Positions 1 to 64,000 of a DNA stretch of 64,000 nt are shown in pieces. Position 1 is the stretch's first letter. Each line of letters starts with the position of its first letter. The translations under genes were made by a program, and so were the position numbers. Under the pieces are notes generated by a model. That model did not search any database. It saw only the letters and a program-made list of their open reading frames with translations, and was not told where the DNA came from. Origin of the DNA: Rhodospirillaceae bacterium (GTDB taxonomy: Bacteria > Pseudomonadota > Alphaproteobacteria > Rhodospirillales > Rhodospirillaceae); assembly GCA_947476695.1 (NCBI GenBank), contig CANJRD010000007.1, forward strand, positions 124,001 through 188,000, written 5' to 3'.

Positions 1-3000
1 CTGAAGGCTGCGATCTGGCTCGTGCTCAGCATGTCGAGCTGGGTCGTGGTCAGGCTGGCGATTTGCGTTGCGGTGAGTGCGGCAAGGCGCGTGCCGGCGA
101 AGGTCGCCAACTCGGTCTGGGTCAGCGAGGCGATCTGCGCGGTCGTCAGCGTCGCGAGCTGCGTCGTGCTCAGCGCGGCGAATTGCGTCGAATTCATCGA
201 TGCGATCTGCGTCGTGAGCAGGCCTACGATCGCCGCCGGGGTCAATGCGCCGATCTGCGTGGAGCCCAGCGCATCGAACTGCGTTGTGCTGAGCGCCGCG
301 AGCGTCGAGCCGTTCAGACCCTTGGCCTGCGTCGTCGTCAGTTGGCCGATCTGGCCGTGGGTAAGCGTGCCGATCTGCGTTGAGGTCAGGGTATTGAGCT
401 GCGTGGCGCTCATGCCTGCAAACTGCGTGCTGCTGAGGCCGGATAATTGCTCGGCCGTCAGTCCGGCCAGCGCGGTGGCATTGATGGACGCAATCTGGGT
501 CGAGACCAGCACGGCCATCTGCGTCATATCGAGTGAGCCGATTGCCGTGGCGGTGAGGCCGGAGACGCCGGTCGCGGTCAGAGCGGCGATCTGGCTTGCG
601 CTCAGTTCGTCGATCTGGGTGTCGCGCAGGCCCGCGCTCGTCACGCCGGTCAGCGCGGCGATCTGCGTGGTCGTCAGGCTGCTGACCTGGCTGGCGCTGA
701 AGGCGCCCAACACGCTCGCGGTGAGGGTGCGGATCTGCGTTGCCGTCAATGCGCTGAGCTGGCTAGCTTGCAACGATCCGGCCTGGGTCGTCGTCAGCGG
801 GCTCAAGCTGGACAGCGATGAAATCTGGGTTGTCGTCAGCGACCCGAACTGCTCGCCGCTCAAGGCGTTCAGAGCCGTCGGCGCGAGCGCGGCGACTTGC
901 GTGGTGGTCAGCGCACGCAGCTGGTCGGTGCTCAGGGTGGCGATGTCGCTGGTCGGCAAGTTGCCGACCTGTGTGGTCGTCAGCGCGGCTATTTGCGCGG
1001 TGCCGAGCGCGCCGAACTGCGTGGTGGTCAACGCGGCCAGCGCGCCGGTGCTGAGGTTGGCGATCTGTGTCGTCGACAGGCCGGTGATCTCGGCGGTGGT
1101 CAGCACGCCGAACTGCGTCGTGGTGAAGGCTGATATCTGCGTGCCGCTCAGGCCTGCCATCTGCGCCGGCGACAGCGCGATGATGTGGGTCGTATCCAGG
1201 CCCGTGAGGGTCGTCTGGGTCAGAACCGCCATCTGCGTCGGCGCCAAAGCGCCGAACTGCAGTTCGTCCATGATCACGATCTGGCTCGCCGTCAGACCGC
1301 CCGTCTGGCGTACGCTCAAGCCGGCGATCTGCGCGGGTGTCAGCACATCGATCTGTGTCGTGGTGAAGGCGGTGATCTGCGCGGGCTGCAGCGCGCCCAG
1401 CTGCGCCGTGTTCATCGCCGCGAACTGTGTCTGGTTGATGCCGCGTACCGCATTCAACGACAGCGCGGTCATCTGCGTCGTGGTCAGGGCGGCGAACTGG
1501 TCCGCGCCCAGCGCGTTCATCTGCGCCGACGACAGCCCGGCCAGCTGCGTCGGCGTGATCATGCCCAGCTGGGTCGTCGTGAACATCGCGACCTGATCGG
1601 TCCCGAAGGCGGTGATCTGGGCCGGCAACAGGCCCGCGAACTGCGTGCGTGTCAAAGCCGCCATCTGGTCGCTGGTCAGCGCTTTGATTTGTGTCGCACC
1701 CAGGCCGCCGATCTGCATCGCGCTTAGCGCACCGAACTGAGAGTCCGATAGCGATTCCATCTGATCGGACGTCAGGAACCGCAGTTGCGTGGACGACAAC
1801 GCCGCGATCTGGCTGGTGCTGAACGCATCAATCTGCCCCAACGCCAGCGCGCCGATCTGGGTGGTGGCGAAGCTCTTCACCTGCGTCGGCGTCAGCTGGG
1901 CAATCTGGCTGGACGACAGGGAGGCAAGCTGGGTCTGCGTCAGGGCCAGGATCTGAGCACCCGTCAACGCGCCGACCTGGTCCCCACTGAGCGCGCCGAG
2001 CTGGACGACGGTGAGATTGCGGATCTGTGCCGCGCTCAATCCGCTGAACTGGGAGTTCAAGGCATTGAGCTGATCCTGCGACAGCAGCGAAGCACTGGTG
2101 GCGCTCAGGCCCTTAACGATCGCCGGCGCCATCGCGGTGATCTGATCGGGCGTCAGCACCTGCACCTGCGTGCCGCTCATCGATGCGACCTGCAGCGAGG
2201 TGAAGCTCTTCACCTGCGCTGGGGTCATCGCCGCGAGCTGATCGGTACTGAGCACCTTGATCTGCGCCGGGGTCATCACGGTGATCTGGGCATTCGTCAA
2301 TGTGGCGACCTGCGTGGTCGAGAGCATTGCCGCTTCGGTCGTGCTCAGGGCTTTGATCTGCGTGACCGTCAGACTGCCGATCTGCGTCGCATTCAGCGTC
2401 TGGAACTGTTCCGGCGTCAGGCCGACAACCTGCGCGGCGCTCAGGCCGCGAATTTGCGAAGCCGAAAGCGCCGCAACCTGGGTCGTCGACAGCGCGCCAA
2501 GCTGCGCGACCGTGAACGAGGCAAGCTGCGACGGCCCGAGTGCGGCAAGCTGGGTCGCGGGCAGGGTGGAAATCTGCGTGGAGGACAAGCCGCGCAGCTG
2601 CGCCGGGGTAAGTGCTGCGATCTGCGTCGTCGACATCGTGCTCAGCTGCGTCATCGACAGGCTGGAGACTTCCGCCGCGGTGAAACCTTTCAGCTGCGCA
2701 ACGCTCAGCGCGTTGATCTGGGCAGGATCGAGGGTGCCGACCTGCGTCGTCGTCAGAACGGCGAGCTGGGCGGCCGTCATGCCTTGAAGCTGGGTGGTGC
2801 CCAGGGCCGCGATCTGTGCGCCGCTCAGGCTTTTGATCTGGGTGGGCGCGAGATAGCTGATCTGACCGGGCGACAAGGCCGCGAACTGCGTGGGTTCAAG
2901 CTCGCCCAGCGTCGTGACCGTCAGCGCCTTGATCTGCACGGGCGAAAGCCAGCCGATCTGCTCGGCCGAGAGCGCGTCCATCTGGGTCGATTGCAGGGCC

Positions 3001-3683
3001 GCGATGCTCGCCGCACCGATGGCGCGGAACTGGGTCACCGACAGGCCGGCGATCTGGGTCTGATTCAGGGCTTTGATCTGCGTCGCCGACAGCGAAGTCA
3101 TCGCGGTGGCGGACAGGGCGCCAAGCTGCGTGGTGCTGAGCGCGGCAATCTGGGTCGTCGTCAGCCCGCGCGCCTGGGCGGCGCCAAAGGCGGCGATCTG
3201 GGTGGTGCCAAGGGCGCCGATCTGAACGTCGTTGAGGGTCTGCAACTGGGCGGCATTCAGGGACGACACTTGATTGGGCAGCAGCGATGAGAGCTGGTTC
3301 GGCGTCAGCACGCTGACTTGCGCCGGCGTCAGCGCCTGCATTTCAGCAGGCGTCAGGCCGCGAAGCTGTTGGGTCGACAGGGCGGCGATGTCGGCGACGT
3401 CCAGCGCCTGGATCTGCGCCTTCAACAACACCGAAAGCTGGCCGGGGCTGAAGCTGAGCTGATCGGGGCTGAGCGCGGCGATCTGGGTCGCCGTCAGCGC
3501 CACCATCTGGGTGTTCGCCAGCGACGCCAGCTGCGTGCCGCTGAACGCGGTGATCTGCGTGACCGTGAACGCGCCGATCTGCTTGGCGTTCAGGCTTTGG
3601 ATATCAGCCGTCGTCAGCGAGTTGATCTCGCTGTTGGAGAGGGCGGCAATCTGCCCCAACGACATGCTGGAAACGGAAGTCAC
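1..3683 (-). CDS. Giant 10-residue-repeat protein, 3' end outside window
   Basis: Reading the minus strand gives one uninterrupted frame of about 1,227 codons that runs off the left edge. The frame at the start (codon 3663-3665) and at the edge (15-17) is the same, so there is no net frameshift. Almost the whole product is a degenerate 10-residue unit of the type L-T-x-x-Q-I-x-A-L-x, with Gln followed by Ile, Val, Leu, Phe or Met in nearly every unit. I saw no Cys, few charged residues and no signal peptide: repeats begin within about ten residues of the start. GTG at 3683 (product MTSVSSMSLG...) is preferred because a GGGG stretch lies about 9 bases upstream; ATG at 3665 is the alternative. 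Long plus-strand frames opposite it are shadows that keep changing frame. A repetitive secreted or surface solenoid is an inference; a type I secretion signal could lie in the missing C-terminus. Function unknown. Confidence 0.8.
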   Translation of the reverse strand, partial: MTSVSSMSLGQIAALSNSEINSLTTADIQSLNAKQIGAFTVTQITAFSGTQLASLANTQMVALTATQIAALSPDQLSFSPGQLSVLLKAQIQALDVADIAALSTQQLRGLTPAEMQALTPAQVSVLTPNQLSSLLPNQVSSLNAAQLQTLNDVQIGALGTTQIAAFGAAQARGLTTTQIAALSTTQLGALSATAMTSLSATQIKALNQTQIAGLSVTQFRAIGAASIAALQSTQMDALSAEQIGWLSPVQIKALTVTTLGELEPTQFAALSPGQISYLAPTQIKSLSGAQIAALGTTQLQGMTAAQLAVLTTTQVGTLDPAQINALSVAQLKGFTAAEVSSLSMTQLSTMSTTQIAALTPAQLRGLSSTQISTLPATQLAALGPSQLASFTVAQLGALSTTQVAALSASQIRGLSAAQVVGLTPEQFQTLNATQIGSLTVTQIKALSTTEAAMLSTTQVATLTNAQITVMTPAQIKVLSTDQLAAMTPAQVKSFTSLQVASMSGTQVQVLTPDQITAMAPAIVKGLSATSASLLSQDQLNALNSQFSGLSAAQIRNLTVVQLGALSGDQVGALTGAQILALTQTQLASLSSSQIAQLTPTQVKSFATTQIGALALGQIDAFSTSQIAALSSTQLRFLTSDQMESLSDSQFGALSAMQIGGLGATQIKALTSDQMAALTRTQFAGLLPAQITAFGTDQVAMFTTTQLGMITPTQLAGLSSAQMNALGADQFAALTTTQMTALSLNAVRGINQTQFAAMNTAQLGALQPAQITAFTTTQIDVLTPAQIAGLSVRQTGGLTASQIVIMDELQFGALAPTQMAVLTQTTLTGLDTTHIIALSPAQMAGLSGTQISAFTTTQFGVLTTAEITGLSTTQIANLSTGALAALTTTQFGALGTAQIAALTTTQVGNLPTSDIATLSTDQLRALTTTQVAALAPTALNALSGEQFGSLTTTQISSLSSLSPLTTTQAGSLQASQLSALTATQIRTLTASVLGAFSASQVSSLTTTQIAALTGVTSAGLRDTQIDELSASQIAALTATGVSGLTATAIGSLDMTQMAVLVSTQIASINATALAGLTAEQLSGLSSTQFAGMSATQLNTLTSTQIGTLTHGQIGQLTTTQAKGLNGSTLAALSTTQFDALGSTQIGALTPAAIVGLLTTQIASMNSTQFAALSTTQLATLTTAQIASLTQTELATFAGTRLAALTATQIASLTTTQLDMLSTSQIAAF

Positions 3684-3845
3684 GAACGCATACCCCAGAC
3701 CACGCCGCCCATAGCTATGGCGGCAACGAACTATGGTTGTGCATGCAAGATATGGGCCGAACGTTAACGGGCCTAAAGATAGCGCAAAACCGCCATTTCC
3801 GGACCCCACGTAGGGGTTTCTTTCTGACTGGTTAACAATATTTGC

Positions 3846-3904
3846 CCGGCAATTTTTGCCGGCCCGAAACGGCGAACGCGGCGCGTGATAAGCGCGCCGC
3901 GTTC
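3846..3904 (-). terminator. Double hairpin downstream of the exported methyltransferase gene
   Basis: A perfect 12-bp inverted repeat (3874-3885 with 3893-3904, 7-nt loop) lies 26 bases beyond the stop of the minus-strand gene at 3931. A second 7-bp hairpin with a TTT loop (3846-3852 with 3856-3862) follows. No clean T-tract comes after the first stem. A transcription terminator for the minus strand is the likely role. The rest of 3684-3930 shows no gene and should hold the promoter of the repeat protein. Confidence 0.6.
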
Positions 3905-3930
3905 TGGATGCCTGACGTGAGTGCCGGCGA

Positions 3931-5136
3931 TCAGACCTTGATCGCGACCACGTTGCGGGCCGCGCCCATCGCGGAATAGTTGCCCGCGGTCATCGAGCCC
4001 GGTGGGCCGGCCTTTTCGTCGACCTTCAGTCCGACTTTACGCATGTGGTCGTTGAACCCCATGCTGCCGTAGTCGAGATAGAAGTGCTCGCCGTTCCAGC
4101 GATAGGTCCACCACGTGCGGTAACGGTCCCAGGCCTGCTTCGATGGCGGCGACGCCGAGTACAGGTCGATCGGATAGAAGACACCGCCCGGGCGCAGGAT
4201 GCGCTGCACTTCCTTGATCATCGCGCGATTGGCGTCGGACTCCATCTCGTGATGGAGCAGATAGCTCGAGATGATGTCGAAGTGATTGTCCGGGAAGCCG
4301 GTGGCTTCGGCGAGACACTGTTTGAAGTGCACCTCGACGCCGATATCCACGGCCCGCATATGCGCGTAACGCACCATCGGCGCACCGACGTCGATGCCCC
4401 AAACTTCCGCTTCCGGGAAACGCTTCTTGAACGACGTCGCAAGCTGGCCCGGGCCGGTGCCGAGGTCGAGAATGCGCTGCACCTTGCCGTCCGCCGGCTT
4501 CGGGGCGCCGGAAGCGGAGCGCATATGGCCTTCGTCCTGCTCCCCGCGGCCGTCGTTCAGAATCGTCGTGCCGTAGTGATAGACGTAGCCCGCGAACGGA
4601 TCGCTGCAATAGCCGCCGGGCTGGGTATGGATCTCGTGTTTGCAGTACGCAGGAATGTCGAGTTTCGGGTTCAACTCAAGCTTTGGCCCCAGTTTCTCTG
4701 CCGTCTCGAGTTCCGAGAGATAGAGGTCGGACTTGCCGTGGAACTCGTCCAACAGCGTCTTGAACTTGTAGTACTGGCCGTCGAGGAACGCCTTGCCGGT
4801 CAGGGCGACGACGGGATCGTTGCCGACCAGATCGATCACCTGTTCCAGTGGAATCTCGGCACGCATGTCGACGCCCTGCGCCTTGAAGATTTCCTGCACG
4901 CGCTTATCGGCGGCGCGATAGAGGCTGGTGCTCGTCCAGGTGCGGCCCCCTTTGAGGAAGTCGTGATGACTTTCGAGATCGAGGCTCGGCAGGCGCTCGA
5001 AGATGCCTTCATGGCCGCGCGGATCGACTTTCGCGGCGTTGATGGTCGCGGCGGCGGCCTCACGTCCGGCGGCGAGGGCCGTACCTGCCGCGGCGGCGGC
5101 GGCGGAGGTCACGAACAGTTTGCGACGGTTCATCAT
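3931..5136 (-). CDS. Tat-exported class I SAM-dependent methyltransferase
   Basis: The 401-residue product starts with a twin-arginine-type leader (RRKLFV followed by an Ala-rich stretch to about residue 30), then an N-terminal region of about 180 residues I do not recognise. A class I methyltransferase domain follows from about residue 210: motif I LDLGTGPGQ, the acidic strand VWGIDVGAPM, then FDIISSYLLHHE and the motif LRPGGVFYPID. The start is the first of two ATGs, 7 bases after a GGGGGAG ribosome site. It lies 14 bases downstream of a small hypothetical gene on the same strand, so the two form an operon. The methyl acceptor is unknown. The export signal is odd because SAM is a cytoplasmic cofactor; the N-terminus could instead be a membrane anchor. 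Confidence 0.8.
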   Translation of the reverse strand: MMNRRKLFVTSAAAAAAGTALAAGREAAAATINAAKVDPRGHEGIFERLPSLDLESHHDFLKGGRTWTSTSLYRAADKRVQEIFKAQGVDMRAEIPLEQVIDLVGNDPVVALTGKAFLDGQYYKFKTLLDEFHGKSDLYLSELETAEKLGPKLELNPKLDIPAYCKHEIHTQPGGYCSDPFAGYVYHYGTTILNDGRGEQDEGHMRSASGAPKPADGKVQRILDLGTGPGQLATSFKKRFPEAEVWGIDVGAPMVRYAHMRAVDIGVEVHFKQCLAEATGFPDNHFDIISSYLLHHEMESDANRAMIKEVQRILRPGGVFYPIDLYSASPPSKQAWDRYRTWWTYRWNGEHFYLDYGSMGFNDHMRKVGLKVDEKAGPPGSMTAGNYSAMGAARNVVAIKV

Positions 5137-5150
5137 GGTTGTGCTCCCCC

Positions 5151-5513
5151 TCAGCTATTCGACTTCGGCACATTGACCGACTTGTCGTACGGCACGTCGG
5201 CCGGGCGCAGGAATGGGTCATAGACCAGCCGCGCGAGCCGATCGCGGTCGGCTTTCCACTGGTTGAATTCCTCGTCGGTCGGGCGATAGGTCTCGATCAT
5301 CGCCTGGGTGATCGCGCCGTGCTTGGCCAGCAGGCTTTCGTGCACCTTCAGGCGGCGCTTCACCACCCACAGTTCGGCGGCGATGGCGGTCATGGCCGTC
5401 ATCATGTTGTCGATGTGCGGGTTGCCCATGAACTGCGCGCGTTCCTTGTCGGACGGAACGAAGTTGGGATCGTGAGTCTTCGGGTCGGTCTTCGCTTTCG
5501 ATTCCGCGGCCAT
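5151..5513 (-). CDS. Hypothetical 120-residue hydrophilic protein
   Basis: The product (MAAESKAKTDPKTHDPNF...) has no signal peptide, membrane segment or Cys and looks mostly helical and charged, with a central segment ELWVVKRRLKVHESLL that could form a coiled coil. The ATG at 5513 follows a GGGAGGG ribosome site. Earlier in-frame codons lack such a site. It lies 14 bases upstream of the exported methyltransferase gene and is probably cotranscribed with it. I do not recognise the family. The 193-bp space to the divergent mmsA gene must hold both promoters. Confidence 0.65.
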   Translation of the reverse strand: MAAESKAKTDPKTHDPNFVPSDKERAQFMGNPHIDNMMTAMTAIAAELWVVKRRLKVHESLLAKHGAITQAMIETYRPTDEEFNQWKADRDRLARLVYDPFLRPADVPYDKSVNVPKSNS

Positions 5514-5706
5514 GGTTTCCCTCCCAGTGCAAACAAAGGCGCGCGAATATCGTAGGTAAGAGCGAATCCGCTGTCGAACGGCAGCCAGTCCAAAGCCCAT
5601 TCCATGTGGTCATGGCGGAATTCGCTGTCCGCGCCGAAGGGGCTGGAAAGCCCAGGACGTTCAATGCGATACGTGTCGCAAGCCGCCCGTCTTGAGGACC
5701 CAGCCC

Positions 5707-7203
5707 ATGCAAGAAATTCACCATCACGTCGCCGGCGCCCGCCGCGTCGGGACCTCTGCCCGCTTCGCCGACGTGTTCAATCCGAACACTGGTGAAGTCA
5801 GCGCACGCGTCAATCTAGCGACGGCAGCGGACGTCAACGCAGCAATTGAGGACGCGCAGCGCGCGTTCCCGGCCTGGGCCGACACGCCGGTGCCGCGCCG
5901 CGCCCAGGTGATGTTCAAGTTCCGCGAACTCGTCACCGCCAACCTCGATGCACTGGCGCATATGGTCTCGTCCGAGCACGGCAAAGTGCTGGCGGACGCG
6001 CGCGGCGAAGTGCAGCGCGGGTTGGACGTGGTGGATTTCGCCTGCGGCATTCCGCATGCGCTGAAGGGCGAGTACTCCGAGAACGTCGTCGGCGGCATGG
6101 ATGTGTTCTCGATGCGTCAGCCGCTCGGCGTGGTCGCCGGCATTACACCGTTCAACTTCCCGGCGATGGTGCCGATGTGGATGTTCGTCGTCGCCGTCGC
6201 CTGCGGCAACACTTTCATCCTCAAGCCGTCGGAAAAGGACCCGAGCGTTCCCCTGCGTCTTGCCGAACTGCTGATCGAAGCCGGCGCGCCGAAGGGCGTG
6301 CTGAATGTCGTCAACGGCGACAAGGAAGCGGTGGATACGCTGCTGACGCATACTTTGGTCAAGGCGATCAGTTTCGTCGGATCGACCGACATCGCGCGCT
6401 ACGTCTATGCGACTGGCACCGCGCACGGGAAACGTGTGCAGGCGATGGGTGGGGCGAAGAACCACATGATCGTCATGCCCGACGCCGATCTCGACCAAGC
6501 CGCCGACGCCTTGATCGGCGCTGGCTACGGTTCGGCGGGCGAACGCTGCATGGCGGTGTCGGTGGCGGTGCCGGTGGGCGACAAGACCGCCGATGCGTTG
6601 CGCGAGCGCCTGGCGCCGCGTGTCGCCGCGCTCCGCGCCGGGCTCTCGACCAGTACGGATGCGGACTTCGGCCCCCTCGTCACCCGCGCTCACATGGATA
6701 AAGTGCGCGGCTACGTCGATCTCGGCGTGAAGGAAGGCGCGGAGCTTGTCGTCGATCGACGATCCATCAAGATGCAAGGCTATGAGCACGGTTTCTTCCT
6801 GGGCGGCTGTCTGTTCGACCGTGTGACGCCGAAGATGCGCATTTATCAGGAGGAAATCTTCGGGCCGGTGTTGTCTATCGTGCGTGCCGCTGATTTCGAC
6901 GCGGCTTTGCGCCTGCCGAATGAACACACCTACGGAAATGGTGTGGCCATCTTCACGCGCGACGGCGACACCGCGCGTGAATTCGCCCGCCGCGTCGATG
7001 TGGGGATGGTCGGCATCAATGTGCCGATTCCGGTGCCGGTTGCCTTCTACAGCTTCGGCGGCTGGAAAGCGTCGGCCTTCGGCGACACCAACCAGCACGG
7101 CATGGATGGCGTACGCTTCTTCACCAAGGTCAAGACCGTGACGTCGCGCTGGCCGACCGGCATCCGCAGCGGCGCGGAACTTAATTTCCCGACGCTGAAA
7201 TAG
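5707..7203 (+). CDS. mmsA: Methylmalonate-semialdehyde dehydrogenase (CoA-acylating)
   Basis: The 498-residue product has the full length of the MmsA branch of aldehyde dehydrogenases. It catalyses NAD-dependent oxidative decarboxylation of methylmalonate or malonate semialdehyde to propionyl- or acetyl-CoA in valine and inositol catabolism. Seen: the Rossmann segment PLGVVAGITPFNFPAM, the GSTDIARYVY loop, the segment GGAKNHMIVMPDAD and the catalytic Cys in GSAGERCMAVS. ATG 5707 is chosen because GAGGA ends 8 bases upstream; a TTG five codons earlier is less likely. The stop codon abuts that of the convergent SDR gene with no spacer. A role in branched-chain acyl catabolism fits the SDR neighbour. 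Confidence 0.92.
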   Translation: MQEIHHHVAGARRVGTSARFADVFNPNTGEVSARVNLATAADVNAAIEDAQRAFPAWADTPVPRRAQVMFKFRELVTANLDALAHMVSSEHGKVLADARGEVQRGLDVVDFACGIPHALKGEYSENVVGGMDVFSMRQPLGVVAGITPFNFPAMVPMWMFVVAVACGNTFILKPSEKDPSVPLRLAELLIEAGAPKGVLNVVNGDKEAVDTLLTHTLVKAISFVGSTDIARYVYATGTAHGKRVQAMGGAKNHMIVMPDADLDQAADALIGAGYGSAGERCMAVSVAVPVGDKTADALRERLAPRVAALRAGLSTSTDADFGPLVTRAHMDKVRGYVDLGVKEGAELVVDRRSIKMQGYEHGFFLGGCLFDRVTPKMRIYQEEIFGPVLSIVRAADFDAALRLPNEHTYGNGVAIFTRDGDTAREFARRVDVGMVGINVPIPVPVAFYSFGGWKASAFGDTNQHGMDGVRFFTKVKTVTSRWPTGIRSGAELNFPTLK

Positions 7204-7965
7204 TTACTGCGGCGCCATGCGCAGCGCGCCGTCGAGGCGGATGACTTCGCCGTTGAGCATGCGGTTCTGACAGATGTGCAAGGCGAGATTGGCGAATTCC
7301 GCCGGATCGCCAAGGCGCGCGGGAAATGGCACGGATGCGCCCAGGCTCGCCTGAACCGGTTCCGGCAAGCCCATCAACATGGGCGTACGGAAGAGGCCGG
7401 GCGCAATGGTCATCACGCGAATGCCATGGCGGGCGAGGTCGCGCGCGGCGGGCAAGGTCAGACCCGCGATGCCGGCCTTTGACGCGGCATAAGCCGTCTG
7501 GCCGACCTGACCGTCGAACGCGGCGACAGAAGCCGTATTGACGATGACCCCGCGCTCGCCGTCGGCCATCGGGTCCAGTGCGCTCATCGCCTCCGCCGCA
7601 AGACGCAGCACGTTGAATGTACCAATCAGGTTGACGGTCACGACCTTGCTGAACATCGCCAGATCGTGCGGCCCGGACTTGCCGAGCAATCGCGCCGCGG
7701 GCGCGATGCCAGCGCAATTGACGACGATACGGGCCACGCCGTGTCTCGCCGCGGCGGCGGCCAGTGCCTCTTGAACGCTCTGCGTGTCGGTCACATCGCA
7801 GGCCAATGCCATCGCGCCGATGCGCGCGGCGGTCGTGGCCGCCACTGCGTGATCGAGGTCGAAGATCGCGACCTTGGCTCCGGCTTGCGCCAGCGCGGCG
7901 GCCGCTGCCGCGCCAAGTCCCGATGCGCCACCGGTGACAATCGCTGCTACGCCTGCAATGTCCAT
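7204..7965 (-). CDS. SDR dehydrogenase, 3-hydroxyacyl-CoA dehydrogenase type II-like
   Basis: A 253-residue short-chain dehydrogenase. Seen: the NAD-binding motif TGGASGLG at the N-terminus, D-L-D after the second strand (NAD preference), the segment VNCAGIAPA, the catalytic Ser in [11 protein letters not shown] and the Tyr/Lys pair in YAASKAG. The overall pattern, including PGLFRTPML, resembles HSD17B10-like enzymes that oxidise 2-methyl-3-hydroxybutyryl-CoA in isoleucine breakdown. That substrate is inferred from family resemblance and from the adjacent mmsA. ATG 7965 is preceded by GGAGTGAGAG; a GTG three codons earlier overlaps that ribosome site and is rejected. It is convergent with mmsA and divergent from the secreted-protein gene at 8118. 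Confidence 0.85.
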
Positions 7966-8117
7966 CGCTCTCACTCCGCGTACACTTCGTTTGCGACGCT
8001 ACCTGAAGAGGGCTGCGGAATCGACAGTAACGTCCATCACGTGAGCCCTTATCGCGCGCCGCGCGATTGTCCGGCGGATGTTTCCGCATATACTTTTCGG
8101 CGGTCAGGAGACAACGC

Positions 8118-9245
8118 ATGTCATTGCGCCGTTCGGTTCTCACGCTCAGCATTCTCGGACTCTGCGCCTGCTTCGCGGCGCCCGTTGCGGCGGCCGACGG
8201 CGGCACCCTCGGCTTCGTGGTCCGCGAGTGGTACATCGCGCTGCATGAGTCCAAGTTCATGGACGAGTGCCCCGAAGGCCTGACCATGGGCAATGACGAG
8301 ATCTGGTGGCGCAGTGCGCCGAAAGATTTTCGCGCCAAGGTCACCGACAACGGCTTGGCGCGATCCTCGATCCGGTATTACGAAGTGATGGATCGCGGCA
8401 AGAACGGGGAAGACGTCTGTCTCAACCCGACCTCCATCGTCGACCCACCGCTGCGCGTGGTCGAAGGCAAGATCGGCTACGGCCATAACATCGACGGGAC
8501 CCAAGACGGTCACGCGACGGCGAAAACCTGCAAGCACGACAAGTTCCAATCGCCTGACGGCAAGAAGACCGACATCGACAATCAGATGGCGCGCCTCGTC
8601 GGCTGCAGCTTCGGCTGGCGCAAGACCGGCATGATTCAGCTGAACGGCAACGAAGTGCGCGCCACCTCCGGTTACGGCATGGTGCTGATGGAAGTCACCG
8701 GCGTGAATGAGAAGGACCCGCGCAACTCCGACAATGTCACGGTGACGTTCTATCGCTCGATCGATCAATTCGCGATGGACAGCGCGGGACAACCGTTGCC
8801 GTTCTCGACGTACCGCATCGATACGCTGGACGGAAAGCCGCGCTATTCGGACTCGCTCAAGGGCAAGATCACGAACGGTGTCCTGACGACCGAGCGCGGC
8901 GACGTGCGGTTGCCGGCCTACGACAACTTCAACTTTGGCCATCCCACCATCAAGGACATGGCCGTGACCCTGGAGATCGCCGCCGACGGCAGCGCCGGCA
9001 AGGGCATGGTCTCCGGTTACTATGATGTCGAGGAGTTCTGGTACCTGACGGCTGGCGTGGGCCAGGTGCTGCAGACAGGCCAGTTCAGCTGTCCCGCGAT
9101 GTATGTCGCGGCGCACAAGCTGGCGGATGGGTACCCCGATCCCAAAACCGGCGAATGCACGCATCTGTCCGTGGGCTACAACGTAAAGGCCTATGCCGCC
9201 TTCGTGCAGCACCCGGATAAAGAGCGGCGTCAGGCGACCCGATAA
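8118..9245 (+). CDS. Secreted protein, first copy of a family duplicated at 17125
   Basis: The 375-residue product has a Sec signal peptide (hydrophobic segment to about residue 30, cleavage near AAPVAAADGG). The mature protein has conserved Cys residues (DECPEG, EDVCLN, KTCKH, VGCSFGW, FSCPAM, GECTH) that probably form disulfides. Much of it can be aligned by eye with the product of 17125-18237, with shared blocks ESKFMDECPEGL, DPPLRVVEG, DGHATAKTC and MYVAAHKLADGYPDPKTGEC. I do not recognise a named domain. ATG 8118 follows AGGAG by 7 bases. The two copies face each other around the DUF1592/DUF1552/TonB block, which suggests that their function is tied to that block. No function can be assigned. 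Confidence 0.8.
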   Translation: MSLRRSVLTLSILGLCACFAAPVAAADGGTLGFVVREWYIALHESKFMDECPEGLTMGNDEIWWRSAPKDFRAKVTDNGLARSSIRYYEVMDRGKNGEDVCLNPTSIVDPPLRVVEGKIGYGHNIDGTQDGHATAKTCKHDKFQSPDGKKTDIDNQMARLVGCSFGWRKTGMIQLNGNEVRATSGYGMVLMEVTGVNEKDPRNSDNVTVTFYRSIDQFAMDSAGQPLPFSTYRIDTLDGKPRYSDSLKGKITNGVLTTERGDVRLPAYDNFNFGHPTIKDMAVTLEIAADGSAGKGMVSGYYDVEEFWYLTAGVGQVLQTGQFSCPAMYVAAHKLADGYPDPKTGECTHLSVGYNVKAYAAFVQHPDKERRQATR

Positions 9246-9428
9246 GCGGACAGCTATGTCGCCGCCGCTCCAAACGCCTGTTTCAGGCCATCTTTTGGAA
9301 GCTGTACGGCGCCTGGACAAGTCCGCCCGCTGTACCTCAAGGCACTATCGGCCGGTTCGGCTCAAGATGTCGTGATAGCTTTGCGGCCCCTGGATGAGGG
9401 TAGCGAGCGCGTCCCACAGCGGTGAAGT

Positions 9429-11108
9429 ATGCGTCGTAAGTTCAAAGATCTGCCGCTGCGAGGCGTCGTATTGGCGACGGCCTTGGCCGTCCTGACGGCT
9501 TGCGGCCCGAAGGAACCGGCCAGCGAAGGTGGCACGCCGGACCTGCGGCGTCTGACTGAAGAACAGTACCGCAACACCATCGCCGATGTTTTCGGTCCGA
9601 CAATCACGTACGGCGGTCGCTTCGATCCTTTGCAGCGCACCGATGGCTTGATTGCGCTGGGCGCACGCACCGCGCGCGTCACGCCGTCGGGCTTCGAGCA
9701 GTACTACGCGCTGGCGGACTCGATCTCGGCACAAGTCGTCGATGAGGCGCATCGCGAAACGCTGGTGGCGTGCAAGCCCGCGTCCGCGACAGCAGCGGAC
9801 GATGCCTGCGCGCAAGCATTCTTCGGCGAGATTGGCCGGGTGCTCTATCGCCGGCCGTTAACCGACGGCGAGATCAAGACCGCCGTTACCGCGGCGCATG
9901 AAGTCGGCACGACCACGGGCGATTTCTACCAGGGCCTCGCCTATGGCCTGGCCGGTATGATGACGACGCCGAAGTTCCTGTTCGTCGTCGATGCCACCGA
10001 ACCCGATCCGGATCATCAGGGTCAAGTACGCCTGACGTCGTACGCGCATGCGAGCCGTCTGAGCTTCCTGCTGTGGAACTCCGCGCCCGACGACATGCTG
10101 CTGACGGCGGCGGAGAAGGGCGAGCTCTATTCCAAGTCGGGGCTCGAGAAGCAGATCGAGCGCATGGTCGCCTCGCCGAAGGTTGAAGGCGGCGTGCGCG
10201 CCTTCTTCACCGACTTCCTTGACCTGCGCAAATTCGAGACGCTGCAGAAGGATCCGGTGATTTATCCGGCTTTCAACGCGAAGACGGGCGAGGACGCGAA
10301 GGAGCAAATCCTGCGCACCATCACCGATCACGTCGCCACGCGCGATCTCGACTACCGCGATCTATTCACCACGCGCCGCACTTTCCTCACCCCGGCGCTC
10401 GCGCGCATCTACAAGGTGCCGGCGGGGCGGCCTGACGGCGGTTGGACAGACTACGAGTTCCCGGACAAGGACCTGCGCGGCGGTCTGTTGTCCCAGATCG
10501 GATTCCTGGCCGTGAACGCGCACCCGGGCCGCAGCTCGCCGACAATCCGCGGGCGCGCGATCCGCGAGACGTTGCTGTGCCAGAAGGTGCCCGATCCGCC
10601 GGGCAATGTGGATTTCTCGCTGTTCAATGATCCTGACTCGCCGAACAAGACTGCGCGCCAGCGCCTGACGACGCATGCCACAAACCCGACCTGCGCCGGA
10701 TGCCACAAGATCACCGATCCGATCGGTCTGGGTCTCGAGAACTTCGACGGCGTGGGCAGTCTCCGCATGGCCGAGAACGGCGAGGCCATCGATCCCGCCG
10801 GCGATCTCGATGGTGTGGCGTTCAAGGACCCTGCCGGGCTCGCCAAGGCCATGCGCAAAAGTCCCGCGGCCCCGACCTGCCTCGTCAACCGGCTCTATGC
10901 CTATGCGCTCGGCCGCCCGATCGAGACGTCCGACAAGGACACGGTCGCCTATTTCCAACAGGTCTTCGCGCGTGACGGTTATCGCGTGCCGCAGTTGTTG
11001 CGGCGCATCGCCGGCAGCGATGCCTTCTTCAAGGTTCGCCCGCCCAAGGCCGACGCGGCGACTCAAGCTGCGACGAACGATTCAGCACCGAAGGAGAACC
11101 CCTCGTGA
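9429..11108 (+). CDS. DUF1592/DUF1588/DUF1585-type lipoprotein with a haem-type motif
   Basis: The 559-residue product has a lipoprotein signal with lipobox LTAC near residue 25, then DLRRLTEEQYRNTIADVFG, typical of DUF1587. DUF1595/DUF1592-like regions follow (RRPLTDGE; RLSFLLWNSAPDD; FFTDFLDLRKFE). Next come a DUF1588-like segment (RGRAIRETLLCQKVPDPP) with a C-x-x-C-H sequence TCAGCHKITDPIG, and a DUF1585-like C-terminus. This architecture is known from planctomycetes and proteobacteria, always near DUF1552 or DUF1501 partners, but its biochemistry is not established to my knowledge. The CAGCH motif suggests covalent haem, so an electron-transfer role is an inference. It overlaps the downstream DUF1552 gene by 4 bp (GTGA), indicating translational coupling. 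Confidence 0.85.
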   Translation: MRRKFKDLPLRGVVLATALAVLTACGPKEPASEGGTPDLRRLTEEQYRNTIADVFGPTITYGGRFDPLQRTDGLIALGARTARVTPSGFEQYYALADSISAQVVDEAHRETLVACKPASATAADDACAQAFFGEIGRVLYRRPLTDGEIKTAVTAAHEVGTTTGDFYQGLAYGLAGMMTTPKFLFVVDATEPDPDHQGQVRLTSYAHASRLSFLLWNSAPDDMLLTAAEKGELYSKSGLEKQIERMVASPKVEGGVRAFFTDFLDLRKFETLQKDPVIYPAFNAKTGEDAKEQILRTITDHVATRDLDYRDLFTTRRTFLTPALARIYKVPAGRPDGGWTDYEFPDKDLRGGLLSQIGFLAVNAHPGRSSPTIRGRAIRETLLCQKVPDPPGNVDFSLFNDPDSPNKTARQRLTTHATNPTCAGCHKITDPIGLGLENFDGVGSLRMAENGEAIDPAGDLDGVAFKDPAGLAKAMRKSPAAPTCLVNRLYAYALGRPIETSDKDTVAYFQQVFARDGYRVPQLLRRIAGSDAFFKVRPPKADAATQAATNDSAPKENPS

Positions 11109-12475
11109 GCTTTCTCATTCCACGCGCGCCGGCGCGGCGCCAACTGCTGCGCGCCATGTTCGGCGGAGGCGCCGTCACACTCGCGCTGCCGTTCCTCGAT
11201 TGCTATCTGAACACCAACGGCAGCGCGCTTGCCGCCACCGGCGCACCGCTCCCCACGCGCTTCGGTACCTGGTACTGGGGCATGGGGCATACCCCCGATC
11301 ACGCCATCGCGGAGAAGCGCGAGACCAGCGCCGGCATCGGCTTCCTGGAGGAAACCGAATCCCTGAAGCCGTTCGGCAGCAAGCTCAGCTACTTCGGCAA
11401 CTTCATGACTCCGCTCGATGGGAAATCGAACTTCGCGCACTTCACGGGCTGGGTCGCCAACCGTGTCGGCACGCCGCCGGGCAGCGGGTCCGACATTCCC
11501 GGGACGACGCTCGATCTGATGATCGCCGACGTGATCGGCAACGCCTCGCGTTTCAAGACCATCGACGCCACAGCCATCGGCATCGCCAGCGAGAACTATT
11601 CCGCGCGCGGCACCAACAGCCACGGGGCGGCGGAAACGTCGCCGATCTCTCTGTATGCGCGCATCTTCGGGCCGGAGTTCGTCGATCCGAATAAAGCCGA
11701 CTTCAAGCCCGATCCCAAGATCATGCTGAAGAAGAGCGTGCTGTCGGCCTTCACTGAAGAAAGCCAGGCTTTCACAAAGTCGCTGGGCGCATCCGACAAG
11801 GCGCGGCTGGACGAATACTTCACCGCCATCCGACAGGTCGAAACGCAGCTGGCCTTGCAGTTGCAAAAGCCGCCGCCGAACGAGTCCTGCCTGGTGCCGC
11901 CCAAGGTCGACGAGCATGTCGACAACAGCAATGCCGGCCGCGAGATGGGCCAAGTGATCGAGACCCATAAGATCATGAGCAAGCTGATGGCGATGGCCGT
12001 GGCCTGCAACCAGACGCGCGTCTTCAACATGGTCTTCACCGACGCCAACGGCAACGTACGGCGCAAGGGCGAGGCGCATACGCACCACATTCTCACCCAT
12101 GAGGAAGCCATCGACACCAAGCTGGGCTACCAGCCGTTGGCTTTCTGGTTCAACAAAGCTTGCATGGACGGCTTCGCAACGTTCCTGCAGACGCTCGACA
12201 GCATCAAGGAAGGCGATGGCACGTTGCTGGACAACTCGCTGATCTTCGCGACCAGCGAAACCAACTACGCGCGCGTGCATACCGTCGACGGTATCCCGAC
12301 ATATCTCGCGGGCCGGGCCGGCGGCAAAGTGAAGTCGGGTCTGCATGTCATCGGCAATGGCGATCCCATCACCCGCATCGGCTTCACCGTGATGCGTCTG
12401 TTGGGGGTGCCGCTCGAAAAGTGGGGCACGAACTCGCTGCAAACCAGCAAGATGATCACTGAGATCTTGGCCTAG
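11105..12475 (+). CDS. DUF1552-family exported protein
   Basis: The 456-residue product starts with a Tat-like leader (RRQLLRAMFGGGAVTLALPF), followed by RFGTWYWGMGHTPD and later conserved segments of the DUF1552 family such as HTHHILTHE and NSLIFATSETNYARVHT. Such proteins are related in layout to DUF1501 (sulfatase-like) proteins and are partners of DUF1592 lipoproteins. Start GTG 11105 overlaps the previous stop (GTGA), so both proteins are probably made in fixed ratio. The next gene begins 2 bases after this stop. The likely location is the periplasm or outer-membrane face. Enzymatic activity is unknown. Confidence 0.85.
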   Translation: MSFLIPRAPARRQLLRAMFGGGAVTLALPFLDCYLNTNGSALAATGAPLPTRFGTWYWGMGHTPDHAIAEKRETSAGIGFLEETESLKPFGSKLSYFGNFMTPLDGKSNFAHFTGWVANRVGTPPGSGSDIPGTTLDLMIADVIGNASRFKTIDATAIGIASENYSARGTNSHGAAETSPISLYARIFGPEFVDPNKADFKPDPKIMLKKSVLSAFTEESQAFTKSLGASDKARLDEYFTAIRQVETQLALQLQKPPPNESCLVPPKVDEHVDNSNAGREMGQVIETHKIMSKLMAMAVACNQTRVFNMVFTDANGNVRRKGEAHTHHILTHEEAIDTKLGYQPLAFWFNKACMDGFATFLQTLDSIKEGDGTLLDNSLIFATSETNYARVHTVDGIPTYLAGRAGGKVKSGLHVIGNGDPITRIGFTVMRLLGVPLEKWGTNSLQTSKMITEILA

Positions 12476-12477
12476 TC

Positions 12478-13557
12478 GTGCTGCGAACCGTCTCTCTTAT
12501 TGTCGCGTCGTTGGTATTCGGGTCGCCCCTTCTCGCGGCGGAGGCGCCGCGGCAGGTCGTGCTGCATCAGCACGGTCACGGCTGGACGCTCACCGACGAT
12601 AAAGGCATGACGCTCTACACCTACGAGAAGGACGTCGATCCCGGAAAGTCGAACTGCGTCGGCGCTTGCGCACGGCAGTGGCCGGCGCTGGCGGTCACGA
12701 GCGATGAAGATCGCGCCGGTGGCGACTGGTCGATGGTCGTCCGCGAGGACAAGAGCAGGCAGTGGGCGTTCCAGGGCAAACCGCTCTACCTCTACAAAAA
12801 TGACGCCAAACCCGGCGATGCCAACGGTGACGGTGTCGCCAACCAATGGAATATCGCATTCAAGCCGGTCTCCACGCCGCCGGGCATTGGCGTTCAACGC
12901 ACACTGGTCGGTTACGTGTTGATCGATCAGAAGAAGATGACGCTCTACGCCCTCGACAAGGACAAGGCCGATGGGAGCGGCTGCGATGGGGTATGCACGC
13001 AGAACTGGTCGCCGATGTGGGCCCCGACAGTTGCACATGGTTTCGGCGATTGGTCGGTGCTGACGCGCAAGGACGGGTCGCGGCAGTGGGCTTTCAAGGG
13101 CAAGCCGATCTACCGCTACAAGCACGACGCCCATCCGGCCGAAATCTCCGGCGAGACCGCCGGCAAAGGCTGGCACGCTGTTGTGCTCGAGCCGCCGCCG
13201 CCCGACCCAAGCTGGGTCACTGTGCAGACGTCCGATCAGGGCGAGCTTCTGGCCGACGCCCAGGCGCGCACGCTTTACCTGTTCGACTTTGCCGCCCGGC
13301 AACTGCCGACGGGCAATACATTGATTCCCAAGTTCGACAATCCGGACGACTGGATCCCGCTGCTGGCCGCCGCCGATGCGAAGGCCGTCGGCTATTGGTC
13401 GATCATCGAGCGCGAAGGCAAGATGCAGTGGGCCTACAAGGGCCTGCCCATCTACCTCAACAAGAACGACAAGGCGCCGGGCGACCTGTTCGGCGCACGC
13501 GGCGGTGGGCGTGCGCGGTTGCGCCCAATCCTGCGTCCTGGTTTCGGCGTCGGCTAA
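12478..13557 (+). CDS. Exported COG4315-type (Lipoprotein_15) triple-repeat protein
   Basis: The 359-residue product has a signal peptide (cleavage near LLAAEAPRQ) and three copies of a roughly 100-residue module starting near residues 25, 140 and 240. Each module carries blocks like G-M-T-L-Y, a Cys-rich segment (NCVGACARQWPAL; GCDGVCTQNWSPM; degenerate in the third copy), W-S-M-V/W-S-V-L, RQWAF.GKP.Y.Y and a lysine/aspartate-rich end. This is the pattern of PF03640. The family is secreted and of unknown function. It starts with GTG two bases after the DUF1552 stop, completing a three-gene operon. A 203-bp gap follows, which probably contains a promoter for the TonB receptor. Confidence 0.82.
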   Translation: MLRTVSLIVASLVFGSPLLAAEAPRQVVLHQHGHGWTLTDDKGMTLYTYEKDVDPGKSNCVGACARQWPALAVTSDEDRAGGDWSMVVREDKSRQWAFQGKPLYLYKNDAKPGDANGDGVANQWNIAFKPVSTPPGIGVQRTLVGYVLIDQKKMTLYALDKDKADGSGCDGVCTQNWSPMWAPTVAHGFGDWSVLTRKDGSRQWAFKGKPIYRYKHDAHPAEISGETAGKGWHAVVLEPPPPDPSWVTVQTSDQGELLADAQARTLYLFDFAARQLPTGNTLIPKFDNPDDWIPLLAAADAKAVGYWSIIEREGKMQWAYKGLPIYLNKNDKAPGDLFGARGGGRARLRPILRPGFGVG

Positions 13558-13760
13558 TACGTCGCAACATCAGCTTGTTTCAAAACAAAACTGTGTTGTC
13601 AGGCTCAGTCTTAAAACGGCGCAGGCTTTGCGCTGTCTCGCTGCGTGAACTGTCTCGCCCCGTGTACCTCACTTACCGCGGCATCGCTGGGTCGCGTACC
13701 CGCCCTGATAGTCTTTGCAGGTATGGCAGCGGGGGCTGCCGCGCATTCAAGGGGGATCAC

Positions 13761-16118
13761 ATGCGCAAGTATTACCTGCAGGCGTCTTCCATTCTCGCCG
13801 GACTGACACTCGCCGTGATGCCGGCTGTGGCCCAAGTCGGTCTTGAGGAGATCGTCGTCACCGCGCGTAAGGTGCAAGAAAATCTGATGGAAGTACCGAT
13901 GTCGATCGCCGCCGTCACGGCGGCGGACATCCAGGCCTCCGGCGTGAAAGACCTCAGCGCGCTCTCGCTGTATACGCCGGGCCTCTGGGCGGAATACCAA
14001 GTCGCCGGCCCCGGCAGTAATCAGCGTGTCCTCACCTTCCGTGGTCTTTCGGTATCGTCGGGACTGATTTTCATCGATGGCGCGCCCTACGCAGGCTCCG
14101 GTACGCCCAGCGTCGGCTCTGTCGACCGCGTCGAAGTCCTTGTCGGTCCGCAAAGCGCCTACTTCGGTCGTTCGACCTTCCAAGGCGCGGTGAACTTCGT
14201 CACCAAAGAGCCGGGTGATACGTTCAGCGGTCAGGTAAATGCCGAGATCGCCAGCTTCGGTACGACGGATGATTCTCTCAGCCTGGATCTGCCGATCCTC
14301 GGCGATAAACTTGCCGCGCGCGTCACCGGGCGTCATTTCTCGACCAATGGCGACTGGCGCAATGCGGCGGACACCAGCGAAACGATGGGCGCGCAATCCC
14401 AGGACTCGGTCATGGGCGTGTTTGTCGCCAAGCCGAACGATGCGTTAAAGATGAAGCTGCTGCTCGGTTGGGAGAATGAAGAGACCACCGGTAGTCCAAA
14501 GACGATCAGCCTTTACGGGAACGACCCGCAGCCCGGCGCCATTCGCAGCTTGTTCTGCAATCTTGGCGGCACCTTCGGTCCCTACTACTGCGGCGCACTG
14601 CCCACAGCCGATCAGGTTCCGCCGGCGATCATCTCGGCGACGAACGTCCTGACGCCGACGATGCAAAGCGTGTTCTTCGACAATATCCTCGGCTGGCCGA
14701 CATTGTTCGATCGCCGCTTCAAGACAAGTATTGGCTTCCGTCAGGTGACGACGACGGCGCATCTGAACATCGACTATTCGTTGGCTTCGGGCTGGGACAT
14801 CAGTTCCATCGCGGCCCTTCATAAGACGCAACGTCAGTCCGTCTCCCCACAGCAGTTCCGCGACGCGCGGTACACGGTGAACCCGAACTATCCGCGCGTT
14901 CCGCTGGTCACGCCGTATCTCGGTACTATCGCCGCGGGGCAGGAAATCCAATACGACGGCAGCGAAGAAATCCGCGTGACCAGTCCACAGCGGGAGCGCC
15001 TGCGGGGCACGGTCGGGGCGAACTGGTATTACACGCGCAATCCCGGCTCCACCCAGGGCGGCTTCCAGCCGGCGACCGTGGCGTTGATCGGATCGCAGGC
15101 GCGTGCCGTGACATCGACGCCGGCGGTGTTCGGCGGCATTTACTACGACCTGATTGAGAAACTTACGGTCTCAGCGGAAGCCCGCTATCAGTGGGATAAG
15201 ATCAGCGCCACCGCCAAGACGCCGGCGCCCGGCCCACTGCTGCAATCGACTTACAAGAGCTTCTCGCCCCGCGTGACGCTCGACTACAAGTACGCCCCGA
15301 ACTCCACCGCCTATGCATTGTGGTCGCGTGGGTATCGTCCGGGCGGCTTCAACACCACACTTGTGGGGCAGCCCGCATCGACACTGGCCCAGTTGTCAGC
15401 CGCTGGCGCGGGTACGACGTATGAGCAGGAAAAGCTCGATAACTTCGAGATCGGTCTGAAATCGACCTGGATGGGCAATCGTCTGCAAACGCGGATCGAT
15501 GGCTATCTCGAGAAGTGGCGCAATGGTCAGATCACGCAAACCTTGAATGCCAACACGCCCACGGGCGGTGTGTTCGTCGCCTCGCTGATTACCAACATCG
15601 GTGCCGTCGATCTGCGCGGCATCGAGGCGGAAGCGAATGCGGCGATCACAGATCATTTCAGCGTCAAGGCCACCTTCAATTGGCAGGACTCGAAGATCAA
15701 GCAATACGTCAGCGTGATCACGCTGCGCATCAACAACAGCACACAGGTCAACGGCAACAAGTTCCCGAAGGCGCCGCTCGTGACTTGGACGCTGACGCCG
15801 ACGTATACAGATCACCTCGCCGGAGATTGGGATTGGTTTGCGCGCGCGGACTGGAAGCATCGTGGCAAGTACTACACCGACGTCAGCAACGTCGCCTGGC
15901 TCGATGCCAACGACTTGTTTGATCTGCATATCGGTGTAAAGAACAAGAATCTGATGCTCGAGATCTATGGCTCGAACCTGACGAATGACATGCACTTCCT
16001 CACGGCGGCGCAAGGCAACGATACGCTGTGCTGTTCGACCGGCACGACGGTGAACGGCATTCACCTGGCCCTGCCGAACAAGCGCGCATTCGGGATCAAG
16101 GGCTCGTACTCGTTCTGA
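13761..16118 (+). CDS. TonB-dependent outer-membrane receptor
   Basis: The 785-residue product has a signal peptide (to AVAQ near residue 25), a TonB box EEIVVTAR, a plug domain (VPMSIAAVTAADIQ; VDRVEVLVGPQSAYFGRSTFQGAVNFVTK) and a beta-barrel with alternating aromatic strands ending in the outer-membrane C-terminal Phe (KGSYSF). The sequence RGYRPGGFNT is typical of the barrel of siderophore- and terpenoid-type receptors. ATG 13761 follows an AAGGGGGATC ribosome site; the frame stays open for 900 bases upstream, but that part lies over the COG4315 gene and has no signal peptide. The imported substrate is unknown. The VOC genes follow after 29 bases, so they are probably cotranscribed. Confidence 0.9.
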   Translation: MRKYYLQASSILAGLTLAVMPAVAQVGLEEIVVTARKVQENLMEVPMSIAAVTAADIQASGVKDLSALSLYTPGLWAEYQVAGPGSNQRVLTFRGLSVSSGLIFIDGAPYAGSGTPSVGSVDRVEVLVGPQSAYFGRSTFQGAVNFVTKEPGDTFSGQVNAEIASFGTTDDSLSLDLPILGDKLAARVTGRHFSTNGDWRNAADTSETMGAQSQDSVMGVFVAKPNDALKMKLLLGWENEETTGSPKTISLYGNDPQPGAIRSLFCNLGGTFGPYYCGALPTADQVPPAIISATNVLTPTMQSVFFDNILGWPTLFDRRFKTSIGFRQVTTTAHLNIDYSLASGWDISSIAALHKTQRQSVSPQQFRDARYTVNPNYPRVPLVTPYLGTIAAGQEIQYDGSEEIRVTSPQRERLRGTVGANWYYTRNPGSTQGGFQPATVALIGSQARAVTSTPAVFGGIYYDLIEKLTVSAEARYQWDKISATAKTPAPGPLLQSTYKSFSPRVTLDYKYAPNSTAYALWSRGYRPGGFNTTLVGQPASTLAQLSAAGAGTTYEQEKLDNFEIGLKSTWMGNRLQTRIDGYLEKWRNGQITQTLNANTPTGGVFVASLITNIGAVDLRGIEAEANAAITDHFSVKATFNWQDSKIKQYVSVITLRINNSTQVNGNKFPKAPLVTWTLTPTYTDHLAGDWDWFARADWKHRGKYYTDVSNVAWLDANDLFDLHIGVKNKNLMLEIYGSNLTNDMHFLTAAQGNDTLCCSTGTTVNGIHLALPNKRAFGIKGSYSF

Positions 16119-16147
16119 TCCGCAGGCTCTATTTTGGGAGACGCATC

Positions 16148-16624
16148 ATGAAGAGAACTATCTTTGCCGCTGCGATCCTCTGTTCCTTGTCAGTCGCCGC
16201 GTTGGCGGCCGACAACGTTCCGCTGTTCACCTCATCGCCGACGGTCATGGTGCGCTCGCCGAACCCCGGCAAGTTGGCGCAGTATTACGTGGCCCTCGGC
16301 TTCAAGCTGAAGCAGGGTTCCGAAACGGGCACTAACGGCTTCGTGCTTGAGAACGATGCCGGCGTCCTTGAGGTGCTCAAGGCCGACAAGAACCTGCAGG
16401 TGGCACCCCCAAAGACCAGTCGCACCCAACAAGGTGTGGTCACGATTTTCGAGACGACGGATGTGGAGGCCGTCGTGGCCCGCGCCAAGGCCGCCGGCGC
16501 AACGATGGTCGAGAAATGGAACGCCACGGAAGGACCGATTTCGATCTATTATATTGCGGACCCTGAGAACAATATCCTGGGCTTCGCGCCGCGCCATCAC
16601 AACAAGAACATCAAAACGCCGTAG
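16148..16624 (+). CDS. Exported VOC (glyoxalase/bleomycin-resistance fold) protein, copy 1
   Basis: The 158-residue product has a Sec signal peptide (MKRTIFAAAILCSL..., cleavage near ALAAD) followed by one VOC-type domain: VMVRSPNPGKLAQYYVALGF, FVLENDAGVLEVLK, VTIFETTDVEAVVARAKAAGA and IADPENNILGFAPR. The usual metal-ligand His on the first strand is not visible, but acidic residues of later strands are present. VOC domains are normally cytoplasmic, so export is unusual. It lies 29 bases after the TonB receptor gene and 6 bases before a second copy. A ligand-binding role for the compound taken up by the receptor is an inference. Confidence 0.78.
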   Translation: MKRTIFAAAILCSLSVAALAADNVPLFTSSPTVMVRSPNPGKLAQYYVALGFKLKQGSETGTNGFVLENDAGVLEVLKADKNLQVAPPKTSRTQQGVVTIFETTDVEAVVARAKAAGATMVEKWNATEGPISIYYIADPENNILGFAPRHHNKNIKTP

Positions 16625-16630
16625 GAGAGC

Positions 16631-17122
16631 ATGCCAATGATCCGGACATCATGCGTGACAGCGCTTGTGGCGCTTTCCATGTTTACGGCCTCCGCGAATG
16701 CCGCGCAGGACGCAGCGCCCTTGATCACGGCGGCGCCAACCATTCTTGTGCGGTCAACGGATCCCGCCAAGCTGATGAAGTTCTATGAAGCTCTGGGCTT
16801 CAAGAAATTCCGCGAAGCGCAAAGCGGCGGGACGATCTTTCACATCGAGGGCGATATCGGATCGCTCGAGGTGATCAAGCTGGACAAGGATACGAAGCCA
16901 TCGGGGCCGAAGACCAGCCGCACGCAGCAGGGTGTGGTTGCGATCTTCGAGACGACCGATCAGGCCGGCATTGTCGCGCGTGCCAAAGCGGCCGGCGCGA
17001 CCTTGGTCGAGAAATGGGATGCGTCAGACCGCCCGATCTCGATCTATTACATCGGCGATCCCGAGAACAACATCATCGGTTTCGCGCCGCGTCACCACAA
17101 TCCGCAGATCAAAACGCCGTAG
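16631..17122 (+). CDS. Exported VOC-fold protein, copy 2
   Basis: The 163-residue product closely resembles the one encoded immediately upstream, with shared blocks TSRTQQGVV, IFETTD, VARAKAAGAT and DPENNI.GFAPRHHN. It has its own signal peptide (cleavage near ANAAQD). ATG 16631 follows an AGGAGA site; a second ATG two codons later is possible. The pair is a tandem duplication. As in copy 1, the first-strand His ligand of glyoxalases is not seen (TILVRSTDPAKLMKFYEALGF), so a binding rather than catalytic role is possible. It ends 3 bases before the stop of the convergent secreted-protein gene. Confidence 0.78.
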   Translation: MPMIRTSCVTALVALSMFTASANAAQDAAPLITAAPTILVRSTDPAKLMKFYEALGFKKFREAQSGGTIFHIEGDIGSLEVIKLDKDTKPSGPKTSRTQQGVVAIFETTDQAGIVARAKAAGATLVEKWDASDRPISIYYIGDPENNIIGFAPRHHNPQIKTP

Positions 17123-17124
17123 CG

Positions 17125-18237
17125 TTAACGCGCTGCCTGACGCTTGTCCCGTTCGGGGTGCAGCACGAAGGCTGAATAGGCTGTGATCTTGAAGGCGCCA
17201 GACAGCATCGTGCATTCGCCGGTCTTCGGGTCGGGATAGCCGTCCGCGAGCTTATGTGCGGCCACGTACATCGCCGGGCAGCTGAACTGGGCGGTCTGGA
17301 TCACCTGGCCCGTGCTGCCGACGGAATAGAGGAACCGCTCCATGTCGTAGTAGCCGGTGATCATGCCGCTGGCGGTCGCGCCATCGGCGGCGATCTCCAG
17401 GCGCAGGCCCATGTCCTTGATCACCGGCCGCATGAAATTGTTGGTGCCGTAGTAGGGAATGGTGACGTCGCCGCGCGCGGTCGTCAGCACGCCATCCTTG
17501 ATGCGGCCCTTGAGTGAATCCCCGTATAGCGCCTTGCCGTCCAGCGTATCGATCCGATAGGTCGAGAAGGGCAACGGCCGCCCATTGCTGTCGAGCGTGT
17601 ACTGATCGATCGAGCGATAGAAGCTCACCGTGACATCGTCGGAATTGCGCGGATCTTTCACGCCGGTGATCTCGATCAGGATCATGCCCAGACCGGATGT
17701 GCCGCGCGATTCGTTGGCATTCAGTTCGACCATGCCGCTTTTGCGCCAACCGAAGGTGCAGCCGACCAAGCGGTACATCTGGTTGTCGATCCCGGTCTTG
17801 CCGTCGGGCGAAACGAACTTCTTGTGGGCGCAGGTCTTGGCGGTCGCGTGGCCGTCTTCAGTCCCGTCGAGGTTTTCGCCATAGCCGAACCTACCTTCGA
17901 CCACCCGCAACGGCGGATCGAAGATAGACGTCGGATTCATGCAGACGTCTTCCTGATTCGGCCCGCGCGCCATTTCCATGATGTAGCGCGACGCATGCGA
18001 CTTGAAGCCGTTCTCGGTGATCTCGGCGCGCTCTTTTCGCGGCAGCTCGTACCACCAATAGGCCTCGTTGCCGACATTCAGCCCCTCGGGGCATTCGTCC
18101 ATGAATTTGCTTTCGTGCATCGCGGTATACCAGTCGCGGATGACGAAGCTGAGTGTGGCCGGGTCTTGCGCGACAACGGGCGCGCTGACGGCGTTGAGGC
18201 TCAACATTCCAAGAGCGGCGGCTGCGAAGCGGCGCAT
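17125..18237 (-). CDS. Secreted protein, second copy of the 8118 family
   Basis: The 370-residue product has a signal peptide (cleavage near PVVAQD) and aligns by eye with the 8118-9245 product: ESKFMDECPEGL, VCMNPTSIFDPPLRVVEG, DGHATAKTCAHKKF, VGCTFGWRKSGM, LPFSTYRIDTLDGKALYGDSLKG and MYVAAHKLADGYPDPKTGEC. Cys positions are conserved, which supports shared disulfides. ATG 18237 follows a GAGGA site. The gene is the last of a minus-strand run starting at 20532 and points toward the TonB/VOC genes, mirroring the first copy at the other end of the block. Family and function are not recognised. Confidence 0.8.
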   Translation of the reverse strand: MRRFAAAALGMLSLNAVSAPVVAQDPATLSFVIRDWYTAMHESKFMDECPEGLNVGNEAYWWYELPRKERAEITENGFKSHASRYIMEMARGPNQEDVCMNPTSIFDPPLRVVEGRFGYGENLDGTEDGHATAKTCAHKKFVSPDGKTGIDNQMYRLVGCTFGWRKSGMVELNANESRGTSGLGMILIEITGVKDPRNSDDVTVSFYRSIDQYTLDSNGRPLPFSTYRIDTLDGKALYGDSLKGRIKDGVLTTARGDVTIPYYGTNNFMRPVIKDMGLRLEIAADGATASGMITGYYDMERFLYSVGSTGQVIQTAQFSCPAMYVAAHKLADGYPDPKTGECTMLSGAFKITAYSAFVLHPERDKRQAAR

Positions 18238-18290
18238 GGCCTAGTCCTCATTTCGGCTCTGCGCAGCCTATCGGAAGCGCTGATGCCGAG

Positions 18291-19391
18291 CTACTTGATC
18301 GTGAAGGGGCGCGCGACAGTCGGCGTCTCGATACGCTTGGTGACCTTCTCGAACACATCGATATCGAAAGGCTGATTAATGCGGTTTCCGGCGCGATCCT
18401 CAAGGCGTGCGTCCGCGATCAGGCGATAGTTACCCGCCTTCCACGGCAGATCGGGCGTGAACCGCCACTGCGTTTCGCCCGCCGCGATCTCGATCTTGCC
18501 GTCGACGCGACCCAGAACACTGTCGATTTCCAGCATCCGCTGCAGCAGCGGGTAGTTCATCGGCGTCGGGAAGGTGACGACCAGGGGTGCGCTCGTGCCG
18601 GGCTTGGGCGGGCTCAATGTCCAGTTCGCCGGGTCCGGCGTCCTGCGTTCCGCAGGTCCGCCGCGGAACACTTTCTGGAAGCGCTCGGTCATCGGCACGC
18701 CGCGCGCGTCCGGCCACTCGCGGTCGATGACCAGGGTGTACGTCTTGCCCTCTTCGATCGGCGGGCCGACGGTCTGGTTCGAGGTGAGGCCGCGTTTGAT
18801 ACGGCCCGGATCGAAGGTCAGGGTCAGGCGCTGGAACGTGGGATCCCATAGTTCCTGGCCCGGCAGCAGAACGGTGTCGACGCCTTCGAGCTTCTTACCC
18901 GTCTCGTCGAGAATATGCAGATGTCCCGCGACTTCGTTGCGGCTCATCGCCGTTGAGAAGTTGATGTACAGCCGTAGCTGATTGCTCGGCCACACATCGC
19001 CGGACGGATAAACGCTCACGACATGGGCGACGGGCGTCGTGTCCCGGCGCGGGCCGTCGATGATCTTCTCGACCGCTGGAGCGCCCGGCACATGCAGCGC
19101 GACACGATACTGCACGCCGGCGGTGATCGGATAGCTCGGCCGGAAGACCAGCGCGCCGGCCTCAAGGGCGTAAGCGCCAAGGAGGGCCGGGACGTCGCCG
19201 CGTCCGGCATGAACGGTGAGGATGGACTCCCATCCACCCGTGGGCGGTAGGATTGGCGGCGTCCAGCCGGTAACCTTGAACGCGCCGCCCTCGAGTGAGA
19301 CGGACGCGGGCTCGGCAGCAATCGCGGCCGCTCCCAGTTGAAGAGCGACCGCGATGAAGAGGCACCGAAGAAGGGGCTTAAGGCAGATCAA
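18291..19391 (-). CDS. Exported Ig-like-domain protein
   Basis: The 366-residue product has a signal peptide (cleavage near AAIAAEPA) and a beta-rich mature part with SbsA-type Ig-like features: SVYPSGDVWPSNQLRLYINFSTAMSR near residue 130 and a second similar segment GTSAPLVVTFPTPMN near residue 270. Such domains are seen in secreted proteins that bind or present other domains. The start is a TTG at 19391 that overlaps the end of the upstream gene by 14 bases; no ATG or GTG lies in a better position, and no strong ribosome site is seen, so coupling to the upstream gene is likely. Specific function unknown. Confidence 0.7.
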   Translation of the reverse strand: MICLKPLLRCLFIAVALQLGAAAIAAEPASVSLEGGAFKVTGWTPPILPPTGGWESILTVHAGRGDVPALLGAYALEAGALVFRPSYPITAGVQYRVALHVPGAPAVEKIIDGPRRDTTPVAHVVSVYPSGDVWPSNQLRLYINFSTAMSRNEVAGHLHILDETGKKLEGVDTVLLPGQELWDPTFQRLTLTFDPGRIKRGLTSNQTVGPPIEEGKTYTLVIDREWPDARGVPMTERFQKVFRGGPAERRTPDPANWTLSPPKPGTSAPLVVTFPTPMNYPLLQRMLEIDSVLGRVDGKIEIAAGETQWRFTPDLPWKAGNYRLIADARLEDRAGNRINQPFDIDVFEKVTKRIETPTVARPFTIK

Positions 19392-20532
19392 TCGTCGCCA
19401 GCGTGATCGGACCGACCGCTTGACCCGCCGCCGGGCCGCGCTGGCCCTTCACGAGCAGAACGTGGCCGTCGTCGATCTTCGCAAGGTGCTGCACGTCGGT
19501 CAGCTCCTTCATCGAATCATAGGGCACGCCCGCGACGTCGGTCTTGGTCGGTTCCTCGATCGCCGGATAGGTCTCGAGCTTGTCGGCCTTCAACTTCACG
19601 ACGCCGAGCAGCGTGTTGGCGATCAGGATGTATTCCTTGCCGTCTTTCTTATACGGCACCATGTCGAGCGGGATGTTGCGGACGCCGAGATCGGCGATCT
19701 CGACACCCTTCACTTTGGCGCCCGGCTTCAGTTCGCTCACCGGGATCTTGACCAGCGGCGTGCAGGTGTAAGCCGCGAGCACGTAAGCCTTGCCGCCAAT
19801 GGTGTAGGGCACGAAGGAGCGCACCGGCGATTCCGTCTCATAGCGGCCGTGCGACGAATGCCAGATTTGCAGCGTCGAGGTCTGTGTGTTCTTGAACGGA
19901 TAGGGCACGGAACGCAGGGCCGACGACCATTCTTCGTTCGACAGACCGGCCACCATCACATTGCCGTCGACATAGGCGAGGCTAGTGATGGTTTGCATAC
20001 GCGCCGGCACTTTGCCGCCTTTGCCGTCGCCGATCATCACGCTTTCATCGACGGCATCCGTCAGGCTGACCGAGATGTGCTTGGCGTTGTCGAACGAGAC
20101 CGGCGTGATCTTTCCGGCGCTGTCGACCTTGGCCAGCAGCGGGGCTGCGTCCGGGCCGCGTCCGCGCGCCGCCGACACGTACACGTTCTTCGAGACCGGA
20201 TTCACAATCACGTCGTTGATCACGAGCTGATCTGCGGCGATGCCCACCATCGCGGCGATCTTCTCATCGAGCTTCTCGACATTGATCTTCACCGTGCCGC
20301 GGGCGGCCTTGGTGTCGCCGGTGTCGAGCGCGATCACCGATCCGCCCATGGAGTCACCGATGAACAGGATGCCCGGCGGGCCGAAGGCCAGCGCGCCGGC
20401 ATTGGCGATTTTCACTTTGCCCGCGGGCAGATCGACATCGGCCGGGTTCTTCGCGGCCATCACGGACAGTCCGACCATGCAGCTCAGCGCGGCGGCGACG
20501 GCGGTTCCAGTCAGCATTGCTTTGCGGCGCAT
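19378..20532 (-). CDS. Exported beta-propeller-like protein
   Basis: The 384-residue product has a signal peptide (MRRKAMLTGTAVAAALSCMVGL...) followed by repeated segments that look like propeller blades, for example GALAFGPPGILFIGDS, DVIVNPVSKNVYVSAARG, TSLAYVDGNVMVAGL and IPLDMVPYKKDGKEYILIANT. The blades are too diverged for me to count. Resemblance to SMP-30/NHL or YVTN-type propellers is by pattern only. ATG 20532 has GGAGGA upstream; an ATG 11 codons earlier includes that ribosome site in the frame and is rejected. First gene of a three-gene minus-strand operon (propeller, Ig-like, secreted family). Confidence 0.7.
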   Translation of the reverse strand: MRRKAMLTGTAVAAALSCMVGLSVMAAKNPADVDLPAGKVKIANAGALAFGPPGILFIGDSMGGSVIALDTGDTKAARGTVKINVEKLDEKIAAMVGIAADQLVINDVIVNPVSKNVYVSAARGRGPDAAPLLAKVDSAGKITPVSFDNAKHISVSLTDAVDESVMIGDGKGGKVPARMQTITSLAYVDGNVMVAGLSNEEWSSALRSVPYPFKNTQTSTLQIWHSSHGRYETESPVRSFVPYTIGGKAYVLAAYTCTPLVKIPVSELKPGAKVKGVEIADLGVRNIPLDMVPYKKDGKEYILIANTLLGVVKLKADKLETYPAIEEPTKTDVAGVPYDSMKELTDVQHLAKIDDGHVLLVKGQRGPAAGQAVGPITLATIDLP

Positions 20533-20981
20533 CAATCCCTCCTCCGAATTGTGAGTGCGGCCCACCTGTCAAACAGGGGCGACAAACGTATGGTGTGGCG
20601 GGGGTGGCCGTAAAGGTCGCTGAAATCCGGCATTCACCGCTTTAAGGATCGGAATCGGCAGGCGAATTCAATCGGTTGAGCAGGCAGCACAACACCGTCA
20701 CGCTTGCGGTCCGGTACAGGAAACGGCAGTGACATCCACCGGATGGACAGGGAGGGCTGGCGGCCTTCGAAAAGGACGGCCGGAGCGCTTCGTTCATCGT
20801 GGCGCATCCCCGAACCACCGGAATACTCGCGCTCGAGGTACGCGCTCGCGGCGCAAGTGTGAGTTTGATACGTGAGAAAGATGACGGCAAGTTGTTGGAA
20901 TTCAGAAAGTTGATCAAAGGCCGGAGAGTTTCGCGTGTTCGCGGTCGTACCGGCACCCTGTGGCGGAAAGGCTGAGACGGT
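20533..20981. other. 449-bp intergenic region without a convincing gene
   Basis: This separates two divergent genes (propeller-like, minus; membrane protein, plus). Frames across it are short, lack ribosome sites and have no recognisable product. It should hold two promoters, but I could not identify them with confidence. Confidence 0.5.
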
Positions 20982-21647
20982 ATGCACTTCTTCACCATCC
21001 TCAGATCTATCGAAGAATTCCTCTACGATATCCTCACATGGCTGTTGTTCTATCCACGGACCTTGTGGCTTTGTGTTCGTCAGCCCTTGGCGATGATGGT
21101 GTACTCCGACAAGGAACAGCACGACGCGCCCGACGCACAGTATACGGACAGCCTGAGTCCACCGTTGCTGTTGGTGTTGAGCATCCTCCTCGCCCATGTT
21201 GTCGAGGTGGTGACAAGGTCAAGCGTCCACGGCGGCAACGAGCTGGGTGCCGAGATTTATCAGTCGCACGAGATGCTGCTGGTTCTGAGAACGGTGTGCT
21301 TCAGCATCTATCCGCTATTGTTCGCAGTGACGATTCTGAGAACGTTGGGCGAGCCCATTGATAGAGACCGCTTGCGCGCGCCCTTCTTTACGCAGTGCTA
21401 CGCGGCGGCACCTTTCGCGCTTGTGATGGGCATCACCGCGGCGATTGCCCGTATGCCTGACAATCCAATAGCCGACATCGCACCCGTGCTCATGGTCGTG
21501 GCTACCCTGTGGTATTTAACCGTTGTCGGCATGCGCTTCCGCTATCGCCTTAACGTGAACCTTCCGCGCGCGGCGTGGTTGGTTGCGGTCGCCTTTGTCA
21601 AAGGATCGCTGGTCAACGGCTTGATCATTCTCGCCATCACGCGTTAG
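20982..21647 (+). CDS. Inner-membrane protein, Yip1-like topology
   Basis: The 221-residue product has a cytoplasmic N-terminal stretch with an amphipathic segment (EEFLYDILTWLLFYPRTLWL) and four or five hydrophobic segments near residues 60-75, 105-120, 140-155, 165-180 and 195-215. The arrangement is like Yip1/DUF1282-type membrane proteins, though I see no diagnostic motif. It is followed 186 bases later by another membrane-protein gene on the same strand. Function unknown. Confidence 0.7.
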   Translation: MHFFTILRSIEEFLYDILTWLLFYPRTLWLCVRQPLAMMVYSDKEQHDAPDAQYTDSLSPPLLLVLSILLAHVVEVVTRSSVHGGNELGAEIYQSHEMLLVLRTVCFSIYPLLFAVTILRTLGEPIDRDRLRAPFFTQCYAAAPFALVMGITAAIARMPDNPIADIAPVLMVVATLWYLTVVGMRFRYRLNVNLPRAAWLVAVAFVKGSLVNGLIILAITR

Positions 21648-21833
21648 CGGCGCGTTCGTCCTTCAAGATAACGAAAGACACGTCGCTGCAGCACGAGTTC
21701 AAGACATGAGACCGCGTCACCTCGGTGTATGAGTTCTAAGCCGCCGGCTTGCAAAAGCCCGAGATACACGCTCAGATAAGCCAAGGGAGAACACGTCGCG
21801 GTAGACGCTGTGCCTCCGCTTGTGGCCTCGACA

Positions 21834-22622
21834 ATGAACAGTCTTTTTTACTTCAGCGAATCGTTGCTCCTTGCGAGCTTCTTTGTCTTGCTGCTTTTGG
21901 CGGCGGAAGTCGGCTATCGCTGGGGCCATCGTCGTGTCCTGCGCACGCCGGAACCCATTTCATCCCACCTCACGCACGAAGCATCCGCTTTAGGCGTGCT
22001 GGCGTTGATTCTTGCCTTCACATTCTCGATGGCGGTCGCGCGTTTCGATGCCCGAAGGGCCACGATTATCGACGAGGCCAACGCCATAGGAACGGCTGCG
22101 CTACGCACGGATTTTTTGCCGCCGCCGTTTGCCGATGAGGCGAAGCGCCTGCTGCTTTCTTATGCCGAAGCAAGGGTCGCGCTTTACGATGCGGGCGCGG
22201 ACGAAGTTCTCCGTGCGGCCGCGAACGCGTTGTCGGAGGATCTCCATCAGAAGATCTGGAGCATTGCGGTGCAGGCCGTGGGTCAGCACGTCGCCGACGT
22301 GCCCGCGATATCGTTCGCGCAATCAGTCAACGGCGTCATCGACGTTTATGGGGTGCGAAAGGCCACGTACTATCACCACATCCCGGATGTGATTTATTTT
22401 TTGATCTGCGGTGTCGGCGTTGTGGCGTTCGGCCTGTCGTGCGTGGCATCGGGCCTGGAGCGTCACCGCACGCGCGTCCCAACGGCCATGATGGCTGTGC
22501 TTGTTTTAGTCGTTGTTTTCCTGATCGCCGATCTGGACCGTCCGCAGCGAGGGCTCTTGCGGATCGGCGATCAAAGTATGACGGAACTCGTCAGCGATCT
22601 GCGTGCAGGCTTACCGAAATAA
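21834..22622 (+). CDS. DUF4239-type (bestrophin-like) membrane protein
   Basis: The 262-residue product has two N-terminal hydrophobic segments (ESLLLASFFVLLLLAAEVGY; ASALGVLALILAFTFSMAVA), then RFDARRATIIDEANAIGTAALRTD, a signature of DUF4239 proteins, a central soluble region, and two C-terminal segments (IYFLICGVGVVAFGLSCVA; MMAVLVLVVVFLIADLD) with the conserved DLDRPQRG. The family resembles bestrophin channels in topology, but transport activity has not been shown for it to my knowledge. ATG 21834 was chosen over an upstream GTG at 21810; neither has a strong ribosome site. Confidence 0.8.
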   Translation: MNSLFYFSESLLLASFFVLLLLAAEVGYRWGHRRVLRTPEPISSHLTHEASALGVLALILAFTFSMAVARFDARRATIIDEANAIGTAALRTDFLPPPFADEAKRLLLSYAEARVALYDAGADEVLRAAANALSEDLHQKIWSIAVQAVGQHVADVPAISFAQSVNGVIDVYGVRKATYYHHIPDVIYFLICGVGVVAFGLSCVASGLERHRTRVPTAMMAVLVLVVVFLIADLDRPQRGLLRIGDQSMTELVSDLRAGLPK

Positions 22623-22952
22623 GTCCCGCGCCCGGACGAAGCTTCACTCCGGTGCTTCGATCCGTAAGAGCAGCAGCACATGGACGGCCGTCCGGAGAGC
22701 CTGAGGCCAGGTCTCAGGGGCGCCAAGTGGTGTTCGCGCCCAATCTTGAGTGCGGATGAGAGCGCCGATTTCGCCTCCCCCTTCGAGGAAGGTGGGCACT
22801 GTGGCCAACGTCATGAAGGTCACGCAATTTCGAGATTAGTCGCATCCTCAGAACGAACGGCTGCGCCAGTGGGCTGTGGGAGGAAGGGACGTGCCCCATT
22901 CCGCACCGCCCAATGCCCATTTTTGCTTTAGAGCTGAAGGATTCTCGGGAGG
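22623..22952. other. 330-bp intergenic region, no gene seen
   Basis: This lies between the DUF4239 gene and the 3' end of tRNA-Gln on the opposite strand. No open frame here has a ribosome site or recognisable product, and I see no strong hairpin or repeat. Confidence 0.5.
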
Positions 22953-23027
22953 TGGCTGGGGCGCCAGGATTCGAACCTGGGAATGGCGGTACCAAAAACC
23001 GCTGCCTTACCGCTTGGCGACGCCCCA
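22953..23027 (-). tRNA. tRNA-Gln (UUG), CCA encoded
   Basis: Read on the minus strand, the 75-nt element starts TGGGGCG and closes with CGCCCCA-G-CCA. The acceptor stem is 7 bp; the T arm has GGTTCGAATCC. The anticodon stem GCGGT/ACCGC closes a 7-nt loop TTTTGGT with anticodon TTG, so it decodes CAA as Gln. It lies 80 bases downstream of ispE on the same strand. Confidence 0.95.
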
Positions 23028-23107
23028 ATGCGCGGTTCGCGGATGCGGCGGGACATTAGGCAAATCGGTCCGGCCGGGCAACCCGAAAACCCTGGCCCCT
23101 CAAGGGC

Positions 23108-23974
23108 TCAGCCTGCCTCAACCCTGAGGGCTGTCGGCACCACCCACCATACCGGCTGGCGCGCGGCGATCTGCGCGGCGGCGGCGCGGGCGCTGGCTTC
23201 GTCGCCGTAGAGGCCAAAGCAGGTCGGGCCGCTGCCGGACGGGCGTGCCAGCAGGCATCCGGCGGTCCCGGCGAGGCCAGAGCGCAGGTCAGCAATATCG
23301 GGCAGCAATTCCATCGCCGGCATCGCGAGATCGTTGGTGCAGTTCGCGAGGTAGCCGGCCAGGTCCTGGACTCTGTCAAAACGCGCCGGCATCGCCGGGG
23401 CGGGCCCGGAATGCCGGCCGGCAAGCGCCTTGAAGACCGGCGCCGTCGACAGGGCCTTGCGCGGATTGACGAGCACCAGCCAGGCCGGCGGCAGCGCGGG
23501 GACGGCGCTCAGCGTCTCGCCGATGCCTTCCATGCGCGTGGGCGTCCGCGCGAGGCATACCGGCACATCGGCGCCGAGTTCGGCGGCGAGTTCAGCCGCG
23601 GGCAGATTGTTCGTGTGGGTTCCCCACAGCGTCGCGCAGGCGCGCAAGGTCGCGGCGGCATCCGACGACCCGCCGCCGATCCCCGATGCGACGGGCAAGT
23701 TTTTGGTCAAACGCAGGGCCGCGCCTTTCGCGCCGCGCTTGGCCGCGAGATAGCGCGCCGCGCGCAGGACCAGATTGTCGTCCGCCGCGCTGAGGCCTTC
23801 GGCGAAGGGGCCGTCGATTTTCAAGCTGATGTCAGAGGCGGCGGTCGCGGTGATGGCATCGCCGAATTCGGTGAACACCACCAGGGAGTCGAGCAGGTGA
23901 TATCCATCGGCGCGCTTGCCGCAGACGTGCAGGTAGAGATTGACCTTGGCCGGAGCCGGCTCGGCGATATTCAC
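23108..23974 (-). CDS. ispE: 4-diphosphocytidyl-2-C-methyl-D-erythritol kinase
   Basis: The 288-residue GHMP kinase phosphorylates CDP-methylerythritol in the MEP isoprenoid pathway. Seen: PAKVNLYLHVCGKRADGYH at the N-terminus (substrate and Lys/Asn motif), the ATP-binding loop PVASGIGGGSSDAAA near residue 95 and the C-terminal GSGPTCFGLY motif. Length matches the family. The start is GTG 23974, which overlaps the TPR gene stop by 4 bases (GTGA). Coupling of ispE to an upstream TPR protein gene fits an alphaproteobacterial arrangement. Confidence 0.93.
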   Translation of the reverse strand: MNIAEPAPAKVNLYLHVCGKRADGYHLLDSLVVFTEFGDAITATAASDISLKIDGPFAEGLSAADDNLVLRAARYLAAKRGAKGAALRLTKNLPVASGIGGGSSDAAATLRACATLWGTHTNNLPAAELAAELGADVPVCLARTPTRMEGIGETLSAVPALPPAWLVLVNPRKALSTAPVFKALAGRHSGPAPAMPARFDRVQDLAGYLANCTNDLAMPAMELLPDIADLRSGLAGTAGCLLARPSGSGPTCFGLYGDEASARAAAAQIAARQPVWWVVPTALRVEAG

Positions 23975-25707
23975 TGCGACTTGGTATCGTTGCGCGCGAG
24001 GCCTTGGGCGAGCTTGCTCTGAATCTCGCTGCGTTGGCGGTCTTCGGGCTCAAGGGTCAGCGCGCGGCGCCATTGGAACATCGCTTCCTGACGGCGGCCG
24101 ATCTTCCAATACGCATCGCCCAGGTGTTCGTTGATGGTTGGATCGGACGGATTGCTTTCAACCGCCTTTTCCAGCTGCGCGACGGCCTTCTCCGTCTCGC
24201 CCATCAGGAACATCGCCCAGCCCAGACTGTCGATGATGTAGCCGTCTTCCGGCTTCAGCTTGAAAGCCTTCTCGATCAGCTGACGTCCTTCGGCGACGTC
24301 CACATTCCGTTCCACCAGCGAATAGCCGAGATAGTTCAGCAGACCCGCATCGTCGGGGTTCAGCTTGATCGCCTGCCGGAAGTCCTTGTAGGAGCGATCG
24401 AACTGCTTGATGCGCTCGAGCGCGATGCCGCGCGCGTAATACAGCTGCCACGATGTGGGCTCGCCCTTCGGGTAAAGCTTGAAGGCACGATCGTAGGCGT
24501 CGACGGCTTCGGCGAACTTCTTCTCGCGGCGGAGGTGATCCCCGATGGCGATGAAGGATTCCGGCCAGCTCGGTTCTTCCTTGGCGATGCGCTGCAGCAT
24601 CGCGAGCGCGTCGGGCGCGCGGTTCATGCGCTCGTAGTTGTCGGCCAGCTGCATCTGTACGGCGATATAGCCGGGCTCGCCCTTCTTGATGCTGCTCAGG
24701 ATGGCGTTGGATTCCTCGAAATGGCTGCGCTGCGCCAGTGCAGCCCCCATGATGCGCCGCGCGATGCCAAGGTCGGGATTCATGTACAAAGCCGCCTGGC
24801 CATAGACCACGGCAAGCTGCGCGCTGAACGAAGTGTTGGCGTTTTGCAGTAACATCTGCGCGGCGGCGAACATCGCTTCGCCCATGCCGTCCTGCGGCGT
24901 GATCTTCTTCGGCACGCGCTTCGGATCGGCGAAGGCATCCAGGTAGTCGTCGGAGAACGGCGAAGCACCGTGCGTCGCGCGGTACTTGTCGGTCATCGCC
25001 TTCACCTTCTCAGGCTGACCGAGGCGCATGTAGCCGGCGGAGACAAGACGCACCAACGACAGCGGCAGCTGATCGATCTTGCCGCCGAGAATATCGTAGT
25101 ACGTCAGGGCTTGCGGGCCGCGGCCGTAGAACTCGTTAATCATGGCCGACATGACGTTGTAGAGATCGGTCGCGCCGTTGGGGGCGTTGAGGGGCGCCAG
25201 TTCCGACAGGGAGCGTTCCACTGGCAGATGCGGCGCATCGGCCCAGGCGCGCAGCATCGGCAACGCGAAGCCGACCTGGCTCTGCAGCGACATCTTTTCA
25301 AGGATGGGGCCGGCCAGCTCGTACTCGCCCTTCTTGAAATGACCCAGCGCGACGACGAGGGCGGCCAGCGTTTGCTGGCGCGAGGAGTCCATCGCGCGCT
25401 TCGCGGCTGGCAACGCGCGTGCGAAGTCGCCTGCTTGCGCGGCGGTGAAAAACGCCTGGCGCAGCAGTTGCTGATTGTCGGGATCGAGGATCAGCGCGCG
25501 TTCAAGGAACGCGGTGGCGGTGTTGCTGTCGGCATTGGCCTCGGCGTGGCGCGCGGCGAGGTACGCGCCGGCCAGCCCTCTGCTGCCCGGTTCAATGCGC
25601 AGCCTTGGCACCGGCGCGGCATTCGATGAGGCGGCTGTCGCCGGCCCCGCCAGCACCGAAGCGGTCAGGGCGAGGCTCAGCGCGATGGAGGACGGCAGGC
25701 GAATCAT
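23971..25707 (-). CDS. Exported tetratricopeptide-repeat protein
   Basis: The 578-residue product has a signal peptide (MIRLPSSIALSLALTASVLA, cleavage near ATAASS) and TPR-type helices over most of its length. The clearest repeats are near residues 395-560: SWPESFIAIGDHLRREKKFAEAVDAYDRAFKLYP, the block with SYKDFRQAIKLNPDDAGLLNYLGYS, and AVAQLEKAVESNPSDPTINEHLGDAYWKIG. It probably acts in the periplasm as a scaffold for a complex. ATG 25707 is chosen because it begins the signal peptide; the frame stays open upstream over the ETF-QO gene but codes for nothing sensible. It is translationally coupled to ispE. Confidence 0.85.
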   Translation of the reverse strand: MIRLPSSIALSLALTASVLAGPATAASSNAAPVPRLRIEPGSRGLAGAYLAARHAEANADSNTATAFLERALILDPDNQQLLRQAFFTAAQAGDFARALPAAKRAMDSSRQQTLAALVVALGHFKKGEYELAGPILEKMSLQSQVGFALPMLRAWADAPHLPVERSLSELAPLNAPNGATDLYNVMSAMINEFYGRGPQALTYYDILGGKIDQLPLSLVRLVSAGYMRLGQPEKVKAMTDKYRATHGASPFSDDYLDAFADPKRVPKKITPQDGMGEAMFAAAQMLLQNANTSFSAQLAVVYGQAALYMNPDLGIARRIMGAALAQRSHFEESNAILSSIKKGEPGYIAVQMQLADNYERMNRAPDALAMLQRIAKEEPSWPESFIAIGDHLRREKKFAEAVDAYDRAFKLYPKGEPTSWQLYYARGIALERIKQFDRSYKDFRQAIKLNPDDAGLLNYLGYSLVERNVDVAEGRQLIEKAFKLKPEDGYIIDSLGWAMFLMGETEKAVAQLEKAVESNPSDPTINEHLGDAYWKIGRRQEAMFQWRRALTLEPEDRQRSEIQSKLAQGLARNDTKSQ

Positions 25708-25850
25708 GCGGGACCGGCAATGCAGGGACAAGGAGGCGCAAGCCCCAGCTGGCGCCGTTTCCACATCATAGCTTGGCCGCGCCCATCCGGAACAAAGATT
25801 AACGCCCCCAGGAACCTGACAAAACCGAGAGGTTTGGCGATACAGCCCGC

Positions 25851-27500
25851 TTACATATTGGGGTAATTGGGTCCGCCGCCGCCCTGCGGCACGGTCCAGG
25901 TGATGTTCTGGCTCGGGTCCTTGATATCGCAGGTTTTGCAGTGGACGCAGTTCTGGGCGTTGATCTGGAACCGCTTGGTGCCCATGTCGCCGTCCACCAC
26001 TTCGTAAACGCCCGCCGGGCAGTAGCGCTGCGCCGGCTCCGCCCATTGCGGCAGGTTGCGCTCGATGGGGATGCGAGGGTCGGTCAGCAGCAGATGGATC
26101 GGCTGGTTCTCCTCGTGATTGGTGTTCGAGATGAACACCGAGGAAAGCTTGTCGAAGGCGATCTTGCCGTCCGGCTTTGGATAGACGATGGGGCGTGACT
26201 TGGCGGCGGGCTTGAGCGTGGCATGGTCCGGCTTGCCGTGACTGAACGTGACCGGCAAGCCGATGCCCAGATCGTTCATCCACATGTCGAGGCCCGCGAG
26301 GCCAAGGCCGATCAGCCCGAAGCGGCTCCACAACGGCTTCACGTTGCGGACCTTGTAGAGGTCCTTGTAGGCCCAGCTGGACTTCCAGGCCTGCGGATAG
26401 GCGGTGAGTTCGTCTTGCGCACGGCCTTCCTTGAGGGCGTCGAACGCGGCTTCGGCGGCGAGCATGCCGGACTTCATCGCGTTGTGACTGCCCTTGATGC
26501 GCGGCACGTTAACGAAGCCCGCGGCGCAGCCGATCAGCGCGCCGCCCGGGAACGTCAGTTTCGGCACCGACTGCAAGCCGCCTTCGGTGATCGCGCGCGC
26601 GCCGTAGGAAATGCGCCGTCCGCCTTCCAGCACCGGCTTGATCGCCGGGTGGTGCTTGAAGCGCTGGAACTCATCGAACGGCGACAGATAAGGGTTGCTG
26701 TAGTTCAGGTGCACGACGAAGCCGATGGCGACCTGATTGTTTTCCAGGTGGTACATGAACGACCCGCCGCCGGTGGACCCGTCCAGCGGCCAGCCCATCG
26801 TATGCGTGACCTGGCCAAGCTCGTGCTTCGCCGGCTCGATCTCCCACAGTTCCTTCAGGCCGATGCCGAACTTCGGTAAGTCGGACTCCTTGTCGAGTTC
26901 GAAGCGCGCGATCAGTTCCTTCGCCAGGCTGCCGCGCACGCCTTCGGCGATCAGCGTGTACTTCGCGCGCAGTTCGATGCCGGGTTCGTAGGCCGAGGTC
27001 TTCTCGCCGTCGCGGCCGATGCCCATGTCGCCGGTGGCGACACCGACCACGCGCCCCTGCTCGTCGAACAGGACTTCGGACCCGGAGAAGCCCGGATAGA
27101 TTTCCACGCCCAGCGCTTCAGCCTGTTGCGCCAGCCAGCGGCAGACGTTGCCCAGGCTGACGATGTAATTGCCATGGTTGTTCATCAGCGGCGGCATCAG
27201 GGCATTGGGGACGTGCACGGAGCCGTTCTTGGTTAGGAACAGGAAGCGGTCGTCGGTCACGGCCGTGTTCAGCGGCGCGCCTTTTTCCTTCCAGTCGGGG
27301 ATCAATTCATTGAGGGCGATGGGGTCGATCACCGCGCCGGACAGGATATGCGCGCCGACTTCCGAGCCCTTCTCGATGACGCAAACGCCGATTTCCTGCT
27401 CCGCCGCCGCCGCGAGCTGCTTCAGCCGGATCGCTGCCGACAGCCCGGCCGGGCCGCCGCCGACGATCAGCACGTCGAATTCCATAGCTTCGCGCGTCAT
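25851..27500 (-). CDS. Electron transfer flavoprotein-ubiquinone oxidoreductase
   Basis: The 549-residue membrane-associated flavoprotein passes electrons from ETF to ubiquinone during fatty-acid and amino-acid oxidation. Seen: FAD motif VLIVGGGPAGLSAAIRL, EKGSEVGAHILSGAV, a central ubiquinone-binding region with GGSFMYHLENNQVAIGFV, and C-terminal 4Fe-4S cysteines in CPAGVYE and CVHCKTCDIKDP, all four present. Length matches the family. ATG 27500 follows GGGGGAATGA. It serves the same catabolic routes as mmsA and the SDR upstream in the window. Confidence 0.95.
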   Translation of the reverse strand: MTREAMEFDVLIVGGGPAGLSAAIRLKQLAAAAEQEIGVCVIEKGSEVGAHILSGAVIDPIALNELIPDWKEKGAPLNTAVTDDRFLFLTKNGSVHVPNALMPPLMNNHGNYIVSLGNVCRWLAQQAEALGVEIYPGFSGSEVLFDEQGRVVGVATGDMGIGRDGEKTSAYEPGIELRAKYTLIAEGVRGSLAKELIARFELDKESDLPKFGIGLKELWEIEPAKHELGQVTHTMGWPLDGSTGGGSFMYHLENNQVAIGFVVHLNYSNPYLSPFDEFQRFKHHPAIKPVLEGGRRISYGARAITEGGLQSVPKLTFPGGALIGCAAGFVNVPRIKGSHNAMKSGMLAAEAAFDALKEGRAQDELTAYPQAWKSSWAYKDLYKVRNVKPLWSRFGLIGLGLAGLDMWMNDLGIGLPVTFSHGKPDHATLKPAAKSRPIVYPKPDGKIAFDKLSSVFISNTNHEENQPIHLLLTDPRIPIERNLPQWAEPAQRYCPAGVYEVVDGDMGTKRFQINAQNCVHCKTCDIKDPSQNITWTVPQGGGGPNYPNM

Positions 27501-27680
27501 GGTTCAGTCATTCCCCCGATCCGCCAAGGGGTTAGATATACTCTGGCGAGCCGGGCCTGTCATGATCGGGTTGCGTTTATGAGGTATGCGCTGGACCGCT
27601 GGCCTTGCGTCCGCGGGCGGGATTGGGCACAAACCGCTGGGCCCTGTTTCCCGGGGCCCCGGTTTTAAGGAATTCGTCCT

Positions 27681-27977
27681 TTGCGTGCTTCGCCCACCCT
27701 GATCGCTTCCGTCGCGACCATCATGTTCGTCGGCACCCTGGGCCTGCTGCTCGTGGTCGCCGGCTTCGGCGTGATCCGGATCATCGATGACGTCGGCGAG
27801 GCACTCGGCCTCATCCCGGTACGCTGGGGCGAGAACAACCCGTTGATCCTTGTGGAAATCGCCGCAGCGATCTCGACGCCAATCGTCATCTGGTTCAGCG
27901 TGTGGTTCTTCCGGAAAGCACGCGAAGTCGAAATCCGCATGGCCGCGCGGGAAGCCGCCGAGCCCACCGTTGGCTAA
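27681..27977 (+). CDS. Small two-TM membrane protein
   Basis: The 98-residue product has two hydrophobic segments (about residues 6-32 and 58-75) with a short loop RIIDDVGEALGLIPVRWGENN and a charged C-terminus. The start is TTG at 27681, 9 bases after AAGGA; an internal ATG would remove part of the first segment. It lies between the divergent ETF-QO gene and the glycosylase gene. No family recognised. Confidence 0.6.
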   Translation: MRASPTLIASVATIMFVGTLGLLLVVAGFGVIRIIDDVGEALGLIPVRWGENNPLILVEIAAAISTPIVIWFSVWFFRKAREVEIRMAAREAAEPTVG

Positions 27978-28039
27978 AGCGGGCGGCTGATCGCGGCGCT
28001 CCCCTGGAGCCGACACCTCCGCTCTGACATACTCCGGCC

Positions 28040-28855
28040 ATGTCCCTGGAGACCCTTTCCTCATCGCCAGCCGCGTTGTTGCGCTGGTATCTCGATGCCG
28101 GCGTCGACGAGGCCATCGGCGACGCGCCGATGGATCGTTTCGCGATCCCGGCGGCAGCGCCCGCGTCTCCGGTCGCGGCGGAGGCGCCGCGCGCCCCGGC
28201 TCATGCGCCGGCCGCGCCGGTGGTCCGCGCTGCTGCGCCGTCGGCTGCCGGCGCGACAGCGGCGCATCTGGCGGCGGGCGCCACGACGCTCGACGAGTTG
28301 CGCGCGGCCGTCATGGCGTTCGACGGCTGCGGCCTGAAGCAGTTCGCCAGCAACACCGTCTTCTCCGACGGCAATCCGCAATCGCGGTTGATGGTTATCG
28401 GCGAAGCGCCGGGCGAAGAGGAAGACCGCCAGGGCAAGCCCTTCGTCGGCGTGTCCGGCAGGCTGCTCGACCGCATGCTGGCCAGCATCGGTTATGACCG
28501 CTCGAACTTCTACATCACCAACGCCATGTTCTGGCGTCCGCCGGGAAACCGCAAACCCACTGCCGAGGAAGTCGCGCAATGCCTGCCGTTCGTGGAACGG
28601 CACATCGCGCTGGTCGATCCCGCGGTGCTGCTGTTCGTCGGGGGTCTGGCGGCGAGCACGCTGCTGGCCAACCCCCAGGGCATCACGCGGCTGCGCGGCA
28701 AGTGGAACGACTTCGCCATCCCCGGCATGCCGCGTCCGATTCCGGCGATGGCGACATTCCATCCCGCGTATCTGTTGCGCACGCCGCAGCACAAGCGGCT
28801 CACCTGGCGCGACCTGCTTGCGGTGAAGCAGCGGCTCGACGAAAGCGCGACGTAG
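28040..28855 (+). CDS. Family 4-type uracil-DNA glycosylase lacking two Fe-S cysteines
   Basis: The 271-residue product has an Ala/Pro-rich N-terminal third (to about residue 80) and a UDG fold: [30 protein letters not shown] (uracil-pocket motif GEAPG), [11 protein letters not shown] and the C-terminal [16 protein letters not shown]. Classical family 4 enzymes bind a 4Fe-4S cluster with four Cys. Here only the positions in DGCGL and AQCLPF are Cys; the first is Phe (FDGC) and the third is Trp (FWRPPGNR). The protein probably folds without the cluster. It starts at ATG 28040, 10 bp upstream of moaB. Confidence 0.85.
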
Positions 28856-28864
28856 GAGGACGCC

Positions 28865-29425
28865 ATGGGCGGCAAGATCGACGAGACGAAGCAATTCCTG
28901 CCGATCGCCATCGCGGTGATGACGGTGTCCGACACGCGCACGCTGGCGACCGATACCTCGGGCGAAATCCTGGTCGAGCGCATCAAGGCGATGGGCCACA
29001 CGATTGCGGAACGTCTTGTCGTGAAAGACGAAGTGCCGCTGCTGGTCGCGCAGTTGAAGGCCTGGGTGGCCGATCCGAAGGTCGACTGCATCATCACCAC
29101 CGGCGGCACCGGTGTGACCGGCCGCGACGTGACACCGGAAGCCTTCGCGCAGGTGTGGGAGAAAGAGATTCCCGGCTTCGGCGAACTGTTCCGCTGGATC
29201 AGCCTGAAATCGATCGGCACGTCGACCGTGCAAAGCCGTGCCTGCGCGGGCGTTGCCAACGGCACCTACATGTTCGCGCTGCCGGGCTCGAACGGCGCGG
29301 TGAAGGACGGCTGGGACGAAATCCTCAAGTACCAACTCGACGCGCGCCATCGCCCGTGCAATTTCGTCGAGCTGATGCCGCGCTTGCGAGAACATCTCTG
29401 GCCCAAACGCGCAGCGGGGGAGTGA
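28865..29425 (+). CDS. moaB: Molybdenum cofactor biosynthesis protein MoaB
   Basis: The 186-residue product has the MoaB/MogA fold: AVMTVSDTRTLATDTSGEIL near the start, the molybdopterin-binding motif TTGGTGVTGRDVTPEA and FGELFRWISLKSIGTSTVQSRA near the middle. It is thought to adenylylate molybdopterin or otherwise help in Moco synthesis. ATG 28865 has a clear AGGAGG. It sits in a tight run with the glycosylase gene (10 bp) and rnhB (4 bp), so all three are probably cotranscribed. Confidence 0.92.
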   Translation: MGGKIDETKQFLPIAIAVMTVSDTRTLATDTSGEILVERIKAMGHTIAERLVVKDEVPLLVAQLKAWVADPKVDCIITTGGTGVTGRDVTPEAFAQVWEKEIPGFGELFRWISLKSIGTSTVQSRACAGVANGTYMFALPGSNGAVKDGWDEILKYQLDARHRPCNFVELMPRLREHLWPKRAAGE

Positions 29426-29428
29426 CCC

Positions 29429-30136
29429 TTGGCGACGGGGGGCAAGAAAACCAAACGACGCACCTGCGGTTTCCGTATCGAGAACCGGTGGCTGCGTGAA
29501 CGCAACGGCGCCGTGATCGCCGGCATCGACGAGGCGGGCCGTGGTCCGCTGGCAGGACCCGTCGTCGCGGCGGCCGTCATCCTTCCCGTGCTGGCATGCC
29601 CGCGCAAACTGAAGAACGGCCTGGACGATTCCAAGAAGCTCGCCGCCGAGCGGCGCGAGGAACTGTTCGCGGCCTTGATGGCCTGCGAAGGCGCGATCAT
29701 CGGCATCGGCCGCGCCGAAGTGCAGGAAATCGACAGCGTCAACATCCTGAACGCGACTTTCCGCGCGATGGGCCGCGCGGTTCAGGCGTTGCAGCGTCGC
29801 GTCGACATCGCGCTGGTGGACGGCAACCAGAAGCCCGCGCTGCCGGACCATATCCACATCGACACCGTGATCGGCGGCGACGGCCTGAGCCTCTCCATTG
29901 CGGCAGCCTCGATCGTCGCTAAGGTCACGCGCGACCGGCTGATGTGCGAACTCCATGCCGCGCATCCCGGCTATGGCTGGATCACCAACATGGGCTACGG
30001 CACGCGCGAGCATTGCGATGCGCTCACAAGCCTGGGCGCCACGCCGCATCACCGCCGCTCGTTCGCGCCGGTGCGCGCCGCGCTGGCGGGCGAGAGGTTC
30101 CAGCCGGAATTGTTCGAGATCGTGGCGGCGGAGTGA
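29429..30136 (+). CDS. rnhB: Ribonuclease HII
   Basis: The 235-residue product cleaves RNA in RNA-DNA hybrids. Seen: GIDEAGRGPLAGPVVAAAV (catalytic DE), LDDSKKL, EVQEIDSVNILNATFRAM, the VDGNQKP strand and SIVAKVTRDRLM. There is a basic N-terminal extension of about 25 residues (GGKKTKRRTCGFRIENRWLRE). The start is TTG 29429 with GGGGGAG 6 bases upstream. rnhB commonly lies next to ccrM in alphaproteobacteria; here about 3.4 kb with the broken DUF1800/DUF1501 pair separates them. Confidence 0.93.
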   Translation: MATGGKKTKRRTCGFRIENRWLRERNGAVIAGIDEAGRGPLAGPVVAAAVILPVLACPRKLKNGLDDSKKLAAERREELFAALMACEGAIIGIGRAEVQEIDSVNILNATFRAMGRAVQALQRRVDIALVDGNQKPALPDHIHIDTVIGGDGLSLSIAAASIVAKVTRDRLMCELHAAHPGYGWITNMGYGTREHCDALTSLGATPHHRRSFAPVRAALAGERFQPELFEIVAAE

Positions 30137-30156
30137 AGGCTGAGTCGCCGGCCTGG

Positions 30157-30189
30157 TCAGCCTGTTAAAGCAGGAAAAGAACAGGCTGA
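30157..30189 (+). terminator. Hairpin downstream of rnhB
   Basis: A perfect 10-bp inverted repeat (TCAGCCTGTT at 30157-30166 with AACAGGCTGA at 30180-30189) and a 13-nt loop, 20 bases after the rnhB stop. No T-tract follows, so efficiency is uncertain. The remaining space to 30463 shows no supported gene; it probably carried the promoter of the DUF1800 gene. Confidence 0.55.
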
Positions 30190-30463
30190 AGACGCGGTTG
30201 CGGTGGCATCGTCGTGTCGTTGCGTCGGAAGTCCTTTGCGGTGGGCCCATGAGCCAAGCCTAGGCGCGAGATCGAGACTCCCGCCACATACATTCATCAA
30301 TCCGCCATCGGCACCCGCGTTATCGCGGCGCGTTTCCGTCACCCGCAGCCGTCCATGCATTAACAAAGCGCAATGGAGCGCTTTGGTCAGCGGTTACACT
30401 TTTTCATCGAGCGCTATCGTGGCAGACATCTGCCAGTCTCAATCGGTCGCTATCTTGCCCGCC

Positions 30464-32050
30464 ATGACCACCGACTTCCATTTCGCGCGTCATCTCATTG
30501 ACCGCCTCGGCTACGGGCCGCGGCCGGGCGATCTCGATGCCATCGTGAGGCTCGGCGCGGACAAGTGGATCGCCGCACAGCTGCATCCCGAAACGCTGCC
30601 GCTGCCGGTGCCGCTCAGCGCGTAGATCATGGCCTTGACGACGCTGCGTATGAAACCGGCGGAGACGTTCATCGCCTACGGGCCGCCGTCGTATCGCGAG
30701 TCGCAGAAGGCCGGCGATACGGAAGCGGTGCGCGATGCGATGGAACGCGCGCGCATCATCGGCACCGAGGCGGTGGAATCCCGCTTCGCCCGCGCGCTCG
30801 CCAGTCCGCGCCAACTCGAAGAGCGCATGGTCGAGTTCTGGTACAACCACTTCAACGTCTTAGCCGGCAAAGGCCTCGACCGGCTGTGGATCGGCGCCTA
30901 CGAGATGGACGCGATCCGCCCGCATGTGCTGGGCAAGTTTCGCGACCTGCTGGGCGCGACCGCTAAGCATCCGGCCATGCTGTTCTATCTCGACAACTGG
31001 CAGAACACCGCGCCGGGCACGCCTGCTGCGCGCGGCCAGTTCACCGGTCTCAACGAGAACTATGCGCGTGAGTTGATGGAGCTTCATACCCTCGGTGTGA
31101 ACGGCGGGTACGGCCAGGACGACGTGATCGCGCTCGCGCGCGTCCTCACCGGCTGGGGCTTCGGCGGCGACCGCGACGGCGATGCCACGCCCCGTCTGGG
31201 GCCGATGGCGCAGCGAATGCGCGACAATCCCAACCTGATGCGTCTGATGGCGCACAACGCGCGGTCGTTCAAATTCAACGCCGACCGCCACGATCCGCGC
31301 GACAAGCGTTTCCTGGGGCAGACGATCAAGGGCCGCGACGGCGACGCCGGTCTGGCTGAAGGCGAGCAGGCGCTCGATATCCTGGCGCATCACCCGGCGA
31401 CCGCGCGCTTCATCAGTTTCAAACTGGCGCAGTTTTTCGTCGCCGATCAGCCGCGCGATGCGCTTGTGGCCGCGATGGCCAAAACGTTCGAAAGCTCTCA
31501 CGGCGATATTCGCGCCGTGCTGCAGACGATGATCCACAGCGCCGACATTCGCGATCCGGCGAACTTCGGCACGCGTTTCAAGACGCCCTATCAGTACATC
31601 GTTTCTGCCGTGCGCGCGGCCGACCTGCCGGTGCGCAATGTAAAGCCGTTGTTCGGCACACTGTCGTTGCTGGGTCAGCCGCTCTACGGCTGTCAGACTC
31701 CGGACGGCTACAAGTGCACGGAAGAAGCCTGGCTCAGCCCCGATGCCGTCACGCGGCGCATCTCCTTCGCGGTCGGCCTGGGCGCGGGACGCCTGGCGCT
31801 GGGCGCCGATCCCGATCCGAAGGGTCTCAATGTCCGCCGTCCCGCCAATGCGCCGCATGTCGCGCCGCGCGCCGCCGCGATGATGCTGCCGCCGGCACCG
31901 GAGCAAGGCCCCGCGCCCGTGCCGTTGGGCCGCGTGCTCGATGCGCTTGGCGACACGCTTTCGCCCGCCACGCTCGCCGTGGTGCGCGCCGCGGCTCCGC
32001 AGCTTCAGGCCGGGCTGTTGCTCGGCAGTCCCGATTTCATGAGGTGTTGA
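30464..32050 (+). pseudogene. DUF1800-family gene with an in-frame amber codon
   Basis: The frame from ATG 30464 encodes the expected N-terminus of a DUF1800 protein (FHFARHLIDRLGYGPRPGD...WIAAQLHPE). It hits TAG at 30623-30625 and continues in the same frame with LTTLRMKPAETFIAYGPP, FWYNHFNVLAGKG, GLNENYARELMELHTLG and DVIALARVLTGWGF, all typical of the family, to the stop at 32050. Reading TAG as CAG (Gln) restores one 528-residue protein, so a single C-to-T change explains the lesion. An ATG at 30629 could give a 473-residue protein without the first 55 residues, but it has no ribosome site. The partner gene downstream is also broken. Suppression, a base-calling error or pseudogene formation are all possible. 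Confidence 0.75.
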
Positions 32051-32051
32051 A

Positions 32052-33276
32052 TTGGCATCGTTGTGGAATATCTCCCGCCGCAACTGGCTTGCCGGGGCAT
32101 CGGCTGCGCTGGTGCCGGTCGGACGTCGCGCATTCGCAGCTGACGCGCCGGAAGCCCAAGGCCGTTTGATCGTCGTGTTCCTGCGCGGCGCGGTCGATGG
32201 GCTCAATGTCGTCGTGCCTTACGGCGATCCGGACTACGCCACCGCGCGCCCTTCCATCGCCGTCTTGCCGCCGGGCGCGCGGGGCGGGGCGCTGGATCTC
32301 GATGGCCACTTCGGTCTGCATCCCGCGCTGAGTTCGGTCATGCCGATGTGGGCCGACAAAAGCCTCGCCTTCGTGCATGCGTCGGGTTCGCCGAACAACA
32401 CGCGTTCGCATTTCGACGCCCAGGATTTCATGGAGACCGGCACGCCCGGCGTGAAGAACACCGCCGACGGTTGGATGAACCGTCTGCTCGCAAGCCTCCC
32501 CGGGGATCGCAAGCCCACCGACGCCATCGCCTTCGGCGCGACGCTGCCGCGCATTCTGTCGGGGCCTGCGATGGTCTCCAGCGTGCCCAACGGCCGCAGT
32601 GCGTCGGCGGAGATCCCGCTGGATCGGCCGGTGATCAACGCGGCGTTCGACAAGCTCTATACCGGCAACGACGCCCTCGCGCGCGCCTATCGCGACGGCA
32701 TTGCCGCGCACAAGAAGGTGCTCGCCGATCTGCGCACCGAAGCGATGGAAGCCGACAACGGTGCGCCACCGCCGCAAGGTTTCGCGGCGGATGCCGAAGG
32801 CCTCGGCAAACTCATGCGCCAGAACCCCGACATGAAGTTGGGCTTCTTCGCGCTCGGCGGCTGGGACACGCATGTCAACCAAGGCGCCGCGGAAGGCCAA
32901 CTTGCGCCCGCTCGGTGAAGGTCTTGCGACGCTCGCGAAAACTCTCGGGCCGCTCTATCGCGAGACGACGATTGTGGTGCTCTCCGAATTCGGACGCACC
33001 GCGCACGAGAACGGCAACCGCGGCACCGATCACGGCCATGGCAACGTGATGTGGGTGATGGGCGGCCGCGTCGCGGGCGGTCGCGTCTACGGCCAATGGC
33101 CGGGCTTGAGCACCGATGCGCTGTACCAGAAACGCGATCTCGCGGTGACGACAGACTTCCGCAGTCATCTCGCCGCCGTGCTGACGCGCATGGGCGTCGA
33201 CGATGCGGCGCTGGCGAAAATTTTTCCGAACCAGCCAAGCGCGCCGGAAAGCATTTCAGGATTGATCGGCGCGTAA
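32052..33276 (+). pseudogene. DUF1501-family gene with a frameshift
   Basis: The first part (TTG 32052 to about 32910) encodes a Tat leader (SRRNWLAGASAAL) and DUF1501 motifs: LIVVFLRGAVDGLNVVVPYGD, FGLHPALSS, RSHFDAQDFMETG and FALGGWDTHVNQGAAEGQLA. The frame then ends at TGA 32916-32918. The rest of the domain (LGEGLATLAKTLGPLY, IVVLSEFGRTAHENGNRGTDHGHGNVMWVMGG) continues in another frame to 33276. Removing one C from the CCC at 32907-32909 joins both parts as GQLAPLGEGL. DUF1501 proteins belong to the alkaline-phosphatase/sulfatase fold and pair with DUF1800. As written, the gene cannot make the full protein. Confidence 0.78.
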
Positions 33277-33289
33277 CGCGCTACCCGTT

Positions 33290-33311
33290 GAGTCCCCGAT
33301 TCGCGGGACTC
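33290..33311 (+). terminator. Hairpin after the DUF1501 gene, built from GANTC sites
   Basis: GAGTCCC (33290-33296) pairs with GGGACTC (33305-33311), 13 bases after the stop. The arms contain GAGTC and GACTC and the loop contains GATTC, so three CcrM target sites lie in 22 bases. Termination is likely; a methylation-sensitive role is speculative. Confidence 0.5.
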
Positions 33312-33343
33312 CCACATCTAGCGTTTTGCAACGACCGACGCTG

Positions 33344-33358
33344 TTAAGCGTTCTCTAA
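33344..33358 (+). promoter_or_regulatory. CtrA-like box upstream of ccrM
   Basis: TTAA-N7-CTAA at 33344-33358 matches the CtrA consensus TTAA-N7-TTAA except for one base. In Caulobacter, ccrM is a CtrA-activated gene, so position and sequence agree. The box lies about 235 bases upstream of the ccrM start codon. Confidence 0.5.
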
Positions 33359-34690
<1,332 letters not shown>

Positions 34691-34747
34691 GCATCCCCAT
34701 CGCGGCGTAATCGGCGTATGCTTCACGAAAGCCGCCGGAGTTCGTTG

Positions 34748-35236
34748 ATGCGCTCAATCGTTGTGGTTCTCGCTGCTTTGGCGATCGGTGTTGCACCGGC
34801 GCAGGCCGCCGACGCGCCCGCGAAGAAGGCGCCCGCCGCCGCGAAGCCGAAGGCCGGGGCCGCGAAGCCCAAAGCCGCCGCCAAACCCAAAAAGACCGCC
34901 AAACTGCCGCCACTCGGCCCGCCAGGACCGTTCGACGGGCTTTATCGCGGTGTCCTGCAGCCCGCGCCCGCGCTCAGCAAGCAGGCTTGCGATGTCGTGC
35001 CCGTGCAGGATTTCGAAATCGATCGCAGTCGCATCGTGACCTTACCCGGTGTTCTGTCGTTTGAAGGTACAGTGACCAGCGCTGGCTTCGTCTCCGGCGC
35101 CGTGCATTACTTCGGCGAAAGCACAGCGCCGTTGCAGGGACGGATCAGTTCAGATCTCGACGGCACCCATCTGCGGGCGGGTGTGATCGATGAAGCTGGT
35201 GGATGCGCCTGGACCATGGACGTGAAGAAACAATAA
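34748..35236 (+). CDS. Small exported protein with Lys/Ala/Pro linker, copy 1
   Basis: The 162-residue product has a signal peptide (cleavage near AQAAD), a low-complexity linker of about 40 residues rich in Ala, Lys and Pro, and a small beta-rich domain of about 105 residues: GPFDGLYRGVLQPAPALSKQAC, GAVHYFGESTAPLQGRIS, LRAGVIDEAGGCAWTMDVKK. The last part matches the product of the next gene (HISAGVIDDQSGCSWSIDLVK), so the two are paralogues. Two Cys could form a disulfide. The linker may interact with peptidoglycan or the membrane, but this is inference. ATG 34748 follows GGAG. Confidence 0.75.
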   Translation: MRSIVVVLAALAIGVAPAQAADAPAKKAPAAAKPKAGAAKPKAAAKPKKTAKLPPLGPPGPFDGLYRGVLQPAPALSKQACDVVPVQDFEIDRSRIVTLPGVLSFEGTVTSAGFVSGAVHYFGESTAPLQGRISSDLDGTHLRAGVIDEAGGCAWTMDVKKQ

Positions 35237-35272
35237 GGAGCCGGGGGGCTGACTTTTAAAGGAGGAACCGAC

Positions 35273-35644
35273 ATGCGTCGTTCCCTGAAGTTGATCCCCG
35301 CCACGGCCATCGTTCTTTGCAGCGCCTTGCCAGCCTTCGCCGGCTTCAACGGCACTTATAGCGGCAGCATTTCCCTCGCGCCCGGCGCTGTTGAAAGCGA
35401 AACCTGCGTCGCCGCGCCGATGACCGTCACCGTCGACGACAGCGGTAAGATCTCTGCTCCGGGCGTCGATGGTTTCGTGAACGACAAGGCGTTCATCACC
35501 GGCAAGGTGAAGGTCGCCGACCGCAGCATGCCCATTGAAGGGCGCCTGGTCGAAGATTCAGCCGACAATCAGGTCCACATCAGCGCCGGCGTGATCGACG
35601 ATCAGTCCGGCTGCTCGTGGAGCATCGATCTCGTGAAGCGCTAG
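35273..35644 (+). CDS. Small exported protein, copy 2
   Basis: The 123-residue product has a signal peptide (cleavage near PAFAGFN) and the same beta-rich domain as the upstream gene, without the Lys/Ala/Pro linker. Shared features: FNGTYSGSISLAPGAVESETC against FDGLYRGVLQPAPALSKQAC and the C-terminal GVIDDQSGCSW. Its ribosome site AAAGGAGG is near-perfect, so expression may be high. Its stop TAG and that of the convergent gene share the palindrome CTAG (35641-35644). Confidence 0.75.
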   Translation: MRRSLKLIPATAIVLCSALPAFAGFNGTYSGSISLAPGAVESETCVAAPMTVTVDDSGKISAPGVDGFVNDKAFITGKVKVADRSMPIEGRLVEDSADNQVHISAGVIDDQSGCSWSIDLVKR

Positions 35645-36414
35645 CAGGTCGCCAGCAGCGGCCCGAAGCCGGTGATGCGGTCTTCGATGCCGGCGGTGCG
35701 CAGCGCGCGCCAATAGCAGACCGTATTGCAGCACAGCACCGGAAGGCCGAGCCAGGCCGTGGCCTGGTCGGCCACCCGCGTGCTGGCCATGTTGGTGCCG
35801 GGCAGCACGATGGCGCCGGGTCGGTCGGCCGCCAAATCGCGCAACGCCGCGATGATCTGCGCTTCGGTCACGCCGGCAATTTCGGCCCCGCCGTTGCACT
35901 TCAGGCCCGTTACCCGCGTCACTTCATACCCGGCGTCAACGAAGAAGGCCTTCAGGTCTTCGTCCTCCTTCGGCCAATACGGCGTGAGGCCGGCAATGCG
36001 CGCCCCGGGCTTCACGCCCATCGCGTTCAGGGCATCGAGATAGGCGAGGGAGGGAATGACCACCGGCACGCCGTTGGCGGAGGGCGCCAGCGCGTCGGCC
36101 ATGGCCTTGGCGCCGTCGACGCCGCCCCGGAAGGTATCCATCGCATGGGCGAGGATAATGGCCTTTGGTGTGGCCTGCAGCGCGACGCGGATCGCGTCCT
36201 CGATGGGCGGGATCTTGGCGGCCAGGGCGCCGCGATAGGTTTCAAGCCCGCCCACGGTGGCTGTGGCGCTCGGCGGTGTCGGCGCCAGACGCACGGTCTG
36301 ATTGGTCACGCCCACTGGCGCCAGCTGCGCGCATTCCGGCTCGCCGATCGTGTTCGAGGCCGGCAGCAAAATGCTGATCCGCGCGCGATAACCTAAGGCG
36401 TCAACCGGTGGCAT
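35641..36414 (-). CDS. Asp/Glu racemase-superfamily enzyme, arylmalonate decarboxylase/maleate isomerase-like
   Basis: The 257-residue product has two similar halves. N-half: ARISILLPASNTIGEPECAQLAP and later AIILAHAMDTFRGG. C-half: GARIAGLTPYWPKEDEDLKAFF, AIVLPGTNMAS and LPVLCCNTVCYWRALR. In maleate isomerases both halves carry a catalytic Cys. Here the N-half position (AHAMDTF) has none and the C-half does, the situation of arylmalonate decarboxylase. Substrate unknown. ATG 36414 follows GGGGA; a TTG five codons upstream is possible. It is convergent with the small exported gene. Confidence 0.75.
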   Translation of the reverse strand: MPPVDALGYRARISILLPASNTIGEPECAQLAPVGVTNQTVRLAPTPPSATATVGGLETYRGALAAKIPPIEDAIRVALQATPKAIILAHAMDTFRGGVDGAKAMADALAPSANGVPVVIPSLAYLDALNAMGVKPGARIAGLTPYWPKEDEDLKAFFVDAGYEVTRVTGLKCNGGAEIAGVTEAQIIAALRDLAADRPGAIVLPGTNMASTRVADQATAWLGLPVLCCNTVCYWRALRTAGIEDRITGFGPLLATC

Positions 36415-36489
36415 GTCCAAATCCCCCAAATTCTTGGGGAACCATGGAGCAGGCGACGCCGCATCGTCAAATGTCGGATGCAGGTGTGA

Positions 36490-37557
36490 TCAGGCGGTGG
36501 CCGGTCGCGGCTTCTCGACGGATGCGACTGACTTTCGTTTGCCGCGCAGGAAGCGCTGAGCCGGGCGTTCGATCAGGAAGGTGATCGCCGCGGCCATCAC
36601 GATAGCGATGACGGTGCACAGCACGACCCGCACCGGCGGCGAGAACGGCATGAGATGCAGCAGTTGGTAACCGATCATCTGATGGGTCAGATACAGGCTG
36701 TAGGAAATCGCGCCGAGGAACCGCAGGACCCGTGGCACCCGTGTCGGCGCGCGTGTGAATGCGAAGGCGAGCCAAAGCCCGAGCACGGCAATCAGGGCCA
36801 GCGCGGGCCAGGTCGGGTAATGCAGGCCGATGCTGACGACGCAAAGCCCCAGCAACAGCGTATCGAAGCGACGTCCGGCGCCGGCCCAGATTTCGTAGAA
36901 CAGGATGCCGGCGACGAACAGATGCGCATGCTTCAGGTTCAGGGCCATCACGCCGAGATAGGGCATCGGGAAGCTGTCGCCCATCGCGCCCTGCGCGATC
37001 GAGAGGGCAAGCCAACCCAGGCACCACGGACGCAGCCAGCGCTGGAAATGTCCCGTCGCGAACAACAGGCCGATGGCGACATAGAACGAGAGCTCGGCGG
37101 TCAGGCTCCAATACACACCGTCCACATGCGGGATGTAGAAGTACTCCTGCAGCATGGTGAGATTGGCAGCGAGGCCGAGCCAGCCGACGTCGTTGGGCGG
37201 AAACAGCGGCATCTGCCGCCAGGCGAAATAGGTGGCGATCACCGCCACCCAGTAGGCCGGATAGATGCGCGAGAACCGCGCCAGCGCGAACTGGCCCACG
37301 GTGTTCACGCGCGACAGCGTCATGCTGATGACGAAGCCGCTAATGACGAAGAACACATAGACCGGGAACATGCCCCAATGGCGCAACTCGACGCTGCGAT
37401 CGAGGTCGAATGCGGGGTTGGGGGTGCCGGCGAAGCCGACCAGGGCGTCATAGCGGATGGCGTAGTGGTAGATCACGACCGCCAGCGCACAAATACCGCG
37501 CAGGGCATCCGCCGCCTCGATGCGGTGTGAAGCGGCCGGGCGCGGCTCTGGCGACAT
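36490..37557 (-). CDS. Acyltransferase family 3 (OafA-like) membrane O-acyltransferase
   Basis: The 355-residue integral membrane protein has about ten hydrophobic segments. Family signs: IEAADALRGICALAVVIYHY at the N-terminus with the active-site His, FFVISGFVISMTL, RFSRIYPAYW and VYWSLTAELSFYVAIGL with the conserved Glu. It transfers acetyl or other acyl groups to cell-surface sugars or lipids. No soluble SGNH domain is fused. It stands alone between the racemase-type gene and the flavoprotein/hydrolase operon on the same strand; the acceptor is unknown. Confidence 0.88.
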   Translation of the reverse strand: MSPEPRPAASHRIEAADALRGICALAVVIYHYAIRYDALVGFAGTPNPAFDLDRSVELRHWGMFPVYVFFVISGFVISMTLSRVNTVGQFALARFSRIYPAYWVAVIATYFAWRQMPLFPPNDVGWLGLAANLTMLQEYFYIPHVDGVYWSLTAELSFYVAIGLLFATGHFQRWLRPWCLGWLALSIAQGAMGDSFPMPYLGVMALNLKHAHLFVAGILFYEIWAGAGRRFDTLLLGLCVVSIGLHYPTWPALALIAVLGLWLAFAFTRAPTRVPRVLRFLGAISYSLYLTHQMIGYQLLHLMPFSPPVRVVLCTVIAIVMAAAITFLIERPAQRFLRGKRKSVASVEKPRPATA

Positions 37558-37650
37558 GAACGTTCCGGCTGCTGACGATCCCGGGGGCTACAACTCGCAG
37601 GGGCTGATTTGGTTCCCAGCCCCGCGGAAATGCACCCGTTGCGGTAGCAA

Positions 37651-38550
37651 TTACTTCGCCGGGTGGGCCTTGGCGAAGGCCACGGCGGTATCCGCCCAGC
37701 GTTGCGGTTCGTTCATCAGCGACAGCATGCCTTGCGAGAAATCACGCAGTTCGAAATCGGGGCGCAGTTTGCCGGCGCGCTGGTCCATGGCGCGCAGGGT
37801 GTCCTTGGTGTCGCTCAGCACCAGCGTTGGGGCGGCAATCTTCTTGAGATCGGGCTCCATGTCGTAAGCGAAGGCGGCGTGGTGGCCGATGTCCTGCTCG
37901 AAGCGGTAAAGGTCGATCGTCTGCCAGGTCGCATTGCGCATGCTGTCGAAGGCGGCCGGGTCGCCGCTGGCCTTCACCGCGCCCTTGTAGACATCGCCCA
38001 AGTGACTGCCGTCGGCTTTGAGGGTGCGATCCGTTTCCGGCCGCTTCAAGCGTTCGGCACGTTCCTCCGGCGAGTAATAGGGCAGGCCGTGGACGACCAT
38101 GGCGGCGACGCGATCCGGATGGCGCGCGGCAAAGGCGACGGCGATGGCCGCGCCGGTGTGATGGCCGCCGAGCACGACCTTCTTGATCTTCAAGGCGTCG
38201 AGAAGCGGCACGAGATTTTCCGCGTAGTCGGCGATGGTTGGCACGCCTTTGGGCATATCCGACATGCCGTAGCCGGGCGTATCCAGGGTGATGACGCGAT
38301 AACCCTGCGCGGCGATGGCGTTCTGGATTTCCGCGAACTCGATCATCGACCAGGGCGACTGGTGCAGCAGCAGGAACGGCACCGCCGTATCGTGGGGACC
38401 GATATCGCGGTAGTGCACCGAACCCATCGGTGTCGCGATGTAGCCCTTGCCGCCGGCCAGTACGCCGTTGCCGCGCCAGACGGCATCCTGGGCTATTGCG
38501 GGCAAAGCACAGAGAACGCCGAGGACGAGGGCGACAAGGCTGCGGCGCAT
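37651..38550 (-). CDS. Secreted alpha/beta-hydrolase-fold protein without Ser/His, copy 2
   Basis: The 299-residue product has a signal peptide (cleavage near PAIAQD) and an alpha/beta-hydrolase fold: LLLHQSPWSMIEF (oxyanion region), VITLDTPGYGMSD, KVVLGGHHTGAAIAVAFAARHPDRV. In GxSxG terms the elbow reads GHHTG, so the nucleophile position is His instead of Ser. Near the C-terminus, where the catalytic His follows Gly, the sequence is DFSQGMLSLMNEP, with no His. The Asp in LVLSDTKD is kept. It is either a binding protein or an enzyme with other chemistry. It starts 1 base after the stop of its paralogue. Confidence 0.82.
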   Translation of the reverse strand: MRRSLVALVLGVLCALPAIAQDAVWRGNGVLAGGKGYIATPMGSVHYRDIGPHDTAVPFLLLHQSPWSMIEFAEIQNAIAAQGYRVITLDTPGYGMSDMPKGVPTIADYAENLVPLLDALKIKKVVLGGHHTGAAIAVAFAARHPDRVAAMVVHGLPYYSPEERAERLKRPETDRTLKADGSHLGDVYKGAVKASGDPAAFDSMRNATWQTIDLYRFEQDIGHHAAFAYDMEPDLKKIAAPTLVLSDTKDTLRAMDQRAGKLRPDFELRDFSQGMLSLMNEPQRWADTAVAFAKAHPAK

Positions 38551-38551
38551 G

Positions 38552-39484
38552 CTATTTACCCGCCTTGCTGCGCGCAAAGTCGAGCGCGATGCCGGCCCAG
38601 CGCTTTGGGTCCGAGATCAGGGACAGCAAGCTGCCCTTCGAGAATTCCGTGAAGGCGAAGTCGGGCCGCAGCTTCACCGTTCGCAAGTCCATGTCATGAA
38701 GGCTGTCCTGGGTGTCGGTCAGGACCAGTGTCGGCACTTTGATCTTCTTTAGCGCGGGCTCGAGATCGTAGGTGATCACGGCTTCGCGCCCGCTGTCCGC
38801 GGCGAGGATGTAGCGGTTCATCGCCGCCCAGGTCGCCGTGCGCAGGTTCTCGGCGGTCTTGGACGCGCCGTCCGGTGAGTCGGACAGGCCGGCCAGCGCG
38901 CTCTTGAACCCGTTGGTCAGATGGCTGCCATCGCTTGCGAGTTCGCGCGGTGCGGCTTTGCTGGCGGCGCGCGCGGCGCGTTCGTCGGCGGTGTAGTAGG
39001 GGATGCCGTGAATCAACACCGCCGCCACCCGATCCGGATGCCGGGCGGCGAAGACGACCGCGATCGAGGCCCCGGTGTGATGGCCGCCGAGCACGACCTT
39101 CTTGATCTTCAGGGCATCGAGCAGCGGGATGAGGTTATCGGCCAAGGCCTCGACGTTCGGCTGGCTGCGCGGCGGATCCGACAGCCCGTAGCCTGGCGTG
39201 TCGACGGCGACGGCGCGATAGCCCTGCGCGGCCATCTCGTTCTGGATTTCCGCAAACTCGACCATCGACCACGGCGACTGGTGCAGAAGCAGATATGGCG
39301 CGGCCGTGTCGCGCGGGCCGATGTCGCGATAATGCAGTTCGCCCATCGGGGTGGTGACGTAACCCTTACCGCCAGCCAGCACGCCGACGCCGCGCCAGAC
39401 GGCGTTATCTTGGGCCTGCGCCGGCAGGGCGCAACAAAGACCGAGCGCGACCGCGAGCACATAACGATACATTGGGCGATACAT
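38552..39484 (-). CDS. Secreted alpha/beta-hydrolase-fold protein without Ser/His, copy 1
   Basis: The 310-residue product has a signal peptide (cleavage near PAQAQD). It aligns with the next gene's product throughout: WRGVGVLAGGKGYVTTPMGELHYRDIGP, LLLHQSPWSMVEFAEIQNEMAAQGYR, DTPGYGLSD and LKIKKVVLGGHHTGASIAV. The elbow again reads GHHTG and the C-terminal His is absent (FTEFSKGSLLSLISDP). The same changes in both copies mean they predate the duplication and were maintained. ATG 39484 follows GAGGA. It lies 11 bases after the flavoprotein gene, so all three genes form one operon. Confidence 0.82.
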   Translation of the reverse strand: MYRPMYRYVLAVALGLCCALPAQAQDNAVWRGVGVLAGGKGYVTTPMGELHYRDIGPRDTAAPYLLLHQSPWSMVEFAEIQNEMAAQGYRAVAVDTPGYGLSDPPRSQPNVEALADNLIPLLDALKIKKVVLGGHHTGASIAVVFAARHPDRVAAVLIHGIPYYTADERAARAASKAAPRELASDGSHLTNGFKSALAGLSDSPDGASKTAENLRTATWAAMNRYILAADSGREAVITYDLEPALKKIKVPTLVLTDTQDSLHDMDLRTVKLRPDFAFTEFSKGSLLSLISDPKRWAGIALDFARSKAGK

Positions 39485-39495
39485 GGCCGATGTCC

Positions 39496-41010
39496 TCAAG
39501 CTTTGACGGGGACGATGCGTTGGCCGAGCAGGCGACCGAACGTCAGCGCCGGCGTGACCATCATACCGCCTTCGGTCGCGTTGCCCATCAGCTGACCCGA
39601 TCCCAGGATTTCACCGGAGGCGTAAAGCCCCGCGATCGCGCTGCCGTCCTTGCGTGTGACACGCAAGGATTTGTCGACGCCGATGCCGACGCAACTGGTC
39701 ACGTTGTAGCCCTGTTGGCGCACGATATAGAACGGCGGCTTGGCGATGGGCAGCGGCATGTGTTCGCGGCCGAAGTCCGGATCCTTCTTCGTGGCGACAG
39801 CTTTGTTATACGCGGCGATGGTCGCTTCGAGCCCGGCCGGGTCAACGCCGGCGGCGACCGCCAGCTCGCGGATCGTATTGGCCTTCTTGAACATCGCTTC
39901 TTTCGTGAAAGCTTTCGCGACCTGTTCCTTGCTCCAGTCGATGAAGCCGCTGGAGGCGGCATCGAAGATCGCCTGGTCGAACACGATCCAGAACCGCAAG
40001 TCGGGCTGCTTCATCAGCTCGCGTTCGCGTTGATCGATACCTTCGTCATCCTCGCGCACCCAGCGCTTGCCATGCGCGTTGACGTAAATTTCCCAGGGCT
40101 TCCGTCGTTCCGGGTAGACGTTGAACTGCACCAGCGGCACGCTGGGCTCATCATCCGACGCCAGAACGCGGCCAATGCCGGTGAGATAGTTCTGTTTGCC
40201 GCGCGCATAACCGCCCGCCGCCAGCGCCATCTGCAGGCCGTCGCCGCGGCTCATCGGATAGGCCGGTGCGGCATGCTGCGGATAGCCGAGCAGTTCCTGC
40301 ACCAGCGCCGGATTCATCTGGTAGCCACCGCTGGCCAGCACGACGTTGCGGCCAAGGTAGTCAGTCGTTTTGCCGGCGCTGTCCTCGGCGCGCACGCCGA
40401 TCACCTTGCCGTCGCGCATCAGCAGTTCGCGGGCGCGAGTCTCAAGCTTCAGCGTGATCTTGCCCTTCTTGGCTTCGGCCTCGAAGATTGGCTTCACCAC
40501 ATCGAGGATCGAGAGCCCGCCCTGCGGGCCCCAGGCGTAACGCCGCTCGTAATAAAACTCGTGACCGAAGCCCTTGATGGGGTGATCCGGCAGCGGCTTA
40601 AGCCCGTTGTCGGTCAGCCAGTCGAACGTATCGGCCGCGTTCTCGACGTCCAGGCGCACGAGATCCTGATCGACCGTGCCGCGGCTGATGCGCATCACAT
40701 CGTCGAAATGCTTCTGCGGCGTGTCGACGATGCCCAGGCTTTTTTGCAGCTTGGTGCCAGCGGCGCTCATTTGGCCGGTGGAGAGATAGAGCGTGCCGCC
40801 GACCACGTCGGCGACTTCCAACACGAGCACCCGCGCACCGCGCTGCGAGGCAAACGTCGCAGCCGGCAGGCCCGACGTGCCCCCGCCCACAATGATCATG
40901 TCGTAGGTGTTCGCCTCCGCGGCGGACAGGCCGCGTGCGAGGATTGAGGCGCCAACCGTCAGGGAGGACGCCCCCAACAAGAATTGACGGCGCAGAAAAG
41001 GAAGAGTCAT
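39496..41010 (-). CDS. Tat-exported FAD-dependent oxidoreductase (fumarate reductase/ketosteroid dehydrogenase type)
   Basis: The 504-residue product has a twin-arginine leader (FLRRQFLLGASSLTVGAS), FAD motif MIIVGGGTSGLPAATFASQRG, VLEVADVVGGT, a central substrate domain and the C-terminal FAD segment GLYASGEILGSGQLMGNATEGG. This is the pattern of the flavoprotein group of fumarate reductases, 3-ketosteroid dehydrogenases and tricarballylate dehydrogenase. FAD is bound before Tat export. It is the first gene of an operon with two hydrolase-fold proteins that are also exported, so a periplasmic redox pathway on an unknown substrate is likely. ATG 41010 follows CGGAGG. Confidence 0.85.
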   Translation of the reverse strand: MTLPFLRRQFLLGASSLTVGASILARGLSAAEANTYDMIIVGGGTSGLPAATFASQRGARVLVLEVADVVGGTLYLSTGQMSAAGTKLQKSLGIVDTPQKHFDDVMRISRGTVDQDLVRLDVENAADTFDWLTDNGLKPLPDHPIKGFGHEFYYERRYAWGPQGGLSILDVVKPIFEAEAKKGKITLKLETRARELLMRDGKVIGVRAEDSAGKTTDYLGRNVVLASGGYQMNPALVQELLGYPQHAAPAYPMSRGDGLQMALAAGGYARGKQNYLTGIGRVLASDDEPSVPLVQFNVYPERRKPWEIYVNAHGKRWVREDDEGIDQRERELMKQPDLRFWIVFDQAIFDAASSGFIDWSKEQVAKAFTKEAMFKKANTIRELAVAAGVDPAGLEATIAAYNKAVATKKDPDFGREHMPLPIAKPPFYIVRQQGYNVTSCVGIGVDKSLRVTRKDGSAIAGLYASGEILGSGQLMGNATEGGMMVTPALTFGRLLGQRIVPVKA

Positions 41011-41167
41011 GCGGAGCCTCCGGAAGGCGCAGCCCAATCGACCGCAGCACAACCCAGGTTAGGCCCGCAACAATTGATCAAGCAAGTGACGCCGCAGTCC
41101 CGCACGGCTAGTGGTGATTCGGCTCCAAAAGGCTCGGATGCCGACGATCGGGTACCCAGAAGAGCGA

Positions 41168-41195
41168 CTGGCCCTTGTCCGGGGACAAGGGCCAG
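41168..41195 (-). terminator. Strong hairpin terminator of the Gln-rich gene
   Basis: CTGGCCCTTGTCC (41168-41180) and GGACAAGGGCCAG (41183-41195) form a perfect 13-bp inverted repeat only 12 bases after the minus-strand stop at 41207. The rest of 41011-41206 shows no gene; it should hold the promoter of the flavoprotein operon. Confidence 0.7.
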
Positions 41196-41206
41196 CGCCT
41201 CAATGC

Positions 41207-41476
41207 TTATTTCGACTGATTGTCCCGGTCGGACTGCTGATTGCTGCCCGCCTGGTTCTGGTTCTTCTGCGGAGTCTGCTGGCTCTGCTGGGTCTGGCTA
41301 TCCTTGCCGCCCTGCTGCTGCTGCTGCTGATCACGCTGCTTCTCGTCTTGGTCGCGCTGCTGCTGCGACTGCTGCGTCCCGGCCTGATTCTTCTGGCCGC
41401 CCTGCTGTTCAGCAGTTTTGTTCTGCTGGTTCTGTTGAGCCTGCTGGTCTTTGTTCTGGTTCTGTTGGTTGGTCAC
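41207..41476 (-). CDS. Extremely Gln/Asn-rich disordered small protein
   Basis: Counted by hand, 37 of 89 residues are Gln and 10 are Asn; the rest are mainly Lys, Asp, Ser, Gly, Ala, Thr and Arg. Apart from the start Met there is no Leu, Ile, Val, Phe, Tyr, Trp or Cys, so no folded core is possible. Start GTG 41476 is preferred because AGGAG is 7 bases upstream; ATG two codons earlier would leave almost no spacing. Evidence that it is a real gene: a good ribosome site, an EcfG-type promoter 55 bases upstream and a hairpin terminator just downstream. The opposite-strand Leu-rich frame has none of these. A hydrophilin-like role in osmotic or desiccation stress is inferred. Confidence 0.78.
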   Translation of the reverse strand: MTNQQNQNKDQQAQQNQQNKTAEQQGGQKNQAGTQQSQQQRDQDEKQRDQQQQQQGGKDSQTQQSQQTPQKNQNQAGSNQQSDRDNQSK

Positions 41477-41530
41477 GCGCATTCTCCTGCTTTTGATTTC
41501 GACGAGCGAATGGTCCCCCCTGTCTTTTCA

Positions 41531-41555
41531 AACGGCTTGAGCTTTCGATGGTTCC
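41531..41555 (-). promoter_or_regulatory. EcfG (general stress sigma factor) promoter
   Basis: On the minus strand GGAAC (41555-41551), 16 bases, then CGTT (41534-41531): an exact match to the alphaproteobacterial EcfG promoter GGAAC-N16-CGTT. Transcription would start near 41524, leaving a leader of about 45 bases before the Gln-rich gene. Confidence 0.75.
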
Positions 41556-41710
41556 CCTTTCGGCGCCGCGAACATGCGCAATAATTCAACGCGTTATCGC
41601 GATTAATCTTGGGCGCATTGCGCGGCCCTTGCAGCGCCGGCCTCGCACTACGCGTTATGCGCGAGCCAGGCTTCCGCATATAAAGGCGCGGTAACAAGAC
41701 GGACAAACCC

Positions 41711-42655
41711 GTGACGCCCTTCATCATTCTCGGTGCGCCCAAGTCTTCGACCTCGACCGTCGTGGCGCTGTGCAATGCGCATCCGCGCGTGCTGGCATTA
41801 TTCGAGATCGATTTCGCCCGCGCGGCGGATTTCAACCGCAATGCCGAATTCACGGCGCGCTATCCTGAAACACGGAAGTTGTTCGGGACCTCGTTGACGA
41901 TGGCCGCGTCGCTGACTGAGGTTGCCGCGATCCTGCGCGCGCAGGGACACGACTTCGATTTTGTCGGCACCAAAATTCCAGTGATCGACGCCGAGCGCTT
42001 GGGCGAACTGGAGACGAAGACTCTTTTCGTTACGCGCGATGTTCGCACCTGGGCGGCCAAGTCGCGCATCTACACGCTGTTCATGTCCGGCGGCGCGAAT
42101 GCGGTGCCGGTGCTTGGCGCCTATGTCGGGTATCTCGTCCGGTCGTTCCGTCTGCGTGACGTGCTACGCCTGCGGCTGGAGGACATGCTGCGCGATCCCG
42201 ATGCTTTCGCGCGCCGCATCGGCGGGTTCTTCGGCTTGCCCGGCGAGGGCTTCGAGCGGTGGTGGACGCAAGCGCCGCGCCCGGCCGACGATCCCAAATC
42301 GTTCCCCTGGACCAACGGCCACCGCTCGGCCTTTCTGCCGCCGGTCGTGAATGACACGCAAGTGACACTGGAGCCGCATCCGGTCTGGGACAATCTGTTG
42401 CCGATCTTCGACAAGTACTTCGCCGCCGTGGATGGTTCGTTCGAGCCCGCCGAGATCGACCGCGACCTTGCGGCCATAGATCACCTCTGCGTGAACGCCT
42501 CGGCGACGTTCGAGCAGTTATTCCGCAGTGTAAACAGCGCCCGGTTGCACGATGTGCAGCCGAAAGATGGGCGCTTTGTTGCAACGTCCTATGAAGTGCT
42601 CGTAAAAGAACCGGGGAAGGCAGCGCAGCTCAAGGTGGCGGGGGCCAAGGACTGA
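41711..42655 (+). CDS. Sulfotransferase-family protein
   Basis: The 314-residue product begins with FIILGAPKSSTSTVVALCNAHP, the phosphosulfate-binding loop (P-loop-like, GxxKSxTS) of PAPS-dependent sulfotransferases. VTRDVRTWAAKSRIY near residue 105 fits the 3'-phosphate-binding motif (Arg ... Ser). RLRLEDMLRDPDAFARRIGGFFGLP matches the conserved C-terminal region of the family. It probably transfers sulfate to a glycan or lipid at the inner membrane. The start is GTG 41711 with a weak ribosome site. It opens the plus-strand glycan island and is followed after 25 bases by an MFS gene. Confidence 0.78.
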   Translation: MTPFIILGAPKSSTSTVVALCNAHPRVLALFEIDFARAADFNRNAEFTARYPETRKLFGTSLTMAASLTEVAAILRAQGHDFDFVGTKIPVIDAERLGELETKTLFVTRDVRTWAAKSRIYTLFMSGGANAVPVLGAYVGYLVRSFRLRDVLRLRLEDMLRDPDAFARRIGGFFGLPGEGFERWWTQAPRPADDPKSFPWTNGHRSAFLPPVVNDTQVTLEPHPVWDNLLPIFDKYFAAVDGSFEPAEIDRDLAAIDHLCVNASATFEQLFRSVNSARLHDVQPKDGRFVATSYEVLVKEPGKAAQLKVAGAKD

Positions 42656-42680
42656 GCTGCCAGATTAGGGGGGATAGGGT

Positions 42681-44024
42681 ATGTCGCAGGGTTCTATCGC
42701 AGCACGGCTCGATAGCCTGCCGCTGACGCGCACGCATAAACGGCTCATCACCATCGTCGGGCTCGGGTTGTTCTTCGACCTGTTCGACGTGTTCCTGGCC
42801 GGCGTGCTCAGTACGGTGCTCACCGGCTCCTTCGGCATCGACCGGGCCATGTTGCCGTATGTGATCGGCTCGGGCTTCGTCGGCATGTTCTTCGGCGCGA
42901 CTTTCATGGGCGTCGTGGCCGACCGTTATGGCCGCCGTCGCGCCTATCTCCTCAATCTGGCGATCTATTCGGTCTTCACGTTGGCGGGCGCCTTCAGCCC
43001 CACCGCCGTGTTTTTGATCGCGACGCGTTTTCTGGCCGGGATCGGCATCGGCGCGCAACTGCCGTTGGCGGATTCCTATCTCGGCGAAATCCTGCCCGCG
43101 AAGCGTCGCGGCCGCTTGATCGCCGTCGCTTACACCATCGGCTTTGTCGGGAATCCGGCGGTGGCGTTCCTGGCGCGCATTCTCGTGCCTACGTCGCCCT
43201 TCGGTGTCGATGGCTGGCGTTGGTTGTTCGTGATCGGCGCGCTGGGCGGCCTGACGATTTGGTTCGGTCAGCGCCTGTTGCCGGAATCGCCGCGCTGGCT
43301 GCTTTCGGTCGGACGCAATGACGACGCCGAGCGCGCGTTCGAGGAGATCGCCGGCATAACGTCGCCGGGCGCTTCCGTCGCCGCCGCGGCCACGGTGCCG
43401 CATCGTCCGGCGCGTGTGCCGTTCAGCGTACTGTTCTCGCCGGCTTATCGTGGCCGCGTCATCATGTTCTACGCGTTCCAGGTCTTCCAGACCGCGGGCT
43501 ACTACGGCTTCGGCACGATGGTGCCCTTGGTGCTGGCGTCGAAGGGCTTTTCAGTTCTGAGCTCGCTCACCTACACCAGCATCGCCTTCATCGGTTATCC
43601 CGTGGGCTCGTTCCTGTCGGTGTTCATCGTCGAGCGCTTCGATCGCCGCTGGCTCATCGCCGCCACCCTGTTCCTGATGGCGGTCCTCGGCGTCGCCATG
43701 GGGTATTCGACGCCGCCGCTGGCCATCGGCGTGATCGGTATCATCTACACGCTGATCAGCAACATCTTCGCCAACGCGTTCCACATCTTCCAGGGCGAGA
43801 TATTCCCCACCGCCATCCGCGGCACGGCGGCGGGTTCCGCCTATGGCATCAGCCGGATCACGACCGCGCTGATGCCATTCGTGCTGATCCCGTTGCTGGA
43901 GGACTATGGCGCGACGATCATGTTCGCCACCATCGCCGGCGCGCTGGCAATCGACATCTTGATCATCAGCCTGTTCGCCCCCAGCACCACCGGAAAGTCG
44001 CTGGAAGAAATCGCGGCACACTAA
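42681..44024 (+). CDS. MFS transporter
   Basis: The 447-residue integral membrane protein has 12 predicted helices in two halves. Family motifs: GVVADRYGRRRAYL between helices 2 and 3, RFLAGIGIGAQLPLADSYLGEILP in helix 4-5, LLPESPRWLLSVGRNDDA before the central loop, and IFPTAIRGTAAGSAYGISR in the second half. The pattern is that of the sugar/aromatic-acid proton symporter groups. The substrate cannot be read from the sequence. It follows the sulfotransferase gene by 25 bp and is probably cotranscribed. Confidence 0.9.
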   Translation: MSQGSIAARLDSLPLTRTHKRLITIVGLGLFFDLFDVFLAGVLSTVLTGSFGIDRAMLPYVIGSGFVGMFFGATFMGVVADRYGRRRAYLLNLAIYSVFTLAGAFSPTAVFLIATRFLAGIGIGAQLPLADSYLGEILPAKRRGRLIAVAYTIGFVGNPAVAFLARILVPTSPFGVDGWRWLFVIGALGGLTIWFGQRLLPESPRWLLSVGRNDDAERAFEEIAGITSPGASVAAAATVPHRPARVPFSVLFSPAYRGRVIMFYAFQVFQTAGYYGFGTMVPLVLASKGFSVLSSLTYTSIAFIGYPVGSFLSVFIVERFDRRWLIAATLFLMAVLGVAMGYSTPPLAIGVIGIIYTLISNIFANAFHIFQGEIFPTAIRGTAAGSAYGISRITTALMPFVLIPLLEDYGATIMFATIAGALAIDILIISLFAPSTTGKSLEEIAAH

Positions 44025-44129
44025 GCCCGGCGCCAAATCCGGCCTTGGCTAGCGCCGGGTCTGTCCTTAGCTTACCGTCGCGTGGCGCTATCACGTGTAG
44101 CGCGATGTTTCCGGATTTTGAGCCGACGC

Positions 44130-45383
44130 ATGAGCCTCGAGAACGAGCTTGCCGTCGCCATCGAGCACTATCGCCACAAGCGGTATGCCGAGGCTGGGGG
44201 CATCTGCGAAAAGGCGCTGGCGCTGCAGCCGCGCAACGACGCGATCCTGAACGTCCTGGGATCGGTGGAATTTGCCCAAGGAAATTTCGCGCGCGCGCGG
44301 CACTTGGTGCAGTCGGCTATCGAGATCAACCCGCAGCAAGCCTACCGGGAAAACCTCAGTTCGATCAGCATCCGGTTGGGATGCGAGCTTTTGCTGTCCG
44401 GCGATCGTTCGGCGGCGCTTGAGGCCTTTCAACAGGCGCGGCAACTGCCGGGGCAGTCCGCGAAGACGCAAAAGGATGTAGAGAGCCTCATCGCCGATAC
44501 AACGTTGGTGCGCGGCCTGCTCACGGCCGGGATCGGGCGCGCGGATGTGTCGTGGAAGGCTTCGCCCCCCGCCGCATTTGTCGAAGCCGTGACGCAACAG
44601 CTGTCGGCCCCGATCGCCGGTTTGGCTGTTGTTTTCTTTCATGTGGATCTCGGGGCGGCCGCGCATCCGTTTGCCGCGCTCCACGGCCAAACCTGGGTGA
44701 CTGACTACCAGGCAACCTTGAACTCCGCCGTGGATGCCGCGCGCCGGTCGAACCCCTCGGCAAAAGTCATCGTGCTGACTGACCGCGAAACGGATGTCGC
44801 CTGGCTGCGTCCCGATTGCATTGTGGTGCGCTTGCCGATCGACCGCGAGCATCTGATGTTTTCCCGCATGGTGTCCTACGCGGCACTTGCGGCCAGCGGG
44901 TCGCTGCCAGGGCCTGCGCTCTGGCTGGACTCCGACGTCTGCCTCAACCGCAGCGCCGACGAGGTCTTTCGGCTGCAGTTCGATGTCGGCCTGACGTTCC
45001 GCACAACCCCAGGCGAGGCGCACATGCCTTTCAACGAAGGCGTAATCATGACGGGCAGCGGGCATGCGGCGGCGGAATTCTTCGGAACGTGCCTGGGACT
45101 CTATCAGGCGATCAGCGAGTCCGAGGCGGCGGCGCGTCGCTACGAGTTCAACGTCAAGCGGTGGCGTGGCGGTCAGCTCTCGCTGGCGGCGTTCACCCAA
45201 TGGTGTTTCCCGCCCCGCGCGAAAGACGGCCTGATCGCGCACGGGCTCACCTGTCGGTTCTTCCCCTGTGACCAGTACAACTACACGGTCCAGGAAAAGG
45301 ACGATGTGGAACGTTGGCAGACCAAATGGGCGCTGCATTTCAAAGGTGCACGAAAGCACCTGTTGGATAGACTGAAGACCTGA
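44130..45383 (+). CDS. TPR-glycosyltransferase-like fusion
   Basis: The 417-residue product has TPR-type helices over roughly residues 1-130 (HYRHKRYAEAGGICEKALALQPRNDAILNVLGSVEFAQGNF...ALEAFQQARQLPG). The C-terminal part from about 165 has a Rossmann-like pattern, including AKVIVLTDRETD and ALWLDSDVCLN, the latter a D-x-D type metal/nucleotide-sugar motif of GT-A transferases. It probably transfers a sugar onto a glycan or a protein held by the TPRs. ATG 44130 is favoured; a GTG at 44082 in the same frame adds only a basic stretch. Confidence 0.65.
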   Translation: MSLENELAVAIEHYRHKRYAEAGGICEKALALQPRNDAILNVLGSVEFAQGNFARARHLVQSAIEINPQQAYRENLSSISIRLGCELLLSGDRSAALEAFQQARQLPGQSAKTQKDVESLIADTTLVRGLLTAGIGRADVSWKASPPAAFVEAVTQQLSAPIAGLAVVFFHVDLGAAAHPFAALHGQTWVTDYQATLNSAVDAARRSNPSAKVIVLTDRETDVAWLRPDCIVVRLPIDREHLMFSRMVSYAALAASGSLPGPALWLDSDVCLNRSADEVFRLQFDVGLTFRTTPGEAHMPFNEGVIMTGSGHAAAEFFGTCLGLYQAISESEAAARRYEFNVKRWRGGQLSLAAFTQWCFPPRAKDGLIAHGLTCRFFPCDQYNYTVQEKDDVERWQTKWALHFKGARKHLLDRLKT

Positions 45384-45404
45384 ACATAGAGATCGACGCA
45401 AGCC

Positions 45405-47207
45405 GTGTGCGGGATAGCCGGGTATCTGAATCTTCGACACAGGCTGGCGCATGAGGAGATCTGCGCCGCGGTCGGCCGCATGTCGGATGGGCTGGCCCAT
45501 CGCGGACCCGATGCTTCCGGACTTTGGGCGAGCCCGGATCGACATTGCTACCTCGGCCATCGCCGGCTTTCGATCATCGATCTGACGGACGAGGCCAACC
45601 AGCCGATGCTGGAGGCCTCCGGCCGGTTCGCGATCGCCTTCAATGGGGAAATTTATAACTACAAAGAGTTGCGTGCCCGGCTCGAATCCCGCGGCGTGCA
45701 ATTTCGGACGCAGTCCGACACGGAAGTGCTGTTGCAGGCATTCATCGCCGATGGCGCGGCCTGCTTCGAGCAGATGGACGGCATGTTCGCCGTTGCGATC
45801 TACGATGCGCAAACCAAAGTCCTGACCTTGGCGCGCGATCGCGCGGGCGAAAAGCCGCTGTACTTCCTGAACACGCCGGACTTTTTCGCCTTCGCGTCCG
45901 AGCTGCGCCCCTTGTTGTCCGTTCCGGGATTTGCCCCGCGCATTTCGCCGGAGGCGCTCGCCCTTTACATGGCGCTGCGCTATGTGCCGGCGCCGCTTTC
46001 GATGATCGCGGGCATTCATAAACTTGAGCCCGGTACGATCCTCCAGGTCAACGCCGACGGTGCGTGCACCAAGACCCGCTTCTTCACGTTCGACATCGAC
46101 GACGCGGCGGCTGCGCGTCCGGTCGATCTCGACGCTTATGCCGAAGAGGTCGAAGCCGCGCTGCAGTCGTCACTGGAAGACCGCCTTCACAGTGATGTGC
46201 CGCTGGGCGCGTTCTTGTCGCGGGGTGTCGACTCATCCTTGATCTGCGCGATTCTCGCGAAACGCATGAATCGCACGGTGAAGACCTATACGGTGGGGTT
46301 TGCCGACGACAAGGAAAGTGAAAGCCCGGCGGCGCGGGCGATCGCGCAGACGCTCGGTCTGGAGCATTTCAGCTATGAGTTCGGCGTGAAGGATTTCGAG
46401 GACATCTGCTCGAAAATGGGCGGACTCCTCGATGAGCCCAATGGCGACCGCAGTTGCGTGCCGACGTATCTCCTTTCCCAGTTCACGCGCGAACATGTGA
46501 CGGTTGCCCTTTCAGGCGACGGCGGAGACGAGTTGTTCGCGGGGTATGGGCGCTATCTCCACTTCCTATCGAAGAACGCTAAGGTCGCCTGGCCCAGCGC
46601 CAGCGCGGTGGCGCAAAGCTATTTCGAAACGGCGTTGCCGGTCTTTCCCTGGCAGGCCGTGCGCGAGACGTTGCCGGATGCATTCAGCGCCGTGCCGGAG
46701 TTCACCGGCTCATTCGGTGAGATATTCTCCCATCCGGGGCGTAGCGGCCTGGATGCGTTGCGGATGCTCGATTTCAGGTCATATATGCCGAACGCGGTGC
46801 TGGCGAAGGTCGATCGCATGAGCATGCGTCATGGTCTTGAGGTGCGTACGCCTTACCTTTCGCCACAGATGTACGCGCTCAGTCGCCGGGCGAATATCTC
46901 GGCCTGCGTTCAGGGTGGCGTCCAGAAAGTCGTGCTGCGCCGTCTGTTGAGCCGTTATCTGCCCGCCGAGCATGTGAACGCCAAGAAGCAGGGGTTCGGC
47001 ATGCCCGCAAGCGTGTTCCTCAACAACATAGAACGCGTGAAGCGGGAACTGACGGCCTGTCACGCCATTCTTGAGCAAAGTGAATTCTTCCGCGCGCGGC
47101 CGGGCGCGGCGAAAACCCTTATCGGATCCAGCCTCAAGAATATCAACGCGATCTGGTCGTTGATCGTGCTGGCGCGATGGATCGAGAGCGCGGGCGTTCG
47201 GCTGTAG
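45405..47207 (+). CDS. asnB: Asparagine synthetase, glutamine-hydrolysing
   Basis: The 600-residue product has an N-terminal glutaminase domain with nucleophile Cys2 (start GTG then CGIAGYLNL), HRGPDASG, GHRRLSIIDL and FNGEIYNYKELR. The C-terminal AMP-forming synthetase domain has SRGVDSSLICAILA (PP-loop; the usual SGGxDS reads SRGVDS), VALSGDGGDELFAGYGRY and AVLAKVDRMSMRHGLEVRTPYL. In glycan clusters AsnB-like enzymes often amidate uronic acids, so the acceptor may be a sugar carboxylate rather than aspartate. It starts 21 bases after the TPR-glycosyltransferase gene. Confidence 0.88.
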   Translation: MCGIAGYLNLRHRLAHEEICAAVGRMSDGLAHRGPDASGLWASPDRHCYLGHRRLSIIDLTDEANQPMLEASGRFAIAFNGEIYNYKELRARLESRGVQFRTQSDTEVLLQAFIADGAACFEQMDGMFAVAIYDAQTKVLTLARDRAGEKPLYFLNTPDFFAFASELRPLLSVPGFAPRISPEALALYMALRYVPAPLSMIAGIHKLEPGTILQVNADGACTKTRFFTFDIDDAAAARPVDLDAYAEEVEAALQSSLEDRLHSDVPLGAFLSRGVDSSLICAILAKRMNRTVKTYTVGFADDKESESPAARAIAQTLGLEHFSYEFGVKDFEDICSKMGGLLDEPNGDRSCVPTYLLSQFTREHVTVALSGDGGDELFAGYGRYLHFLSKNAKVAWPSASAVAQSYFETALPVFPWQAVRETLPDAFSAVPEFTGSFGEIFSHPGRSGLDALRMLDFRSYMPNAVLAKVDRMSMRHGLEVRTPYLSPQMYALSRRANISACVQGGVQKVVLRRLLSRYLPAEHVNAKKQGFGMPASVFLNNIERVKRELTACHAILEQSEFFRARPGAAKTLIGSSLKNINAIWSLIVLARWIESAGVRL

Positions 47208-47225
47208 GCGTCGGAGAGAAGACGC

Positions 47226-47978
47226 TCAAGTTCCCTTGGCGCCATAACGCTTCGCGGTATCGCCGAAGAAGCGATAGTTACCTTCGTGCGTGAGTTTGCT
47301 GCGGAGGTCGACCCAGATCTCGCCGCCGAGCTTCCGCCACCGACGGCAGAAGGAATAGTCCTCGCTCAGGTACTGACCGTTGGCGGGATCGATCATGCAA
47401 TCGTACAGGGCATACAGCGTGTCGCGCGGAGGCTGACCTTGGCGCGGCACATCGAGATAGCGGAACTTTAGCGCGGGATAAGCGCCGATCATCCGCTCGA
47501 TCGCCGTGCGTTTGATCAACAGAAAGCCCGTCGCCGCGTAGTCGGCGGTTGCGAAATCGTCTTCCGTGCGGGCGGCGTCGCCGGTGCAGAGCTGCGCGGT
47601 GTAAAGCAATCCTGCCTGATTCAGGGGCTCGCCCTCGTTCGCGCGCGCGGCAAGTTTATCCCAGAAGATATCCTTCACCGGGTACATCGCGGCCGTGACG
47701 TCCTTGTCGTGTTTCAGCAACCGCATCAGTTGCTCCGGCGCGAATGAGACATCCGCGTCGATGAACAGCAAGTGCGTGGCCGTCGGTATTTCGAGAAAAT
47801 CAGATGTCAGATGGGCGCGCGCGCGCGTAATCAGGGATTCCCCGCCCAGGAAATTGAAGTGCAGCGCGATGCCCTCCCGCTGACAGGCCACCATGGTCTG
47901 CATGAGCGAGACGACATAGTTGCGCGTCAGCAAGCCGCCGTAGCACGGCGTCGCCACGAAGATCGTCGGCTTGGTCAT
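47226..47978 (-). CDS. GT-A type glycosyltransferase
   Basis: The 250-residue product has TIFVATPCYGGLLTRNYVVSLM at the N-terminus, ESLITRARAHLTSDFLE, the D-x-D motif LLFIDADVSFAPEQL near residue 93 and LSEDYSFCRRWRKLGGEIW near the end, as in family 2-like glycosyltransferases. It is the only minus-strand gene between 41711 and 57797 and ends 19 bases after the asnB stop. The substrate is unknown; transfer of a sugar to the island's glycan is inferred from context. Confidence 0.8.
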   Translation of the reverse strand: MTKPTIFVATPCYGGLLTRNYVVSLMQTMVACQREGIALHFNFLGGESLITRARAHLTSDFLEIPTATHLLFIDADVSFAPEQLMRLLKHDKDVTAAMYPVKDIFWDKLAARANEGEPLNQAGLLYTAQLCTGDAARTEDDFATADYAATGFLLIKRTAIERMIGAYPALKFRYLDVPRQGQPPRDTLYALYDCMIDPANGQYLSEDYSFCRRWRKLGGEIWVDLRSKLTHEGNYRFFGDTAKRYGAKGT

Positions 47979-48099
47979 GCACGTGTTCCCTGAGGTCCTG
48001 CGCCATTTGCTTGCGGGGCCAATCGATCCCGGCCGCCCTCTTGTTGCCGAGGTTCGGGGGCTGTGTCAAAAACTATGCACACTTCAGCTTTTGGGCGAC

Positions 48100-49113
48100 A
48101 TGATCGAGGACCACCAGGAGATTGGGCCACTCGTTGAGACCGGCGATGCCGATCTCGTGTGGGCCCAGATCGACGGGCATAAGCGGGCGCTCGGGCTTCG
48201 CGTTCGGCGTGGGCATATTGCCGTGCGCGGCGGCCTTGCCTTTCCCGTGGTCCGGGGGATGACCTCCACGAGCAATCTTGAGGAGCACCGCCCCAGCAAA
48301 TGTGTTGAGGCCCTCGCGGCGCCGTTGCGGGAAAGCGGTGAGATCAACTCAGCGGTTTTTATCCCAGGTCAGCGCAATTACTATCATTTCACGGCGTTCA
48401 ATCTGCCGGCGCTGGTGTTGCTGTCGCCGCTGTTTTCGTTGCTCGGTCAAGTAACCGAGCCGGGAACCGTGATGATGTCGCGGGGGATGCCTGATCGCGC
48501 GCGGCCATTGATGCAGCGGTTGCTGCCCCGCTTTGGCGGCCGACCGGAGGTCTCGATCGTCGATCTGCCCGAAGGCGACTATATCGCGAACGATGTGATC
48601 TTCAGGATCAAGCCTTCGCCATCCCTGATCATTCGTGCGGCTGCGGCTGTCGGCAATGTGGTTCTGCGGGAGGCGGGGATTGAAGACCCCATCGGTGAGC
48701 GAGGCCCGCTCAAACTCTTCGTCCAGCGCGCCGACGCGGTCAACGGTCGCAATCTCGCAAATCAGGCGGAAATCCAATCGTGGTTGGAGGCGCGGGGTTA
48801 TGTCGCGGTGAATCCGGGCGATTTTTCGATGGAGGATCAGATCATCATGTTCGCGCGCGCGACACACGTTGTCGCCGTGGAAGGCGCGGCGATTGCCAAT
48901 CTGTTGTTCGCAAGCAATGCGCGCAAGGTCCTCGTGCTTGCAAATGCGAACCTCGCAGGGGAATCGTTCATTGCCTTGTTCGCGAAAATGGCGCGGTTCA
49001 CGGTGGATACGCTTTTCGGTTCCGCGATCCCGTCGGAGCTGGCGTGGCGCAATACCAACTTCGCAGTCCCGCTGGACAGTCTGGCCGAGGCTTGCGCGCG
49101 GCTGGACATGTGA
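48100..49113 (+). CDS. GT61-type (DUF563) glycosyltransferase, copy 1
   Basis: The 337-residue product has the pattern of family 61 capsular polysaccharide proteins: GQRNYYHFTAFNLPALVLL near residue 110 (YYHF signature), LFVQRADAVNGRNLANQAEIQSWLEARGY and FSMEDQIIMFARATHVVAVEGAAIANLLFA near the C-terminus. ATG 48100 is chosen by comparison with the next gene, which also begins M-I-E-D at the same distance from the PVV.G block; the frame is open further upstream into the divergent gene. It is a tandem duplicate of 49129-50115. Confidence 0.8.
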   Translation: MIEDHQEIGPLVETGDADLVWAQIDGHKRALGLRVRRGHIAVRGGLAFPVVRGMTSTSNLEEHRPSKCVEALAAPLRESGEINSAVFIPGQRNYYHFTAFNLPALVLLSPLFSLLGQVTEPGTVMMSRGMPDRARPLMQRLLPRFGGRPEVSIVDLPEGDYIANDVIFRIKPSPSLIIRAAAAVGNVVLREAGIEDPIGERGPLKLFVQRADAVNGRNLANQAEIQSWLEARGYVAVNPGDFSMEDQIIMFARATHVVAVEGAAIANLLFASNARKVLVLANANLAGESFIALFAKMARFTVDTLFGSAIPSELAWRNTNFAVPLDSLAEACARLDM

Positions 49114-49128
49114 TCGGGCGGTTCGAGG

Positions 49129-50115
49129 ATGATCGAAGATCTGCCTTCACTCAAAGCGTTCCTGCAATCCGATCAATGCAAGCTCGCCAGTGCGAGCGTC
49201 GCCGAGATCGAGTGCTTCGGCCTCAAAATGGCCACCGGCGAGGTGATCGTGCGCGAAAGGCACGCGCTTCCCGTCGTTGCGGGGAAGACTATTTCCGCGG
49301 TTTTCGGCGAAACCAATGCGCAGAGGTATGCGCCGTTGCTGCGGCGCGCCCCGCAGCCGACACGGGAGTTGGAGCGCGTTGTGCTTATCCCCGGGGCCAC
49401 GAACTACTATCATTTTCTGACGTTCAATCTGCCGGCGCTGCTGTTGCTGCGCTTGGCGAAAGGCGAGCGGGTGACGCTGGCGACGGTTCTTGGCTTCCCA
49501 AAGACCGCCGAGGGGCTTCTCGGCAAGCTCCTGCCGATCTTCTCCGGCGATCGGCCTGTCGATATGGTCAGTTTGCCGGATGCTGACTATGCGGTGCGGG
49601 ACATCATCTTCCGCGCCAAGCCGTTGCTCGCCACATCGGTCGGCCTCGCGCGCCTCGTGCAGCGGATGGTCTTGCAAGCCGCCGGCGGGACCGAGGCCGC
49701 AGACCCCGTAAACCTGTTCGTGCGTCGCGACGAGGGGCGAAACGGGCGCAACCTGATCAATCAGGCCGAGGTCGAGCAATGGTTCGTCGCGCGCGGCTAT
49801 CGCTCCGTCGATCCCGGAAAGCTATCGATGGAAGATCAGATCGTTCTGTTTTCGCGCGCGGCCCGGATTGTCGGGGTCGAAGGGGCGGCGCTCGCCAACC
49901 TTGTATTCGCGCGGCCCGCGACGAAGGTCATGATGTTGGCCAGCCCAAACGTGCGCGAAGATGCCTTCTTTTCGGAACTGGCCGACGCGGCCGGCCTGCC
50001 GTTCCATACGATATACGGCGACGTCCCGGCGGACAGCGTTTCCGGCCGGGCGGCGAATTTCGTTCTTCCCGTATCGTCGCTCGAGGCGTCGGATCTCGCC
50101 CGCGTCAGGGTGTAA
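49129..50115 (+). CDS. GT61-type glycosyltransferase, copy 2
   Basis: The 328-residue product aligns with the previous one along its whole length: GATNYYHFLTFNLPALLLL, LFVRRDEGRNGRNLINQAEVEQWFVARGYRSVDPGKLSMEDQIVLFSRAARIVGVEGAALANLVFA. The two genes are 15 bp apart. They probably act in succession on one glycan with different acceptor positions. A longer gap (50116-50370) after this gene marks the start of the next operon. Confidence 0.8.
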   Translation: MIEDLPSLKAFLQSDQCKLASASVAEIECFGLKMATGEVIVRERHALPVVAGKTISAVFGETNAQRYAPLLRRAPQPTRELERVVLIPGATNYYHFLTFNLPALLLLRLAKGERVTLATVLGFPKTAEGLLGKLLPIFSGDRPVDMVSLPDADYAVRDIIFRAKPLLATSVGLARLVQRMVLQAAGGTEAADPVNLFVRRDEGRNGRNLINQAEVEQWFVARGYRSVDPGKLSMEDQIVLFSRAARIVGVEGAALANLVFARPATKVMMLASPNVREDAFFSELADAAGLPFHTIYGDVPADSVSGRAANFVLPVSSLEASDLARVRV

Positions 50116-50196
50116 GACGCCACCACTCGCCTCGCGGAACAGTGGCCGCGGTGGATAATGAATTCCTCAGCCATCGACCGCAGAGTTCGATAAGGC

Positions 50197-50209
50197 GTAA
50201 AGTCTTTAC
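50197..50209 (+). promoter_or_regulatory. Palindrome in the AT-rich promoter region of the nucleotide-sugar operon
   Basis: GTAAAGTCTTTAC is a perfect inverted repeat around one central base. It lies in an AT-rich stretch (about 50190-50240) unlike the surrounding DNA, 160 bases before the methyltransferase gene that opens the following run of nine plus-strand genes. A transcription-factor operator is possible but unproven. Confidence 0.35.
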
Positions 50210-50370
50210 TTATCAATATCTTATTAAAATCACCCCTGCAGCGTCTCTTGCTTTCAGAGAGGTCATTCCGTATGAGAGGGCGCACGTAATGTTTCAGACC
50301 CTGCGGAGCCGCAGCCCTGCGCTACATCAACATCTTCAGCGAGACGGCTCAGCGGGCGGCTGGAGATCGT

Positions 50371-50952
50371 ATGGCGCATCTTTCGAAGCGCACGCCACCG
50401 CCCGGCTACGGCTTCGATTATTTCGATAACCCGGAGTGCGTCGGTTACGGCGGGTATCATTACGACGGCCGCTACAAGCCCGCGGCCGCGCGCATGTGCG
50501 ACGCTTTCGGGCTGAGTTCCGGAAGCAAGGTCCTCGAGATCGGGTGCGCCAAGGGATTCATCCTCTACGAATTTCATCTGCTTGGCCTTGAAGTCGCGGG
50601 CCTGGACGCGAGCGCGTACGCCATCTCTCAGGCGAAGGACGAGATCCGCGATAATCTTCGCCTCAACACTACAGCCGACATCCCATTTGCGGACCAGTCG
50701 TTCGACTTCGTCTTGGCCAAAGAAGTGATCCCCCATCTTGCCGAGGCGGATGCGCTAAAGATGATCCAAGAAATCATGCGCGTGGGAAAAGACTCCTTTC
50801 TCCAAATACAATGCGCGGATACGCCCGAAAGCGCGGATCTCATGAAACGTTGGGACGTGACGCATCAAACGATCCGACCGGAGACGTGGTGGGTCGCGCA
50901 GCTGGAAGCGCTGGGATACCGGGGGGCTTATCATTGTCGCGCTCTTTTCTAG
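50371..50952 (+). CDS. SAM-dependent methyltransferase
   Basis: The 193-residue product has class I motifs: KVLEIGCAKGFILYEFHLLGLEVAGLDAS (motif I and acidic strand) near residue 55, then DIPFADQSFDFVLAKEVIPHLAE. The N-terminal GYGFDYFDNPECVGYGGYHYDGRYKPAA resembles methyltransferases of sugar-biosynthesis clusters. It is the first gene of a tight plus-strand run, and the next gene overlaps it by 19 bp. O- or N-methylation of a nucleotide sugar is likely but not proven. ATG 50371 follows TGGAGATCGT. Confidence 0.8.
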   Translation: MAHLSKRTPPPGYGFDYFDNPECVGYGGYHYDGRYKPAAARMCDAFGLSSGSKVLEIGCAKGFILYEFHLLGLEVAGLDASAYAISQAKDEIRDNLRLNTTADIPFADQSFDFVLAKEVIPHLAEADALKMIQEIMRVGKDSFLQIQCADTPESADLMKRWDVTHQTIRPETWWVAQLEALGYRGAYHCRALF

Positions 50953-51524
50953 CCGCGATCTTCGATCTCGATGGGGTCGTCACCGACACCGCCTCCGTGC
51001 ATGCGCGTGCATGGAAGGAGCTTGTCGATCCCATGATCGACACCCCGTTTGACTCGCTCAATGACTATCGGAGGTACGTTGCCGGCTGGCCGCGCGTGGA
51101 AGGCATTCGGAATTTTTTCAACGCGCGTGAAGTCAACATCTCCGACGACGAGCTTCGCCGTCTCGCGGAACGCAAGAACCAGCTCTATCTGAGCTATCTG
51201 CGCGAGGGCGGCGTGCGCGTGAACCCTGAGATGGTCGCGCGAATGGCCTTGTATAGGGCGATGGGCATGAAAATCGCGGTCGCGAGCGGTAGCAAGAACG
51301 CGAAGTTTGTGTTGGAGAATGCCAATCTCTTCGACGTCGGTGTTGTCGTCGACGGTCATGACATCGAAGCTTTGGGTCTTCAACCGAAGCCCGCACCCGA
51401 TATTTTCATTCATACGGCCGCGCTTTTGGGGGTGCCGATGGAGCAATGCGTTATCTTCGAGGATTCCGAAGATACACTGGCGCGCGTTCATCCCGCCCAT
51501 GGCGTTCTGGTGGTGTATCCATGA
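50934..51524 (+). CDS. HAD-superfamily phosphatase/phosphomutase (beta-PGM type)
   Basis: The 196-residue product has AIFDLDGVVTDTASVHARAW (nucleophile and acid Asp), KIAVASGSKNAKFVLENANL (motif II), a Lys in LQPKPAPDIFIHTAALLG and VIFEDSEDTLARVHPA (motif IV). This is the beta-phosphoglucomutase subgroup. The start TTG 50934 overlaps the methyltransferase gene and has GGGGGG 7 bases upstream; no other start precedes the motif. It is coupled to the cytidylyltransferase gene by an ATGA overlap, which suggests it supplies or dephosphorylates a sugar-phosphate for that enzyme. Confidence 0.82.
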   Translation: MSRSFLAAIFDLDGVVTDTASVHARAWKELVDPMIDTPFDSLNDYRRYVAGWPRVEGIRNFFNAREVNISDDELRRLAERKNQLYLSYLREGGVRVNPEMVARMALYRAMGMKIAVASGSKNAKFVLENANLFDVGVVVDGHDIEALGLQPKPAPDIFIHTAALLGVPMEQCVIFEDSEDTLARVHPAHGVLVVYP

Positions 51525-51940
51525 TCGTCGGTCTGTGTCACGGCGTATTCGACGTTTTGCACTACGGTCATGTGCGCCATCTGGCGGCGGCGCGTGCGAT
51601 GTGCGACGAACTCGTCGTGTCGCTCACGGCGGATCAATTCGTCAACAAAGGCCCCAATCGGCCGGTGTTTACGCTCGCCCATCGTATTGAAGTGTTGCGG
51701 TCCATCGTTCATGTGTCCCGCGTGATCGAGAGTCCCTATCCAACCGCAGTTCAGTCGTTGGAAGCCGTGCGGCCCAACAAGTATTTCAAGGATGTCGAAT
51801 ATCGCGATAGTTCGCACCCGGGCTTTCTGAAAGAAAAAGGCTTTTGCCAGGCGAACGGCATCGACCTCGTCTTCACCGAAGAAACCGGCTATTCGTCGAC
51901 AGCGGCGATTCAGCGTCTGAGAGAGGTGGCAAATGGCTGA
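51521..51940 (+). CDS. Cytidylyltransferase-like nucleotidyltransferase
   Basis: The 139-residue product contains GLCHGVFDVLHYGHVRHLAAARAMC, the H-x-G-H type motif of the TagD/HldE-C family, and later PNKYFKDVEYRD and FTEETGYSSTAAIQRL, where the ISSSxxI-type motif reads YSSTAAI. It probably activates a sugar- or polyol-phosphate with CTP (or ATP as in HldE). It overlaps both neighbours (4 bp with HAD, 8 bp with the SDR), so three proteins are made as a unit. Confidence 0.85.
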   Translation: MIVGLCHGVFDVLHYGHVRHLAAARAMCDELVVSLTADQFVNKGPNRPVFTLAHRIEVLRSIVHVSRVIESPYPTAVQSLEAVRPNKYFKDVEYRDSSHPGFLKEKGFCQANGIDLVFTEETGYSSTAAIQRLREVANG

Positions 51941-52832
51941 GGCAATCGTTCTTGGGGCAGGCTTTGGCGGGCGGTATTTCGCCGATGCGATTGGTGCTCC
52001 GTGTCTGAGCCGGTCGAACGGATACGACCTGAACCACAACCTGGACGGCGTGCTGCGCGAAATCGCCGCCGCCCGTCCGCGCTACATCGCCAACTTTGCG
52101 TCTCAGAGCATGGTCGGCGAGAGCTGGGTCAACCCGGCGGATTGGATGCAAACCAATGTTGTGGCGCAGACCAAGCTTATCAAGGCGCTCGGGAGCTTCG
52201 ATTTCATCGACCACTACATGCTTTTCACGACGCCCGAGGTTTACGGCTCCACCGATGGCTGGACGAAAGAGCATTGGAACTTCGCGCCCTCAACGCCCTA
52301 TGCCGCGTCGCGGGCTGGCGGTGATTGGATCGCCAAGTTGTGGCACGATCAGTATGGCTTCCCTGTCGTCTTCACGCGGGCGGCCAATATCTATGGCGAA
52401 CGCCAGCAGCTTTATCGCATCATTCCCAAGGCCATCCTGTTCGCGTTGACGGGTCGAAAGGTTCCGCTGCACGGCGGCGGCGTGTCGATCCGTTCGTTCG
52501 TGCACATGGACGATGTCACAAGCGCGCTCACCTTATTGATGGAGCGCGGGCAGTCGGGGGAGAGCTACCACATCTCTCCGCACGAATTCATCTCGATCCG
52601 TGACCTCATCACGATGATCGAAGAAACCCTCGGGGTCTCGGGGTTGGCGGAAATTGCTGGCGACCGGCCCGGCAAGGACCAAGCGTATCTGCTGGAGTCC
52701 AGCAAGATCAACGCGCTGGGTTGGCAGCCGAAGATCACGCTTGCGCAGGGCATCCAGCGCGTGGCGGACTGGGTGCGCAAGGACCTGACGCGGTTGTCGA
52801 CAATGCCGTCCGACTACAAGCACACGGCTTAG
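51933..52832 (+). CDS. Extended SDR, nucleotide-sugar epimerase/dehydratase-like with altered active site
   Basis: The 299-residue product has a short N-terminal Rossmann segment AEAIVLGAGFGGRYFADAIG, FASQSMVGESWVNPADWMQTNV, MLFTTPEVYGSTDGWTKE and NIYGERQQLYRIIPKAILFAL, all typical of dTDP-glucose 4,6-dehydratase relatives. The catalytic Y-x-x-x-K reads YAASR, so Lys is replaced by Arg. The first Gly motif is also unusual, and the segment between the first strand and the FASQ block is shorter than usual. A changed reaction or a non-catalytic role is possible. It overlaps the cytidylyltransferase gene by 8 bp and is followed after 7 bp by the aminotransferase. Confidence 0.8.
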   Translation: MAEAIVLGAGFGGRYFADAIGAPCLSRSNGYDLNHNLDGVLREIAAARPRYIANFASQSMVGESWVNPADWMQTNVVAQTKLIKALGSFDFIDHYMLFTTPEVYGSTDGWTKEHWNFAPSTPYAASRAGGDWIAKLWHDQYGFPVVFTRAANIYGERQQLYRIIPKAILFALTGRKVPLHGGGVSIRSFVHMDDVTSALTLLMERGQSGESYHISPHEFISIRDLITMIEETLGVSGLAEIAGDRPGKDQAYLLESSKINALGWQPKITLAQGIQRVADWVRKDLTRLSTMPSDYKHTA

Positions 52833-52839
52833 TCGCCCC

Positions 52840-53922
52840 ATGAAGGTGCCGGCCGTCGATCTCGCGGTTCGCTTCAAGCCGTATCGGGAGCGCTTCCATG
52901 AAGTGCTCGACCGCGTGCTTGAGCACGGCCAGGTCATCCTCGGCCCCGAAGTGCAGGCGTTCGAGCAGGCCGTTGCCAGATATGTCGGGGTCAAACATGC
53001 CCTCGCTGTCGCCAACGGCACGGACGCGCTGGTGCTTGGGCTGCGCGCGCTGGGCGTGACGGACGGCGAAGTCGTCACCACGGCCATGTCGTATCTCGCG
53101 TCGACATCTTCCATCGCGTTGGCCGGGGCGACGCCGGTCTTCGCCGATGTGGGCCCCGACCTCAACCTGGACGTCGATGCCGTCGCAGCCGCGATCGGGC
53201 CGAAGACCAAGGCCATACTCGTGGTGCACCTCGGCGGAAATCCAGCGCGGATGCAAGATCTCTATCGGCTCGCGAAGGCGCGTGGCGTGAAGCTGATTGA
53301 AGACTGCGCCCAAGCGCTTGGTGCGGTCAGTGGCGCGAACGCAGGTAATCTTAGCGATCTTGGCGCCGTGAGTTTTCATCCCTTGAAGAATCTTGGCGCG
53401 GTGGGCGATGCCGGTGCGATCTTCACGAACGACGACGCCGTGGCGGCGAACCTCCGCCTGGCCCGAAACCACGGGCACAGTTCGCGCGACCAATGCGAGT
53501 TCTGGTCGATCAACAGCCGGATGGATAGCCTTCAAGCAGGTTTTCTCTCCGCCATGCTGGACGACTATCCCGCCGTGCTAGAGGCGCGCCGCAAGCAAGC
53601 TGAGCGCTATCGCGCTGCGTTAGCCGGCATTGTCGAATTTCCGGTCGTTAATCCGGGCGCGCTGCCCAGTTACAACTTCTTCTACACGATCGTCGAGCGC
53701 AGAGATGACCTTCAGCGTCGTCTGCTCGACGACGGGATCGATGCCAAGATTCATTATCCCATCCCCATTCACCAGTTGAATGCGGCGCGGGAAATCGCGG
53801 TGGGGCAATTGCCACAGACGGAATACTTGACGCAGCGTATCCTCAGCTTGCCGCTGGGACCGCACCTAGTGGATAGTCAGATCGAATTTGTCATCGAGAA
53901 AGTCGGAGAGTTCTATGCGTGA
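52840..53922 (+). CDS. DegT/DnrJ/EryC1/StrS aminotransferase
   Basis: The 360-residue PLP enzyme has ILGPEVQAFEQAVARYVGVKHALAVANGTDAL at the N-terminus, IEDCAQALGA (Asp binding the PLP nitrogen) and SFHPLKNLGAVGDAGAI with the PLP Lys. ARNHGH and the C-terminal IHYPIPIHQL fit the sugar-aminotransferase family. It transfers an amino group to a keto sugar bound to a nucleotide. The keto sugar might come from the SDR encoded just upstream. Confidence 0.9.
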   Translation: MKVPAVDLAVRFKPYRERFHEVLDRVLEHGQVILGPEVQAFEQAVARYVGVKHALAVANGTDALVLGLRALGVTDGEVVTTAMSYLASTSSIALAGATPVFADVGPDLNLDVDAVAAAIGPKTKAILVVHLGGNPARMQDLYRLAKARGVKLIEDCAQALGAVSGANAGNLSDLGAVSFHPLKNLGAVGDAGAIFTNDDAVAANLRLARNHGHSSRDQCEFWSINSRMDSLQAGFLSAMLDDYPAVLEARRKQAERYRAALAGIVEFPVVNPGALPSYNFFYTIVERRDDLQRRLLDDGIDAKIHYPIPIHQLNAAREIAVGQLPQTEYLTQRILSLPLGPHLVDSQIEFVIEKVGEFYA

Positions 53923-53996
53923 GCGAACGCAAAGCAAATTGCTCCGTCACATTCTTGTATGGCTGATCAAGAACTGCGCTCTGGCGGACGCCGCTG

Positions 53997-54902
53997 ATGA
54001 ATAAGGATCCGCCACCAGTCGAGAATCAGCCGCTGTTGCGGGGACTCTGGAACCAGGCTGTATCGCCGGTAACGTTCGACTTTTCGACGTTCCTGGCAGC
54101 GCTGGACTGCTTTCGCCAGATTCATAGCCCAAATTCGGGCATCGACCTTAATATTTGCGCCGGTGGTTTTCGAGAAGTAGGGCTACGCGATCAGCACATG
54201 ACGATGGCGGAGAAGCGTTGGCGTCTCAAAGGCGTCATTTTGGACCTCTGCGAATTGTTGCCCACTATTCGCAGGCTTGCCGTTACGCCAACGATCGAAG
54301 GATCTTTTGCCTATCCGAACGACGCGCGTGCATCTTATTGGGCCAAACGGTTGCTCGAATTCCATCAGCAGGGAGCCAATCCTCGTGTCCTGAGGGCGCC
54401 AGCTTACGCGGTGGAGAAAATAAAATTCCCACGGCCCTACGTCACGATGACTCTTCGGACGAGCAACTACTTTCCCGATCGCAATGCGAATCTGCTCGAA
54501 TGGCATCTGTTTCATCAGGAGCTCCGTGCGGCGGGTTTTACCGTAGTTGTCGTTCCTGATCAGGGGGATGTCCTCGGTCAGCAGATATACAAGCAGTTTG
54601 ATTGGCATACTTACGAGCCCGCGTGCTTCGATCTGCGTTTACGGCAAGCGCTTTATGAAAATGCGATAATGAACATCGGCAGTTCGAACGGGCCCGTAGG
54701 AATGATGTTCTATTCGGAAGCGCCAGTCCTGCAATTCGATCAATTGAGGGGTGGCGTTTACGGAGCGGATTTTTGGCGAAGTTCTCTGGGATTTCCGCCT
54801 GGCGAGCAGTACCCCTGGTCGCGTCCCGATCAGAGAATGACGTGGACCGATTCTACTTATGAGAACATGGTGCGAGAATGGAACGCATTGAAATTGCAGT
54901 AA
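53997..54902 (+). CDS. Hypothetical protein of the glycan operon, possibly a glycosyltransferase
   Basis: The 301-residue product has no signal peptide or membrane helix. Features: ALDCFRQIHSPNSGIDLNICAGGF, PYVTMTLRTSNYFPDRNANLLEW near residue 145, GFTVVVVPDQGD and NAIMNIGSSNGPVGMMFYSEAPVLQF, which resemble the second Rossmann half of a GT-B-like enzyme. This resemblance is weak. The codon use looks less GC-biased than in the upstream genes. It overlaps the FAD oxidoreductase gene by 25 bp, so it belongs to the operon. The start ATG 53997 has only a weak ribosome site. I cannot name a family. Confidence 0.6.
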   Translation: MNKDPPPVENQPLLRGLWNQAVSPVTFDFSTFLAALDCFRQIHSPNSGIDLNICAGGFREVGLRDQHMTMAEKRWRLKGVILDLCELLPTIRRLAVTPTIEGSFAYPNDARASYWAKRLLEFHQQGANPRVLRAPAYAVEKIKFPRPYVTMTLRTSNYFPDRNANLLEWHLFHQELRAAGFTVVVVPDQGDVLGQQIYKQFDWHTYEPACFDLRLRQALYENAIMNIGSSNGPVGMMFYSEAPVLQFDQLRGGVYGADFWRSSLGFPPGEQYPWSRPDQRMTWTDSTYENMVREWNALKLQ

Positions 54903-56071
54903 TCGGCAACGGCATCATCGGCACGCTTGCGGCCTGGAAGCTGAGTGAGGCGGGCTTCCGGGTGGCGCTCGTCGGCAAGGCCGGCCGGCCAGACAGTGCG
55001 AGCATGGCCGCAGGTGCGATGCTGAACGTACTGGGCGAAGTCGACGCTGAGCTTGATGATTATGGCAGGCGTAAGCTTGCCATCGGCGAGCGCGCGCTTG
55101 GTCTCTGGCGCAATCTCCTCCCGCCCGAGATTTACGTCGCTGACAAGACGCATATCTACCGACGTGACGGCGGCACGGCGCTTGAGGGTAAAGCGTTCGC
55201 CGCAATAGCAGCAGCTGCCAAATCACGTCCGGAGAGGCAGACTGATCGTGACATCTGTGTACTCCCGGACGAGCCTGCCGTTTCCACGCCCGCTTTGTTT
55301 GCTTGGCTCGATGCCAAATTAAGGGGGCGAAACGTCCCAATTCTGGAGACCGTGCCCAAGGCCGATAAGTTTGTGCATTGCTCAGGCGCATTTACCAAGG
55401 TGCCGGGCGCTCTCCCGCTTTACTTTGGTGTCGGCAATGCGATGACTGTGCGGGACATCAAGCTCGACATACCAGCACGCACGGTCATGCGAACGCCCAA
55501 CCGTGGGAATACCTGCGGTTTGCATATAGTGCCGCGCGGCGATTGCTACTATGTCGGGGCAGGCAGCTACATCGCTACCGGACCTAGCGAAGGCTACCGA
55601 ATTGAGACACTACGCTATCTCATCGCCTGTCTTGAATCTGATTTCGGCGTGGATACCTGGCAAGCGAGCATCCAGCCGATAAAGGGTTATCGTCCGGTAG
55701 CTCTGGACGGAAAGCCGATGCTGGGACCGATGCGAGATAATCCGAGTGTATACGTCGCCACAGGGACCAAGCGTGACGGTCTCACGTACGCCCCTGTGAT
55801 CGCGGAGGACATCATCGCCTGGGCGACCAATGGGCCCCGTTCCGCCTTTGCAGGTTGGGAGCCGGATCGTGCGCCGATCAGCTTCGGGCCGCGTGAGTAC
55901 GCAATCGAGATGTATATTGAAAACCGCCTCGCGGCTCTTCACGAGCATGGGCGAGATGCTAAAGTAGACGATGTGCGTCGGGATGCGGAAGCTGCTTACA
56001 AACGAGGGCATGAACATTTCAAAGTGCCAGCGACCTTTGGCTTTCACCCGGAAATGCTCCATGTCATATAG
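54878..56071 (+). CDS. FAD-dependent (DAO-type) oxidoreductase
   Basis: The 397-residue product has IEIAVIGNGIIGTLAAWKLSEAGFRVALVGK (FAD motif) and a D-amino-acid-oxidase-type layout with GLHIVPRGDCYYVGAGSY near residue 220. IQPIKGYRPVALDGKPMLGP and VYVATGTKRDGLTYAPVIAEDI stand near residues 270-310. A C-terminal extension of about 70 residues is unusual. In this operon it may oxidise an amino sugar or amino acid, but the substrate is unknown. It overlaps the preceding gene by 25 bp. Confidence 0.8.
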   Translation: MERIEIAVIGNGIIGTLAAWKLSEAGFRVALVGKAGRPDSASMAAGAMLNVLGEVDAELDDYGRRKLAIGERALGLWRNLLPPEIYVADKTHIYRRDGGTALEGKAFAAIAAAAKSRPERQTDRDICVLPDEPAVSTPALFAWLDAKLRGRNVPILETVPKADKFVHCSGAFTKVPGALPLYFGVGNAMTVRDIKLDIPARTVMRTPNRGNTCGLHIVPRGDCYYVGAGSYIATGPSEGYRIETLRYLIACLESDFGVDTWQASIQPIKGYRPVALDGKPMLGPMRDNPSVYVATGTKRDGLTYAPVIAEDIIAWATNGPRSAFAGWEPDRAPISFGPREYAIEMYIENRLAALHEHGRDAKVDDVRRDAEAAYKRGHEHFKVPATFGFHPEMLHVI

Positions 56072-56107
56072 CCTTACACCTCAGTTTCCTGCAATCACGG
56101 GCTCGAT

Positions 56108-56809
56108 ATGACGGAAGACGCCTTCGCAGGATCAAAGTCTTCTGCGCGTGCGAAGACGGCCTACGTGCCTGTGGGCAAGGATGAGACCGTGGGACGCACG
56201 CTTGGGATCAATACGTCTGCTTGGTTCAGGCGCGATCCGAAGGCGATGGCGTACACTGCGGCCAAGTACAAGTTCGTCGCGAAGATGCTGGAGGGTTCGG
56301 AGCGCGTCCTGGAAGTTGGGTGCGGTGACGGTTTCGGAGCCCCGATCGTCGCCCAGCACGTCAAACGCCTCTATGGCGTAGATTTCTATAAGCCTCATAT
56401 TGAGGAAGCGCATCGCAATCTCTCCCTTCCAAATGTCGAGTTCAGGGCCGGCGATTTTTTCGACGGTAACGGGGACTGGCCGGGCACTTTCAATGCGATC
56501 TACGCGCTCGACGTGCTTGAGCATGTTGACCCCGCGCAGGAAGCTCAGTTCTTGACCATGGTTGTGGACTGCTTGGTTCCCGACGGTGTGTTCATTTGCG
56601 GTATGCCGACTCTGGCTAGTCAGGCCTTCGCTTCGGAATATAATAGAGCGGCGCATATCAATTGCCAAAACCCCGCAGATATAACTGCGACGCTAAAGAA
56701 GTATTTCAAAGCGGTGTTCAGCTTTGGCATGAATGACGAAGTTCTGCACACTGGCTTCGACATGATGCGCCAGTATCAGTTGAATCTCTGCGCTTGCCCT
56801 CGCGGCTGA
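56108..56809 (+). CDS. SAM-dependent methyltransferase
   Basis: The 233-residue product has class I motifs: RVLEVGCGDGFGAPIVAQHVKRLYGVDFYKPHIEEA near residue 67, VEFRAGDFFDG, FNAIYALDVLEHVDPAQEAQF and LVPDGVFICGMPTLAS. It resembles methyltransferases found in O-antigen and capsule clusters. It is the eighth gene of the run beginning at 50371, 36 bp after the FAD enzyme. The acceptor is unknown. Confidence 0.82.
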   Translation: MTEDAFAGSKSSARAKTAYVPVGKDETVGRTLGINTSAWFRRDPKAMAYTAAKYKFVAKMLEGSERVLEVGCGDGFGAPIVAQHVKRLYGVDFYKPHIEEAHRNLSLPNVEFRAGDFFDGNGDWPGTFNAIYALDVLEHVDPAQEAQFLTMVVDCLVPDGVFICGMPTLASQAFASEYNRAAHINCQNPADITATLKKYFKAVFSFGMNDEVLHTGFDMMRQYQLNLCACPRG

Positions 56810-56843
56810 CCTTGCGCATTGAGCAATAGTTCTCGGAGAATTT

Positions 56844-57797
56844 ATGAAAATCATCGTCACCGGTGGATGTGGCTATAAGGGCTCAATCCTCATCCCGAAG
56901 TTGCTGAACTTGGGGCATTCGGTTGTCGCGATCGACACGCAGTGGTTCGGCAATTATTTGCCAGAACACAAAAGCCTAACCATCTTGCATGGAGATGTGC
57001 GGGACCTTAACGAAGACAACATGCCCAAGGTGGACGTCGTCATTCATTTGGCGGCGGTTGCGAACGATCCCTGCGGCGATCTCAATCCGGCGCTGACATG
57101 GGAGATCGGGTCTTCTTCAACAATGCGTATTGCCGCCGCTGCCGTGCACGTCGGCGTCAAGCAATTCATCTATGCCTCTTCAGCCAGTGTTTACGGAATC
57201 AAGGAAGAAGAACACATCGTCGAAGATTTGCCCCTAACGCCGGTGTCCGTCTATAATCGCTCTAAGATGGTTAGTGAGCGCGTCATGTTGTCCTATGCAG
57301 ACAAGATGATCGTTCAGGTGGTTCGGCCCGCGACTGTCTGTGGCGTCTCACCGCGCATGCGTCTCGACCTCGCCGTCAATCTGCTCACGATGCAGGCTCT
57401 GTCGCGCGGTCGCATTACGGTGCTGGGTGGCGAACAATATCGCCCCAACATTCATGTCGAGGACATCACGGACCTCTATTGCTGGCTGTTGACCCGCCCA
57501 GATGTCCGGGGGATTTACAACGCGGGCAACGAGAACCTTCAGATTAGCGCCATCGCCAAGATGATCGGCGAAAGCACCGGCGCCGAAATCGTGGTTCAGC
57601 CGTCCAACGATCCGCGCTCCTACCGGCTCGATTCTAGCAAGCTCAAGGCGGCGGGATTCATTCCACAGAAGACCGTAAAGAATGCAATCGACGAACTCAC
57701 CGAAGCCTATCGCTCACGCCGACTCGTCGAGAACGAGAACATGTCCAACGTGAATTGGATGCGTGCGCTGGCTGCGGATGGCCATCTCAAGGGCTGA
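56844..57797 (+). CDS. NAD-dependent epimerase/dehydratase
   Basis: The 317-residue extended SDR has IIVTGGCGYKGSILIPKLLNLGHSVVAIDT at the N-terminus, VVIHLAAVAND, YASSASVYGIKEEE and the intact catalytic Y-x-x-x-K in VYNRSKMVSERV. In contrast to the SDR at 51933, its active site looks complete. VEDITDLYCWLLTRPDVRGIYNAGNEN is typical of sugar epimerases. ATG 56844 follows CGGAGA. It is the last gene of the operon; a strong hairpin follows. Confidence 0.87.
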   Translation: MKIIVTGGCGYKGSILIPKLLNLGHSVVAIDTQWFGNYLPEHKSLTILHGDVRDLNEDNMPKVDVVIHLAAVANDPCGDLNPALTWEIGSSSTMRIAAAAVHVGVKQFIYASSASVYGIKEEEHIVEDLPLTPVSVYNRSKMVSERVMLSYADKMIVQVVRPATVCGVSPRMRLDLAVNLLTMQALSRGRITVLGGEQYRPNIHVEDITDLYCWLLTRPDVRGIYNAGNENLQISAIAKMIGESTGAEIVVQPSNDPRSYRLDSSKLKAAGFIPQKTVKNAIDELTEAYRSRRLVENENMSNVNWMRALAADGHLKG

Positions 57798-57852
57798 CAC
57801 TGGGCTAGCTAAGTTAGGCGGATTACGCGGCATTTGCTTAGCCAGGCGAAAG

Positions 57853-57883
57853 GAAGCTGCCGCCCGCGTTGGCGGGCGGCTTC
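57853..57883. terminator. Bidirectional terminator between epimerase and CsbD-like genes
   Basis: GCCGCCCGC (57859-57867) and GCGGGCGGC (57872-57880) form a perfect 9-bp stem with a 4-nt loop, extended by GAA/TTC at the outer ends. It lies 55 bases after the plus-strand stop and 5 bases after the minus-strand stop, so it can serve both convergent genes. Confidence 0.7.
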
Positions 57884-57887
57884 GTCG

Positions 57888-58064
57888 CTAGTGCTTCGCG
57901 CCGGGCTTGTCTGATTTCGGGGCTTTTCCGTCTTCGATGCGGCCTTCGTTGCGGAGATTGCGGCCTTCCTGGGCTTTCTGTTGGCTTTTGGCCGACTTCC
58001 CATCCTCGAAGGCTTCTTCCTTCACGTAACCGGCCGCTTCCTTGATCTGACCTTTCATGCTCAT
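57888..58064 (-). CDS. Small hydrophilic CsbD-like stress protein
   Basis: The 58-residue product (MSMKGQIKEAAGYVKEE...) is highly charged, rich in Lys, Glu, Gly and Ala, with two related segments KEEAFEDGKSAKSQQ and NEGRIEDGKAPKSDK. It resembles the CsbD family of small stress proteins (KGKIKEAAG-type start), though it is short. ATG 58064 has GGAGA 6 bases upstream; a second ATG two codons later is possible. A near-match to the EcfG promoter lies upstream, and a strong hairpin follows the stop. General stress induction is the likely regulation. Confidence 0.7.
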   Translation of the reverse strand: MSMKGQIKEAAGYVKEEAFEDGKSAKSQQKAQEGRNLRNEGRIEDGKAPKSDKPGAKH

Positions 58065-58100
58065 CGCCTGTCTCCGTCTGAAGTTGAACAGCAAGAGCAA

Positions 58101-58126
58101 AATGGTGGCACCGACCACCTTGTTCC
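58101..58126 (-). promoter_or_regulatory. Near-match to an EcfG promoter
   Basis: On the minus strand GGAAC (58126-58122), 17 bases, then CATT (58104-58101), one base off the consensus CGTT. It lies about 40 bases upstream of the CsbD-like gene. The rest of 58065-58381 shows no other gene. Confidence 0.4.
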
Positions 58127-58381
58127 CCGCTTCCTTGCCGACGAAGCGAGCCGATACAAGCGCTTATCCGTTCGTGTGAGAGTAAGCATTCCACTGCGGG
58201 TACGGCATCGTGTCGCTCGGGATAAGCGCCCGATATCAATCCGTCGCAGTGGAAGTCGACGAGCGCATGTGGCCGCGTCGTAATCTGAAGAGTCGCCATC
58301 ATAGTTGCACCGGATTTGAAGCCGTCGGCTTGTCCGCAGGCGTGTGCGGCACGCACTGTGCCTAGGGCGCTCTACAAGCTG

Positions 58382-59362
58382 CTACGATTCGCTCACCACG
58401 ATTGCGTCGGGCTCCAGCCCAGCCGTCGCGCGAGCATGCATCTTCTCGAAGGCTGCCTCTAGATGTCGCGCGAAGCGCTTGCCATCGAAAAGCGGGCTAG
58501 ATGTTCTGTTGAATTCGAGTTTTCGTCGCACCGCGGCCAATTTCGCGGGATCAAGAGCCAAGTCAATCGCCCGCGCTTCGTACTCTTGCTGCGAGTGAGT
58601 TATCGGTTCAGGTAGGTCTACGGCAGTAAGAAGGCTCGCGGCGACACGACTAGCAAATGATTCTCCCATTCGCGTCAGCACAGGGAGCCCGGCCCAAAGT
58701 GCGTCGCTCGCCGTTGTATGAGCGCCATACGGAAAGGTGTCGACAAACAAGTCCGCCAATCTCTGACGCGCCAAGTGCTCGTCCAGAGGCATCCATTTTG
58801 CAAAGATCAAGCGACGACTATCTATGCCTCTTGCCTCAGCTTCCCTACGTAAATTCCCGGCAGCGGTTGGATTATCTTCGAACAGCCACAGTATGGCGTG
58901 CGGCACGGCGTTAAGTATCCGCATCCAGCCGTCAAAGGTCGCCGGAAGAATTTTGTAATTGTTGTTGAAACAACAGAAGACGAAGCTCGACTTCGGTAAC
59001 CCCAGATCCTCACGAATAAAGCTCTTGCCGGAAATCTTGCGTTTCGAATCGTTGGCTTGATAGCAGTGCGGAAGGTAGACGACCTTTTCCGTGAAGTTGG
59101 ACTGGGCGTTTGGCGGTATGACAATTTCATCGGCTATCACATAGTCGATGAACTGGGCGCCCGTGGTTCCAGGGTATCCAAGATAGGTAGCTTGCACGGG
59201 CGCGCAGCCTTCGCCTAACGCGCTAATCCTGTTGTCCCGCGTATGCCCCTTGAGGTCGACTGCGATATCGACTGCGATATCGATTGCGGTCTCACGCGAC
59301 AATTCGGCAATTTGCTTGTCACTCAAGGACCGGACGTTGAAAAAGTTATCGACCGCTGAGGT
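58382..59362 (-). pseudogene. Truncated O-GlcNAc-transferase-like gene (GT41, C-terminal part)
   Basis: About 325 codons of a family 41 glycosyltransferase remain. From the truncated end: SLSDKQIAELSRETAIDIAVD...LKGHTRDNR, PVQATYLGYPGTTGAQFIDYVIADE, CCFNNNYKILPATFDGWMRIL (Lys of the UDP site kept), FVDTFPYGAHTTASDALWAGLPVLT (His-Thr-Thr...Asp kept). The TPR region and N-terminal catalytic lobe are missing. At about 59360 the coding sequence passes into the IS3 remnant. The IAVD segment is doubled by a 12-bp tandem repeat near 59260-59285. As it stands it cannot be a complete transferase. It lies on the same strand as the TPR-PRMT gene. Confidence 0.75.
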
Positions 59363-59900
59363 TAAGCCCCTCACGCCGCCACAGTCGTTCAACCCGCTTC
59401 TTGTTGACCGACCAACCCGCTGTCCGAAGCATCTTGGTGATGCGACGATAACCGTAGCGCCCATACTCCCGGGCCAGTTCGATTATGTCCGCGGTCAAAG
59501 CTGCTTCGTCGTCAGGTGATTGCGGGACCTTGCGCTGCGTGGAGCGATGTTGGCCAAGAACCCGGCAGGCGCGCCGTTCGGATACGCCCAGTTCAGCGAC
59601 CACATGATCCACACACGCCCGGCGGCGCGCGGGGCTTAGAAGTTTCCCTTGGCGGCCTCACGAAGGATCTGCTTGTCCAGCGTTAGGTCAGAGACCGCGC
59701 GGCGCAGCCGAGCATTCTCCGACTCAAGTTCCTTCAGACGCTTAACCTGGTCGCCCTTCAGACCGCCGTACTCGTTACGCCAGCGGTAGTAGGTCACTTC
59801 GGTAACCCCAATTGCTCGGATCGCATCCGCAATCGACCGTCCTTGGGCGCTCAGAACATCAACCTGCCGCAGCTTCGCAACGATCTCTTCGGCTGAGGCT
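59363..59900 (-). mobile_element. IS3-family insertion sequence remnant (parts of orfA and orfB)
   Basis: On the minus strand orfA runs from about 59900 to its stop at 59636-59638: AEEIVAKLRQVDVLSAQGRS, GVTEVTYYRWRNEYGGLKGDQ, then the leucine-zipper-like VKRLKELESENARLRRAVSDL. orfB follows in another frame with VVAELGVSERRACRVLGQHRS and GYRRITKMLRTAGW, and stops after RLWRREGL. The first codons of orfA and about two thirds of orfB with its DDE core are missing, and no terminal inverted repeats are seen. It is inactive. It joins two unrelated gene fragments, which suggests deletion or recombination after insertion. Confidence 0.85.
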
Positions 59901-60107
59901 CTGCATATCGAAAGTCAGCGTCGCTCCGCCGACGCTGATTGTGTAGAAACCAGCCACCGAGGCGAAAGGTGCGTAGGTCAGATCCTTAATGGTTCCGCCA
60001 TTCATCTGGTTCGCAAAGACGGCGAGGTCACCCGTAGCCGTAAGAGTGCTGAACAAACCGGTTCCCGTGCCGTTGGGCAGAAAGTCGATCTTGGTCGCTC
60101 TCGACAT
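59901..60107 (-). pseudogene. Fragment of a secreted beta-sandwich protein gene
   Basis: The fragment reads ATKIDFLPNGTGTGLFSTL...GDLAVFANQMNGGTIKDLTYAPFA...GFYTISVGGATLTFDMQSL and then runs into the IS3 remnant. The style is that of the mature part of PEP-CTERM-like exported proteins, where such a domain follows the signal peptide directly. No signal peptide is present here, so the gene has probably lost its beginning as well as its end. Assignment is by resemblance only. Confidence 0.5.
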
Positions 60108-60494
60108 GTTCTGGGTGTTTCGCCGAGGGCGCTGAGACTGCGGACGATTGGTCTGTTCTCGCCGATGCCGGGGTGGATCTCGTGCAAGGCTTCCTGATCG
60201 CAAGGCCTATGCCGGCGAGAGAGCTCAATTTATGGGCGATCGCGCACGCTCAGTAGCGACCAGGAAACTCTCCAATTTGATTCCTTGCTAAGTAGATCTT
60301 CATTGAGGTGATTTGGTCTTCTCGATCAGAATTCGCAGTCCCCAGCGGTTCGCATCTTCATTACCGCTCGCACGCCAGACTAATGCGGCTTCCACCTTGT
60401 CGGACACGACATCCGCTATCGCCATCTCGGCAGATTCACCCGAACCTTGTGTCTAAACGTCCGAAAGCGGGTCATTTGGGAGGTGCCAAATCGG
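60108..60494. other. 387-bp region without a gene
   Basis: This lies between the beta-sandwich fragment and the 3' end of the TPR-PRMT gene. It is less GC-rich than its surroundings and holds no frame with a ribosome site or recognisable product. It may be decayed remains of the fragmented gene upstream. Confidence 0.45.
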
Positions 60495-62042
60495 CTATTG
60501 GACGCTGACGAAATCGACGCGAAGGGCGCTGCGGGCGTAGAAAACTTCCAGCCGCACCCGCTCGCCGGCCTGCAACTGGACTGGCGTCGCGAAGGTAAAT
60601 AAATTGGGCGACCAATGTCCCACGCCGAGCTCGCCTGTACCCGGCGTGTTCTCGAAAGATGCGGCCTCATCAAAGTCGACGCGGAGCCACTGGATAACCC
60701 CGTGGCAAAGTCCGGCCGACGTCACCTCAACGTTGATCTCCCTTTTCTGGGTTGGGAAGGAATCGTCGTTCTGAAAATCAAAATTGAACAGGTCGATCGG
60801 TTCAGATAGCCACTTTATGTCCGCCCCAGGGGGAATCCCCGGCAGCACCAATGGGGAGAATGCATTGGTTGCCGAAACGTCAAAGCCGCAGACCCGATCG
60901 ACGCGGATCGACTTTGCAAGTGTACTGCTGGCAATGAGCCCGCCGCATATGGTCGCCCGAGCAGGAATGATCGTCGCGCCCGGTTTGAGCAATCTCGCTT
61001 TCGCGTCTTCGAGGCTGATCAGCACGTCTTCATCAATGAGTTGCGATCCAAAAATCTCGCTGATGAGGACATCGGCCCTCTCCGGCAAATCGACACCGAC
61101 GACAAGTTCGGTCGAGCGCTTGGGTACGACCGTGATGATGTGGGAGAGATGGTTGGCGGCAATGTTCTCTTTCGCCACTTCAGCCAATAGAGAGTTCGCT
61201 TCGCAAGTCACGACACGGCTCGCGCCACACCTGGCCGCGAGCATGGCCAAAAGGCCGCCACCAGTGCCGATCTCGAAAACGAGTTGATCTGGATGGATCT
61301 TGCGCGCAATGCCTTCCGAATACGTGAGGTTGCGTGAGGCGTCATTCATCATGTTGAAATGCCACGTCGGCACCAATTTTGTCCCGAGCGCACGTCGGCT
61401 GTAGGCATAGCCCCGATCGCTTGGCTCAATCCTGCTTGCGGCAGCAGCGCGGGTGTAGGCGGACTCGCGGTCTCCCAGATTTGCGGCAAGGTAAGCGCTC
61501 GCATGCCAGGCGCTGGCATCGGATGGTTTGATCGCGAGAAGGCGGTCCACGTATGTCAACGCCTCCCGATCGAGCTGTGATTCCCGGCAAACATCGACAG
61601 CGGTGCGCAGCGCCGCCTCGTGATCCGGCTGCTCCTCCAGGAATCCCTGTGCAACGGCGAGCGCGTCTTTCCACGCCTTACGAAGGACATGACAGTTGAT
61701 GAGTTCGAGAGTGGCTTCCACCCGGGTTGGCGGGTTGCGGTCTACGGCATTGCGCAAAGCGACGGCCGCCGCGTCTAGGTCGCCAAGCTTGAGATGGGCT
61801 TCTCCCAGAAGGTGCCAATACTTGCCATTGGACGGGTTGCTCGCGGCGGCGGCGGTAGCGTGCGACACAGCATCCTCAAACCGCCCGCGCCTGAACGCGA
61901 TGAGGGCCAGAAGCTTTAGCGCTTCGCCGTTTTGCGGCTCCAGACGCAGCGCGTCCAGGTAACACTGCTCCGCCTCGTCGAGGCGGCCACACTTTTGATG
62001 CGCGAGGCCAGCTTCGAGCTTTTCAAGAACATCAGTCATCAT
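60495..62042 (-). CDS. TPR-protein arginine methyltransferase (PRMT-like)
   Basis: The 515-residue product has TPR repeats over about residues 1-215 (AGLAHQKCGRLDEAEQCYLDALRLEPQNGEALKLLALIAF and following). A PRMT-type domain follows: VFEIGTGGGLLAMLAARCGA (motif I), VVTCEAN (post-I), and SEIFGSQLIDEDVL, which fits the double-Glu loop. CHGVIQWLRVDFDE and GHWSPNLFTF correspond to the beta-barrel and the THW loop (Thr replaced by Gly). The TPR-PRMT order recalls eukaryotic PRMT9. Arginine or protein N-methylation is inferred; the target is unknown. It lies near the broken TPR-OGT-type gene. The start is the first of two ATGs. Confidence 0.8.
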   Translation of the reverse strand: MMTDVLEKLEAGLAHQKCGRLDEAEQCYLDALRLEPQNGEALKLLALIAFRRGRFEDAVSHATAAAASNPSNGKYWHLLGEAHLKLGDLDAAAVALRNAVDRNPPTRVEATLELINCHVLRKAWKDALAVAQGFLEEQPDHEAALRTAVDVCRESQLDREALTYVDRLLAIKPSDASAWHASAYLAANLGDRESAYTRAAAASRIEPSDRGYAYSRRALGTKLVPTWHFNMMNDASRNLTYSEGIARKIHPDQLVFEIGTGGGLLAMLAARCGASRVVTCEANSLLAEVAKENIAANHLSHIITVVPKRSTELVVGVDLPERADVLISEIFGSQLIDEDVLISLEDAKARLLKPGATIIPARATICGGLIASSTLAKSIRVDRVCGFDVSATNAFSPLVLPGIPPGADIKWLSEPIDLFNFDFQNDDSFPTQKREINVEVTSAGLCHGVIQWLRVDFDEAASFENTPGTGELGVGHWSPNLFTFATPVQLQAGERVRLEVFYARSALRVDFVSVQ

Positions 62043-62510
62043 TGTCTCTGCGCCCGTTAGGGCTCCCGCGTCACCGAATGCTGTTGATCATGCAGTGTGG
62101 GAGCGAGGCGCGCCAGTATGCGATGTTCGGGGATCGGCATAGCCGCGCTCATCGCATTTTGCCGTCCTCTGCGAATTCCCCCGACTCGCGCACGCGTAAC
62201 GCTCCCGATAGTGCACAGCGCAATGGTGAAATCGGACAGATTCGATAAGGACGAATGGGCTGCGGCCCAAGGAACGCGCGTGACATGCCGGCGACCTAGC
62301 AAGGTGCAATGCAGGGGCCGACAAATTCGATAGACGCCATCGAGAAGTCCGAACTTGCCCTCAATTTCCCCGACTCTTGGTTGATTGCTAACGCGATCCG
62401 GTAGTGTCCCCTCGACCTGCTGCATGGCTGGGTTGCTGACACCGCCGATTTCCAACGACGCCCTCTCCCCTAAGCTTCAGGTGCTTCGTTCTAGAAAAGA
62501 GGGAAGTGAT
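62043..62510. other. 468-bp intergenic region
   Basis: This lies between the divergent TPR-PRMT gene and the small-protein operon. Frames in it have no ribosome site or meaningful product. It should carry promoters for both directions; I saw no convincing match to EcfG, CtrA or FNR-type sites. Confidence 0.45.
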
Positions 62511-62828
62511 ATGAACACAGAAGCGAAAGCTGTTCCAAATACGGCAAAGCGTCCGCCAAAGCCCGAAGCGGAAGAGGAGGATGCAAAGCCAGCGGCAGCG
62601 TCGAAGCCGGGTCTGCTGCCGACCGGTCTTTCCCGGGCTATCGTTTTGGCCTCGCTGATCCTCAGTGCTATCGCCGTCTCGCTGCTATTTTCTCATCGTT
62701 ACGAAGTTGTCGCCGCTCATCGCGGCGAGAACGCTTTCATTTACCGCATCGATACACTGAGCGGTTCTATCTCGTTTTGTTCATCCACCTCTTGCGTCCC
62801 TGTCGCTGAGACGAGCAGCGGAGGATGA
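62511..62828 (+). CDS. Single-TM small membrane protein
   Basis: The 105-residue product has a hydrophilic Lys/Glu/Pro/Ala-rich N-terminus of about 40 residues, one membrane segment (SRAIVLASLILSAIAVSLLF) and a periplasmic tail with HRGENAFIYRIDTLSGSISFCSSTSC, containing two Cys. ATG 62511 has GAGGGAAG upstream; the frame is open further upstream but without a ribosome site. It is the first gene of a three-gene run (gap 3 bp, then overlap 8 bp). No family recognised. Confidence 0.7.
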   Translation: MNTEAKAVPNTAKRPPKPEAEEEDAKPAAASKPGLLPTGLSRAIVLASLILSAIAVSLLFSHRYEVVAAHRGENAFIYRIDTLSGSISFCSSTSCVPVAETSSGG

Positions 62829-62831
62829 CGT

Positions 62832-62918
62832 ATGGAAAAATGCACACACGAACCGTCGTGCCCCAGAAAACTCTGGATCGCCGTCTGCTATCTCCTAAAG
62901 GGAGGCGGCGATGCGTAG
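62832..62918 (+). CDS. 28-residue microprotein
   Basis: The short frame encodes MEKCTHEPSCPRKLW plus a hydrophobic tail, with three Cys and one His. GGAGG at 62820-62824 lies 7 bases before the ATG, overlapping the end of the preceding gene. The stop overlaps the start of the next gene by 8 bases. Such packing suggests a real, translationally coupled gene, but it could be only a leader that couples its neighbours. Confidence 0.5.
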   Translation: MEKCTHEPSCPRKLWIAVCYLLKGGGDA

Positions 62919-63123
62919 AAGAGTTCGGGAGCGGTTGCGGGCGGCGATTGCTCGTCGCCGGCGGTACAGTTGGACCGTCCGAGAGGTGACGCTTACATGC
63001 TTTGTCTACTTCGGTGGCGCATTGGCGGTCTCCAGCGTCATCGGATCTGGCTGGTGGTTGTTCGCATGGCTTGTATTGGGACTGTCCCTCGTCGTGGCCC
63101 AAGGGCGAGAACCAGCCCTATAG
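62911..63123 (+). CDS. Small two-segment membrane protein
   Basis: The 70-residue product has a strongly basic N-terminus (MRRRVRERLRAAIARRRRYSW) and two hydrophobic stretches, about residues 28-46 and 47-63. ATG 62911 follows GGGAGG within the preceding microprotein gene. The basic region should stay in the cytoplasm and may contact nucleic acid or lipids. No family recognised. Confidence 0.6.
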   Translation: MRRRVRERLRAAIARRRRYSWTVREVTLTCFVYFGGALAVSSVIGSGWWLFAWLVLGLSLVVAQGREPAL

Positions 63124-63218
63124 CCAAGGTTTTTGACTTCTCTCGGGCACGATAAGCAAACGCCATAGGAGTCCGTGCAACATAAATTGTCAGTTCAGCC
63201 ACCACAGAAGCGCTGCCA

Positions 63219-63232
63219 TTGACCAAAATCAA
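63219..63232 (+). promoter_or_regulatory. FNR/FixK-type box upstream of hemerythrin gene
   Basis: TTGACCAAAATCAA fits the FNR/FixK pattern TTGA-N6-TCAA with both half-sites intact (one difference from TTGAT-N4-ATCAA). It lies 60 bases before the ATG of an oxygen-binding-type protein gene. Confidence 0.55.
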
Positions 63233-63291
63233 TCCGCTTCGCCGCGTTCAGACGCCAAAATTCTCTCTGCACCAGAGCAGAAGGCGCGACC

Positions 63292-63945
63292 ATGGGTGCC
63301 AGTCCCAACAGCTTGCCCACCGTGGCCGCAAGACTTCACCAAGACCACCTCAATTTCGCGCGGTTACTCAACGTCCTCGGACGCCAGCAGCGATTGCTTC
63401 GCGCGGGTGATCCGATCAATTGGGATATTGAGCGGGGAGTCGTCGCTTTCTACAGGAATTACTTCGAAAAATTTCATCATCGGGTGGAGGACGACATCTA
63501 CGATCTCGTCCAGCAGTACGATCCAGCGACTGCGAATCGCGTTCGCGCCATCCATCGCGAACACAAAGACTGCTCTGAACTTCTTCAGATTTTTGAGGGG
63601 GCCGTGAGTCTGATTTCTGGATCAAGACCAACCACGGCCCAGGAAGATGGCCGGCCAAAAGTGTTCTACGAGACAAAGGTACTCGATCATTATTGCAGTC
63701 AGCTGGAAAGCTTCGTTTCGCGGGAGCGCGAACACATGTCCAATGAGGAGACGCTCCTGCATCGTGCTGTCAAACATCTCAGTCTAGACGACTGGCGCGG
63801 CTTGAATGAGCGCCTATCAGAAGGAGATGATGATTTGTTCGGCAAGAAGCAGACGGCACGTTTCGACCGATTGCGCGACGCCATCCTTGCCGCCGACAAT
63901 CCGGCGCATGGTGAGAAGGATGATCACTCGACTTCCAATGGGTAA
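63292..63945 (+). CDS. Hemerythrin-like (HHE) domain protein
   Basis: The 217-residue helical product has the metal-ligand pattern of HHE domains: LHQDHLNFARLL near residue 16, EKFHHRVEDDIYDL near 60, IHREHKDCSELL near 87 and SREREHMSNEETLLHRAVKHLS near 145. Such proteins bind a di-iron centre and act in oxygen, nitric-oxide or iron handling. No signal peptide; a charged C-terminal tail of about 30 residues. An FNR/FixK-type site 60 bases upstream suggests induction at low oxygen. Confidence 0.85.
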   Translation: MGASPNSLPTVAARLHQDHLNFARLLNVLGRQQRLLRAGDPINWDIERGVVAFYRNYFEKFHHRVEDDIYDLVQQYDPATANRVRAIHREHKDCSELLQIFEGAVSLISGSRPTTAQEDGRPKVFYETKVLDHYCSQLESFVSREREHMSNEETLLHRAVKHLSLDDWRGLNERLSEGDDDLFGKKQTARFDRLRDAILAADNPAHGEKDDHSTSNG

Positions 63946-63975
63946 TTAGGCCACCGCTGCCCAGTAGCCAGGTGC

Positions 63976-63995
63976 GGGGGCTCCGCCGCCCCTTT
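63976..63995 (+). terminator. Possible terminator after the hemerythrin gene
   Basis: GGGGC (63977-63981) pairs with GCCCC (63988-63992) around a 6-nt loop and is followed by TTT. It lies 30 bases after the stop. The window ends 5 bases later. Confidence 0.4.
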
Positions 63996-64000
63996 GGCGA

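What the first reader, a model, noticed from the sequence alone, without database searches (positions are those of the whole stretch)
1..3683. Protein built entirely of a 10-residue L-T-x-x-Q-I-x-A-L-x repeat
Over 1,200 codons without a stop hold more than a hundred degenerate copies of one decapeptide, with no other domain, no Cys and no signal peptide. The 30-bp period is clear in DNA, but copies differ, so it is an old, selected repeat rather than a recent expansion. Its role and fold are open; it could be a new solenoid type or a surface filament.
Basis: partly seen in the sequence, partly recalled or inferred. Interest (0 to 1): 0.75.

Follow-up and report, generated by a model that had tools for sequence, protein, structure and literature searches.

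The report
Giant eight-residue helical repeat exoprotein
The window holds most of a giant protein built from an eight-residue repeat that is predicted to coil into a rod of tiny helices; relatives of it lie beside dedicated secretion and protein-glycosylation genes, so it is probably a sugar-coated surface or matrix protein of environmental bacteria.

Summary
The repeat is real, but its unit is 8 residues (24 bp), not 10 (30 bp). The gene runs past the window edge: 1,832 codons, about 231 octads, no Cys, no second domain found. It belongs to a named Pfam family, PF20080 "ALTTAQ repeat" (E 2e-166), and matches one solved PDB chain by sequence, 9zem "HeliScrew4" (profile E 8e-26). AlphaFold2 gives a confident solenoid with one short helix per octad (pLDDT 92-94).

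The new part is the genomic company. ALTTAQ genes in alphaproteobacteria, Magnetococcales, Spartobacteria and Pseudomonas often sit beside HlyB/HlyD-type secretion genes and/or TPR+GT41 (O-GlcNAc-transferase-type) glycosyltransferases, mostly of subfamilies confined to ALTTAQ carriers: 12 of 13 ALTTAQ-positive relatives carry one or both, against 1 of 48 negatives. The window's own genome has such a secretion locus beside another ALTTAQ copy and one GT41 of the specific clade. One relative has ALTTAQ repeats inside a VCBS/cadherin adhesin-like protein.

Best reading: a cytoplasmically O-glycosylated, type I-secreted, RTX-less surface or matrix rod. Against it for this copy: no secretion or GT41 gene lies beside the window gene, and its position-3 Ser/Thr is low. 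Glycosylation, export and adhesion are inferred, not shown.

The parts
3..3683 (-). 5' 1,227 codons of an ALTTAQ (PF20080) octad-repeat gene; the last 605 codons and the stop lie outside the window (G000:C7:122185-124000)
   Evidence: open frame; Pfam PF20080 E 2.2e-166, 37 stretches; 8-residue period; whole gene in L011:10186-15684 minus
3054..3683 (-). N-terminal 210 residues incl. N-cap (VTSVSSMSLGQIAALSNSEI...), aligned with nine homologues; modelled as a helical solenoid
   Evidence: alignment A2; AlphaFold2 pLDDT 92.2, pTM 0.81

Best explanation
The gene encodes a giant, secreted, one-helix-per-octad solenoid. In each octad L-[S/T]-x-x-Q-[I/L/V]-x-A, positions 1 and 6 form the core, S/T at 2 is the helix N-cap and Q at 5 its capping-box partner, positions 3-7 are a short (four to six residues) helix and the small residue at 8 makes the turn (helix positions from the model; core and capping box are inferred). 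The chain is made in the cytoplasm without a Sec signal. Its Ser/Thr are O-glycosylated there by dedicated TPR-GT41 enzymes of the OGT type, whose TPR part recognises the repeats. It then leaves through a HlyB/HlyD type I exporter that reads the conserved C-terminal end ([AGS]F-T-x-x-Q-x-x-x-M-[ST]-x-x-Q...), and folds outside into a rigid, nearly uncharged, sugar-coated rod for adhesion, aggregation or matrix. Shown: repeat, family, predicted fold, a C-terminal end shared by most members looked at, and linkage of the family to T1SS and GT41 subfamilies. Inferred: glycosylation, export, surface role, and that this unlinked copy uses the exporter and GT41 encoded elsewhere in the genome.
For: Fold: AlphaFold2 pLDDT 94.1/pTM 0.85 (C-terminal 200 aa), 92.2/0.81 (N-terminal 210 aa). 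Exporter: in the own genome an ALTTAQ gene directly follows HlyB-like (TIGR01846 E 1.8e-179, below its cut-off; best solved match HlyB E 3e-134) and HlyD-like genes (TIGR01843 E 4e-85, over cut-off); that HlyD is the only one listed for this genome over the cut-off. A profile of this HlyD subfamily (A1) reaches >=633 bits in 8 of 61 relatives, all among the 13 ALTTAQ-positive, next 406 (seven of the eight built the profile); in the class scan >=515 bits in 3 of 385, all among the 6 positives, next 401. Loci that did not build it: Magnetococcales, Spartobacteria, Niveispirillum, Pseudoroseomonas and L103, L104 have it beside ALTTAQ; 0 of 21 control loci do (rechecked with an octad profile). Glycosyltransferase: the one linked GT41 compared with the PDB matches OGT (E 9e-88) and XcOGT (9e-85); linked GT41s fall mainly in two clades (5 label changes against 17.3 shuffled, 0 of 500 as low). 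A clade-1 profile (A4) gives >=640 bits in 10 of 61 relatives, 9 of them positive, next 523; >=1000 bits in 4 of 385, all positive, next 506. Of the 20 best ALTTAQ plasmid hits, 12 have GT41 in the fetched 12-22 kb (10 within 1 kb) and 4 have T1SS. ALTTAQ repeats occur inside a VCBS/cadherin protein in G200.
Against: The window gene has no T1SS or GT41 gene beside it (10 kb on the far side; the window side read to 12 kb; the window's own GT41 is 54.7 kb away), nor do three type-A homologues L048, L055, L057 (L057 seen on one side only). Its position-3 S/T is 0.37 against 0.50-0.95 in 13 linked members, so it may be less glycosylated. 8 of 20 plasmid hits lack GT41 and 16 of 20 lack T1SS in the stretch. 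Exceptions: HlyD subfamily without ALTTAQ in L105 (=L068) and L106; clade-1 GT41 in ALTTAQ-negative G058; ALTTAQ without either in G003 and, in the class scan, in G100 and G200 (G262 has the GT41 only). Seven A1 rows and several A4 rows come from the scanned genomes and score high by construction. The C-terminal F/M pattern is absent in two GT41-linked members, L047 and L053. No T1SS target model matched eight fragments. Several linked loci are MAG contigs. Linkage is not proof of substrate.
Confidence: 0.6

Rival explanations
1. The unlinked (type-A) copies, including the window gene, are cytoplasmic scaffolds or spacer rods; only the linked members are secreted and glycosylated.
For: No exporter or GT41 beside the window gene or its type-A homologues L055, L057 (one side seen), L048; position-3 S/T 0.30-0.39 with 10-18% Pro in these four, against 0.50-0.95 in 13 linked members.
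Against: Type-A-like N termini also occur beside GT41 (L047, L050; L052/L053 in one genome). The window gene shares the C-terminal end of the T1SS-linked L058 and L061. No Cys, very low charge (D+E 3.2%, K+R 1.9%) and huge size suit an exoprotein.
Confidence: 0.25
2. The GT41 is not aimed at ALTTAQ proteins but at flagellin or another surface protein, and clusters with them because both belong to a cell-surface island.
For: FlmG (TPR + GT-B) O-glycosylates flagellins in Caulobacter (PMC7591256, abstract and passages); one ALTTAQ/GT41 pair lies next to flagellar genes (Rhodovastum) and several near polysaccharide genes.
Against: Two GT41 clades track ALTTAQ across several families, often in immediate adjacency (0-857 bp in 10 of 20 plasmid loci), while the six other own-genome GT41s in the tree (L148-L152, L080) do not join them.
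Confidence: 0.15
3. A beta-solenoid or TpsA/haemagglutinin-like adhesin, as the annotation 'large exoprotein involved in heme utilization or adhesion' suggests.
For: Name of the ALTTAQ gene in Cereibacter sphaeroides ATCC 17029; large repetitive exoprotein.
Against: Models are all-helical without a strand at mean pLDDT above 92; no haemagglutinin domain found by Pfam in the window part; T1SS neighbours rather than two-partner ones in the annotated loci read.
Confidence: 0.03
4. A neutral, slipping microsatellite-like open frame without function.
For: Repeats; recent expansion visible in a relative (576-bp spacing of Pfam matches in Niveispirillum).
Against: Octad order is conserved between species and synonymous sites are near equilibrium; only 11 register breaks over about 231 octads; sharply position-specific residues.
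Confidence: 0.02

Closest known systems
Pfam PF20080 ALTTAQ_rpt
   Same: Same octad repeat; window protein scores 539.7 bits against a cut-off of 26.4.
   Different: The match names a repeat only; I saw no role, exporter or modification attached. No paper holding 'ALTTAQ' was found; the three listed papers matched by the string 'pf20080' are unrelated by title (12 of 18 papers listed).
PDB 9zem 'HeliScrew4'
   Same: 8-residue repeat aligned over 108-109 residues (phmmer E 3.4e-15; profile E 7.7e-26).
   Different: 120 residues, mostly T/S-P-E/D-Q/K where ALTTAQ has T/S-x-x-Q. Whether natural or designed is unknown to me; no paper found. It is not among the rows of the fold comparisons.
FlmG-flagellin O-glycosylation (Caulobacter)
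   Same: Cytoplasmic glycosyltransferase with N-terminal TPRs that modifies an exported surface protein (PMC7591256, abstract and passages).
   Different: Substrate is flagellin, exported by the flagellar apparatus; here a T1SS and an octad solenoid. The sugar is unknown here, and I did not test whether FlmG falls in the linked clades.
HMW1/HMW1C two-partner system
   Same: GT41-family enzyme encoded with a large exported adhesin (listing and starts of abstracts: PMC3012730, PMC3983070).
   Different: HMW1C is an Asn-glycosyltransferase with two-partner export; of three linked GT41s scanned, two hit the NGT model at 21.5 and 29.4 bits against a cut-off of 1000 and one not at all.
BapA of Paracoccus denitrificans
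   Same: Giant simple-repeat protein encoded beside a T1SS, needed for biofilm (PMC5588039, passages).
   Different: Asp-Ala dipeptide repeat, acidic, predicted to bind calcium; ALTTAQ is a nearly uncharged octad, and no glycosyltransferase was mentioned in the passages read.

Membership tests
PF20080 ALTTAQ repeat | score over the curated cut-off | tested here: met
   539.7 bits against 26.4, 37 stretches
HeliScrew-like helical solenoid (9zem) | sequence similarity | tested here: met
   phmmer E 3.4e-15, profile E 7.7e-26 over 109 residues
HeliScrew-like helical solenoid (9zem) | same three-dimensional fold | tested here: inconclusive
   models are one-helix-per-octad solenoids; 9zem is not among the listed fold matches (library up to 2026-04-08); best were mesothelin (Foldseek E 8.4e-6, TM at most 0.45) and Armadillo chains (Z at most 6.4)
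T1SS substrate (window gene) | exporter genes beside it | tested here: not met
   none beside the window gene; one in the same genome beside another ALTTAQ copy (L015)
T1SS substrate (ALTTAQ family) | exporter genes beside members | tested here: met
   for many members, not all: L015, L058, L061, L064-L067, L084, L085, L103, L104, L108-L110, L129, L130, L136; absent in 16 of 20 plasmid loci
T1SS substrate | C-terminal secretion signal | tested here: inconclusive
   shared C-terminal F and M in 13 of 18 members; no T1SS target model matched in eight fragments
RTX proteins | glycine-rich calcium-binding nonapeptides | tested here: not met
   no RTX Pfam match at E<=1 in the 1,227 residues of the window part
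OGT-type GT41 system | GT41 of the OGT type with TPRs linked to the gene | tested here: met
   for family members, not for the window gene itself; OGT type tested on one of them
OGT-type GT41 system | Ser/Thr of the substrate carry sugar | not testable with these tools
   needs mass spectrometry
HMW1C/NGT N-glycosylation | match to the NGT equivalog | tested here: not met
   21.5 and 29.4 bits against cut-off 1000 in two of three linked GT41s scanned, none in the third
Leucine-rich repeat proteins | strand-turn-helix units | tested here: not met
   models have no strand; LRR sequence matches far weaker than 9zem

The most novel reading that the evidence does not exclude
ALTTAQ proteins are an undescribed kind of RTX-independent type I exoprotein with its own cytoplasmic OGT-type O-glycosylation: a three-part, patchily spread system (octad-helix rod, TPR-GT41 pair, HlyB/HlyD exporter) in Alphaproteobacteria, Magnetococcales, Verrucomicrobiota and Pseudomonas, in which glycans keep the rod exportable and then coat a long surface fibre.
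Probability: 0.35. Interest if true: 0.8.

Novelty: new variant of a known kind. Interest (0 to 1): 0.58.

Why it matters
A named repeat family without a known role gets a testable place: two glycosyltransferase clades and an exporter subfamily track it across distant bacteria. If right, it is a natural test bed for how OGT-type enzymes recognise a highly periodic substrate, how a T1SS moves an RTX-free giant, and how bacteria build sugar-coated rods. It would also correct annotations such as 'heme utilization or adhesion'.

Tried and rejected
10-residue unit: rejected. LRR, Armadillo or mesothelin kinship: not filed (sequence matches weak; TM at most 0.45 in the listed Foldseek rows; VIA-align Z at most 6.4). 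One phage receptor-binding chain (7qlr_C) aligned at rmsd 2.2 over 105 residues, Z 5.0: not followed. Viral models: best E 3.6e-6 to uncultured phage proteins, TM at most 0.43; not followed. No phage record matched by protein at E 1e-5. A longer last helix as a secretion signal: dropped, since the artificial end of the N-terminal fragment is modelled the same way (11 and 10 residues). N-glycan sequons: 14 among 42 Asn; not pursued since the enzyme tested is OGT-like. Thr at position 4 as a universal acceptor: rejected, it is rare (0.05-0.13) in the Pseudomonas, Rhizobium, Rhodovastum and Cereibacter genes; position-3 S/T is the commoner feature (linked 13 against unlinked 11 of the 25 genes, L014 left out, Mann-Whitney p 7e-4, post hoc). 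First genome-contig scan with the repeat found no relative; the second, with the exporter alignment, worked. L074, a repeat beside an exporter, is a Pro/Glu-rich false positive of my filter. Paper searches for the name, motif and linkage gave no description of this system (listings only, apart from passages of PMC7591256 and PMC5588039); one open-access library, no preprint server.

Counts and dropped rows. My first ALTTAQ filter missed the repeats of G200 in L089; an octad profile then found them and found none (all E above 1) in the 21 controls, L105, L106 or L107. The 21 controls are L091-L095, L111-L119, L121-L127 (L127 has no HlyD hit at the script's threshold); one, L091, holds a GT41 above 200 bits. 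L120 dropped (adaptor cut by contig end); L107 untestable (contig ends). L099, L100, L101, L102 and L105 are taken as the same records as L064, L065, L066, L058 and L068, from matching contig lengths and scores. Near-copies in the 20 plasmid loci: {L131,L133}, {L132,L142}, {L138,L144-L147}, {L139,L141}; in 13 groups GT41 is in 9, within 1 kb in 7, T1SS in 4. L128 is the Niveispirillum locus L084. L135 shows one side only. The GT41 tree is a quick one on the 51 rows that passed my score and length limits; the window's GT41 was too short and left out. L078, counted unlinked, lies about 6.5 kb from an ALTTAQ gene; L079 and L076, counted linked, about 13.5 and 10.6 kb.
Full report
WHAT IS THERE. 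A minus-strand frame runs from a GTG at 3683 to the window edge and on to a stop at G000:C7:122185: 1,832 codons. Autocorrelation shows an 8-residue/24-bp unit, not 10/30. A phase-tracking script finds about 231 octads with 11 register breaks; position 1 is L/F/I/M in 99%, 2 is S/T/N/D in 82%, 5 is Q/E in 82%, 6 is I/L/V/F/M in 95%, 8 is A/G/S in 78%. The chain is nearly uncharged (D+E 3.2%, K+R 1.9%), has no Cys and 26% S+T. Synonymous sites keep almost no memory of duplication, and octad order is conserved in the same-genus orthologue L055.

FAMILY AND FOLD. Pfam places it in PF20080 ALTTAQ_rpt at E 2.2e-166; no NCBIfam model matched at E 1. The PDB holds one clear sequence relative, 9zem 'HeliScrew4' (phmmer E 3.4e-15; profile of 18 C-terminal segments E 7.7e-26); LRR chains follow far behind. 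AlphaFold2 on alignments of homologues gives confident models for the C-terminal 200 residues (pLDDT 94.1, pTM 0.85) and the N-terminal 210 (92.2, 0.81): a series of short helices, four to six residues, one per octad, typically at octad positions 3-7. I read S/T at position 2 and Q at 5 as a helix capping box (inference from general knowledge of helix capping). Foldseek and VIA-align found only distant superhelical resemblance (mesothelin, Armadillo); 9zem was not among the listed rows, so identity of fold is untested.

PARALOGUES AND RELATIVES. The own genome has further copies on C25, C5, and at the end of C12 and the start of C15. In the loci read at first, complete ALTTAQ proteins of about 500 to 4,750 residues consist of repeats from a short N-cap to a short C-cap, with two kinds of N terminus. 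Of 18 C-terminal ends, 14 share the F, 14 the M and 13 both; GT41-linked L047 and L053 have neither. Two relatives are composite: a Pseudomonas protein has an extra C-terminal region (L130), and in G200 a run of ALTTAQ repeats (112 bits) lies inside a 1,143-residue frame with VCBS (175 bits) and bacterial cadherin-like domains, 2 kb from a frame with RTX repeats (L089). That composite supports an extracellular setting for the repeat.

EXPORTER LINKAGE. In the first 22 loci, chosen only because they hold ALTTAQ, three have an ABC + HlyD pair directly upstream (L015 own genome, L058, L061) and five a GT41 within 1 kb (L047, L050, L053, L058, L061). The ABC protein is HlyB-like (TIGR01846 E 1.8e-179, 598 bits, under its cut-off of 725.6; solved HlyB E 3e-134) and HlyD is over its cut-off. 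A profile of seven such HlyD (A1) separates sharply: 8 of 61 relatives at 633 bits or more, all within the 13 ALTTAQ-positive, the next at 406 (Fisher p 4e-7, which ignores relatedness and the fact that seven of the eight built the profile). In the class scan 3 of 385 reach 515 bits or more, all among the 6 ALTTAQ-positive, the next at 401; G100, G200 and G262 are ALTTAQ-positive without it. In the named collection, of loci L099-L110 (430 bits or more) 9 of 12 have ALTTAQ on the same stretch; four of the nine repeat records that built the profile. Of the eight not used to build it (L103-L110) five have ALTTAQ (L103, L104, Magnetococcales L108, Spartobacteria L109 and L110), L105 and L106 do not, L107 ends too early. 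Of 21 control loci none has it. A Pseudomonas plasmid shows ALTTAQ within 3 kb of a different T1SS type, with TolC in the same stretch.

GLYCOSYLTRANSFERASE LINKAGE. The neighbours are TPR + GT41 proteins (PF13844 E 1e-59 to 6e-99); the one compared with the PDB is closest to OGT 110 kDa and XcOGT chains. Among the 20 best plasmid matches to the window repeat (of 57 records), 12 have a GT41 in the fetched stretch, 10 within 1 kb; 4 have T1SS (9, 7 and 4 of 13 after collapsing near-copies). A quick tree of 51 GT41 domains needs 5 label changes against 17.3 in shuffles (0 of 500 as low): one clade of 19 rows (17 counted as linked) and one of 7 (all linked), SH-aLRT 100 each; linked L108 and L110 fall outside both. 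Niveispirillum and Pseudoroseomonas carry one of each side by side. A clade-1 profile (A4) is at or above 640 bits in 10 of 61 relatives, 9 ALTTAQ-positive (exception G058), next 523; at or above 1000 bits in 4 of 385, all ALTTAQ-positive, next 506 (Fisher 4e-7 and 2e-8; without genomes that built the profile 2e-4 and 8e-5). Exporter subfamily or clade-1 GT41 is present in 12 of 13 ALTTAQ-positive relatives (not G003) and 1 of 48 negatives (Fisher 1e-10, profile-building genomes included). In the class scan 4 of 6 positives have one or both, 0 of 379 negatives at these bit levels. The own genome holds one clade-1 GT41 (L079, C15:14616-16691), about 13.5 kb from the ALTTAQ 3' end on the same contig.

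MECHANISM. Precedents: FlmG of Caulobacter, a soluble TPR + GT-B enzyme, O-glycosylates flagellins and its TPR part binds the substrate (PMC7591256, abstract and passages); BapA of Paracoccus, a giant simple-repeat protein beside a T1SS, is needed for biofilm (PMC5588039, passages). I therefore propose cytoplasmic O-glycosylation of a Ser/Thr-rich octad rod, type I export by its C-terminal end, and a surface or matrix role. Position 3 is S/T in 50-95% of octads in 13 linked members and 30-79% in 11 unlinked ones (post hoc), which would fit position 3 as an acceptor.

THE WINDOW COPY. It has neither gene beside it, nor do three of its type-A homologues, and its position 3 is S/T in only 37% with 17% Pro. 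Either it uses the exporter and GT41 encoded elsewhere in the genome, or type-A copies have diverged in role. I give 0.6 to the family-level model applied here and 0.25 to the intracellular rival.

VERDICT. A real, old, selected repeat of a named family with one solved sequence relative. The linkage to a specific exporter subfamily and two OGT-type clades was not found described in the searched open-access library.

Noticed in passing
window 8067-9245 and 9429-11108; L011:1276-2397 and 3-1283: Two pairs of look-alike genes (an exported protein with ...TLGFVV...; a lipoprotein-like one with ...RRLTEEQYRNTIADVFG) flank the ALTTAQ gene on both sides at several kb (likeness seen by eye in the ORF lists).
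   Followed up: no
window 58382-59464 (-): A GT41 gene without its TPR part (360 aa); too short for the GT41 tree. A 515-aa protein with TPR-like and methyltransferase-like stretches (by eye) lies at 60495-62042.
   Followed up: partly
L089:7559-10987 (G200): ALTTAQ repeats embedded in a VCBS/cadherin-like giant protein, beside a frame with RTX repeats: the octad repeat can be a module of a classical large adhesin.
   Followed up: partly
L084:10672-16611 (Niveispirillum cyanobacteriorum, from cyanobacterial aggregates): Best Pfam matches in this ALTTAQ gene recur every 576 bp (24 octads), a recent higher-order expansion, unlike the window gene.
   Followed up: no
L013:5256-6884 (own genome C5): A Pro-rich protein with EF-hand-like segments (by eye) follows a 604-aa ALTTAQ gene on the same strand; a calcium link is possible.
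   Followed up: no
L129:9139-14259 (Pseudoroseomonas cervicalis plasmid): The ALTTAQ gene beside T1SS and two GT41s is split over several frames in the deposited sequence; assembly error in repeats or decay.
   Followed up: no
L015, L061, L066, L067, L103, upstream of the ABC gene: A protein of about 515-640 aa with a weak match to the GT41 profile (TPR only by Pfam in L015 and L061) precedes the exporter genes; role unknown.
   Followed up: partly
The genome search control set: Of 14 named control genomes only Caulobacter vibrioides has ALTTAQ, and only it and Synechococcus elongatus have GT41: a laboratory model may hold the system.
   Followed up: no
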